NCBI GenBank assembly: GCA_947258985.1
Contig: CAMYKI010000040.1
Coordinates: 1-39,995 of the forward strand
Direction: 5' to 3'
DNA: 39,995 bases
DNA from: an uncultured Acidimicrobiaceae bacterium
GTDB taxonomy: Bacteria; Actinomycetota; Acidimicrobiia; Spongiisociales; UBA5794
In this document: positions 1-39,995 of the stretch, piece after piece
How the letters are laid out: each line of letters starts with the position of its first letter
How positions within the stretch are numbered: position 1 is the stretch's first letter
The notes under the pieces: model-generated
The model's database searches: none
Told to the model about the DNA's origin: nothing
Seen by the model: only the letters and a program-made list of their open reading frames with translations
Position numbers and translations under genes: made by a program

Positions 1-608
1 TCATCAGAGCGTTGGTAGGTGATGATCAGGGCCAGAACCCGGCCGTGTTCATCCAGTTCACCTCCCTTGGCGATATCACAGGCAATGTCTTCATGGACGA
101 CATCATCTGGCTTGCAGAGGAGGGGATCACAAAGGGCTGCAACCCACCCGCCAACGACCTCTTCTGCCCTGCGGCCACGGTCACGCGAGGTCAGATGGCC
201 GCCTTCCTGGTGCGGTTCCTCGGCCTTACCGCAATCGACCCGACCATTGAGTTCACCGACACCGGGAGCACCATCTTTGAACAGGACATCTTGCGCCTGG
301 CGACCGCCGGCATCACCAAGGGATGCAACCCGCCAACCAACGACCGGTTCTGCCCGAACGACAGTGTGACACGTGGCCAGATGGCTGCCTTCCTGGTCAG
401 GGCCCTGGCGTTGACCGACAACGGTGGCGGCGACTTGTTCACCGACGACAACACGTCGATATTCGAGAATGACATCGATCGCTTGGCGACCGCGGGCATC
501 ACCAAGGGATGCAACCCGCCGGCCAACACGCTCTACTGCCCGAATCTCACGGTGACGCGGGGCCAGATGGCTGCGTTCTTGCACCGAGCCGAAGGGCTAC
601 TCCCCTAG
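1..608 (+). CDS. SLH-like repeat protein, C-terminal part (5' end outside window)
   Basis: The reading frame is open to the left edge of the window, so this is the C-terminal part of a longer gene; the TTG at 12 is not a convincing start. The visible part consists almost wholly of three repeats of about 50-55 residues. Each has an acidic Phe-Thr-Asp-type segment, an 'I..LA.AGITKGCNPP' segment, an 'FCP' or 'YCP' turn and a 'TRGQMAAFL.R' helix. This is the actinobacterial S-layer-homology-like repeat with two conserved Cys per unit. Such repeats usually form a surface-attachment module on secreted proteins; that role is family knowledge. The next gene carries the same three-repeat tail, so the two are probably paralogues in the same surface system. 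The catalytic or adhesive part, if any, lies outside the window. Confidence 0.85.
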   Translation, partial: IRALVGDDQGQNPAVFIQFTSLGDITGNVFMDDIIWLAEEGITKGCNPPANDLFCPAATVTRGQMAAFLVRFLGLTAIDPTIEFTDTGSTIFEQDILRLATAGITKGCNPPTNDRFCPNDSVTRGQMAAFLVRALALTDNGGGDLFTDDNTSIFENDIDRLATAGITKGCNPPANTLYCPNLTVTRGQMAAFLHRAEGLLP

Positions 609-701
609 CCGCGGCGAGGTCAAAAGCGATATATTGGGGGTAGAAGCTTTTGTCGCGTCGCGAGCGGCGCGGGGACGCCGACTCATGGGGCACACAAGGG
701 G

Positions 702-2354
702 ATGATCGAAGTGGGAACTCGTTCAACGACACCGTGGCTTGTTTTGATGGCGGCGTTGGTCGTCGCGTTCGTGGCTCTGGCCGTGCCTGCAAGCGCCACC
801 ACCGCCACCGACGAATCGGCGGTCGTCTTCGATGATGACGACGACGATGACGACGATTGGATCCCTCCGGTTATCTATATCGATAACGTCGAGGTCGATG
901 AGTCCTCTGAAACCATCACATTTACTATCTGGAAGGAAAGGAAGACGCCGATCGGTGTTCTGATAGGGGTAGAAACTGTCGGCATCGAGGCAACCCCCGA
1001 CGTCGACTACGTGGACCAATCGACAACCATCGTTCTACCCCGCCGTAAGAACGTGGCCGAGAAGGTCACCTTCCAACTCATCGATGACAGCATCGCCGAA
1101 GGCACCGAACGTTTTGCGGTGCTGCTCACCGTCCCCTTCTGGGCGGTTGTTGTTGAAGTTGGCGGTATCGGGACCATCCTCGACAACGACAAACCACCCG
1201 GCGTTGAAGTTGACATTGGGGATGGCGTCGCCGTCGTCGAAGGCGGAGAACCCGACACCGTCACCGTCCGGCTCCTTTCCGAACCGACGGCGGAAGTAAC
1301 CGTCAACGTGACCACCGATACGACCCAGCTCCAGACGACACCGGGGGCGCTCGTCTTCGACGCCGGCAACTGGGCGACACCGCAGAGACTAGAGATCAAC
1401 GCCCTCGCAGATGGTCTTGTTGAGGAAGACCCGCACGAGGTCGCCATCGGGTTTGCCGTTCAGTCGGAGGATCCCTCCTACAGCAACTTTGCCGTCGAAG
1501 ACATAGAGGCAACCATCGAAGACGAGGATTTGCCCACAGCCGCCATCAGCGGCCCAACTGCCGGATCCCCGGGACAGCCAACTGCCGGATCCCCGGGACA
1601 GCCCGCGACGTTCACAGCTGTGGTCGATATGGGTGGTACCTCTATCGAGGACTACTCCTGGGATGTCTTCCTCGACGGTGATCCCATCGGCGTCGGCGAT
1701 ACTGCGAGCTACGCTTTCACGCCGACAGCTTCAGGCAACTACGTGGTGAGGCTGGCCGTGACCGATGCCGACGGGCAGACACTCACTGCGTTCATCAACT
1801 ACACAGTGTTCGGCGACATCGCCGACTCTCCATTCGCTGCGGACATCATCTGGCTGGCCACCGCCGGGATCACGAAGGGATGCAACCCGCCCGCAAACGA
1901 CATGTTCTGTCCCGACGACAAGCTGACCCGGGGACAGATGGCTGCCTTTCTGGTCCGCTTCTTTGGTCTTACGGACAGCGGCGCTGGCGACATCTTCACC
2001 GACGACGACAACTCGGTATTCGAAAACGACATCGACAAACTGGCAACCGCCGGAATCACAACGGGCTGCAATCCTCCTGAGGGTACGCTTTACTGCCCGG
2101 ACGAATTGATGAACCGTGGCCACATGGCCGGCTTTCTGTCGAGGGCACTCAGCTTGACCGACGACGGTGGCGGCGACCTCTTTGTTGACGACGACGTTTG
2201 GATCTTCGAGGCGGACATCGACAAATTGGCAACCGCCGGGATCACCAGAGGCTGCAACCCCCCGGTGAACGATCGGTATTGCCCGGGTGACTATGTGACC
2301 AGAGGCCAAATGGCCGCATTCCTCCACAGGGCAAGCACCCTCGTCGACCCGTAG
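702..2354 (+). CDS. Secreted Calx-beta/PKD protein with three C-terminal SLH-like repeats
   Basis: Predicted exported surface protein of about 550 residues. A hydrophobic signal segment spans about residues 12-32 and ends in an A-x-A-like site. A run of nine Asp (residues 44-52) follows. Two Calx-beta-like domains come next (about 55-160 and 165-275), with the typical 'D...EG.E.F.V.L' and 'I.DND' or 'IEDED' ends. An eight-residue linker, PTAGSPGQ, is exactly duplicated, then a PKD-like beta domain (about 300-370) and three Cys-containing SLH-like repeats (about 372-545). The start is uncertain: ATG 702 lies directly against AAGGGG, while GTG 711 has the same AAGGGG nine bases upstream and may be the real start. 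Calx-beta domains and poly-Asp suggest calcium binding, which is inference. The preceding gene ends with the same repeats. Confidence 0.85.
   Translation: MIEVGTRSTTPWLVLMAALVVAFVALAVPASATTATDESAVVFDDDDDDDDDWIPPVIYIDNVEVDESSETITFTIWKERKTPIGVLIGVETVGIEATPDVDYVDQSTTIVLPRRKNVAEKVTFQLIDDSIAEGTERFAVLLTVPFWAVVVEVGGIGTILDNDKPPGVEVDIGDGVAVVEGGEPDTVTVRLLSEPTAEVTVNVTTDTTQLQTTPGALVFDAGNWATPQRLEINALADGLVEEDPHEVAIGFAVQSEDPSYSNFAVEDIEATIEDEDLPTAAISGPTAGSPGQPTAGSPGQPATFTAVVDMGGTSIEDYSWDVFLDGDPIGVGDTASYAFTPTASGNYVVRLAVTDADGQTLTAFINYTVFGDIADSPFAADIIWLATAGITKGCNPPANDMFCPDDKLTRGQMAAFLVRFFGLTDSGAGDIFTDDDNSVFENDIDKLATAGITTGCNPPEGTLYCPDELMNRGHMAGFLSRALSLTDDGGGDLFVDDDVWIFEADIDKLATAGITRGCNPPVNDRYCPGDYVTRGQMAAFLHRASTLVDP
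1554..1601 (+). repeat. Exact 24-bp tandem duplication in SLH-protein linker
   Basis: Two identical, in-frame 24-base units (1554-1577 and 1578-1601) encode PTAGSPGQ twice. They form a Pro/Gly-rich hinge between the Calx-beta region and the PKD-like domain. Absolute identity at the DNA level points to a recent slippage duplication. Confidence 0.9.
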
Positions 2355-2383
2355 ACGCCGGAAGACCCCCGAAACCCCGAGCC

Positions 2384-2441
2384 AGCAGTTTCGCTGGGCG
2401 AAACTGCTACGCGAAATAGTCCGCTTTGCGGACTATTTCGC
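2384..2441. terminator. Twin hairpins between convergent genes
   Basis: Two perfect inverted repeats stand side by side. The first has 10-bp arms (2384-2393 and 2399-2408) around a 5-base loop. The second has 14-bp arms (2411-2424 and 2428-2441) around TTT. The second includes the stop codon and last codons of the leftward sugar-transferase gene. Placed between convergent genes, they probably act as a bidirectional terminator or mRNA 3'-end protector. Neither has a long T tract. Confidence 0.7.
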
Positions 2442-3713
2442 CCCGAACCCGCTCAGCACTGTCCACAGGGATCGACCCAGAATCGAAACGTCGAGCCACG
2501 GGGACATGTGCTTGACGTAGTAGAGATCGTAGGTCAGCTTGTCCACGGTCTCAGCCTCGCTGTCGGCGTAACCGAAGTTCACCTGGGCCCACCCGGTCAC
2601 CCCGGGACGGACCAGGTGCCGATAGCTGTAAAAAGGGATGCTTCCCTCATACTGCTCGGTGAACACGGGACGCTCGGGACGGGGTCCGACCAAGCTCACA
2701 TCACCCTTGAGCACGTTGTACAACTGAGGAACCTCATCAACCCGAAACCGGCGCAGGACCCGTCCCACACTGGTGAGCCGGCTGTCGTTCGCTGTAGCAA
2801 ACTGGGGCCCGTCCTTCTCGGCGTTCTCGATCATGGTCCGAAATTTGTAGAGGACGAACTCCTCGCCGTCGAGCCCCATCCGCTGCTGGCGGTAGATAGC
2901 GGGCCCGCTCGAGTCAATCCGCACGGCAGCCCAGATAACCCCTCCCAACACGATCCACAATGGCGCCGTCAGGAGAACGAGAACGATATCGATGATTCGT
3001 TTCACAGCGGCATACTCATTGCGGCGAACCGGGGCGGACAGTTCCCACCCTTCAGCCAGATGCACCATGGGGAGTCTGCCGGTGTACTCCTCATAGACAG
3101 TCGACAGCGCCCGTACCGGGTATCCGGCCAGGTTCCACGACGAGACGAATTGCGCCATCCGATCAGACATCACCGGGCGCAGGTCCACAACCAGGGTTGC
3201 GTCGTCAACAGGCTCGGCCGGCGGCTCACCCGCTGGGTCATAGACTTCGCGGACATCGGTATGGTCGACATCGCGCAGGTCTTCGACCAGCCCTTTCTCC
3301 CCGGTGATAATCACGAGATTCTCCGCCCAGGGGCGCTGCCGCCGCACAACCCGGTGCAGCAGCGTTCCGGCAAGCCAGATCCCGATTGTCGTGATCAGGT
3401 AAGTCCGTGACCAGTACGAGGGACGACCAAATGCAATGCCCGTCGCGGTGAATGCCGCCGCGATCGATACGATTGCCAGAGCTCGGCCATAGGAGGGCCG
3501 GGGCGCTCCTTGTGCCCACATCCGTACGGAGGCGTATGAGCCGAGGAGCGCGCCACCTGCAAGCAGACCGAGCATGGGCCAGATGTTCTGATCAGAGCGG
3601 GTCGCCTGCCACGGCACCAGCTCGCCGAAGGTGAAAGCCGAACCGAGAAACATGGCGACGACGAGCGCTACCAGGTCGGACACCAGAACCGAGAGAAGGA
3701 ACTTCCTACGCAT
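2433..3713 (-). CDS. Polyprenyl-phosphate sugar-1-phosphate transferase
   Basis: Membrane initiating enzyme for exopolysaccharide, capsule or glycan synthesis: it moves a sugar-1-phosphate from a UDP-sugar onto undecaprenyl phosphate. It has 426 residues. The N-terminal half has about four membrane segments (residues 5-25, 45-62, 75-95, 105-120) and a nucleotide-fold-like middle region. The C-terminal catalytic half starts at 'VKRIIDIVL', a membrane/re-entrant helix. It continues with 'YRQQRMGLDGEEFVLYKFRTM', 'RLTSVGRVLRRFRVDEVPQ', 'LVGPRPERPVF' and 'RPGVTGWAQV', all hallmarks of the WbaP/CpsE family. Two-domain forms of this length are usual in the family. The sugar cannot be read from sequence. 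No glycosyltransferase cluster is visible in this window, so it appears isolated; a partner cluster may lie elsewhere. Confidence 0.92.
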   Translation of the reverse strand: MRRKFLLSVLVSDLVALVVAMFLGSAFTFGELVPWQATRSDQNIWPMLGLLAGGALLGSYASVRMWAQGAPRPSYGRALAIVSIAAAFTATGIAFGRPSYWSRTYLITTIGIWLAGTLLHRVVRRQRPWAENLVIITGEKGLVEDLRDVDHTDVREVYDPAGEPPAEPVDDATLVVDLRPVMSDRMAQFVSSWNLAGYPVRALSTVYEEYTGRLPMVHLAEGWELSAPVRRNEYAAVKRIIDIVLVLLTAPLWIVLGGVIWAAVRIDSSGPAIYRQQRMGLDGEEFVLYKFRTMIENAEKDGPQFATANDSRLTSVGRVLRRFRVDEVPQLYNVLKGDVSLVGPRPERPVFTEQYEGSIPFYSYRHLVRPGVTGWAQVNFGYADSEAETVDKLTYDLYYVKHMSPWLDVSILGRSLWTVLSGFGAK

Positions 3714-3787
3714 TAGGCATAGAGACTACCCGTCCCGCCATATGTGGGGTCGCCGACCCGCGTGCCGACGGCCGCTATTGTCCCGGC

Positions 3788-4228
3788 ATGCCGCGCGCAA
3801 CCTTCAGCCACGAAGCCGTCACCGCAGCCCCAATCGACGCTGTCTGGCATCGACTCCAGCAGGCGGAGACATGGGCTGACATCGGCCCCGTCGAAGATGT
3901 CACAGAATCCCAACAAGATGAAAGCGGCCATCTGCAATCATTCACCTGGACGACGACTGTGGCCCGCAAGCACTACGAGGGCACCGCTGAGGTTTCCGAT
4001 TCCGTCTACAGGGAGCGGATGACACTTGACCTCGACGCCGGTGAAGTAGCCGGGTCGCTCGAAGCTCATCTCGCCCCTAACGGCGACGACAGCACGGTCG
4101 TGACGGTGACCCTCGAGGTCATATCGCGCGGAACGCTATCCACCCTATTCTTCCCGGTCGTCAGCGAAGCGGTCGCCCGCGGTCTTCCCGACCAGGTCGA
4201 GCGATTCGTGGAGTCGCTCGACGCCTAG
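3788..4228 (+). CDS. SRPBCC-fold (polyketide cyclase/START-like) small protein
   Basis: A 146-residue cytosolic protein. Its N-terminal pattern 'F.HEA.TAAPIDAVWHRLQQAETWADIGPV' and C-terminal amphipathic helix 'GLPDQVERFVESLDA' match the helix-grip SRPBCC fold, which binds hydrophobic ligands in many unrelated small proteins. The substrate cannot be predicted. Its stop codon overlaps that of atpC on the other strand through a shared CTAG (4225-4228), so the two genes converge with no spacer. ATG 3788 gives the family's usual length. Confidence 0.7.
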   Translation: MPRATFSHEAVTAAPIDAVWHRLQQAETWADIGPVEDVTESQQDESGHLQSFTWTTTVARKHYEGTAEVSDSVYRERMTLDLDAGEVAGSLEAHLAPNGDDSTVVTVTLEVISRGTLSTLFFPVVSEAVARGLPDQVERFVESLDA

Positions 4229-4574
4229 TTCGATCCGCTCGCCTCGACGGCGCGCTGCTGCGCCTCTTTGAGTTCCTCGGCGAGGCGAAGCGCTTCGTCG
4301 CGGCCTCCCTCGGTCATCTCCGCCCGATCGGTCAGCAAGGTGACACTATTGGCGTAGATCTGCAGGAACCCCCCGTGGATTCCGATGGTCGTGACATTGT
4401 CATCGGCATCGTGGATCTCCACCGGCCCGGTGGCGAGCGCGGCCATCGTGGCCTCGTGGTCGGCGAGAATGCCGATGTCGCCCTCGGTGGTCCGTGCCGA
4501 GATGAACTGGGCGTCACCGGAGTACACGATCGCCTCCGGGGCAACTACGTCAACACGAAAGAGCTTCCCGGCCA

Positions 4575-4575
<1 letters not shown>
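4225..4575 (-). CDS. atpC: ATP synthase F1 subunit epsilon
   Basis: Last gene of the ATP synthase operon. Epsilon is part of the central stalk of F1 and modulates ATP hydrolysis. The N-terminal beta-sandwich is clear ('FRVDVVAPEAIVYSGDAQFISARTTEGDIGILADH', then 'GFLQI..NSVTLLTDRAE'). At 116 residues it is short for the family (often 130-140): after the sandwich there is room for only one alpha helix (about 88-112) instead of the usual two-helix inhibitory domain. Its ATG shares a base with the end of atpD (TAATG-type junction at 4575), implying translational coupling. Confidence 0.95.
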
Positions 4576-6014
<1,439 letters not shown>

Positions 6015-6018
6015 TTAC

Positions 6019-6894
6019 CTATCCGCCGGACAGCGCCTCGGCGCCACCGACGATTTCAGATATCTCAGTTGTGATCTCCGCCTGTCGGGCCTGGTTGGCC
6101 TCGCGGGTGAGGAGACGCACGAGTTCCTCGGCGTTCTCCGTCGCAGCCTTCATGGCGCGGCGCCGGGCCGCGTGCTCCGATGCTGAGGCCTCGAGCAGAA
6201 TTCCGAAAACGGTCCCTTCGAGGTAACGCGGCAACAAGCGCGCCAGAATCGCTTCAGGCGACGGCTCGAATGTGTAGCCGACCGCAGCTTCGTCTTCTGT
6301 GGCTTCGGGAGGCTCGATCGGCAGCACCGGCCAAAGCACCGGCTTCTGTGTCAGCGCCGAGACATACCGGGTAGTGAACACCTCTACCGAATCCACTACC
6401 TCGGTCTCGTACGCCTCGAGGATGCTGTTGCCAATCATCCTGGCATCACCGTATCCCGGGGTGTCGGTGACTCCGAGCCAAGCCTGCTCGATCTCGAAAT
6501 TGCGGTAGGAAAAGTAGGCCCTGGCCTTCTCCCCGACCGTGAAAAGACGGATCTGCTTGCCGGCATTGCGGAGATCGTTGATCCGATGCTCCGCCATGCG
6601 AATGATGTTGCTGTTGTAGCCACCGGCTAGACCACGGTCGGAACTGACCACCACGACTCCCGACGTCACAACTTCGCGGCGTTCTAGCAGCGGGTGGCTG
6701 AGCCCGGCCGAACCTGCACCAAGGTTGCGTATGACCTCGTTCATCTTGTCCGTGTAGGGCTGGGACCGTGCAACCCGGACCCTGGCTTTGGCAATCCGCG
6801 ACGTGGCGATGAGCTCCATCGCCCGCGTGATCTTCATCGTCGATTGGACCGACTTGATCCGTCGCCGAATCTGCCGTACTTCAGCAGAAGCCAT
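6019..6894 (-). CDS. atpG: ATP synthase F1 subunit gamma
   Basis: Central rotating shaft of the F1 motor, 291 residues. The N-terminal helix 'EVRQIRRRIKSVQSTMKITRAMELIATSRIAKA' and the C-terminal helix 'ATENAEELVRLLTREANQARQAEITTEISEIVGGAEAL' form the coiled coil that turns within the alpha-beta ring. The conserved 'SDRGLAGGYNSNI' is in the middle domain. ATG 6894 is preceded by a GAGGAG ribosome site lying within the end of atpA; the gap to atpA is only six bases. Confidence 0.97.
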   Translation of the reverse strand: MASAEVRQIRRRIKSVQSTMKITRAMELIATSRIAKARVRVARSQPYTDKMNEVIRNLGAGSAGLSHPLLERREVVTSGVVVVSSDRGLAGGYNSNIIRMAEHRINDLRNAGKQIRLFTVGEKARAYFSYRNFEIEQAWLGVTDTPGYGDARMIGNSILEAYETEVVDSVEVFTTRYVSALTQKPVLWPVLPIEPPEATEDEAAVGYTFEPSPEAILARLLPRYLEGTVFGILLEASASEHAARRRAMKAATENAEELVRLLTREANQARQAEITTEISEIVGGAEALSGG

Positions 6895-6900
6895 CGAGTG

Positions 6901-8409
<1,509 letters not shown>

Positions 8410-8412
8410 TCG

Positions 8413-8949
8413 CTATGCCCAAGCCTCTCGCAATTCCAGGAGCCGGCTGCGCACCGACCCGTCAAACAAAGTGTCTTCAACTTGGGCAACCAGCCCTCCA
8501 ACCACAGATGGATCAATGACGACGTTCAGCGTTACTGCCTTGCCCGTCACCTGCGCCAATTTCGCTGCCAATCGGTCACGCGTCGCATCGTCCAGCTCGA
8601 TTGCGCTCCGCACCTCGGCAACGACATGACCCTCAGCCTCGGCGGCGAGACCCATCATGCGCCGCGTGATCGCTTCGAAGTCTTTGACACGGTTGACGCC
8701 GATCAGCATGTTCACCAGCGCGACAGTCACCGACGAGGCTCGCTCACCGATCAAATCGCCAATGATGCTCTGCTTCCTCTCGAAGGGAATCAGGGGATCG
8801 CCTAGCGCACCCTTCAGCTCCTCCGATTCTCCGAAGGCTTGAGCGACGCGAAACAGCTCGTCCGACAGCCGATCCGCGTCTCCCTCTGCGCCGACGACAT
8901 CGAGCAGAGCCCGGGCGTAGCCGTCGATGTGGTTGGTGGTTTCCATCAT
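8413..8949 (-). CDS. atpH: ATP synthase F1 subunit delta
   Basis: Peripheral-stalk subunit joining the top of F1 to subunit b, 178 residues and of standard length. The N-terminal six-helix bundle includes 'GYARALLDVV', 'LGDPLIPFERKQSIIGDLIG' and 'VNMLIGVNRVKDFEAI'. The C-terminal part contains 'VVAEVRSAIELDDATRDRL' and 'IDPSVVGGLVAQVEDTLFDGSVRSRLLELREAW', which matches the family signature. There are two adjacent start codons (8949 and 8946); the first overlaps the atpF stop as TGATG. Confidence 0.95.
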   Translation of the reverse strand: MMETTNHIDGYARALLDVVGAEGDADRLSDELFRVAQAFGESEELKGALGDPLIPFERKQSIIGDLIGERASSVTVALVNMLIGVNRVKDFEAITRRMMGLAAEAEGHVVAEVRSAIELDDATRDRLAAKLAQVTGKAVTLNVVIDPSVVGGLVAQVEDTLFDGSVRSRLLELREAWA

Positions 8950-9515
8950 CAGCCCTCGGAACCTCCGAGCTCATCGATGAACTGGTCGACGAGCGCCTGC
9001 TGACCGCTCCGGTCGAGATTTTGACCGACGATCTTCTCGGCGACGTCGAGTGAGAGACCGGCGACTTCGCCGCGCATGGCCGTCATCGCCCGCTCCTTCT
9101 CGGATTCGAGCTCTTGATTGGCTCGAGTCTTGATCGCTTCGGCCTCGCCCTCTGCACGGGAGACAATGTCGGCCCGTGCCGACTCGCCCGCCTGCCGGGC
9201 TTCCTCCACGATCCGAGTCGCTTCTTCACGAGCGCCCGATAGCTGTGCCGCGTAGTCCTCTTTGAGGGCGGCAGCTTCGGCCTTCTCGGCCTGAGCGGCT
9301 TCGAGGTCGTCTTTGATCCTCTTCTGGCGGTTTTCGAGCATCTCGTTTAGCGCCGGAGAGGCCACCTTCCAGATGAAGCCGAACACGATCACGAATGCGA
9401 TGACACCGACGATGATCTCGTTGACGTCACGAGGAAGCAACAGGTCGATACCTGATGTTTCGTCGGCGTGTTCGCCGTCCTCAGCCGCAAGGATCAACGT
9501 TGTGAACAGGTTCAC
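8949..9515 (-). CDS. atpF: ATP synthase Fo subunit b
   Basis: Membrane-anchored peripheral stalk, 188 residues. A short acidic periplasmic N-terminus is followed by one membrane helix (about 32-52, 'IIVGVIAFVIVFGFIWKVA'). A long charged helix then runs from about 55 to 155, rich in Ala/Glu/Lys/Arg ('ENRQKRIKDDLEAAQAEKAEA'), which dimerises as a right-handed coiled coil. The C-terminus 'IVGQNLDRSGQQALVDQFIDELGG' is the delta-binding end. It lies between atpE (nine-base gap) and atpH (overlapping stop/start). Confidence 0.96.
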   Translation of the reverse strand: MNLFTTLILAAEDGEHADETSGIDLLLPRDVNEIIVGVIAFVIVFGFIWKVASPALNEMLENRQKRIKDDLEAAQAEKAEAAALKEDYAAQLSGAREEATRIVEEARQAGESARADIVSRAEGEAEAIKTRANQELESEKERAMTAMRGEVAGLSLDVAEKIVGQNLDRSGQQALVDQFIDELGGSEG

Positions 9516-9524
9516 GTTGGCTCC

Positions 9525-9794
<270 letters not shown>

Positions 9795-9818
9795 CTATGT
9801 CGGACGATTAACTGAGAA

Positions 9819-10625
9819 CTAGTGCTCGGGATGAACGGCCGTCTGGACGTACACCGCCGAAAGAAGTGTGAAGATGTAGGCCTGGAGGATGGCGACGATG
9901 ATCTCGAACGCGTAGATCGCAAGGCCGACGACCAGCCATCCGAGACCAATGGGAATCTTGGCCAAACCGCCCTGGCCGGAGAGGAATACCCAACCGGAAA
10001 CCAGAAGCAGGGTCAGCATGACGTGGCCCGCAACGAGATTGGCAAAAAGTCGAACCGCCAGGCTGAACGGCCGCACGAGGAACGTTGACACCAGTTCGAT
10101 GATTCCAACGAGCGGCTTCAGCGCCACAGGGACACCCGGGGGCCAGGCAATGTCCTTTAGATAGGAGAAGCCCTGCTCCTTGAAACCGGATATCACAAAG
10201 ATGAACCACGTGAGTATCGAGAGGGTGGCCGGCACCACCCACATCCTGGACGAGACCGGGAAGTTGATGAACGGGGCAACCTCGAAGAGGTTGCTGACGA
10301 GTATGACCAGGAAGATCGAAAGAAGCCAGGGGAAGTACTTGAGCCCATGCTGCGGACCGATGATCCCGATAGCGATCTCGTCCCGGACGAAGGTAACCAG
10401 AGCTTCGACCGCGGCACCGAACTTCGACGGCACCAGGCGCTTCTTGTGCCTGACAATGCCAAAGTAGAGCAGGCCGATGACGATGAGCGCAGCGAGAACT
10501 GCGAGCACCATCGTGCGGTTGACGCCGCCGAGGAACGGATTCTCGAACAGTTCGTTTACCCGCTCAGGTACACAAATGATCTCGTCTTCGGCGTTGCATT
10601 CGCCGGACGCGAGGATCAGCTCCAC
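9819..10625 (-). CDS. atpB: ATP synthase Fo subunit a
   Basis: Proton-channel subunit, 268 residues, about six membrane segments. The essential arginine is Arg192 in 'RPFSLAVRLFANLVAGH', followed by the conserved helix. 'SNLFEVAPFINFPVSSRMWVVPATLS' is the other conserved block. An N-terminal Cys pair (Cys10, Cys18) sits in the predicted external tail. The start is GTG 10625, which overlaps the last ten bases of the upstream atpI-like gene. Confidence 0.97.
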   Translation of the reverse strand: MELILASGECNAEDEIICVPERVNELFENPFLGGVNRTMVLAVLAALIVIGLLYFGIVRHKKRLVPSKFGAAVEALVTFVRDEIAIGIIGPQHGLKYFPWLLSIFLVILVSNLFEVAPFINFPVSSRMWVVPATLSILTWFIFVISGFKEQGFSYLKDIAWPPGVPVALKPLVGIIELVSTFLVRPFSLAVRLFANLVAGHVMLTLLLVSGWVFLSGQGGLAKIPIGLGWLVVGLAIYAFEIIVAILQAYIFTLLSAVYVQTAVHPEH

Positions 10626-11059
10626 TCCAACTCCTTTGTTTCACCCCGTGCCACCGCCACAGTCTCCCATGAAAGCAGCAACAGATAACTCACGACAGCC
10701 GAGATTCCCATTGCCAGCCGGTCTACGTCAATTACCTGTGCGATAACCAGCATCACCAGCATGATGAGGCCCAAGCGAAGGAAGAACCCAACCAGCGCGG
10801 CGGCATGATAGAGCCTCAGAGATATCGCCGCAGCTTTTGACAGAAGCAACCCGGCTAGAGCGAAGTTTGCGGCGACTACCACCACTCCGATCGCCGCGGC
10901 AAACGCCCCTTCGGCGCCGCCGAGAATTCCGAAGAGAATCACGAGCGGCGGACCAACCCATACGGCACGACGAGCCGTAGCCAGGCCGACAACCGCTTCG
11001 ATGTTCGCCGGCCCGGGAGCCGGCTGGAACTCTATGCCGTTCTTGACTTCAGCTTCCAC
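10616..11059 (-). CDS. ATP synthase-associated membrane protein (AtpI-like)
   Basis: A 147-residue protein with four hydrophobic segments (about 33-50, 53-75, 84-108, 115-133) in the AtpI position, directly before subunit a. AtpI family members help assemble the c-ring or handle Mg2+ or Na+ transport for the synthase. Sequence conservation in this family is low, so the call rests mainly on position, size and topology. It overlaps the upstream atpZ-like gene by 11 bases and atpB by 10 bases. Confidence 0.7.
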   Translation of the reverse strand: MEAEVKNGIEFQPAPGPANIEAVVGLATARRAVWVGPPLVILFGILGGAEGAFAAAIGVVVVAANFALAGLLLSKAAAISLRLYHAAALVGFFLRLGLIMLVMLVIAQVIDVDRLAMGISAVVSYLLLLSWETVAVARGETKELEWS

Positions 11060-11339
11060 GCCTTCGTTCCTTTGCCTGCTCTTCCAGCTTCGCCGAGAAA
11101 CGCCACAGCCTGTAGAAGCCGCTTCCGAAACCAGCCAGCGTCCCGATGATGATGAACACCGGCCGAGTGCCCAGCCACCAGTCCAGACCGAGACCCATCA
11201 GCAGTCCGGCAACGACCGAGGATATGAGATCACCACCGGATGAGAGCCCGCCCACTATGGCCTGGCGCTCGGGAACAAGCTCGCTTCGCCTGCTTCCATC
11301 TCTATCCCGGGCACGAGACACGCTTGTGAAGTGATTCAC
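11049..11339 (-). CDS. AtpZ/AtpI-family small membrane protein, first gene of the atp operon
   Basis: At most 96 residues. The two-helix hairpin 'LISSVVAGLLMGLGLDWWLGTRPVFIIIGTLAGFGSGFYRLWRF' is typical of AtpZ/AtpI proteins, which are encoded at the head of many atp operons and are thought to form a small cation channel or assembly factor with AtpI. The GTG at 11339 lies inside a perfect inverted repeat that looks like a CRP-type operator. The real start may therefore be GTG 11321 or later, and the first 6-28 residues are doubtful. It overlaps the next gene. Confidence 0.75.
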   Translation of the reverse strand: MNHFTSVSRARDRDGSRRSELVPERQAIVGGLSSGGDLISSVVAGLLMGLGLDWWLGTRPVFIIIGTLAGFGSGFYRLWRFSAKLEEQAKERRRGS

Positions 11340-11342
11340 AAG
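11323..11342 (-). promoter_or_regulatory. CRP/GlxR-type operator before the atp operon
   Basis: Perfect inverted repeat with arms CTTGTGAA (11323-11330) and TTCACAAG (11335-11342), four bases apart. Its core is TGTGA-N6-TCACA, the consensus of cAMP-receptor-family regulators including corynebacterial GlxR. It lies immediately downstream of a promoter-like sequence and across the first possible start codon of the operon, a position that would fit repression of transcription. Confidence 0.65.
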
Positions 11343-11350
11343 CCGCCGCC

Positions 11351-11380
11351 ACTGTACCCGGTGCGCTTTCTTACTCGCAA
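11351..11380 (-). promoter_or_regulatory. Putative promoter of the ATP synthase operon
   Basis: On the minus strand, a -35-like TTGCGA (11375-11380) is separated by 18 bases from a -10-like TACAGT (11351-11356). Transcription would begin near 11344, just before the CRP-type operator. The stretch between here and glyA (to 11440) holds no gene; it also contains an 11-base tandem duplication (11413-11434). Confidence 0.5.
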
Positions 11381-11440
11381 GCCTAACGCCGCCCAGAACG
11401 CCAAGTTCCCCCGGACCGAAGGCGGACCGAAGGCGGCATC

Positions 11441-12712
11441 CTAGGCGTGGCCTGGGAAGTCGCCGGGATAGGCGGGAAACGCTTCGGCTAGCTCCCGGAC
11501 CTGGTCCGTGTAGAGGTTCACAGAGAACGGGTCTATACGCTTGCGAAGCAGCTCTACGATCAGCTTGCCCAGGAGAACCATCTGCTCCTGCATCATCCCT
11601 GCCGAGGTGACGGACGGGGTCCCTAAACGAAGCCCGCTGGTGATGAAGGGCGATCGCGGATCGAAGGGTATCGAGTTCCGGTTGAGGGTCACACCGTGGG
11701 CATCGAGGAACTGTGAGGCTTCCTTCCCGGTGAGCTCGGAGTCGATCGAGCGTAGGTCCACAAGGAACATGTGGTTCTCGGTTCCGCCGCTGATGACCCG
11801 CAGGCCTTCGTCGTCCATCGCACCGGCCAGCACCTTGGCGTTGCGCACGATTTGGTTGGCGTACGTCTTGAACTCGGCTCGCCCGGCTTGCTCAAAGCAC
11901 AGAGCTTTGGCCGCAATCTGATTGTTGATCGGACCTCCCTGAGCAAAGGGAAACACCGCTTTGTCTATCGCCTTGGCGAAATCCTCTTTGCACAGGATGA
12001 GTCCACCGCGCGGCCCCCGCAGCGCCTTGTGCGTTGTCGCCGTCACGATATGGGCGTGGGGCACCGGGTTGGGATGGGCGCTCCCGGCGATGAGCCCGAT
12101 GATGTGGGCGACATCGACCAGGAAGATGGCCCCCACCTCATCCGCGATCTCGCGGAAGGCCGCCCAATCGATGAAACGAGAGTAAGCGGAATAGCCCGCA
12201 ACGATCATCTTGGGACGGTGCTCGTGGGCAAGTCGTCGCACTTCGTCCAATTCGATTTGCTCGGTCTCCTGGTTCACACCGTAGGCAACGAAGTTGAACA
12301 GCTTGCCGGAGAAGTTGACCGGCGAACCGTGAGTCAGGTGGCCCCCCTGATCGAGCGCCATGCCCAGGATGGTGTCCCCCGGCTCCAGTACTGCCAGGTA
12401 GGCGGCGAGATTGGCTTGCGAGCCGCTGTGAGCTTGCACGTTGGCGTGCTCCGCTCCGAAGAGGCGCTTGGCACGATCGCGAGCCAGATTCTCGACCTCG
12501 TCGATGATCTCGCAACCCTCGTAATAGCGCCGACCCGGATATCCCTCCGAGTACTTGTTGGTGAGCACAGAGCCTGAGGCCTGCATCATGGCGTACGAGA
12601 TGTAGTTCTCCGACGCGATGAGGTGGATCTGAGCCCGTTGCCGGGCAACTTCCTTCTGAATCAGCTCGGCGAGCTGTGGATCAACCTCTTCAATTGGCCT
12701 CATATCCGACAT
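11441..12712 (-). CDS. glyA: Serine hydroxymethyltransferase
   Basis: PLP enzyme converting serine and tetrahydrofolate to glycine and methylene-tetrahydrofolate, the main one-carbon source. From ATG 12712 it has 423 residues, the usual bacterial length. PLP binds Lys229 in '[14 protein letters not shown]'. 'LIASENY', '[15 protein letters not shown]', '[10 protein letters not shown]' and '[14 protein letters not shown]' are family blocks. ATG 12712 is chosen because GGAGG lies eight bases upstream; the longer frame from GTG 12727 would start inside that ribosome site. It has its own 67-base upstream gap after the Sua5-like gene and stands just before the atp promoter. Confidence 0.97.
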
Positions 12713-12794
12713 GGATGGGTCCTCCACCTGGCGTACTCTCCAGCGAGGCTAGCAGCGCGAATCCGCCAACCTCCGGCCATGCCGTCCGTCGGAT

Positions 12795-13358
12795 TCAGAC
12801 GTCGCGAACCGGGCCGTCGCGCAGCACAAGCGGAGAGGGCTCCGTGAGGTCGATGATCGTCGACGCCTGGCCTCCTTTGGCCCGTCCCTCGAGGTAAACC
12901 GAGACAGCGTCGCCGAACAGGTCGCGTGCGTCGAGATCGTTGAGCACGGACTCGTTGCCGGCCAGATTGGCGCTGGTCACAGCCAGCGGTCCGTAGGCTT
13001 CCAGAAGCTCTAGGGCCACGGGATGATCCGGACAACGAAGGCCAACCGTCCTTCTCCCGGCATGACCCAGCCACTTCGGTGCCGAAGGAAGCCGCGGTAG
13101 AACGAGCGTCAGCGCCCCCGGCCAGTGCAGGTCGGCGAGATCGAGAGCTCGATCCGACAGTTCGGCAATTGTCATGCCTTGTTCCAGCGAAGCAACCAGG
13201 ATCGCCAGCGGCTTGCCGGCGGGTCGTCCTTTCAGCTCGAAGATGGCGTTGAGCGCGTCCTCCCGAAAGGGATCCGTTGCCAGACCGTAGAGCGTGTCCG
13301 TAGGGACCCCAACGATCTCACCCTGCCTGAGTGCGGCAACCGCTTGCTCGATCGACAT
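12795..13358 (-). CDS. L-threonylcarbamoyladenylate synthase (Sua5/YwlC/TsaC family)
   Basis: Makes threonylcarbamoyl-AMP from threonine, bicarbonate and ATP for the t6A37 modification of ANN-decoding tRNAs. The product is 187 residues, the single-domain TsaC/YwlC-sized form. Motifs are 'GEIVGVPTDTLYGLATDPF', 'KGRPAGKPLAILVAS', 'LHWPGALTLVLPR', 'VGLRCPDHPVALELLE', 'PLAVTSANLAGNES' and a C-terminal 'STIIDLTEPSPLVLRDGPV'. ATG 13358 is chosen because AAGGGGA lies about five bases upstream; the longer frame to 13454 would overlap prmC by 65 bases. In Actinomycetota this gene commonly follows prmC, as here. Confidence 0.93.
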   Translation of the reverse strand: MSIEQAVAALRQGEIVGVPTDTLYGLATDPFREDALNAIFELKGRPAGKPLAILVASLEQGMTIAELSDRALDLADLHWPGALTLVLPRLPSAPKWLGHAGRRTVGLRCPDHPVALELLEAYGPLAVTSANLAGNESVLNDLDARDLFGDAVSVYLEGRAKGGQASTIIDLTEPSPLVLRDGPVRDV

Positions 13359-13389
13359 TCTGTTCCCCTTCTTGCCGTTCAGTCTCAAG

Positions 13390-14220
13390 TTAGTGGACAT
13401 TCGAGCGCTCTGGTGCGCGTCCCAAAACGTAGCGCGGTCTGCCCGCAAGATCATTCTCTATCCGAGGTCCAAATTCGGAGAACATTTCCAGGCATGCAGT
13501 CGCCTGAGTTTCCCCGATCTCGCATGCAACCATCCCTCCGGGTCGGAGCCAGTGCCCGACTTCCCCGGCGATTCGAGCCAGGACCTCCAGGCCGGTGAGC
13601 CCCGCTTCGAGCGCCTCGATCGGCTCATGATCCCGAATCTCGCCGGGCAAGTCGGCCATCTCGCCGCTGGCGACATAGGGCGGGTTGGAAACCACGAGGT
13701 CCACGATGCCGCGCATCGAGGACGGCACCGGGGCAAACAGGTCGCCTTCAACAAAGCGAGTCTCCAGCTGTGTCTTCGAAGCGTTCTCCCTGGCGAGGGC
13801 GATAGAGGCGGGCGATAAATCTACGCCGACAACCCGCGCTTTCGGGAACGCATGCTGTAATGCCAGCGCCAGGTTGCCGCTCCCGGTGCAGAGATCAACA
13901 ACGACCTGCGGTTGCGGCTGCAGGGCGGCGACAAGCATCTCCCACAGCCGCTCGGTTTCGGGTCGCGGTATTAGCGCCCGTTCGTCGATGAGCAGTTCCA
14001 ATGGACCGAATTGCACGGTTCCCTCGATGTACTGCAGCGGCTCGCCGGAAAGGCGACGCTCGGCGAACGCAACAAATCGAGCAGCGACGTCTTCCGGGAT
14101 GCGAGGATCGCCAACCATCCATGCAGGATCCCGGCCGGCAGCAAGAAGCAACAATCTCCGAGCCTCATGGTCCGCGACATCAGGGACTTCCGCCAGTAGT
14201 TGTGAAAGGGCCGACGTCAT
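13390..14220 (-). CDS. prmC: Release factor glutamine methyltransferase
   Basis: SAM-dependent enzyme that methylates the Gln of the GGQ loop in release factors RF1 and RF2. It has 276 residues: an N-terminal helical RF-binding domain (1-85), the SAM motif 'VVDLCTGSGNLALAL' (about 107-121) and catalytic NPPY at 179-182 followed by 'VASGEM'. C-terminal 'GGMVACEIGETQ' completes the Rossmann fold. Its substrate gene prfA is normally directly upstream in this phylum; here two opposite-strand genes lie between them. No strong ribosome site is seen before ATG 14220. Confidence 0.95.
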   Translation of the reverse strand: MTSALSQLLAEVPDVADHEARRLLLLAAGRDPAWMVGDPRIPEDVAARFVAFAERRLSGEPLQYIEGTVQFGPLELLIDERALIPRPETERLWEMLVAALQPQPQVVVDLCTGSGNLALALQHAFPKARVVGVDLSPASIALARENASKTQLETRFVEGDLFAPVPSSMRGIVDLVVSNPPYVASGEMADLPGEIRDHEPIEALEAGLTGLEVLARIAGEVGHWLRPGGMVACEIGETQATACLEMFSEFGPRIENDLAGRPRYVLGRAPERSNVH

Positions 14221-14253
14221 ATCTTGTAGAACATAGAGGCTTTGGTGTGTGAG

Positions 14254-14276
14254 ACCGGGCGATTTCGCCCGGTTTT
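14254..14276 (+). terminator. Hairpin plus T-tract in a divergent intergenic region
   Basis: Stem ACCGGGCG/CGCCCGGT (14254-14261 and 14266-14273), loop ATTT, followed by TTT. On the plus strand this is a short intrinsic-terminator-like element, yet no rightward gene precedes it: prmC starts leftward at 14220. It might terminate antisense transcripts leaving the prmC side or act as an attenuator in the leader of the gene at 14363. Confidence 0.5.
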
Positions 14277-14362
14277 GCCGTTAACGGCCGACCGCGGTGC
14301 CGCTATGGTGCGCCCCCTGTGTGAGTGCGGGCCGCTTGTAGACAACTTGAGGAAGGCAAGGG

Positions 14363-15649
14363 ATGTCATCGAGACGCGAGCGGATGCTCGACCTCACACA
14401 ACGCACGATCGCACATGGTGTGCACATGAGAATCGGTCGTCTCCAGACCGAGGACGACCGACTGAATGGGTCAACCCTGCTGCTGGACGGGAAGCGACTC
14501 ATCGACTTCGGGTCGTGCTCGTACCTCGCCCTGAATCGAGACTCGCGTTTGAAGCAAGCTGCACAGCTGGCGATCGAACGCTACGGAACCAGCCACTCCT
14601 CATCTCCCATGTACACGTCGGTGGGACTCTACGGCGACCTCGAAGAGCAGTTAGAGCGGATCCTTGGCGGTCCCGTCGCGGTTGCGCCGACAACGACGCT
14701 GGCCCATCTCGCCGCTCTGCCCGCCCTAGTCGGATCCGACGACCTCGTACTTCTGGACCACTCATCTCACGCTTCTCTTCGCCTTGCTGCAGACGTTCTT
14801 CGCGGCCAAGGAATCCAGGTGGAGATGATCCGCCACAACGATGTGGCTGCCCTGCGCAAGCGTCTCGAGGAATGCTCTGCCGAGTTTGACAAGATCTGGT
14901 ACGCGGCTGATGGCCTCTACTCGATGTTCGGGGATTATGCCCCGGTTGCGGAAATCGCACCGCTGCTCGATGAGTTCCCGGGACTCCACGTGTATTACGA
15001 CGAAGCACATTCCTTCGGATGGGCGGGAGATAGCGGCAGGGGCTATGTGCTCGAGCACGTTCCCTGGCATCCCCGAATGGTGATCGTGGCAGGTCTCTCG
15101 AAATCATTCGCCGCCAATGGAGCGGTGCTCGCCTTTGGGACCGAAGAGCTGCGCCAGCGCGTGGTCTACTGCGGCTCCAGCTTTACCTTCTCGGGGCCGG
15201 TGCAAATCGGGTCGCTTGGAGCCGCAATTGCCTCCGCGTCGATCCACCTCACCGGAGAGCACCAGAAGCTGCAGCAACAACTGCATCAACGAATCGACCT
15301 CTCACGCGATCTACTACTCGAGAACGGTCTTCCGCTGATGCGGCAGGACCAAAGCCCAATCTGGTTTGTCAAGGTCGGTCGTGTCAACGATGCGATTCAG
15401 CTTGTGCGCGACCTCATGGAGGCCGGCTTCTACACCAACCCGGCCGGGTACCCGGCCGTCCCCTTGGGTTCTGCGGGCGTTCGGTTCACCCAGACGCTCC
15501 ACCACACAGAGGAAGATTTGCGCGGTCTGATCGCGGCAATCACCCGGCTGATGCCGACCCCGGAGCCCGAGGTCGTTATCGATCTGAGAGACACGGCGGT
15601 CGACAAGATGGCCGCGGACCCCGCAGCGTCCGCCGAATTGGGCACTTAA
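14363..15649 (+). CDS. Alpha-oxoamine-synthase-like PLP enzyme (CqsA/BioF/KBL superfamily)
   Basis: A 428-residue fold-type I PLP enzyme. PLP lysine is Lys247 in 'VAGLSKSFAANGA'; the cofactor-binding Asp is in 'YYDEAHSFGWAG' (213-216); the ring-stacking His is in 'LDHSSHASLR' (about 133-138). The superfamily condenses amino acids with acyl-CoA (BioF, KBL, serine palmitoyltransferase) or makes alpha-hydroxyketone autoinducers (CqsA, LqsA). The BioF glycine-rich 'GxGxGGSR' is replaced by 'YGTSHSSSPMYTSVGLYGDLE', so it is probably not a biotin enzyme; no bio genes are nearby. It is 33 bases from a membrane histidine kinase in the same direction and probably forms an operon with it, resembling cqsA-cqsS. 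GAGGAAGG about six bases before ATG 14363 supports the start. The substrate is unknown. Confidence 0.75.
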   Translation: MSSRRERMLDLTQRTIAHGVHMRIGRLQTEDDRLNGSTLLLDGKRLIDFGSCSYLALNRDSRLKQAAQLAIERYGTSHSSSPMYTSVGLYGDLEEQLERILGGPVAVAPTTTLAHLAALPALVGSDDLVLLDHSSHASLRLAADVLRGQGIQVEMIRHNDVAALRKRLEECSAEFDKIWYAADGLYSMFGDYAPVAEIAPLLDEFPGLHVYYDEAHSFGWAGDSGRGYVLEHVPWHPRMVIVAGLSKSFAANGAVLAFGTEELRQRVVYCGSSFTFSGPVQIGSLGAAIASASIHLTGEHQKLQQQLHQRIDLSRDLLLENGLPLMRQDQSPIWFVKVGRVNDAIQLVRDLMEAGFYTNPAGYPAVPLGSAGVRFTQTLHHTEEDLRGLIAAITRLMPTPEPEVVIDLRDTAVDKMAADPAASAELGT

Positions 15650-15682
15650 CGTAGCGGCATCCCCTACCGATAGTGGTAGGAG

Positions 15683-17431
15683 ATGACTTGGACAAGATCT
15701 GGGAGAGCTTCGGCCCCCGCGTCGCTGATTGCCGATCGGCGGCTACGTGCCGTTTTTGGCTTTCTTCTGTTCGCCATGGTCACCACCCCGTTCCTGGAAA
15801 AGGAGCTCGCCTCAGCACTCCTGGCCCTCAGCGCGTTCGTGGGCCTCAGCACCGGCAGCTATCTCTTCTTGCGCCGGTCGGGATCGCTGCCGCACAATGA
15901 ACGGAATGCCTGGCGTTGGTTCGGGGCGGGGATCGGCGTCGCAGCATTGGGGATCGTGGTCCACGGCATCACGTGGCTCGTGGCGTCCGACGTAGCGGTT
16001 TTTGGCCCCATCGACCTCACCTGGATCACCGGGTACTTCATTGGCATCGCCGCCCTCGCTCGACTACCCCACGCCACCGGCAGTAGCTGGCAACGGATAC
16101 GGCTGCTGCTCGACGGACTAATCGGGGCGGTTGCCGTCGGTGCCATCCTCTGGGCGACAACGCTGCGCCACCTGACCTCAGAGCTTGGTGCCGAGGGACT
16201 CTGGGGCCAAGTTGTCGGTTCCGCCTACATCATCATGGACGCTCTGGTACTCGTGGTGCTGATGATCGTCGTGGTGCGACGCAGCACATACCGGTTCGAC
16301 CTCCGCCTGGTGTTCATCGCCATCGCCGCCGTAGCCCAAGGGCTAGGCGATCTGGCCTTCCTCACCTCCGGTGTCGGCAGGAGTTTCACCGAGGCCGAGC
16401 CCATCTACCCGCTCAACATCCTTGCGGTGACCATGTTTGCCGCAACCGGGGCAATTGTCGCCCACCAGCCCGCTACTCGGGAATACGCAGCCCGCGTCAA
16501 GACACCAGCTTGGGCCGTCGTGCTCCCGTATAGCTTTGCGACGATCATGGTGGCGTTGCTCATCTTCAGAGTTCCCACTGGAAGCTTCAGCGCCGACAGC
16601 ATCGGCCTCTTTTACGCCACGCTCACAATCGGAGCCCTGGTAATCGTCCGACAGGCGGTCGCCATCCGGGAGAACCGCAGGCTGGTTGAAGACCAGCAGA
16701 CGGCGCTGGTCTCTTCCATTTCGCACGAGCTGCGGACTCCATTGACCGCCATGGTCGGGTTCCTCGAGCTCCTCGACACCGGCGAAATCGCCGACGAAGA
16801 AGAGAAGAACGAGATGATGACCATCGTCAACCAGCAGGCCACCTATCTGTCGAGAGTGGTTTCCGATCTGGTCATGCTGGCATCAGAGAGCATCACCAAG
16901 ATGGATCTGGATATCGAGCCGGTGGCGGTTGATGAGCTCGCCTGGAGTTCCGTCGACGTCGCCACAGTCGACTCGAGCGGAGTGACGGTGGACGCCGAGA
17001 AGGGCACAGTCGCCTACCTCGACCGGGGTCGGATGCAACAGGCCTTGTCCAACCTGCTTGCCAACGCGGTCCGCTACGGAGGAGATCGCATTCTCGTCGT
17101 TGCTCATGCCGAGGGCGGTGATCTCGTTGTCGAGATTCACGATGACGGCCCGGGAGTACCCCGCAAGTACGAATTGCTCATCTGGGAGAAATTTGAGCGC
17201 GGCCCGAACCGGTTGAATGCAACGGTGCCCGGTTCCGGCATTGGTCTAGCGGTAACGAAGGCCATTGCCACGGCGCACGGCGGTGCGGCCGGCTACCGCC
17301 GTTCCACGCGACTCGGTGGCGCCTGTTTCTGGATGAGGTTGCCGGGGAGGGTGCAGCTTGCTCCAACGCTGCCCGCCGACCAACCCATGCGCCTCAGAGT
17401 TGTCGATGATCCCGGCGCCCGCAGCGCATAG
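15683..17431 (+). CDS. Multi-pass membrane sensor histidine kinase
   Basis: A 582-residue kinase. About nine or ten hydrophobic segments fill residues 23-323, with no recognised extracellular domain, so the membrane part itself is probably the sensor. The dimerisation/phosphoacceptor helix carries His348 in 'SSISHELRTPLTAMVG'. The ATPase domain has an N box ('LSNLLANAVRYGG'), a G1 box ('HDDGPGVP') and a G2 box ('GSGIGLAVTKAIATAHGG'). No response regulator is adjacent. The gene sits 33 bases after an alpha-oxoamine-synthase-like gene, the arrangement seen when an autoinducer synthase pairs with its receptor kinase. A purine-rich AGGAG directly abuts ATG 15683, leaving the exact start slightly uncertain. 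Confidence 0.85.
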   Translation: MTWTRSGRASAPASLIADRRLRAVFGFLLFAMVTTPFLEKELASALLALSAFVGLSTGSYLFLRRSGSLPHNERNAWRWFGAGIGVAALGIVVHGITWLVASDVAVFGPIDLTWITGYFIGIAALARLPHATGSSWQRIRLLLDGLIGAVAVGAILWATTLRHLTSELGAEGLWGQVVGSAYIIMDALVLVVLMIVVVRRSTYRFDLRLVFIAIAAVAQGLGDLAFLTSGVGRSFTEAEPIYPLNILAVTMFAATGAIVAHQPATREYAARVKTPAWAVVLPYSFATIMVALLIFRVPTGSFSADSIGLFYATLTIGALVIVRQAVAIRENRRLVEDQQTALVSSISHELRTPLTAMVGFLELLDTGEIADEEEKNEMMTIVNQQATYLSRVVSDLVMLASESITKMDLDIEPVAVDELAWSSVDVATVDSSGVTVDAEKGTVAYLDRGRMQQALSNLLANAVRYGGDRILVVAHAEGGDLVVEIHDDGPGVPRKYELLIWEKFERGPNRLNATVPGSGIGLAVTKAIATAHGGAAGYRRSTRLGGACFWMRLPGRVQLAPTLPADQPMRLRVVDDPGARSA

Positions 17432-17537
17432 GAACCCGCCGAACAATGCCAGTTTGGCCTCGCAACGGCGTTTGTGACCGGGCGTTCTTCGTGGCCGAGC
17501 GAGTCCGCACGCCATTTGCTCAGCAGTCTCCTAGCCG

Positions 17538-18620
17538 CTACCCGCTTTCGGCCGCCAGGCTTTCCGCAGCGTCGTGAGCAATTAGGGCGGTGTGGAAGGC
17601 ATCGAGACTTCCGTCGAGGATCTCCGGCAGTGAGTGCAGCGTCAGACCGACGCGGTGGTCCGTTACCCGGTTCTCCTTGAAGTTGTACGTGCGGATCTTC
17701 TCGGAGCGCTCTCCAGTCCCTACCTGGGAGCGGCGCGCCGATGCTTGCTCGCCCTGCTGCTCGGCGATCTGCTGCTGGTAGAGCCGGGCTCGGAGCACTC
17801 GCATAGCCTTCAGCTTGTTCTGCAGCTGAGATTTCTCATCCTGACAGGTGACGACTAGTCCCGTCGGTATGTGAGTGAGCCTCACCGCCGAGTCCGTGGT
17901 GTTCACGGACTGGCCGCCGGGTCCGGTGGACCGGAAGGTATCAACGGTGATGTCGTTCTCGTGGAGTTCGATCTCCACATCCTCAGCCTCGGGAAGAACA
18001 GCCACCGTAGCTATTGAGGTGTGAATCCTGCCCTGGGATTCGGTTTTGGGAACGCGCTGCACGCGGTGTGGACCCGCCTCATATTTGAGCCGGGAGTAGG
18101 CACCTTTCCCCTTCACCGAGAAGGTGGCGTCTTTGAGTCCTCCGCCACCAGTGATCGACGTATTGATCGACTCGGTCTTCCATCCGTGACGCTCGGCAAA
18201 ACGCTCGTACATCCGATATAGATCGGCGCCCCACAGCGCCGCTTCGTCTCCCCCGGCAGCAGCCCGGATCTCGAGGATCACATCTTTGTCGTCGTTGGGA
18301 TCCTTGGGAACGAGCATCACTCGCAAGCGGTCCTCCAATGGATCGAGCTTGCTGCGCTGTTCAGCTGCCACGTTCTCGAAGTACGACCTCATTTCCGCGT
18401 CATCCTCGGATGCCGCCATCTCGGCTGCCTCGGCCATCTCTACCGATGCCGCCTGATACTCGCGGAAGGCCTCGATGACCGGCTTGAGCTCGGCATGGAG
18501 AATCGAGACCTCGCGGTAGCAATCCTGATTGCTCAGAACTTCCGGATCCGCAAGATCGTCGATTGTCTTGGCGTGCTTTCCTTCCAGTTCTTCGAGTTTG
18601 CCCAGCAGACGGTCATCCAT
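17538..18620 (-). CDS. prfA: Peptide chain release factor 1
   Basis: Terminates translation at UAA and UAG. The product is 360 residues. GGQ, which triggers peptidyl-tRNA hydrolysis, is at 235-237 in 'RSTGPGGQSVNTTDSAVRLTH'. The codon-recognition tripeptide region reads 'RVPKTESQGR' (Pro191-Thr193, the PxT type of RF1), not SPF as in RF2. ATG 18620 is chosen over the longer frame since it gives the usual N-terminus 'MDDRLLGKLEELEGKH'. It overlaps the DUF1385 gene by eight bases. RF1 does not read UGA, which fits with UGA being available for recoding at 36941. Confidence 0.97.
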   Translation of the reverse strand: MDDRLLGKLEELEGKHAKTIDDLADPEVLSNQDCYREVSILHAELKPVIEAFREYQAASVEMAEAAEMAASEDDAEMRSYFENVAAEQRSKLDPLEDRLRVMLVPKDPNDDKDVILEIRAAAGGDEAALWGADLYRMYERFAERHGWKTESINTSITGGGGLKDATFSVKGKGAYSRLKYEAGPHRVQRVPKTESQGRIHTSIATVAVLPEAEDVEIELHENDITVDTFRSTGPGGQSVNTTDSAVRLTHIPTGLVVTCQDEKSQLQNKLKAMRVLRARLYQQQIAEQQGEQASARRSQVGTGERSEKIRTYNFKENRVTDHRVGLTLHSLPEILDGSLDAFHTALIAHDAAESLAAESG

Positions 18621-19554
18621 CGCTCGGTTCCTCCCGCTCGGCGGCAAGGGCCGCAGCCACAATCGGGCCTCGTTCGACCACTGTGGTGACTTCCTCCTCC
18701 GAAAGAGCGGCCAGCAAGCTGGCGACGGCCACCTCAACCATGTCGTCGGTGGGTTCCTGAGTCGTGATCCGTTGCAGCCAGATGCCCGGCCGGTTGGCCC
18801 ATGACATCCACGATTGGTTGGCGCCGAGTTTCAACACCTCATACGACAACCCGGCAATCACCGGGATGAGCACGATGCGGGCCAACACCTGCCACACGAA
18901 GGGCAGGGGCGCCAACGCGAGGAAGACGACAAATGCCACCATCGCAACTATCAGGATGAAGGAGGTGCCGCAACGCGGGTGGCGCGGACTGTAGACCTGA
19001 ATCGCCTCGATCGCTAGCGGATCCCCGTTCTCGTAGGCGTGGATGGTCTTGTGCTCTGCGCCGTGATACTGGAAGACCCGGCGAATTTCCTTCGACCGTG
19101 ATATCGCCCAGATATACAGAACGATCAGGGCAATACGAATGACCCCGTCAAGTACGACAAACCCGAGCGACGAATCTGAGAGAAACCCCTTGAGATAGTC
19201 CGCGGCGAATGCCGGGAGGAGAATGAAGAGCGCAACGGCGACGATGACGGCGACCACCATCGTGCCCACCACCTGGGTACGGCTCAGTTCGCCCTCTTCC
19301 TCCGCCCCCGACTGAACAGCCGACCATGACAACGCCCGAAAGCCGAGGGAAAGCGACTCGATTAGGACCAGGATCCCGCGCAGAAACGGCACTTTCCGCA
19401 TCGGCGACTTCCCGCTCAGCGGCAGCTCGTTGCGCTGGGCGATGATGCTTCCGTCGGGGCGGCGGCAAGCCACGGCCCACGAGGACGGGGCGCGCATCAT
19501 GACGCCTTCCATGACGGCCTGACCGCCTACGGTCGCTCCCGGAGAGCGGCTCAA
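18613..19554 (-). CDS. DUF1385 membrane protein
   Basis: Conserved membrane protein of unknown function found between rpmE and prfA in many Actinomycetota and Firmicutes. It shows the family's 'VGGQAVMEGVMMRAP' near the N-terminus, four or so membrane helices (including two in about residues 85-145 and two in 225-265) and 'YHGAEHKTIHAYENGDPL' with conserved His residues, then 'HPRCGTSFILIV'. The frame is open further upstream into rpmE, but that part is not protein-like. TTG 19554 is my best guess for the start, as no ATG or GTG precedes the GGQAV block after the rpmE stop. The prfA start lies within its last codons. Confidence 0.8.
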   Translation of the reverse strand: MSRSPGATVGGQAVMEGVMMRAPSSWAVACRRPDGSIIAQRNELPLSGKSPMRKVPFLRGILVLIESLSLGFRALSWSAVQSGAEEEGELSRTQVVGTMVVAVIVAVALFILLPAFAADYLKGFLSDSSLGFVVLDGVIRIALIVLYIWAISRSKEIRRVFQYHGAEHKTIHAYENGDPLAIEAIQVYSPRHPRCGTSFILIVAMVAFVVFLALAPLPFVWQVLARIVLIPVIAGLSYEVLKLGANQSWMSWANRPGIWLQRITTQEPTDDMVEVAVASLLAALSEEEVTTVVERGPIVAAALAAEREEPSDG

Positions 19555-19579
19555 AAGAGGTGTCCCGAAGACAACACTG

Positions 19580-19873
19580 CTACTTGTCGGAGGCTTTCGC
19601 CTTCCCGGCCTTGCTCTCGGTATCGACGCCAACCTTGGCATAGCGGCGACGGAAGCGCTCGACCCGGCCGCCAGAGTCCACGAGGATCTGCTTGCCGGTG
19701 TAGAACGGGTGGCTTGCGCTCGAGATCTCGAGCTTGGCCAGCGGGTAGGTGTTGCCGTCTTCCCACTCGATCGTCTCATCGGTTTCGATGGTGGATCGGG
19801 TCAGGAAAGCGAAATCGGACGACGTGTCCTGGTACACCACTTCCCGGTACTTGGGGTGTAGATCGGGTTTCAC
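19580..19873 (-). CDS. rpmE: 50S ribosomal protein L31, zinc-free (type B-like)
   Basis: A 97-residue L31. The sequence '[19 protein letters not shown]' and '[20 protein letters not shown]' match type B L31. There are no cysteines, so the CxxC zinc site of type A is absent. A basic C-terminal tail extends past the core. In this gene cluster the type A protein is more usual; type B is the zinc-independent version that in other bacteria replaces type A when zinc is scarce. It lies 38 bases after rho. Confidence 0.95.
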
Positions 19874-19911
19874 AGATTCAGCTCCTGGTTCTCATGCAGC
19901 AAGGGACTCTA

Positions 19912-21387
19912 CTACTGCCCGCTCTTGGCGACCTCGGCGAGGAAGGCCGCGTTGGACTTGGTGCTCTTGAGCCGGTCGATGAGCAGCTCGAGAGCCGCTC
20001 CCGGTTCCAGGGCCATCAGCACCCGGCGCAGCTTCCAAACCTCGGTCAACTCGTCCGGATGGAACAACAGTTCCTCACGACGGGTCCCGGAGGCCTCGAT
20101 GTCGATTGCCGGATAAATCCGCTTGTCGGCAAGCTTGCGGTCAAGTCGCAGTTCCATGTTGCCGGTGCCCTTGAACTCCTCGAAGATGACCTCGTCCATG
20201 CGGGATCCGGTCTCAACGAGTGCCGTTCCCAGAATGGTGAGGCTGCCGCCCTCTTCGATGTTGCGAGCCGCACCAAAGAAGCGCTTCGGCGGGTAGAGCG
20301 CCGTCGAATCGACGCCACCCGACAGAATCCGGCCCGATGCCGGCGTCGCCAGGTTGTGAGCGCGGGCCAGACGAGTGATCGAGTCGAGCAGGACCACGAC
20401 GTCCATTCCGGTTTCGACCAGGCGCTTGGCTCGCTCGATGGCGAGTTCAGAAACCTGAGTGTGTTCTTCTGCGGGCCGATCGAAGGTCGAGTAGATGACC
20501 TCGCCCTTGACGGAACGTTGCATGTCGGTGACTTCTTCGGGCCGCTCGTCGACCAAGACCACCATTAGGTGACACTCGGGGTTGTTGGCGGTGATCGAGT
20601 TGGCAAGCTCCTTGAGGACCGTGGTCTTTCCCGCCTTTGGCGGTGAGACGATCAACCCACGCTGACCCTTGCCGATCGGGGCGATGAGGTCAACGATCCG
20701 TTGCAGGATATTGCTGCTCTGCCCATCGACCTCTAGAGGAAGCCGAACATCCGGGAACAGCGGGGTCAGGCTGGCGAACTTGGTCCGCTCCTGAGCCGCC
20801 GCGGGTTCCAGGTCGTTGACCTTGATCGGACGGACCAGGGCAGGGAACTTCTCCTGCGCCCGCGCGGGGCGGATCGGCCCTTCACAGATGTCACCCTTGC
20901 GCAGCTTGTTCTTGCGGATCTGGTTGGCCGGGACATATACATCCTGGTCACCGGGCAAGTAGCCGCCACAGCGGAGGAACCCATAGCCCTCGGGGAGGAT
21001 GTCGAGGATTCCGGTCCTGACTTCCAGCTCCGATTCGTCGATCGGCTCCTGGGGACGACGCTTGTTGCGGCGGCGCCGGTTGCGGCCACCTTCCTGGCCG
21101 TCGCGGCCGCCCTGACGCTCCCGACCGTCGCCGTTCTGACGGTTGGTCTTCTCAGATTTCTTGTCGTCGACGTTATCGGTCTTCTCTTCGGTCTTGGTAG
21201 CGACCGATGCGATCTCCGGCTCGGGCGGGGCTTCGGGGAGCATCTTCTCGTCGAACTTTTCCGACCCGATGATTGCAGTGATCAGCTTGGTCTTCTGCAG
21301 TCCATCGTGCTCTACGTCGATCGACCCCGCCATTTCGCGTAGCGCGTCGAGTCCCAGCTCCTGGAGTCTGGCTCGGGTGGTTGTCAT
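19912..21387 (-). CDS. rho: Transcription termination factor Rho
   Basis: Hexameric RNA helicase that ends transcription, 491 residues. The N-terminal SAP-like helices (1-42) are followed by a polar insertion (about 44-115) rich in Lys/Arg/Asn/Gly, typical of high-GC actinobacterial Rho proteins and implicated in RNA binding. The cold-shock-like RNA domain contains '[20 protein letters not shown]'. Walker A '[10 protein letters not shown]' is at about 247-256, with Walker B '[14 protein letters not shown]' and Q/R-loop regions intact. ATG 21387 is preceded by AAGGG. It stands between thrC and rpmE, the usual position. Confidence 0.97.
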
Positions 21388-21540
21388 GGGCAGTTAGGTC
21401 CCTTCCAACGAGGATGTGGCATGTTGCCTGTGATATCTCCGTCCCGAAGAAGCGGTGGTCCCCTCAAGAGAATCAGAACACGCTTTCGGCGCAGCACGGC
21501 CGCACGGAGAAAGGTGGAAACGGATATCGATCCGGGGGTT

Positions 21541-21568
21541 AGTTTACCGTCGCTTCACGACGACGCAA
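21541..21568 (-). promoter_or_regulatory. Putative rho promoter with a long leader
   Basis: On the minus strand, TTGCGT (21563-21568) and TAAACT (21541-21546) are 16 bases apart, in the 198-base gap between thrC and rho. This would give a leader of about 150 bases before the rho start. Rho leaders often serve autoregulation by premature termination. The rest of the gap shows only short inverted repeats, such as CGGAT/ATCCG. Confidence 0.4.
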
Positions 21569-21585
21569 GCGATAGTCGGTTTTCC

Positions 21586-22608
21586 CTACCACCCGAGGCG
21601 TTCGAGAACAGCATCGAGGTGCGGGGGAACCGGCTCCATCTCATCGAACTCATCGGCCGCTGTGTCGGGATCCTTGAGCCCGTGGCCGGTGAGAGTGCAG
21701 ACGATGACACCGTCCGGAAGCTCGTCACGGAATTTGAGAATTCCGGCCACGGATGCGGCCGACGCCGGCTCGCAGAACAGGCCCTCCTTGTTTGCCAGCA
21801 GCCTGTAGGCGTCGAGGATTTCGGCATCCGTGACGGCCTCGATCCGCCCATCCGACTCGTCACGGGCGGCGACGGCGCTGTTCCATGATGCCGGATTCCC
21901 GATCCTGATTGCGGTGGCAATCGTCTCCGGCTCGTCGATGATCTCCCCCGATACGATCGGTGCAGCTCCGGCTGCCTGGAAACCCCACATCCGCGGCGCT
22001 CTGCCGTCGGCGACGTAACCGCTCCAGTAAGCCGTGATGTTGCCGGCGTTGCCCACCGGAAGGGCATGCACCGCCGGAGCATCGCCGAGGACACCGATGA
22101 TTTCCCATGCTGCCGACTGCTGACCCTCTATGCGGAACGGGTTGATTGAGTTCACGAGGGCGACGTCGTGGGTGGATGTCAATTCCAGCACGAGCGCCAG
22201 AGCATCGTCGAAGTTGCCGTTGATCGCCACGATTTCTGCGCCGTGGATGACGGCCTGGGCCAGTTTGCCGCGGGCAATCTTGCCGGCCGGCAGGACGACT
22301 ATCGCTCTCATCCCCGCTCTCGCCGCATACGCCGCTGCCGAGGCCGATGTGTTCCCGGTAGAGGCACAGGCAACGGCCTTGGCCCCCGACTCGAGGGCCT
22401 TCGAGACCGCCATTGTCATGCCGCGGTCCTTGAATGAGCCCGTCGGGTTGGTGCCGTCGTACTTGAGAAACACCTGGCAACCGACCATTTTCGAGATGAA
22501 CGGAGCTTCGATCAACGGGGTGTTGCCTTCGAGCAACGTTACAACGGGGGTACGCTCGGTGACACTGAGCCGATCCCGGTATTGGTTGATGACGCCCGGC
22601 CAGGTCAC
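21586..22608 (-). CDS. thrC: Threonine synthase
   Basis: PLP enzyme that converts O-phosphohomoserine to threonine. From GTG 22608 it has 340 residues. PLP Lys60 lies in '[17 protein letters not shown]'; the phosphate-binding loop is '[14 protein letters not shown]'; '[20 protein letters not shown]' is another signature. GTG 22608 overlaps the hom stop by four bases (GTGA), which decides the start over a longer frame reaching 22851. thrB, which usually follows in this cluster, is absent; homoserine kinase must be encoded elsewhere. Confidence 0.95.
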
Positions 22609-23891
22609 GATTCGTCGCTTTCTACGCGGATAGCAGCGGCAACACGATTGACACAGTCGAGGTTGCGTACTCTTTCCAACGCTTCCTGTTGCTGCGTCTC
22701 CTTCGCCCGGTGAGTGACGATGAGAAGAGTCGCTTCGTCGTCGGTGCCCTCTTGCCACACAGACTTGATACTGACCGCGGCCTCGCCAAACGCCGCGGCG
22801 ATCTGGGCAAGCACTCCCGGTTCGTCTGCAACCTCCAGCCGCACGTACCACTTGGTGGGAACAGAACCGAAATCGGCCAACTCCGACGGCGCAAAGCGGA
22901 TCCGCGGAGCCACCTGGGCACCGGCCAGGATCTCGCGGGCAGCGTCGATGACGTCGCCGAGCACTGCGGTGGCGGTGGGGTCGCCACCGGCACCGGGGCC
23001 GGCAAACAGCAACTCGTCGATAGCAGGGCCCTCGATGAAGATGGCATTCGTTGCTCCTCGAATTGCCGCCAGAGGGTGGTCTGTTGGCAGCAATACGGGA
23101 TGGACCCGGGCAGATACGCCGGCCGAGGTGTCCTCGGCGATTCCGAGGAGCTTGATCGAGTAGCCCAGGTTGGCGGCATATCGAATGTCCGTTGCGGTGA
23201 TATCCGTGATCCCGGTGTGCGGCACGTGGTCGAGACCCACCCAGGTTCCAAAACCAAGGCTCGCAAGGATGGCTGCTTTGGCCGCCGCATCGGCGCCGCT
23301 CACGTCGGCCGTCGGATCGGGTTCGGCATATCCCAGGTCCTGCGCTTGCTGAAGCGCGTCTTCGTAGGCGGTTCCCTCCTCCGACATCCGGCTGAGAATG
23401 AAGTTGGTCGTGCCGTTCACAATGCCCATCACGCGAGTGATTCGCTCGCCGGCAAGCGTCTCCGATAGCGGCCGAATGATCGGAATGCCCCCTCCGACGG
23501 CAGCTTCGAATAGCAGCGCAACCCCCGAGCGCTCGGCGGCGGCGATCAACTCCGAGCCCTGAGCGGCGATCAACTCCTTGTTGGCCGTGACGACCGGTTT
23601 TCCGGCCTCCAGAGCCCGCAGCACGAGTTCACCGGCGGGGTCCTGGCCGCCCATCACCTCTACAACGAGGTCGACGGCGGGATCATCTACGAGGCTCTTC
23701 GCATCGGTTGTGATGGCGATGCCGGGTGCTTCAAATGGGCGTTTCTTCGAGGGATCGCGCACCGCAATGGAGCGCACTTGCAAGTCCAGCCCTGTCTTTG
23801 CCGCGATGGCGGCGTGTTCCTCAACGAGTCTGTGAATCAGGGTGCCGCCTACGGTGCCGGCGCCAAGCAGTCCAATGCCGATGGTATTCAT
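22605..23891 (-). CDS. hom: Homoserine dehydrogenase
   Basis: Reduces aspartate semialdehyde to homoserine for threonine and methionine synthesis. It has 428 residues. The NAD(P)-binding '[13 protein letters not shown]' is at the N-terminus; '[14 protein letters not shown]' and '[23 protein letters not shown]' are the catalytic core. A C-terminal ACT domain (about 350-420, '[29 protein letters not shown]') suggests feedback regulation, usually by threonine. ATG 23891 is preceded upstream by the 36-bp tandem repeats. It overlaps thrC by four bases. Confidence 0.97.
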
Positions 23892-23915
23892 GACCGGCGA
23901 CGATAGCCGCAGCTG

Positions 23916-24019
23916 CCAACCCAGGGTTCACAACCCTCAAAAAGACAGCCACCAACCCAGGGTTCACAACCCCCAAAAAGACAGCTACCAACCCAGGGTT
24001 CACAACCCCAGGAAGACCG
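23916..24019. repeat. Three 36-bp tandem repeats between hom and the membrane-protein gene
   Basis: Units begin at 23916, 23952 and 23988, an exact 36-base period; the third is partial. Each contains CCAACCCAGGGTTCACAACC, whose AACCC-A-GGGTT core is a near-palindrome. On the minus strand the first unit holds the last codons and the TGA of the upstream membrane-protein gene (stop at 24000-24002), so the array looks like slippage copies of that gene's 3' end. The copies differ by a few bases. They have no spacers, so this is not a CRISPR array. Confidence 0.9.
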
Positions 24020-25691
24020 CGTCCATTCTCAGCTCGAGGGCCTGGTCCAACGCCTCGCCACCGTCTGCGGGAAGGGTCGTCACCTGGAGGGTGCACACGG
24101 TCCCGAGGCTGAAACTCATACACGCTTGTTGGTTCTGGGGTATCTCATACGAGTCGTCATGCTGGCTCCATACGACTCGTAGCTCGCCGGGGGCGAGCGG
24201 TTCGCGAAACGCGGGATCGTCACACCTTGTTGCCTGCGCAGCGGCCGCGGTGGTCGTCACACGTATTCCCGCGTTCGCGGAAAGACGTTGGATCTCTCGA
24301 CTGGCGAACGCCGGGTTCCCGGTACCCACGACGCAGGAATGTGGGGTCATTCGCACCAACGTGTGCCTTTCGATGAGGGTCGTCCAGTTGGCCGTGTTGA
24401 GGACCTGAGCTTCGACCTTGCCGAGACCTTGGCGGGCCGAACTGACGGTGTCGGCCATGTCGACGGCTTGGAGAGCGAGAACCACCGCCATGAGAATCGT
24501 CACTGTCTTGAGGTCGAATCGGCGCCAGACGACGACAATCACCGTGGCCACCAGGGCATAAACCAATGGCCAAACGAACCTCCCGCTGGAACGGAAGCGT
24601 TCCCCCACCCACTCGACGAGGCCGATCTCGGGCAGGGCAAGGAGCAGCCGATCGCCAAGGTAGATGTCCGTGGACAGGGCGTAGACCGCCATGAGCAGCA
24701 CCGCGATCACCGGTATCCGGTAGGTCCGGAAGATACTGCGGATCTGTGGTCGCCCCGCATACAGCGCCACAGCCAGAAGAACGATGACGCCCAACCCCAG
24801 ATAGGCTCTTCCTTCGTACTGTCCTCCCGTGCCGTTTGGATCTGCCACGAACAGAGAAAGCAGGTTCGAGGAGTACGTTCCGAAGCCCCCAGAGGGCGCA
24901 GTTGACGTCTGGGTCAGGCCGCTTGCAACCGCAAGCCCAAGGGTCGTGAAGCCCACAGCCCCCATCCAAGACAGCACCGATCGCCACCCGATAATGCGAT
25001 GACCGTAGAGACCGAGAACAAATGCGGCAGCAAGGACAACGACCATGACGAACAGGTAGATCTGCACGACAAATGCGACCGCAGCAAGAAGGCCCAGATA
25101 CGTCATCTCACGGGCGGGCCGCTTGCTCCTCGTGGCCGCGACGCCAGCGACAAGGGTGAGCGTGATGAGGAATTGGCCCATGAGGGAGGCGTGGACATAG
25201 CGGGCTAGGAAAACCGTTTGCAGCATCGCAAGACCCGATCCGACGAACACCGCGGCGTAGCTTCGCCGGCCCAGGAGCCTCAGCAGTGCCGTCATGGCCA
25301 CGGCCTGCATCATGAAACAGAAAGCTATCCAGTATCCAAAGTAGTGAAATCCCGCGGGGAGAATCCCGCTCATCGCCTTGGCGAGCACTGCCAGCAGCGG
25401 GATACTCCCGGTCAACGCCAGATTGGTGCCTTCGGGATAGCCATAGCTCCGAACCTCGAACAACGGCCAGGCCCATCCTTCATCCATGTAGTAGCGAAGG
25501 GCTGCGATGCTCTGCACGCTGTCATCGTGCGTGGTAGACCAGTACTCGCTCGAGCCGGTAATCCCCTCCCACCCGAGGACATAGAGACCAAATGCAAACC
25601 CGATGAGGGCGGCAACGGCAAGGAGAGGGGTCGCTCGACGCTCGGCAAAGAGCCAGGTTTGGAATTGCTCGGCCAAGTCTGCCCCTCGCAC
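24000..25691 (-). CDS. Large multi-pass membrane protein, probable GT-C-type glycosyltransferase (DUF6311-like)
   Basis: 563 residues with about eleven or twelve hydrophobic segments in residues 22-425 and a C-terminal soluble region of about 140 residues. The first loop, 'SEYWSTTHDDSVQSIAALRYYMDEGWAWPLFE', then 'YGYPEGTNLALTGSIPLLAVLAKAM', resembles membrane glycosyltransferases of the GT-C fold, where an acidic motif after the first helix is catalytic. I match it to DUF6311 from memory. The start may be TTG 25676 (GAGGGG five bases upstream) rather than GTG 25691. It lies between lysA and hom, breaking the normal amino-acid gene run, and its 3' end is duplicated in 36-bp repeats. The substrate is unknown. 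Confidence 0.7.
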   Translation of the reverse strand: MRGADLAEQFQTWLFAERRATPLLAVAALIGFAFGLYVLGWEGITGSSEYWSTTHDDSVQSIAALRYYMDEGWAWPLFEVRSYGYPEGTNLALTGSIPLLAVLAKAMSGILPAGFHYFGYWIAFCFMMQAVAMTALLRLLGRRSYAAVFVGSGLAMLQTVFLARYVHASLMGQFLITLTLVAGVAATRSKRPAREMTYLGLLAAVAFVVQIYLFVMVVVLAAAFVLGLYGHRIIGWRSVLSWMGAVGFTTLGLAVASGLTQTSTAPSGGFGTYSSNLLSLFVADPNGTGGQYEGRAYLGLGVIVLLAVALYAGRPQIRSIFRTYRIPVIAVLLMAVYALSTDIYLGDRLLLALPEIGLVEWVGERFRSSGRFVWPLVYALVATVIVVVWRRFDLKTVTILMAVVLALQAVDMADTVSSARQGLGKVEAQVLNTANWTTLIERHTLVRMTPHSCVVGTGNPAFASREIQRLSANAGIRVTTTAAAAQATRCDDPAFREPLAPGELRVVWSQHDDSYEIPQNQQACMSFSLGTVCTLQVTTLPADGGEALDQALELRMDAVFLGL

Positions 25692-25742
25692 CTCTTGGGA
25701 ATCCCTTGGGCGTTCGCGTGTCTATCGGCCCCCGCCTCGTGC

Positions 25743-27017
25743 CTATTGAGTATCCCGTCTCGTGAGATCGTCGTAGGTCTCTCTGCGGACGACAAGGCGA
25801 GCTTCGCCATCGGCAACGAACACGACAGGCGGGCGAAGCACCATGTTGTAGTTGGAGCCCATCGAGTGACCGTATGCACCTGTTACCGGGGTGCACAGAA
25901 TATCCCCCACCCGGGTGTCGCCAGGGATGGCCGCCTCACCGACAATGACATCGCCTGCTTCGCAGTGCTTGCCGACGATGCGGACCACGCGGTCCCGATC
26001 GGCGCTAACGGCTCGCGGGAGGAAGGCCTCATAGCCGCTGCCATAGAGCACGGGGCGAGGGTTATCGCTCATGCCGCCGTCCACGGCGACGTACGTCCTG
26101 ATCGCATCGATCGGCTTGATCGTCCCCACCGTGTACAGCGTTATGGCAGCACCGGCAACGATGGCACGGCCGGGCTCGGCAAGAATCTTGGCTTCGATCC
26201 CCTGACTCCGACACGCCCCCTTGATCGTTTCTGCCCACTCGGTGATCGTCGGAGCCGTCTCCCCGGTCACGTAGGCCACCCCGAGGCCGCCACCCACAGA
26301 GATCTCTTCAAGGGAGTGTTCGGCCAGGAAGGGTGCGAGCACTTCGATTGCTCTGCGAAACGATTCGACGGCGAACACCTGACTGCCGATGTGGGCGTGC
26401 ACACCGACCAATGACATCGTCGGGGAGGTGCGGGCCCTCGCCATTGCAGCAGCGGCGTCTCCGCTCGAAATACCAAATCCGAATTTGGAATCAGTCACGC
26501 CGGTCTGGAGATACTCGTGGGTGTGCGCCTCCACTCCCGGGTTCACCCTGATCAGGATCCTGGGAACCGCGTCGGTCTGTGCAGCAAGCGCTTCGATCCT
26601 GTCGAGTTCGTCGAATGAGTCGACAACGATTCGACCCACATCGGCCGTGAGCGCGATACGTAGCTCATCCTCCGACTTGTTGTTGCCATGCATGATCAGC
26701 CGGTCCGCGGGCACCCCGGCCGACTGAGCGACATGGAGCTCTCCGCCCGTGGCCACATCGAGATGCAACCCTTCCTCCCACGCCAGGCGAGCCATCGCTT
26801 GGGACAGGAAAGCCTTGGTGGCGTAGGCGACTCCATCGCCGAACGCGGCCACCGCCTCTCGACACCGCGCTCGCAGATGCGCTTCGTCATACACAAACAG
26901 CGGCGTTCCGAACTCCTCGGCAAGTTCGATCACGTCGCGGCCGCCTATGTGAAGCCGACCCCGAACCGTCTGGGATGTGTCCGGGAGCAGGTGAGCGGGT
27001 ATCGGACCGAACGTCAC
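25743..27017 (-). CDS. lysA: Diaminopimelate decarboxylase
   Basis: PLP enzyme for the last step of lysine synthesis. It has 424 residues with a fold-type III barrel: PLP Lys68 in 'VAYATKAFLSQA', the glycine loop 'EISVGGGLGVAY', 'ILAEPGRAIVAGA' and C-terminal 'CTPVTGAYGHSMGSNYNM' contributing the active site across the dimer. GTG 27017 overlaps the argS stop as GTGA. The argS-lysA pair followed by threonine genes is a classical actinobacterial arrangement. Confidence 0.96.
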   Translation of the reverse strand: MTFGPIPAHLLPDTSQTVRGRLHIGGRDVIELAEEFGTPLFVYDEAHLRARCREAVAAFGDGVAYATKAFLSQAMARLAWEEGLHLDVATGGELHVAQSAGVPADRLIMHGNNKSEDELRIALTADVGRIVVDSFDELDRIEALAAQTDAVPRILIRVNPGVEAHTHEYLQTGVTDSKFGFGISSGDAAAAMARARTSPTMSLVGVHAHIGSQVFAVESFRRAIEVLAPFLAEHSLEEISVGGGLGVAYVTGETAPTITEWAETIKGACRSQGIEAKILAEPGRAIVAGAAITLYTVGTIKPIDAIRTYVAVDGGMSDNPRPVLYGSGYEAFLPRAVSADRDRVVRIVGKHCEAGDVIVGEAAIPGDTRVGDILCTPVTGAYGHSMGSNYNMVLRPPVVFVADGEARLVVRRETYDDLTRRDTQ

Positions 27018-28777
27018 ATCCGCTCCGGAATCTCGATTCCGAGCAGATCAAGCAGCAGGGTGAGCTCGGCGAGGGTGATCTCGACGAGTGCCAGCCATGA
27101 GGACTGCACTGCGGTGTCTTCTTCTCGCAAGATGTGACACGCCTCGTAGAACCGGCTGAACTCGGCGACCAGTTCGTAGGCGTGTTCGGCAATGTGGTTG
27201 GGAGCCCGGTGTTGCGCGGCTCGCTCGACGACCTCGGGCAGCCTGGTCAACTGGAGCATCAGGTTGCGGTCCTGGTCACGGACTGGAGCGACCACCTCGC
27301 CCGACTCGATTCCCCGCTCCGCTGCTTCCCGCAGCACAGACTTCATCCGAACCGCGCCGTAGAGGAGGTACGGGCCGGTCTTGCCGTCGAACGACGTGAA
27401 TCTGTCGATGTCGAATGTGTAGTTGGAAGAACGGTGGTTCTGCAGGTCACCGTACTTGAGCGCAGCCAGCCCTACCTTCTCCGCGATTTCGACCTTTTCC
27501 GCTTCGTCGAATTCCGTTGCCAGCTCGTTCTCTTCGAGACGCTGCGCCGCACGATCGACAACCATGTCGATCAGTTCCCGAAGGGTGAGCAGACCGCCGT
27601 CGCGGGTTTTGAAGGGCCGACCATCTGGCCCGTTGACTGTCCCGTTTCCCGAGTGATCGAGAACGACATCAGGAGAGGCTATGCCGGTCTTATAGGCAGC
27701 TCGAAAGACCTGTTCGAAATGCAGCGCCTGACGCACGTCAACGATGTAGATGATCTCCGTTGCGCCGAGGTCTTCGACCCTGTCCTCGATGGTTGCCAGA
27801 TCCCATGTCGTGTATAGAGAGGCCCCATCGGACTTGAGCAGGATGAACGGCGGGACTTCCTTTGTGTCGTCATCGGTCATCACCTCGATGACGAGAGCGC
27901 CCCCGCTCTCAACTGCGTAGCCGTCGGCGATGAGTCCTTTGACCATCGGCTCCAGCCGATGGTTGATCGTGCTTTCCCCATGCCACAGGTCGAACTCGAC
28001 ATTGAGGCGGTCGTAGACCTTCTTGATGGCGGCAACCGACACGTTGCGCATGTGCTGCCACAGCGCTCGATAACCGGGCCGTCCGCTCTGAAGATCCACA
28101 ACCGCAGCGCGCGCTTGCGCCGCAAACGCTTCATCCTCTTTGGCGTGAGTAGCGGCGATTGGATACAGCTCCTGCAGATCCTCGATGGTTACCGGCGATG
28201 CTGCCGGGTACCCGTCGACCCGGTCCGGATCGAAGAAGGGCAACTCCGGCCGCCGATCACCGATCTCCACGATCAGTTGCCCGTAGGGGATCCCCCAATC
28301 TCCAAGGTGAACGTCTCCGACCACGTCGTGTCCGAGGAATCGGAATGTGCGCTTGACGCTCTCTCCGATGATGGCCGGCCGGAGGTGACCGACGTGGAGT
28401 TCCTTGGCCACATTGGGGCCGCCGTAGTCGATGACCATCTTTCGGGGAGTCTGCGGATCCGATCCGAAACGCAACGACCCCGACAGCGAATCGACGTAGG
28501 AGGCGAGAAAGTCGTCGGTCAGCGTGATGTTGATGAAGCCCGGGCCGGCAATGCCGACATCGGAGAACGGCGTCGTATCGCTTAGAGCGTCAGTGACCGC
28601 TTGCGCCAACTCTCGCGGGTTCCCGCCCGCCTTCTTGGCGGCGGGCATCGCACCGTTGCACTGGAATTGGGCGAGGTCGGGCCGGGCTGAAGGAACGACC
28701 TCACCATAGGAAGCGTCGTAGCCCTGGGACGCAAAGGCGTCACCGAAAATCCGTGACAGAGTTGTGGAAAGGGACAT
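27014..28777 (-). CDS. argS: Arginyl-tRNA synthetase
   Basis: Class I synthetase charging tRNA-Arg, 587 residues. The N-terminal additional domain (1-105) is followed by the HIGH-like HVGH at 128-131 in 'ELHVGHLRPAIIGESVKR'. 'LYTTWDLATIEDRVEDLGATEIIYIVD' is in the catalytic core. The C-terminal DALR anticodon-binding domain begins near residue 470 and ends 'LLLDLLGIEIPERM'. The KMSK loop is degenerate, as is common in this enzyme. It heads the leftward operon and is divergent from a tRNA-Arg gene 78 bases away. Confidence 0.97.
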   Translation of the reverse strand: MSLSTTLSRIFGDAFASQGYDASYGEVVPSARPDLAQFQCNGAMPAAKKAGGNPRELAQAVTDALSDTTPFSDVGIAGPGFINITLTDDFLASYVDSLSGSLRFGSDPQTPRKMVIDYGGPNVAKELHVGHLRPAIIGESVKRTFRFLGHDVVGDVHLGDWGIPYGQLIVEIGDRRPELPFFDPDRVDGYPAASPVTIEDLQELYPIAATHAKEDEAFAAQARAAVVDLQSGRPGYRALWQHMRNVSVAAIKKVYDRLNVEFDLWHGESTINHRLEPMVKGLIADGYAVESGGALVIEVMTDDDTKEVPPFILLKSDGASLYTTWDLATIEDRVEDLGATEIIYIVDVRQALHFEQVFRAAYKTGIASPDVVLDHSGNGTVNGPDGRPFKTRDGGLLTLRELIDMVVDRAAQRLEENELATEFDEAEKVEIAEKVGLAALKYGDLQNHRSSNYTFDIDRFTSFDGKTGPYLLYGAVRMKSVLREAAERGIESGEVVAPVRDQDRNLMLQLTRLPEVVERAAQHRAPNHIAEHAYELVAEFSRFYEACHILREEDTAVQSSWLALVEITLAELTLLLDLLGIEIPERM

Positions 28778-28855
28778 TGCGGTTCCTCAGCTTGGCGCGG
28801 GGCAAGGATAGGCCCTTGCCGCATCGCTCATACGCCTTGGTACACTCCGCCGAGC

Positions 28856-28927
28856 GCCCCAGTAGCTCAGGGGATAGAGCACCGGCCTCCGGAGCCGGGA
28901 GCGCAGGTTCGAATCCTGCCTGGGGCA
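28856..28927 (+). tRNA. tRNA-Arg (anticodon CCG)
   Basis: A complete cloverleaf can be drawn. Acceptor arms GCCCCAG (28856-28862) and CTGGGGC (28920-28926) pair fully; the D arm is GCTC...GAGC. The anticodon stem CCGGC/GCCGG encloses CTCCGGA with anticodon CCG. The T arm GCAGG-TTCGAAT-CCTGC is perfect, with discriminator A at 28927. CCA is not encoded. A promoter-like TTGCCG (28816-28821) and TACACT (28841-28846) precede it. It decodes CGG. Confidence 0.95.
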
Positions 28928-28932
28928 CGCCT

Positions 28933-29685
28933 CTACAAGATGTTGCCGAGAGCGCCGAGACGCCACAGGACCAGCAGGTCCATGGTGATGGCAACCCCCA
29001 CGTGGAGAAAGATCCCCGGCACGAAACTCTTCGACCGCAACGCCAGATAGCCGAGCGCCAGCCCGGCGATGATCGCCGCAAACGCCTCCGGGGCCGGTTT
29101 GCCGAAGTGAATCATGGTGTAGGGCACGGTCATGATGACAATCCCCAGAAGCCCGAACCGTTTGGCGAGCCCGAAGGTAAGGAAGCCGCGAAAGAATGCC
29201 TCGACGCCGACGAACTGGAACCAGTAGCCGATTTCATACAGCCAAAAGGCAGCCCCACCTTCCGCCGCCCGGTCATAGAACGGGTAGTAACTGAGAAAGC
29301 TGTCGAAGCTCGAAACCCAGAACAAGACGGGGAACATCACGGCGTACATCGCGGCGTATGCCGGAACATGTTTGAGAGTCCCCCGGATCCGGTAGCCGTA
29401 CTCCCGGGGCGAATCGCGGATGATCCATACGATGATCGCAGCCGGAATCATGGTGCGTAGCACCAGCGAAGACGCCCCCCAGTAGACGTAGGCGCCGACA
29501 CCGGGATGGCCGGCGAGAACACCACCAAGAGTGTCTGCGAACCAGTCGATCATCCCCGACCTCACGTAGAAGTCAGGTCTCCCCCAGTAGTGGAAGACGT
29601 ACAGGAGAAGGGTCGCGCTCATCAGCACAACGAAGGCATCGCGATCGGCCTTGGCGTCGTCGCGTATGTCGAGGTCGAGCGACAT
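28933..29685 (-). CDS. CPBP-family (CAAX/Abi-like) membrane protein
   Basis: From ATG 29685 it has 250 residues, with about seven membrane segments. The C-terminal part carries 'VEAFFRGFLTFGL', 'IHFGKPAPEAFAAIIAGLALGYLAL' and 'FLHVGVAITMDLLVL', the three conserved blocks of CPBP intramembrane metalloproteases (family EExxxR, HxxxN/D-like and H motifs). The first block has a single Glu (E-A-F-F-R) instead of the usual Glu pair, so activity is uncertain. The open frame extends to 29790, but that part is polar, low in plausibility and runs towards the Ku promoter. Target proteins are unknown; it ends six bases from the tRNA gene. Confidence 0.75.
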   Translation of the reverse strand: MSLDLDIRDDAKADRDAFVVLMSATLLLYVFHYWGRPDFYVRSGMIDWFADTLGGVLAGHPGVGAYVYWGASSLVLRTMIPAAIIVWIIRDSPREYGYRIRGTLKHVPAYAAMYAVMFPVLFWVSSFDSFLSYYPFYDRAAEGGAAFWLYEIGYWFQFVGVEAFFRGFLTFGLAKRFGLLGIVIMTVPYTMIHFGKPAPEAFAAIIAGLALGYLALRSKSFVPGIFLHVGVAITMDLLVLWRLGALGNIL

Positions 29686-29831
29686 GCCCGGCACTCTGTT
29701 CAAGAATCCAACCTCCGTCGGGTGCCGGGAGTGTACGGCGCTGCGTCTACCAGCAGGAGGCAAGGATCGAGATTTCGTAGCCCGACCCACATTCGAGAGA
29801 CTATGGTTTTTCGCGTACTTGGGAGGTCTTC

Positions 29832-30614
29832 ATGCGCCCGATCTGGAAAGGCGCCATATCTTTTGGCTTGGTCACAATCCCGGTCGGCTTGTATTCGGCG
29901 ACTGAGAGCAAGCGGCCGAGCTTTCGGCAGCTCCGCGAATCCGATCACTCGCGGATCCGCTACAAGAAGGTCGCCGAAGCCGATGGTGTAGAGGTACCAA
30001 ACGAGGACATCGTCAAGGGCTACGAGGTCGACAAAGAGCGGTTCGTCGTATTCACCTCCGCCGAGCTCCAGGACATCATGAAGGGGATCACCGGCGGAAT
30101 CGTGGATGTCGTCCAGTTCGTCGACAGGGCCGAGATCGACCCTATCTACTTTCGCAGTACCTACTACCTGGCTCCCGAGAAGACCGGAGTCAAGGCCTAC
30201 CGGATTCTCCTTGCCGGGCTCGAGGACAGAGACATGGTCGGGATTGCCAAGGTCGCCATCCGCGAACGCGAGTATCTAGCGACGCTCAGAGCGGAAGAGG
30301 GCGTGCTCATCATGGAAACCATGTACTGGCCGGACGAGATTCGCGAACCGTTGTTCGACACGCTCGAAGATGAGATCGAGATTCGCGACGAGGAAGTCAC
30401 GATGGCCAACATGATCATCGACAACCTCGCAGGGACTTTTGATCCTTCTGCGTGGCACGACGAGTCTCGCGAGGCCGTTGAGGCAGCTGCGGCGAAGAAG
30501 ATCGAGGGCGAAGAGATCGTGGCACCGGATGTCCCGGAAGCGACCGGCGTGGTCGACCTGATGGAGGCGCTGCGGGCCAGCGTCGAAGCGACCAAGGGCA
30601 AGAAGGCGGTCTAG
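29832..30614 (+). CDS. ku: Ku protein (non-homologous end joining)
   Basis: A 260-residue bacterial Ku, a homodimeric ring that threads onto DNA ends and recruits a ligase. 'MRPIWKGAISFGLVTIPVGLYSATES' is the family N-terminus; 'VDRAEIDPIYFRSTYYLAPEKTGVKAYRIL' lies in the beta-barrel core. The C-terminal tail (about 225-260) is short, with an Ala/Glu-rich stretch and a Lys-rich end. GGGAGG lies about five bases before ATG 29832. A compatible ATP-dependent ligase is encoded convergently at 30783-31700, so the window carries both core parts of a two-component NHEJ system. Confidence 0.97.
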   Translation: MRPIWKGAISFGLVTIPVGLYSATESKRPSFRQLRESDHSRIRYKKVAEADGVEVPNEDIVKGYEVDKERFVVFTSAELQDIMKGITGGIVDVVQFVDRAEIDPIYFRSTYYLAPEKTGVKAYRILLAGLEDRDMVGIAKVAIREREYLATLRAEEGVLIMETMYWPDEIREPLFDTLEDEIEIRDEEVTMANMIIDNLAGTFDPSAWHDESREAVEAAAAKKIEGEEIVAPDVPEATGVVDLMEALRASVEATKGKKAV

Positions 30615-30622
30615 AAGCCCGC

Positions 30623-30730
30623 TCACTCCCGGTCGAGCACGTCGAGGGCCTCGAGTTCGAGCGTCAGACGTACGGCAAGAAGCACCAGCGTCAACGTGAT
30701 TGCGGTGATCACTGCCTGGATTGCGATCAT
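30623..30730 (-). CDS. Possible 35-residue single-pass membrane peptide
   Basis: A short frame in the 168-base gap between Ku and the ligase. ATG 30730 has AGGA five bases upstream on the minus strand. It encodes a hydrophobic helix (residues 2-21, 'IAIQAVITAITLTLVLLAV') and an acidic tail, 'ELEALDVLDRE', before TGA at 30623. Such a helix is hard to obtain by chance in this GC-rich context, but the size makes the call tentative. It lies 52 bases after the ligase stop in the same direction and could share its transcript. Confidence 0.4.
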   Translation of the reverse strand: MIAIQAVITAITLTLVLLAVRLTLELEALDVLDRE

Positions 30731-30782
30731 GCATTTCCTATCGCCTGACAGCGCCGCTTTCTTAATGTTCGGTTTTCGCGAA

Positions 30783-31700
30783 CTACTCGGCGTGGGCGGG
30801 ACCCTCGGTATTCCAGGTCGCCGACCGCGTTGGGTGGTCGGAGAAGCCTTTGAAGGACGGGGCGCGCAGCCGGCCCGCGGCCGTCCACTGCTTGAAGCGC
30901 ACGACGGCGACGAGCTGCGGGGCTACCCAGGTTGCCGCCGTTGGAAGCTCCGGATCGCCGATGAACGGTGACGCAGGAATCGCCATCTCGTCTAGAGCCG
31001 ATCTGATCGCCCGGAGCGCATCGTCGTCGAATCCGGAACCGACCGAGCCTATCCAACGCAATCCGCCGTCAGTCCACAGACCAAGCAACAACGCCCCGAA
31101 CGTCGAGTTACGTCCCCCGGTACCCGCGGTAAATCCGCCGACAACCGCCCGCACCTGCTGGAAGTTGCTGATCTTCCTCCAATCGGGTGAGCGCATCCCG
31201 GGGAAGTACCTCGACCCACGACGTTTGGCGACCATGCCTTCCAGCCGGCGTTCGGTGACGAACTCCCACACCTTCGCTCCGCCCGCTTCAAATCGCTCGC
31301 CGGCAAAGCAGGGGGCGGGGAGATCCAGGTCATCGAGGTGAGCCAGCCGCTCTTCCAGGGGAAGACCAATCAACGGCTCGCCGGCGTGCAGTACGTCGAA
31401 GACCACGAGGGAAACAGGAACGGACCGGGAACCCCGGCCCAGGTTCATCCGACCCTGCAGAAGCTCAAACGACGGGTTGCCTCGGTCATCCAGGGCCACA
31501 ATCTCGCCGTCGAGCACAAGGCCGCCGGGAAAGGCTGCAGATGCGATCTCCGGATAGCGTGAAGTCATGTCGTTGCCACGCCGGCTGTGGAGACGCACAC
31601 CTTCGGCCTCGACGCTGAGCAGACACCTAATGCCGTCCCACTTCAACTCGAAGACCCATTCGTCGTCGACAAATGGGCGTTGCCAGGGTGACGCCAGCAT
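30783..31700 (-). CDS. ATP-dependent DNA ligase (LigD ligase-domain type)
   Basis: A 305-residue stand-alone ligase: adenylation domain plus OB fold. The nucleotidyl lysine is Lys20 in motif I 'FELKWDGIRC'. 'LDGEIVAL' (motif III region) and 'EGMVAKRRGSRYFPGMRSPDWRKI' (motifs IV-V) follow, and an OB-fold C-terminus contains 'NSTFGALLLGLW' and 'VVRFKQWTAAGRLRAPSF'. It lacks the polymerase and phosphoesterase domains of full LigD, which may be encoded elsewhere. The convergent Ku gene makes a role in end joining likely. It follows the YqeY gene by 29 bases. Confidence 0.93.
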   Translation of the reverse strand: MLASPWQRPFVDDEWVFELKWDGIRCLLSVEAEGVRLHSRRGNDMTSRYPEIASAAFPGGLVLDGEIVALDDRGNPSFELLQGRMNLGRGSRSVPVSLVVFDVLHAGEPLIGLPLEERLAHLDDLDLPAPCFAGERFEAGGAKVWEFVTERRLEGMVAKRRGSRYFPGMRSPDWRKISNFQQVRAVVGGFTAGTGGRNSTFGALLLGLWTDGGLRWIGSVGSGFDDDALRAIRSALDEMAIPASPFIGDPELPTAATWVAPQLVAVVRFKQWTAAGRLRAPSFKGFSDHPTRSATWNTEGPAHAE

Positions 31701-31729
31701 CGGCTCGTAGAGGCCGGCGAGTCGCCCCG

Positions 31730-32185
31730 CTATGCGCCGAGCTCCTCACGCACCAGCCGACTGACGAGCCCACCGTCGACCTCAGCCCCCGACTTCATGA
31801 CGTGCCCGGTGACCCGGCCCGCCATCTTGGGATCATCGACACCGAGTTCCTCGATGGCAGCCCTAACGATCTCTCTGGTCTCATCCTCACCGGCAAGTTG
31901 CGGCGTCCAGCGGGAGAGGTATTCGACCTCGTAGCCGAGTTTCGCTGCTTGTTCTGTTCCACGTTCGCCGAGGGCCTCAAACTCCTTGCGAGCCTTTTCC
32001 ATTTTCTTCACGTACGAAACGATGATGCGTTGGTATAGGGCGTCATCGACGTCGCCGCGAAACCCGGGTGCGGACTTCGCGACGGCTACCTCGGTTTCGA
32101 CCTGTCGAATGACGGCACGACGTGCAGAATCGCCTGATTTCATTGCTTCTTTCAGCTCGGCGGCGAGCTCTTCGTGAATCGTCAT
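31730..32185 (-). CDS. YqeY/GatB-tail family protein
   Basis: A 151-residue cytosolic protein. The N-terminal helices 'ELAAELKEAMKSGDSARRAVIRQVETEVAVAKS' and C-terminal 'DDPKMAGRVTGHVMKSGAEVDGGLVSRLVREEL' match the YqeY domain, which also forms the tail of the tRNA amidotransferase subunit GatB and is thought to bind tRNA. The free-standing protein's role is not settled. ATG 32185 has AGGAG five bases upstream and is preferred to the adjacent TTG 32188. Confidence 0.93.
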   Translation of the reverse strand: MTIHEELAAELKEAMKSGDSARRAVIRQVETEVAVAKSAPGFRGDVDDALYQRIIVSYVKKMEKARKEFEALGERGTEQAAKLGYEVEYLSRWTPQLAGEDETREIVRAAIEELGVDDPKMAGRVTGHVMKSGAEVDGGLVSRLVREELGA

Positions 32186-32282
32186 CAAGACTCCTATTCA
32201 GACCAGACAAGCGTAGCGGCACCGGTCCTAGCACACGAGAGCCAGGGACACAATCCTCTTTTTTCGGGGACGGAATACCCCC

Positions 32283-32310
32283 TTGAATCGCGCCCCGGCA
32301 CTCCTATAGA
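32283..32310 (+). promoter_or_regulatory. Putative whiB promoter
   Basis: TTGAAT (32283-32288) and TATAGA (32305-32310) are 16 bases apart, a good housekeeping-sigma match. Transcription would start near 32317, leaving a leader of about 88 bases before the WhiB start that contains two inverted repeats. Confidence 0.6.
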
Positions 32311-32321
32311 CTGCGCATTCG

Positions 32322-32341
32322 GGGCCACATATATGTGCCCC
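32322..32341. promoter_or_regulatory. Near-perfect 20-bp palindrome in the whiB leader
   Basis: CACATATATGTG (32326-32337) is a perfect 12-base palindrome. With one C/C mismatch outside it, GGG and CCC extend the symmetry to 20 bases. It lies just after the predicted transcription start. It could be an operator for a dimeric regulator or an mRNA hairpin. Confidence 0.6.
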
Positions 32342-32357
32342 TTTTGTTGGACAAATG

Positions 32358-32383
32358 CTTGTGAATGAGTTCACTTTCACAAG
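32358..32383 (+). promoter_or_regulatory. CRP/GlxR-like operator before whiB
   Basis: Arms CTTGTGAA (32358-32365) and TTCACAAG (32376-32383) are identical to those of the operator before the atp operon, here ten bases apart. Within it TGTGA-ATGAGT-TCACT (32360-32375) matches the TGTGA-N6-TCACA consensus at all but the last base. A second TTCAC half-site overlaps. In Mycobacterium tuberculosis whiB1 is a known CRP target, which supports the reading. Confidence 0.55.
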
Positions 32384-32404
32384 ATCTGAGGAGAACGAGA
32401 CAGC

Positions 32405-32692
32405 ATGCTCACATTGACCGACTGGCGAGAACTCTCCGCCTGTAGGGACAGCGACCCGGAAGTGTTCTTCCCAATTGGTACAACTGGACCGGCCGTAAAC
32501 CACATCGAGAGAGCTCGCGCTATCTGCTCGGCTTGCTCCGTACGTGAAGAGTGCCTCCAGTATGCCCTCGAAACCAACCAGGAATCGGGTGTGTGGGGTA
32601 GCTACCCCGAAGAAGACCGCCGCCGCCTCCGCAAGCGCTGGCTTGCCGATCGCCGCCGCCGCCGCCAGGAAGCCGAGCGTCAGGCCTCCTAG
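32405..32692 (+). CDS. whiB: WhiB-family iron-sulfur transcription factor
   Basis: A 95-residue regulator unique to Actinomycetota and their phages. The four cluster-binding cysteines are Cys13, Cys41, Cys44 and Cys50 (C-x27-C-x2-C-x5-C). The turn 'GVWGS' (62-66) replaces the usual G-[VI]-W-G-G, and a strongly basic tail ('RRRLRKRWLADRRRRRQ') binds DNA. WhiB proteins carry a [4Fe-4S] cluster, respond to NO or O2 and act with the primary sigma factor. The short form resembles the WhiB1/WhiB2 group. Its long leader holds a palindrome and a CRP-like operator. GAGGAG lies upstream of ATG 32405. Confidence 0.96.
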   Translation: MLTLTDWRELSACRDSDPEVFFPIGTTGPAVNHIERARAICSACSVREECLQYALETNQESGVWGSYPEEDRRRLRKRWLADRRRRRQEAERQAS

Positions 32693-32695
32693 GAC

Positions 32696-32923
32696 CTACA
32701 GTCCAAATCCAACCGAACGGTCGCTTGTCACTTCCACTTCGACAAACGCAAGTCTGTTGCTGACGATGCCGTGACGATCACCCTTGCTGTCGGTGATCCA
32801 AACCATCGAACCGCTACCGACGCTGCCTTCCAGTTCTGCTGCAGCCGCGTCGAGGTCATCGACTTCGATTTCGATCTCACGCGCACCTTCGATTCCGATG
32901 CGCATCTTTCCACCGTTACTCAT
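32696..32923 (-). CDS. DUF3107 family protein
   Basis: A 75-residue protein of the actinobacterial DUF3107 family: 'MRIGIEGAREIEIEV' then 'WITDSKGDRHGIVSNRLAFVEVE' match the family's beta-rich pattern. The function is not known. It ends four bases from the convergent whiB stop and begins 34 bases after mrp in the same direction, so it is probably co-transcribed with mrp. An internal ATG (32905) with GGTGG upstream is an alternative start. Confidence 0.8.
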   Translation of the reverse strand: MSNGGKMRIGIEGAREIEIEVDDLDAAAAELEGSVGSGSMVWITDSKGDRHGIVSNRLAFVEVEVTSDRSVGFGL

Positions 32924-32956
32924 AGTGATCCCGTTCTCGTGTTGAATCGATCGTAG

Positions 32957-34054
32957 CTAGCTGATGACTAGCTGCGGATGGCTGCGGAGTCGCGGCTTGC
33001 GGTTCTCGACTTCTTCGGCGATGCGAGCGAACGCCGCGGCCGCCTCCCCTTCCGGATCGGCCACCGCCGCCGGCTCCCCGATGTCGGCTCCAGACCGGAG
33101 CTCGGGCACCAACGGTATGCGACCCAGCAGCGGAACCTCGAGATCTGCAGCGAGAGCCTCGCCGCCACCCTCTCCGAAGATCGGGTACCGCTTGCCATCA
33201 TCACCGGTGAACCATGACATGTTCTCGACGACACCGAGGATGGTCTGATTCACCTTGAGAGCCATCAGGCCGGCTCTCTTGGCGACCCGCTGTGCGGTTA
33301 TCTGGGGTGTGGTGATTATGAGCGCCTGCGCCTCGGGCAAGAACTGTGAGATGGATATGGAGACGTCGCCGGTTCCGGGGGGCATATCGACCAGTAGGTA
33401 ATCGGGATCTCCCCAGTACACATCGGCGAGGAATTGCTCGAGCGCCTTGTGCAACATGGGACCACGCCATATCACTGCCTGATCGTCGCCGACGAAGAAG
33501 TCCATCGACATAGCTTTGACCCCATGGGCTTCGGGAGGAAACAGCGTTTCGTCCACGACAGTCGGCGGCCGGTCGATACCGAGCATCCTCGGTATCGAAA
33601 AACCCCAGACGTCGGCGTCGATGACACCAACGGTCTTGCCCCGCTGTGCGAGGGCAACAGCAAGGTTGGTTGTGACCGACGACTTTCCTACGCCTCCCTT
33701 GCCCGACGACACGGCGATGATGCGGGTGTTGCTGCCGGGGCGGGCGACGGCGATTTCGCGTGCTTCCCCACCCTGTAGGTCCGTCACCAGGGCAGCCCTT
33801 TCCTCTTCGGTCATCGAAGTGAAATTGACCTCCACCGCGCCAACGCCCGCTACCGTCTGCGCCGCCGCGGTCACGTCGTCGGTGAGCTTGTCCTTCAAAG
33901 GGCAACCGGGGATCGTTAGCGCCACGAGAACACGGACCGAGCCATCTTCAGCGACGTCGACCTCCCGCAACATGTTCAGCTCTTCCAGAGACCTATGGAT
34001 CTCCGGATCTTCTACTTTGCCGATGGCGGCACGTAGATCTGCAAGATCGACCAC
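32957..34054 (-). CDS. mrp: Mrp/ApbC-family iron-sulfur cluster carrier ATPase
   Basis: A 365-residue P-loop ATPase that carries [4Fe-4S] clusters to target proteins. An N-terminal MIP18/DUF59 domain (1-85) with 'IPGCPLKDKL' precedes the deviant Walker A 'GKGGVGKS' (118-125), 'VIDADVWGFSIPRMLG' and 'LLVDMPPGTGDVSIS'. The CxxC between the last two helices, which holds the bridging cluster in many Mrp proteins, is missing: the segment reads 'VVENMSWFTGDDGKRYPIFG'. This loss is common in actinobacterial members. It is divergent from a SufR-like Fe-S regulator. Confidence 0.93.
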   Translation of the reverse strand: MVDLADLRAAIGKVEDPEIHRSLEELNMLREVDVAEDGSVRVLVALTIPGCPLKDKLTDDVTAAAQTVAGVGAVEVNFTSMTEEERAALVTDLQGGEAREIAVARPGSNTRIIAVSSGKGGVGKSSVTTNLAVALAQRGKTVGVIDADVWGFSIPRMLGIDRPPTVVDETLFPPEAHGVKAMSMDFFVGDDQAVIWRGPMLHKALEQFLADVYWGDPDYLLVDMPPGTGDVSISISQFLPEAQALIITTPQITAQRVAKRAGLMALKVNQTILGVVENMSWFTGDDGKRYPIFGEGGGEALAADLEVPLLGRIPLVPELRSGADIGEPAAVADPEGEAAAAFARIAEEVENRKPRLRSHPQLVIS

Positions 34055-34086
34055 CTGTAACTTCTCCTATCCGCGTAGTAGATAGA

Positions 34087-34096
34087 AACTATAGTT
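34087..34096. promoter_or_regulatory. Palindrome between mrp and the SufR-like gene
   Basis: AACTATAGTT is a perfect 10-base palindrome in the short divergent region between the mrp start (34054) and the regulator start (34140). It is well placed to act as a shared operator or as part of overlapping -10 regions. Confidence 0.4.
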
Positions 34097-34139
34097 GTGC
34101 CCGGAACGTTGGATTTCTCGCCCACATCGGGAGCCGAAC

Positions 34140-34835
34140 TTGGACGCAGCACATCTCGACGAACAACTGGGAGATCTGGCCGCCACTCTCGGAGACGCGA
34201 CCCGGCGAGGCATCTACATCACGGTTCGAGAGTCGGTCGAGCCGGTCACGGCCGGTCAGATTGCCGAACTCTTCGAGATCCACACCAACGTCGCCCGCCA
34301 CCACCTGGATCGTCTCGTAACCGACGGTTATCTCCAGGTGACCCGCCGCCGCCGGGCGGAACGCAGCGGTCCCGGTGCCGGTAGGCCCGCTAAACACTAC
34401 GAGACCACGGCGAAAGAGATCTCCGTCCAGTTCCCGGCGCGCCGCTATGACCTGCTTGCGGAGCTCCTGGCGAGGGTCGTTGAGCGGGTTGCCCCGGACT
34501 CCGCGGCGGAGATTGCTGAAGAGATCGGGCGAGAATACGGGAGAGAACTCGCTGCTGAGGTTGGGCTCTCCAGGGACGAGGGTTTCGACACGGCAGTCAC
34601 CGCCGTTGCCAAGGTCTTGATGGGTGTCGGATTCGAAACGGAAGCGAACACGCAGGATCGGGTCATCGTCACGCGCTTCTGCCCCTTTGGGGAGACCGCC
34701 TCGAAGCATCCCGAGATCGTGTGCAAGCTCGATCAGGGAATGGTCGCCGGCTTGCTCGAATCGGCGAATGCCTCGAGTGTGCCCATCGTCAATCCGCACG
34801 CAGACCACGCCGACGACTGCGTCACCGAGGTTTAG
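34140..34835 (+). CDS. SufR-like winged-helix regulator with three C-terminal cysteines
   Basis: 231 residues from TTG 34140, which has GGGAG six bases upstream; a longer frame from TTG 34095 lacks a ribosome site and would start in the palindrome. The N-terminal winged helix includes 'LGDATRRGIYI', 'VTAGQIAELFEIHTNVARHHLDRLVTDGYLQV' and a basic wing 'RRRRAERSGPGAGRPAKHYE'. The C-terminal part has Cys181 ('RFCPFGE'), Cys195 ('HPEIVCKLDQGM') and Cys227 near the end, resembling the SufR/ArsR-like Fe-S sensors. By family knowledge such proteins repress Fe-S assembly genes when holding a cluster. Its divergent neighbour is mrp. No suf genes are in the window, so the target set is inferred. Confidence 0.8.
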   Translation: MDAAHLDEQLGDLAATLGDATRRGIYITVRESVEPVTAGQIAELFEIHTNVARHHLDRLVTDGYLQVTRRRRAERSGPGAGRPAKHYETTAKEISVQFPARRYDLLAELLARVVERVAPDSAAEIAEEIGREYGRELAAEVGLSRDEGFDTAVTAVAKVLMGVGFETEANTQDRVIVTRFCPFGETASKHPEIVCKLDQGMVAGLLESANASSVPIVNPHADHADDCVTEV

Positions 34836-34896
34836 CGCTGCTCAATATCGGCCGAGATGGACCGATATATCTCAACGAACGGTCGTTTGAGGACAT

Positions 34897-36642
34897 TTGC
34901 ACAGCACGCCCCGACTTCATCGCGGATTGTTGATTTCAACAATCGCGGCCGCCGCCGGCGGTCTACTTCTTGCTGTGGTCGGCGCCCCGGGGATCGCCAC
35001 CGCAGCTATGAACATCCTTGTTGTGGCAGCGGCGGTAGGTTCTTGGTACACCAGACCAAGCACCGACGATCAGTCGGTCATGGTCGCTGAGGTCTCGCAT
35101 GAGTTGCGGACCCCGCTTACGGGCATTCTCGGAACACTCGAGCTGTTGACGGATTCCACTGTGCCGTTGGAGGAGTCCGAGGTAGACGAACTGCTGGTGG
35201 CCGCGCATGGCGATGCGAACCATCTGCTGCACGTCGTCGGCAACCTCCATGCCCGATCGCGCATCGAGCGGTCCATCCTCCATCCCGAGGCGGTCACCAC
35301 CGACCTGCGGGCGATTGTCGAGCGATCCGTTTCGCACTTCCCCACCGTGGCGCGGCGCTGCTACCTCAGCCCCGGCAACCAGGCCGCGGTCGTGGGCGAC
35401 CCGCAGCTGATCATGCAGGTGGTGACGAACCTGATCCAGAACATCGAGCGGTATGCCCCGGACGGGGCGGTGCATATCTCCTTCGCCGAGGAGGACGGCA
35501 ACCTCACCGTCAGTTTCACGGACTCCGGGCCCGGTGTCCCCTCCTACCGAGCGTCAGAGATCTTCACCGATGGTGGAAGCTCCGAGGGCCTCGGTCTGGG
35601 CCTCAGCCTCAGCCGGCAACTCGCACGCGCGATGGGCGGTGATCTCACCCTGGTGAATGCAGGCGACCCGGGCGCAACGCTTCAACTCCGTGTGCCGGCG
35701 TCGAACGAGACCCTGCCATCCGCCGACGCCGGCGACGTCTTGCAGGACGCAACCACAATGGCCTTCTCCCCTCGCTCGCGACTACTCATCGACCTGGCTG
35801 CGGCGCTGTCGGAGAGAACGCTCGACAATGTTGTTGGCGGCATCCAGAAGCTGTATTCCGAATTGGTCGGCGCTACGGGCACTCTGCTGCTCGTCGCTCG
35901 CGCCGACGGATCGTTCGTCAGCGCCGGGCCATACGGCGCGGGGCGGACGGTGCCGGCTTCGGACTCGTCGCGGCTGGCCGGCGTCGTCACTGGAAGAGCA
36001 GCCATTCGAGTGCTGGACACCGACGACCTCGACTGGGCTGCAGATGGCATCCTCGGCGGGACCGCTGCAATGCTGCTCCCCGTTCACGACGGGGAAGTTG
36101 TCGCCGGCGTGCTCGCCGTTGGCTGGAAGTCCCCGGAAGCGCTGCCGACCGGTGCCGCCGCCAGAGTCACGACCGCCCTGGCCGATCTAACGGCGCCGGC
36201 GATCGCAAGGGCCTCGCTATCCCAAGATGTGATGTTCGAACGACGGTTGCGCTCGTCCGTTATGAACGAGTTGCCGATCGCAGTCTCGATCTTTGCCGGG
36301 GACCCCCCGGAGGTGATCGACATGAACCGCAAAGAGCGGGAGATGCTGAATCTCGACGACGAACACGGCCGTCCCCGCGACCTCGCGACAAGCCAGGCGC
36401 AGTTTGCGGTTCGGTTCGCCGACGGCACACCGCTGACCGTCGACAATGCGCCGGTCACTACAGCAATCAGGACCGGAAAGGCCACCGGTCCTTTCATGTT
36501 GAGCGTGCGGCGCGCCGACGGCAGCCACATCCACACGCGCACCTACTGCGCCCCGTTCTTCGACGACGACGGCGCGGTTGCGGGTGCCGTTGTCACTTCC
36601 GAACCGCTCGATATCTCAGTCGCCCCCCACTCCAGCGACTAG
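34897..36642 (+). CDS. Orphan histidine kinase with C-terminal GAF- and PAS-like domains
   Basis: 581 residues. Two membrane helices (about 10-30 and 34-50) are followed directly by the phosphoacceptor helix (His68 in 'AEVSHELRTPLTGILG') and the ATPase domain (N box 'NLIQNIERYAPDG', G1 'TDSGPGVPS', G2 'GLGLGLSLSRQLARAMGG'). Behind this core are a GAF-like domain (about 295-450) and a PAS-like domain (about 455-570, 'NELPIAVSIFAG...VIDMN'). Sensor domains normally precede the kinase core, so the order is unusual. No response regulator lies nearby. The start TTG 34897 has TGAGG four bases upstream. A 7-bp inverted repeat (34845-34851 and 34862-34868) lies before it. Confidence 0.85.
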   Translation: MHSTPRLHRGLLISTIAAAAGGLLLAVVGAPGIATAAMNILVVAAAVGSWYTRPSTDDQSVMVAEVSHELRTPLTGILGTLELLTDSTVPLEESEVDELLVAAHGDANHLLHVVGNLHARSRIERSILHPEAVTTDLRAIVERSVSHFPTVARRCYLSPGNQAAVVGDPQLIMQVVTNLIQNIERYAPDGAVHISFAEEDGNLTVSFTDSGPGVPSYRASEIFTDGGSSEGLGLGLSLSRQLARAMGGDLTLVNAGDPGATLQLRVPASNETLPSADAGDVLQDATTMAFSPRSRLLIDLAAALSERTLDNVVGGIQKLYSELVGATGTLLLVARADGSFVSAGPYGAGRTVPASDSSRLAGVVTGRAAIRVLDTDDLDWAADGILGGTAAMLLPVHDGEVVAGVLAVGWKSPEALPTGAAARVTTALADLTAPAIARASLSQDVMFERRLRSSVMNELPIAVSIFAGDPPEVIDMNRKEREMLNLDDEHGRPRDLATSQAQFAVRFADGTPLTVDNAPVTTAIRTGKATGPFMLSVRRADGSHIHTRTYCAPFFDDDGAVAGAVVTSEPLDISVAPHSSD

Positions 36643-36694
36643 GCCCCGACACACTGGTCTAGCGTTGGATCCTCCAGACGCGAAAGGATCGGCA

Positions 36695-37246
36695 ATGGCC
36701 TGGATTGACACGATCGCAGTCGACCGTTGGGACGGCGATCTGGCTGCCATCAGGACTTCGGTTGCCGACAGTGCGACTGGTCGGGTTGACCACATCATGG
36801 CAATCCACTCCTTGAACCCTCGGGCTATGGCCGCCCACGATGCGCTGTACCGGTCCGCCATGGCCGGGACTCGATCCCTGCGGAAGGTGGAACGGGAACT
36901 GATTGCCTATGTGGTCTCGTCGGCGAACGATTGTCACTACTGACTGACCCACCATCGGCGCGGTCTGCGCCGGCTGCTGCAGGATGATGCCCTGCTGGGT
37001 CGCATTGACGAGGACTGGCGGACGGCAGATCTGGGAGGCCGCCGTGTCGCCATGCTCGAGTATGCAACCAAACTCACCCTCAACCCTGGTGACATGAACC
37101 GAGACGACGTGGCGGCATTGCGTGACGCCGGCTTCGATGACCGTGACATCCTCGATATCTGTGAGGTGGTCGCCTACTACGCCTACGTCAACCGGATCGC
37201 AGATGGTCTCGGAGTCACTGTCGAGGAATGGTTCGTGGATGAGTGA
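36695..37246 (+). CDS. AhpD-like peroxidase-related selenoprotein (in-frame TGA at codon 83)
   Basis: 183 residues if TGA 36941-36943 is read as selenocysteine. The frame before and after the TGA is the same and both halves match the peroxidase-related AhpD-fold family (TIGR01926 type): 'LRKVERELIAYVVSSANDCHY', then TGA, then 'LTHHRRGLRRLL', and the usual end 'VVAYYAYVNRIADGLGV'. In AhpD the catalytic set is Glu, CxxC and a His four residues after the second Cys. Here Glu68, Cys80, codon 83 = TGA and His87 keep exactly that spacing, giving CxxU. The protein would be a thiol/selenol peroxidase or reductase. AAGGAT about five bases before ATG 36695 sets the start. The end overlaps the dipeptidase start. 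A SECIS-like hairpin follows the TGA. The alternative is a recent Cys-to-stop mutation. Confidence 0.8.
36956..36972 (+). promoter_or_regulatory. SECIS-like hairpin after the recoded TGA
   Basis: Stem CGGCGC/GCGCCG (36956-36961 and 36967-36972) closes the loop GGTCT; the stem begins 12 bases after the TGA. Bacterial SECIS elements lie within the coding region immediately after the UGA and present a GU-containing apical loop to SelB. The E. coli fdhF element, as I recall it, has the loop AGGTCT with GGT CTG as codons 7 and 8 after TGA, the same as here. No bulged U is obvious in the stem. Confidence 0.65.
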
Positions 37247-38360
37247 CCCGTACCTGGCGCAGGCACGGGCGATCCACCAGGACCTACCGGTGATCGATGG
37301 CCACAACGACCTGCCCTGGGCGATTCGCACCAGAGCGGCTGGGTCTCTGACGGCGGCAGATCCTGCGGGCCACCTCGCCGGATACCACACGGACATTCCC
37401 CGTCTGATCGAAGGTGGGGTCGGCGCTCAGTTCTGGTCGGTGTACGTGCCCGCATCGTCGAACAATCCATTCCAGGAGACGGTGCGCCAAATCGATCTCG
37501 TTGAGCGAATGGTTGCAGCCAATCCCGATCGGCTCGCTCTCGCCACGACGGCGAGCGAAATCGCCGGGGCTCGCAATCGGGGACGGGTCGCCTGCTTGCT
37601 CGGTGCCGAGGGTGGTCACAGTATCGAGGAGTCGTTCGACAATCTGCGCACCCTCCACGAGCGCGGCGTGCGCTACATGACCCTGACCCACGTTGACACG
37701 CTGACCTGGGCAGACTCCGCTACCGACGAGCCGCGTCACGCAGGTCTCACTGAATTTGGACGCGAGGTCGTTCGGGAGATGAACCGCATCGGAATGATGG
37801 TCGATATCTCCCATGTGTCGCCGGACACAATGCGGGCTGCGCTCGACTCAACCCGGGCTCCGCTGATCGCATCCCATTCGAGCGCCTATGCGCTGGCGGC
37901 CCATCCTCGCAACATCCCCGACGATGTCATCGCCGGTGTTGCCGACAACGGAGGGCTGATCATGGTCAATTTCTATCCCCCGTTCATCGTGCCCGAACTC
38001 GTTGAAAGGTCGATCGGTCTCTACGACGAGGCTCGCCGGTTGCTCGATGAGACCGGCGATGAGCAGGCCGTCGAGGACGCAATGGCTGCACGCTGGGAGG
38101 GCGTGGATACCCGGGGCAGCGTCGCCACCGTTGCCGATCACATCGAGCACATTGCACGTTTTGCCGGGGTCGAACACGTCGGCTTAGGCAGTGACTTCGA
38201 CGGTGTCGATCTTTTGCCCGCGGGCCTGGAGGATGTTTCGTGCTACCCCAACATCACCGCGGAGCTGTTGCGGCGCGGCTGGGGAGAAATCGAGATCCGC
38301 AAGGTTCTCGGCGAGAACATGCTCCGGGTGATGGGCGCCGTCGAGGCTATTGCCGGGTGA
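37239..38360 (+). CDS. Membrane-dipeptidase-family (M19) zinc dipeptidase
   Basis: 373 residues from ATG 37239. The binuclear zinc ligands and spacing of the renal dipeptidase family are present: His22 and Asp24 in 'VIDGHNDLPW', bridging Glu124 in 'LLGAEGGHSIE', His192 in 'DISHVSPDT', His213 in 'IASHSSAYAL', and the late Asp in 'GLGSDFDGV'. Family members hydrolyse dipeptides, often with D-residues or dehydropeptides. No signal peptide is seen, so it is probably cytosolic. ATG 37239 lies within the last eight bases of the selenoprotein gene (ATGAGTGA), implying translational coupling. Confidence 0.93.
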   Translation: MSDPYLAQARAIHQDLPVIDGHNDLPWAIRTRAAGSLTAADPAGHLAGYHTDIPRLIEGGVGAQFWSVYVPASSNNPFQETVRQIDLVERMVAANPDRLALATTASEIAGARNRGRVACLLGAEGGHSIEESFDNLRTLHERGVRYMTLTHVDTLTWADSATDEPRHAGLTEFGREVVREMNRIGMMVDISHVSPDTMRAALDSTRAPLIASHSSAYALAAHPRNIPDDVIAGVADNGGLIMVNFYPPFIVPELVERSIGLYDEARRLLDETGDEQAVEDAMAARWEGVDTRGSVATVADHIEHIARFAGVEHVGLGSDFDGVDLLPAGLEDVSCYPNITAELLRRGWGEIEIRKVLGENMLRVMGAVEAIAG

Positions 38361-38383
38361 GGGGTTCTGCCTAACATCCGCGG

Positions 38384-39307
38384 ATGCCCCTGATCTCCGA
38401 ACCGTTCGCCGACGAGAATCTCGACGAGATCGTTCAGTTCGTGCGGGATGCCAACCCGTTCAGTCAGGCCACCTGGGGTTGGGACACCGGCAGGTTTGTC
38501 GACTGGCGGTGGGGTGGGAATACTGTGCGCGAGGCGGCCGACCCGGGATGGTGCTCGAGGGCCGCCCGGGTGTTTCGTGACGACGGTGCGATCCAGGCTC
38601 TGGCAGTTCGAGAATACGGTGATGATGCGACCTGCATCATCACCCCGGATGAGGACCCCGATACGTTTCGTCATGTCCTCGATTGGCTGACCACCGACGA
38701 GAAGTCTGGCGAGGCCGGTCTTGTGTTCGAGATCTCCGACCAGGCGGAATGGCTGCGGGAGCTCCTTGCAGATGCCGGGCTCTCGGAGAAACCCGCAACG
38801 GGCCACGAATGGGAGTACGACCTCTCTCGGGTCCCCGATGAATCCCGCGTGCCCGATGGCTTCACCATCGAGGGGCTCGGCACCAACCGAGCCGATGACC
38901 ATGCCGGCATCGCGGCATGCATCGGAGCCGCCTTTGACATCGATAGGGACCTGACAGTCACGCTGCGGAGCATTGAGGGCAACCCGCTCTTTCGACCGGA
39001 GTTGAGCGTCTTCGCCCGCAGCCCGCAAGGCCTTGTGGCGGCCTACTGCCGCGGAACGGTTGACCCGGTAAACGGCGTGTGCGGCATCGATCCGATCTGC
39101 ACCCACCCCGACTTTCAGAAACTCGGTTTGGGCAGGGCCGTCGTTGAGGAATGCTTCCGACGGCAGCGAGCTCTCGGTGGCCGCTTCAGCTACATCGGAT
39201 CGGCACCTGAGCCGGCTGCCGGTACCTTCCTTTATCGATCTCTCGGCCCCAACGACGTCAGCACCTACTGCGAGTGGAGAATCGCCGACGTCACCCCACT
39301 CGGCTGA
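38384..39307 (+). CDS. GNAT-family N-acetyltransferase (two-domain)
   Basis: 307 residues, long enough for two GNAT folds. The C-terminal one has the acetyl-CoA motif 'ICTHPDFQKLGLGRAVVEECFRRQRALGG' (about 243-270), with the R/Q-x-x-G-x-G/A-type loop read as 'QKLGLG'. The N-terminal half (1-145) lacks an obvious acetyl-CoA loop and may be a degenerate copy. The acceptor is unknown. It starts 24 bases after the dipeptidase gene and may be in the same transcript. Confidence 0.8.
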   Translation: MPLISEPFADENLDEIVQFVRDANPFSQATWGWDTGRFVDWRWGGNTVREAADPGWCSRAARVFRDDGAIQALAVREYGDDATCIITPDEDPDTFRHVLDWLTTDEKSGEAGLVFEISDQAEWLRELLADAGLSEKPATGHEWEYDLSRVPDESRVPDGFTIEGLGTNRADDHAGIAACIGAAFDIDRDLTVTLRSIEGNPLFRPELSVFARSPQGLVAAYCRGTVDPVNGVCGIDPICTHPDFQKLGLGRAVVEECFRRQRALGGRFSYIGSAPEPAAGTFLYRSLGPNDVSTYCEWRIADVTPLG

Positions 39308-39424
39308 GGCGGGAGCCGCTCCAAAACCTACAGTTCGACGGTTGACATATGGCACCCGCGATGAAACGATGGCCGCGGCGGTAAAGCAGGGAAATGGACC
39401 GTGCGGGAGTTTCGGGAGGCGCTT

Positions 39425-39787
39425 ATGCGTGTGGCAAGGCTCGGTGTCGTGCTGGTGGCAGGTTTGCTGATGGGGTCGGTGGTTACCTCGGCTGTGGCAG
39501 AGACGGCGGAGGTGACGGAGTTTGAGATTCCATCGGCCGGGAGGGTTGAATCCGTGGCGGTGGCATTCGGCTCGGTGTGGACGCTGAGTGACGGCGCTGA
39601 GCCCGGATCCGGGGGTCCCCCCGGTATGGCTGTCGGACCACCGGTGATCTATGAGTTGGATCCGCAGACGGGAGCGGTGGTGGATTCCCACACCGTACCG
39701 ACGGAAGGTTCGAGCCTGTATCGGGACATCGCTTTGCTGGATACTCAGTTCGAATTCTTAACTACTGAGTCGTATGATTCGACATAA
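39425..39787 (+). CDS. Short secreted protein, probably a truncated beta-propeller-like protein
   Basis: 120 residues. ATG 39425 has GGGAGG five bases upstream. A signal peptide (about 1-25, 'VARLGVVLVAGLLMGSVVTSAVAE') precedes 'RVESVAVAFGSVWTLSDG' and 'VIYELDPQTGAVVDSHTVP', a pattern typical of the first blade of YVTN/NHL-like beta-propellers. The protein then ends with 'FEFLTTESYDST' after only one or two blades, which is far too short for such a fold. The 3' part is probably lost, perhaps through the insertion of the element suspected at the right edge. Confidence 0.6.
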   Translation: MRVARLGVVLVAGLLMGSVVTSAVAETAEVTEFEIPSAGRVESVAVAFGSVWTLSDGAEPGSGGPPGMAVGPPVIYELDPQTGAVVDSHTVPTEGSSLYRDIALLDTQFEFLTTESYDST

Positions 39788-39934
39788 CATTCCGATGCAC
39801 GCGAAGCCGCCGACAGCGCGTGTTTTGAAGTTTAGATCACCCCGGCGGCTCGGTGATCGTTGTCGTTGAACTAAGCCGCTTCGCGGGGAGTGTTGGTCGG
39901 CGATTCTCTTGATCAATCCGTGCTTGTTGCGTCA

Positions 39935-39989
39935 GTCTTCTGAGTTGTAACTCTTCTCTGCGCTGTGACACTTTTCTGCGCTGTAACAC
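39935..39989. repeat. Direct repeats at the right edge, possible transposon end
   Basis: Two close copies of CTTNTCTGCGCTGTRACAC-like sequence lie at about 39951-39988, with a weaker third copy (TCTGAGTTGTAACT) before them. On the minus strand the series begins TGTTACAGCGCAGAAAAG then TGTCACAGCGCAGAGAAG. Serial 18-20-bp repeats at a TG...CA end are a feature of IS21-type elements, but no transposase is visible in the window. The interval 39788-39934 holds no recognisable gene. Confidence 0.35.
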
Positions 39990-39995
39990 GTGTCT

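What the first reader, a model, noticed from the sequence alone, without database searches (positions are those of the whole stretch)
36695..37246. AhpD-like selenoprotein hidden by an in-frame TGA at the catalytic cysteine
Seen: one frame runs 36695-37246 with a single stop, TGA, at codon 83. That codon falls exactly where the second Cys of the AhpD CxxC belongs (Cys80-H-Y-TGA), with Glu68 and His87 at the family spacing and a full family C-terminus after it. A random nonsense mutation would have to hit the one residue that selenium most plausibly replaces, and leave 100 codons of good sequence and the overlap with the next gene untouched. Inference: a CxxU thiol/selenol peroxidase in an actinobacterium, which ordinary gene calling would split into a truncated and an orphan fragment. 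AhpD-like selenoproteins are known in other bacteria; this gene context with a dipeptidase is not one I recognise.
Basis: partly seen in the sequence, partly recalled or inferred. Interest (0 to 1): 0.93.

Follow-up and report, generated by a model that had tools for sequence, protein, structure and literature searches.

The report
Selenium enzyme gene split by UGA
In this probably actinobacterial genome one gene has a UGA codon exactly where relatives carry a cysteine, followed by a conserved RNA hairpin, so it very likely encodes a selenocysteine-containing AhpD-like redox enzyme of an already known selenoprotein family, which gene calling often cuts short, although two of the genome's own decoding genes are incomplete in the assembly.

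Summary
ORF 36695-37246 has one internal TGA (36941-36943) at codon 83, the second position of CxxC, with Glu68, Cys80 and His87 in place. Of 47 orthologous loci read, 46 have TGA there and one TTA. Three DNA-level signs exclude random nonsense: a 6-bp hairpin starts 12 nt after the UGA; codons 89-91 at its apex are CGC-GGT-CTG in 46 of 47 loci while other degenerate codons vary; the codon-88/92 wobble bases covary as base pairs. The element meets the published bacterial SECIS model. selA and selD are present, and selD itself has an in-frame UGA. The family (TIGR01926, CxxU AhpD-like selenoprotein) has been in print since 2005: a new member of a known kind. Apparently undescribed: its spread in this class (103 of 395 genomes, close and distant forms together). 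Unresolved: in this assembly selB has a stop and a 22-base deletion in its GTPase start, and selC is only a 62-base 3' remnant. So either the assembly is faulty or the strain is losing selenocysteine decoding. Peroxidase activity is inferred.

The parts
36695..37246 (+). AhpD-like (TIGR01926/CMD) selenoprotein gene, 183 residues with predicted Sec at 83
   Evidence: AlphaFold model of the read-through protein pLDDT 95.4
36941..36943 (+). in-frame UGA, predicted selenocysteine codon 83 (second position of the CxxC of Cys homologues)
   Evidence: TGA in 46 of 47 orthologous loci; Cys nearly invariant there in the 24 aligned proteins
36932..36934 (+). Cys80 codon (TGT), partner of residue 83
   Evidence: invariant in 25 aligned sequences
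36896..36898 (+). Glu68 codon, conserved acidic residue
   Evidence: invariant in 25 aligned sequences
36953..36955 (+). His87 codon, conserved histidine
   Evidence: invariant in 25 aligned sequences
36956..36972 (+). SECIS-like hairpin: 6-bp stem, 5-nt loop GGUCU; apical loop begins 18 nt after the UGA
   Evidence: -10.7 kcal/mol; covariation at the wobble pair; loop codons nearly invariant; within the published bSECIS limits
37239..38360 (+). M19 (renal-type) dipeptidase, overlaps the end of the selenoprotein gene by 8 nt
   Evidence: Pfam PF01244 1.1e-112; neighbour in 12 of 28 other same-family loci
34095..34835 (+). helix-turn-helix regulator, upstream
   Evidence: Pfam HTH_20 2e-7; upstream in 17 of 28 other same-family loci
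34897..36642 (+). histidine kinase between regulator and selenoprotein gene; among the loci compared seen only in the window's genus
   Evidence: Pfam HisKA and HATPase_c; upstream in L027-L029
32957..34054 (-). Mrp-type P-loop ATPase, divergent neighbour (name recalled from the sequence, no family search made)
   Evidence: tblastn neighbour in same-family loci
38384..39307 (+). GNAT acetyltransferase, downstream
   Evidence: Pfam PF00583 5.1e-5

Best explanation
The gene at 36695-37246 very likely encodes a selenoprotein: the UGA at codon 83 sits where homologues have the second cysteine of CxxC, and a conserved hairpin right after it would act as a bacterial SECIS element that lets SelB deliver selenocysteyl-tRNA. 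The product is predicted to be an all-helical AhpD-like (TIGR01926) redox enzyme with a Cys80-x-x-Sec83 pair. By analogy with AhpD (recalled), Sec83 would be the attacking selenolate, helped by Glu68 and His87. It would reduce a hydroperoxide or similar oxidant and then form a selenenylsulfide with Cys80 that an unknown dithiol donor reduces. Shown: the UGA, the hairpin, its covariation and codon constraint, the family match, the Cys/Sec exchange, and recurring neighbours within one family. Inferred: Sec insertion, peroxidase chemistry and co-expression with the M19 dipeptidase. Not settled: whether this particular strain still decodes UGA, since selB and selC are incomplete in its assembly.
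For: TGA in 46 of 47 orthologous loci, TTA in 1. Class search: 103 of 395 genomes match at E<=1e-30 and every listed match but one (G040) carries an in-frame TGA. Among 29 codon columns with a conserved 4- or 6-fold amino acid, the three with the lowest codon entropy are the adjacent loop codons 89, 91 and 90 (0, 0, 0.15 bit; next 1.18; median 1.51). Hairpin pairs form in 98.1% of 210 cells against 88.5% in shuffles, 0 of 500 as high; covariation score also 0 of 500; slid controls fall to 18-61%. bSECIS limits (loop 3-9 nt, stem 4-16 bp, G in the first two loop positions, 16-37 nt from the UGA, MFE <= -7.5): here 5 nt, 6 bp, GG, 18 nt, -10.7. selA, selD (itself with UGA) and a selB locus in the genome. 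Of the 120 listed homologues 27 have Cys here and 82 are C-terminal fragments starting after it. Cys forms nest in the UGA clade. Model pLDDT 95.4; best structural matches are the TIGR01926-type proteins, TM up to 0.88.
Against: No intact selC in the assembly. The selB locus seen has a TAG and a 22-base deletion in its GTPase start. The 53-nt stretch from the UGA on is not more stable than its shuffles (z 0.31, 129 of 200 at least as stable). Rfam gave no SECIS match. Covariation rests mostly on one pair, and the number of pairs with changes on both sides is reached in 67 of 500 shuffles. UGA is also an ordinary stop in this genome (the M19 and GNAT genes, and this gene itself, end in TGA). 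At looser thresholds the family search also lists distant relatives without a TGA. No enzymatic or 75Se evidence.
Confidence: 0.86

Rival explanations
1. The gene is a former selenoprotein gene in a strain that has just lost selenocysteine decoding: selB is truly broken and selC truly interrupted, so today the UGA ends an 82-residue stub. (This is compatible with the gene having been a selenoprotein gene; it differs only for this strain.)
For: selB has a TAG and, 6 bases on, a 22-base deletion inside the conserved GTPase start, in mid-contig, whereas three congeners are intact over this stretch. selC is only a 3' 62-nt remnant fused to other DNA, and a 5' pattern is not found.
Against: The genome is a 150-contig draft, 92.9% complete. 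selC abuts contig ends in several relatives, so its absence can come from an assembly break. A 3' tRNA remnant is what an insertion at a tRNA gene leaves beside an intact copy (recalled). The UGA, hairpin and downstream frame of this gene are intact, and so is the UGA-containing selD.
Confidence: 0.3
2. Random nonsense mutation or sequencing error in an ordinary Cys-type gene.
For: A single stop in one draft genome, taken alone, could be this.
Against: The same TGA in 46 of 47 orthologous loci, with synonymous constraint and base-pair covariation behind it.
Confidence: 0.01
3. UGA is read as tryptophan (table 4-like) or the stop is suppressed without selenium.
For: 10 of the 120 listed homologues show W at this place.
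Against: Three genes of the window end in TGA. The W entries are best explained as table-4 translations of metagenome contigs (inference; their DNA was not seen). The hairpin and selA/selD point to Sec.
Confidence: 0.02

Closest known systems
AhpD-like CxxU selenoproteins (Sargasso Sea/GOS 'AhpD-like'; TIGR01926 in the 2026 catalogue)
   Same: CxxU motif, AhpD/CMD relationship, SECIS directly after the UGA (PMC1088965, PMC2398784 and PMC13188914, passages seen)
   Different: The word start 'actinobacteri' does not occur in the main text of those papers. Here the UGA form is in many genomes of one class, and in one family it has HTH regulator and M19 neighbours
TIGR01926-type Cys proteins with solved structures (PDB 3c1l, 2pfx, 6k40, 2oyo, 2prr)
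   Same: Sequence (3.6e-30 to 6.2e-18) and predicted fold (TM 0.78-0.88 in the first 16 rows)
   Different: Cys in place of Sec83 (seen in the three alignments printed)
Mycobacterium tuberculosis AhpD (1knc, 1gu9)
   Same: Cysteine pair with Glu and His at matching spacing (E118, C130, C133, H137 recalled; an H137F entry appears)
   Different: Weak structural match (TM about 0.5), other subfamily, no Sec
NF041238 AhpD_rel_CFYUT selenoprotein
   Same: Domain similarity, 4.3e-12
   Different: 46 bits, far below its cut-off of 175; not a member

Membership tests
Bacterial selenoprotein gene | in-frame UGA at a position of conserved Cys in homologues | tested here: met
Bacterial selenoprotein gene | bSECIS hairpin directly downstream within published limits | tested here: met
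Bacterial selenoprotein gene | selA, selB, selC, selD in the genome | tested here: inconclusive
   selA and selD met; selB damaged and selC only a remnant in this draft; congeners have SelA in 6 of 6 (two as pieces) and selC over the cut-off in 5 of 6
Bacterial selenoprotein gene | selenium in the full-length protein | not testable with these tools
   needs 75Se labelling or mass spectrometry
TIGR01926 peroxidase-related (AhpD-like) family | score above curated cut-off | tested here: met
   136.6 bits against 81.8
TIGR01926 peroxidase-related (AhpD-like) family | all-helical AhpD-like fold | tested here: met
   predicted model only
TIGR01926 peroxidase-related (AhpD-like) family | hydroperoxide reduction | not testable with these tools
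   no assay; family name only
NF041238 AhpD_rel_CFYUT | score above curated cut-off | tested here: not met
   46 bits against 175

The most novel reading that the evidence does not exclude
A bacterium caught in the act of losing selenocysteine: its UGA genes (this AhpD-like gene and selD) and their hairpins are still perfect, while selB has just been broken and selC interrupted by an insertion, in a class where nearly every relative of this gene found still carries UGA. A second lineage (G040) would show the next step, TGA changed to TTA with the hairpin still intact.
Probability: 0.28. Interest if true: 0.6.

Novelty: new member of a known kind. Interest (0 to 1): 0.42.

Why it matters
It shows an AhpD-like selenoenzyme gene conserved, UGA and hairpin included, across many genomes of one actinobacterial class, while most of its best matches in a large protein database are fragments that begin after the UGA. 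The hairpin leaves a trace in synonymous sites that can be read directly, a clean way to find and correct such genes. Intact UGA genes beside a damaged selB and a remnant of selC in one draft make loss of selenocysteine decoding directly testable.

Tried and rejected
Random nonsense, pseudogene and UGA=Trp were considered and rejected (see rivals). Folding energy of the 53-nt stretch was uninformative, and so was an Rfam scan. A model built from the hairpin region found only this gene in the own genome with E below 0.68, so it did not pick up the selD hairpin. A phylum search with a Cys form (P0007), meant to get DNA of Cys relatives as a control for the hairpin, returned 5 of 396 genomes, all with TGA, so that control is missing. 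A search for another assembly of the species through SelB gave at best 70% identity (best 120 of 4566 listed), so the selB damage could not be checked. The six named Acidimicrobiales/Acidimicrobiia loci L010-L015 show no match to the window's neighbours (L011 has almost no downstream flank), and the ORFs of five of them were read, so no function is drawn from context outside the family. The upstream regulator has no PDB match.

Full report
Observation. The frame 36695-37246 has one internal stop, TGA at 36941-36943, codon 83, three codons after Cys80 and four before His87; Glu68 is also in place. A ribosome-binding-like GAAAGG precedes the ATG. The read-through protein matches CMD (PF02627, 1.5e-12) and TIGR01926 'peroxidase-related enzyme' (7.7e-40, 136.6 bits against a cut-off of 81.8).

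Relatives at the DNA level. Genome searches that read through stops gave a match in 38 of 50 genomes of the family at E<=0.001. In 29 of the 50 the match is orthologue-grade (E<=1e-60); the other nine have only a partial or distant match, and distant rows without any TGA appear in that list. In the class 103 of 395 genomes match at E<=1e-30, and every listed match but one (G040) carries an in-frame TGA; this includes a distant group of about 34-51% identity. I read the DNA of 47 orthologous loci: 46 have TGA at codon 83, one (L036, G040) has TTA. They come from the window's family, other families of the class, two families outside the class (L113, L114), and six named Acidimicrobiales/Acidimicrobiia records (L010-L015). 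The window's organism is therefore most likely an acidimicrobiial actinobacterium (inference; the genome itself is unnamed).

The hairpin. Twelve bases after the UGA begins CGGCGC-GGUCU-GCGCCG (36956-36972), -10.7 kcal/mol. Among 29 codon columns whose 4- or 6-fold degenerate amino acid is conserved in at least 85% of loci, the three with the lowest codon entropy are exactly the adjacent loop codons: Arg89 CGC 47 of 47, Leu91 CTG 47 of 47, Gly90 GGT 46 of 47. The next column has 1.18 bits and the median is 1.51. The third bases of codons 88 and 92, free at the protein level, pair as GC 28, CG 11, GU 5, UA 2, AU 1. In the 35-locus alignment 98.1% of cells pair against 88.5% in shuffles (0 of 500 as high), and sliding the partner drops this to 18-61%. 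The weaker measures there are the number of pairs changed on both sides (2, reached in 67 of 500 shuffles) and of further pair types (5, reached in 13 of 500); related sequences and the dominance of one pair limit the test. The element satisfies the four limits of the published bSECIS model (passage of PMC13188914): loop 5 nt, stem 6 bp, GG first in the loop, 18 nt from the UGA, energy below -7.5. Against it, the wider 53-nt stretch is not unusually stable and Rfam has no match.

Machinery in the same genome (G000, 150 contigs, 92.9% complete). selA is intact (TIGR00474, 421 bits). selD scores 334 bits and carries its own in-frame TGA in GAG-U-ACK, followed by a stable hairpin whose predicted loop GUU lies 33 nt after that UGA. 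selB lies directly after selA but its start is damaged: the frame ATG...GHVDHGKSTLV runs into TAG, and 6 bases on 22 bases present in four relatives are missing, which shifts the frame; from there SelB is open to its end. It still scores just above the SelB cut-off (246 against 242 bits). Of selC only the 3' 62 bases are present (98% identical to a congener), fused to other DNA, with a further 23-base piece nearby; a 26-base 5' pattern was not found with up to 3 mismatches. Congeners: selC over the cut-off in 5 of 6, SelA in 6 of 6, two of them as pieces. In several relatives selC abuts a contig end (both copies in G012, G010:C37, G018:C2), so a missing selC can come from assembly breaks. The selB damage is in mid-contig and is not so easily excused. 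I could not decide between assembly fault and real loss: no second assembly of the species was found (best SelB 70% identical).

Cys/Sec exchange. Of the 120 listed of 364 database relatives, 82 start after the UGA (split calls), 27 have Cys, 10 Trp, 1 Leu at this place; fragments shorter than 101 residues could not appear. The Leu protein is 99.5% identical to G040's gene. The Trp entries look like table-4 translations (inference). A tree of 61 proteins puts 45 UGA rows, 3 Cys rows and the Leu row in one clade (99/94 support). The Cys rows P0006-P0008 sit inside it beside a UGA gene (100/99). The 10 other Cys rows, and the two distant UGA rows L016 and L046, fall outside. The label has thus changed at least once inside the clade; that UGA is the older state there is inference.

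Protein. AlphaFold gave mean pLDDT 95.4 for the read-through chain, including the part after the UGA except the last few residues. The closest solved structures are 2prr, 3c1l, 6k40, 2pfx and 2oyo, TM 0.78-0.88 in the first 16 rows; sequence matches to the same five run from 3.6e-30 to 6.2e-18. Glu68, Cys80, His86 and His87 are invariant in 25 aligned sequences. By analogy with M. tuberculosis AhpD (recalled), residue 83 is the attacking residue and Cys80 the resolving one. Substrate and reductant are unknown.

Context. In the family an HTH regulator lies upstream in 17 of 28 other loci and the M19 dipeptidase downstream in 12 of 28, limited by short flanks. The histidine kinase between regulator and enzyme is seen only in the window's genus (L027-L029). 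Outside the family, L010-L015, L102-L110, L113 and L114 show none of these neighbours and L111 only a weak GNAT match, so the dipeptidase link is local. The dipeptidase is a typical M19 enzyme (3id7, 1.4e-106).

What is known. CxxU AhpD-like selenoproteins were reported in 2005 (27 Sargasso Sea sequences) and 2008 (299 and 70 GOS sequences in two groups). A 2026 catalogue lists AhpD-like/TIGR01926/CxxU (passages of PMC1088965, PMC2398784 and PMC13188914). Searches for selenocysteine with Actinomarin, and for selenoprotein with Actinobacteria, SECIS and alkylhydroperoxidase, found no paper; selenoprotein with Acidimicrobi found two, by their listings on other subjects. So the family and mechanism are known; the spread in this class and the gene context seem undescribed within that library, by those searches.

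Noticed in passing
L053 (G000:C15), minus strand, upstream of 5569: selD of the same genome has an in-frame TGA in GAG-U-ACK with a stable hairpin (predicted loop GUU) 33 nt on: a second predicted selenoprotein gene.
   Followed up: partly
L052 6143-6290 (G000:C8): selB start is damaged in the assembly: TAG after GHVDHGKSTLV and a 22-base deletion relative to four relatives.
   Followed up: partly
G000:C41:27053-27114 and 26885-26907 (L007, L098): Two 3' pieces of tRNA-Sec fused to other DNA, like remnants of insertions into selC; the longer piece differs by one base beside the anticodon.
   Followed up: partly
L036 (G040): Orthologue with TTA (Leu) at the Sec codon but an intact hairpin; SelA not found in that 79% complete genome, selC found.
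   Followed up: partly
L046, L016 and the f12 rows: A second, distant AhpD-like group (about 34-51% identity), also with an in-frame TGA, in small genomes of about 1 Mb among others.
   Followed up: no
window 34897-36642: Histidine kinase between the HTH regulator and the selenoprotein gene; among the loci compared seen only in the window's genus.
   Followed up: partly
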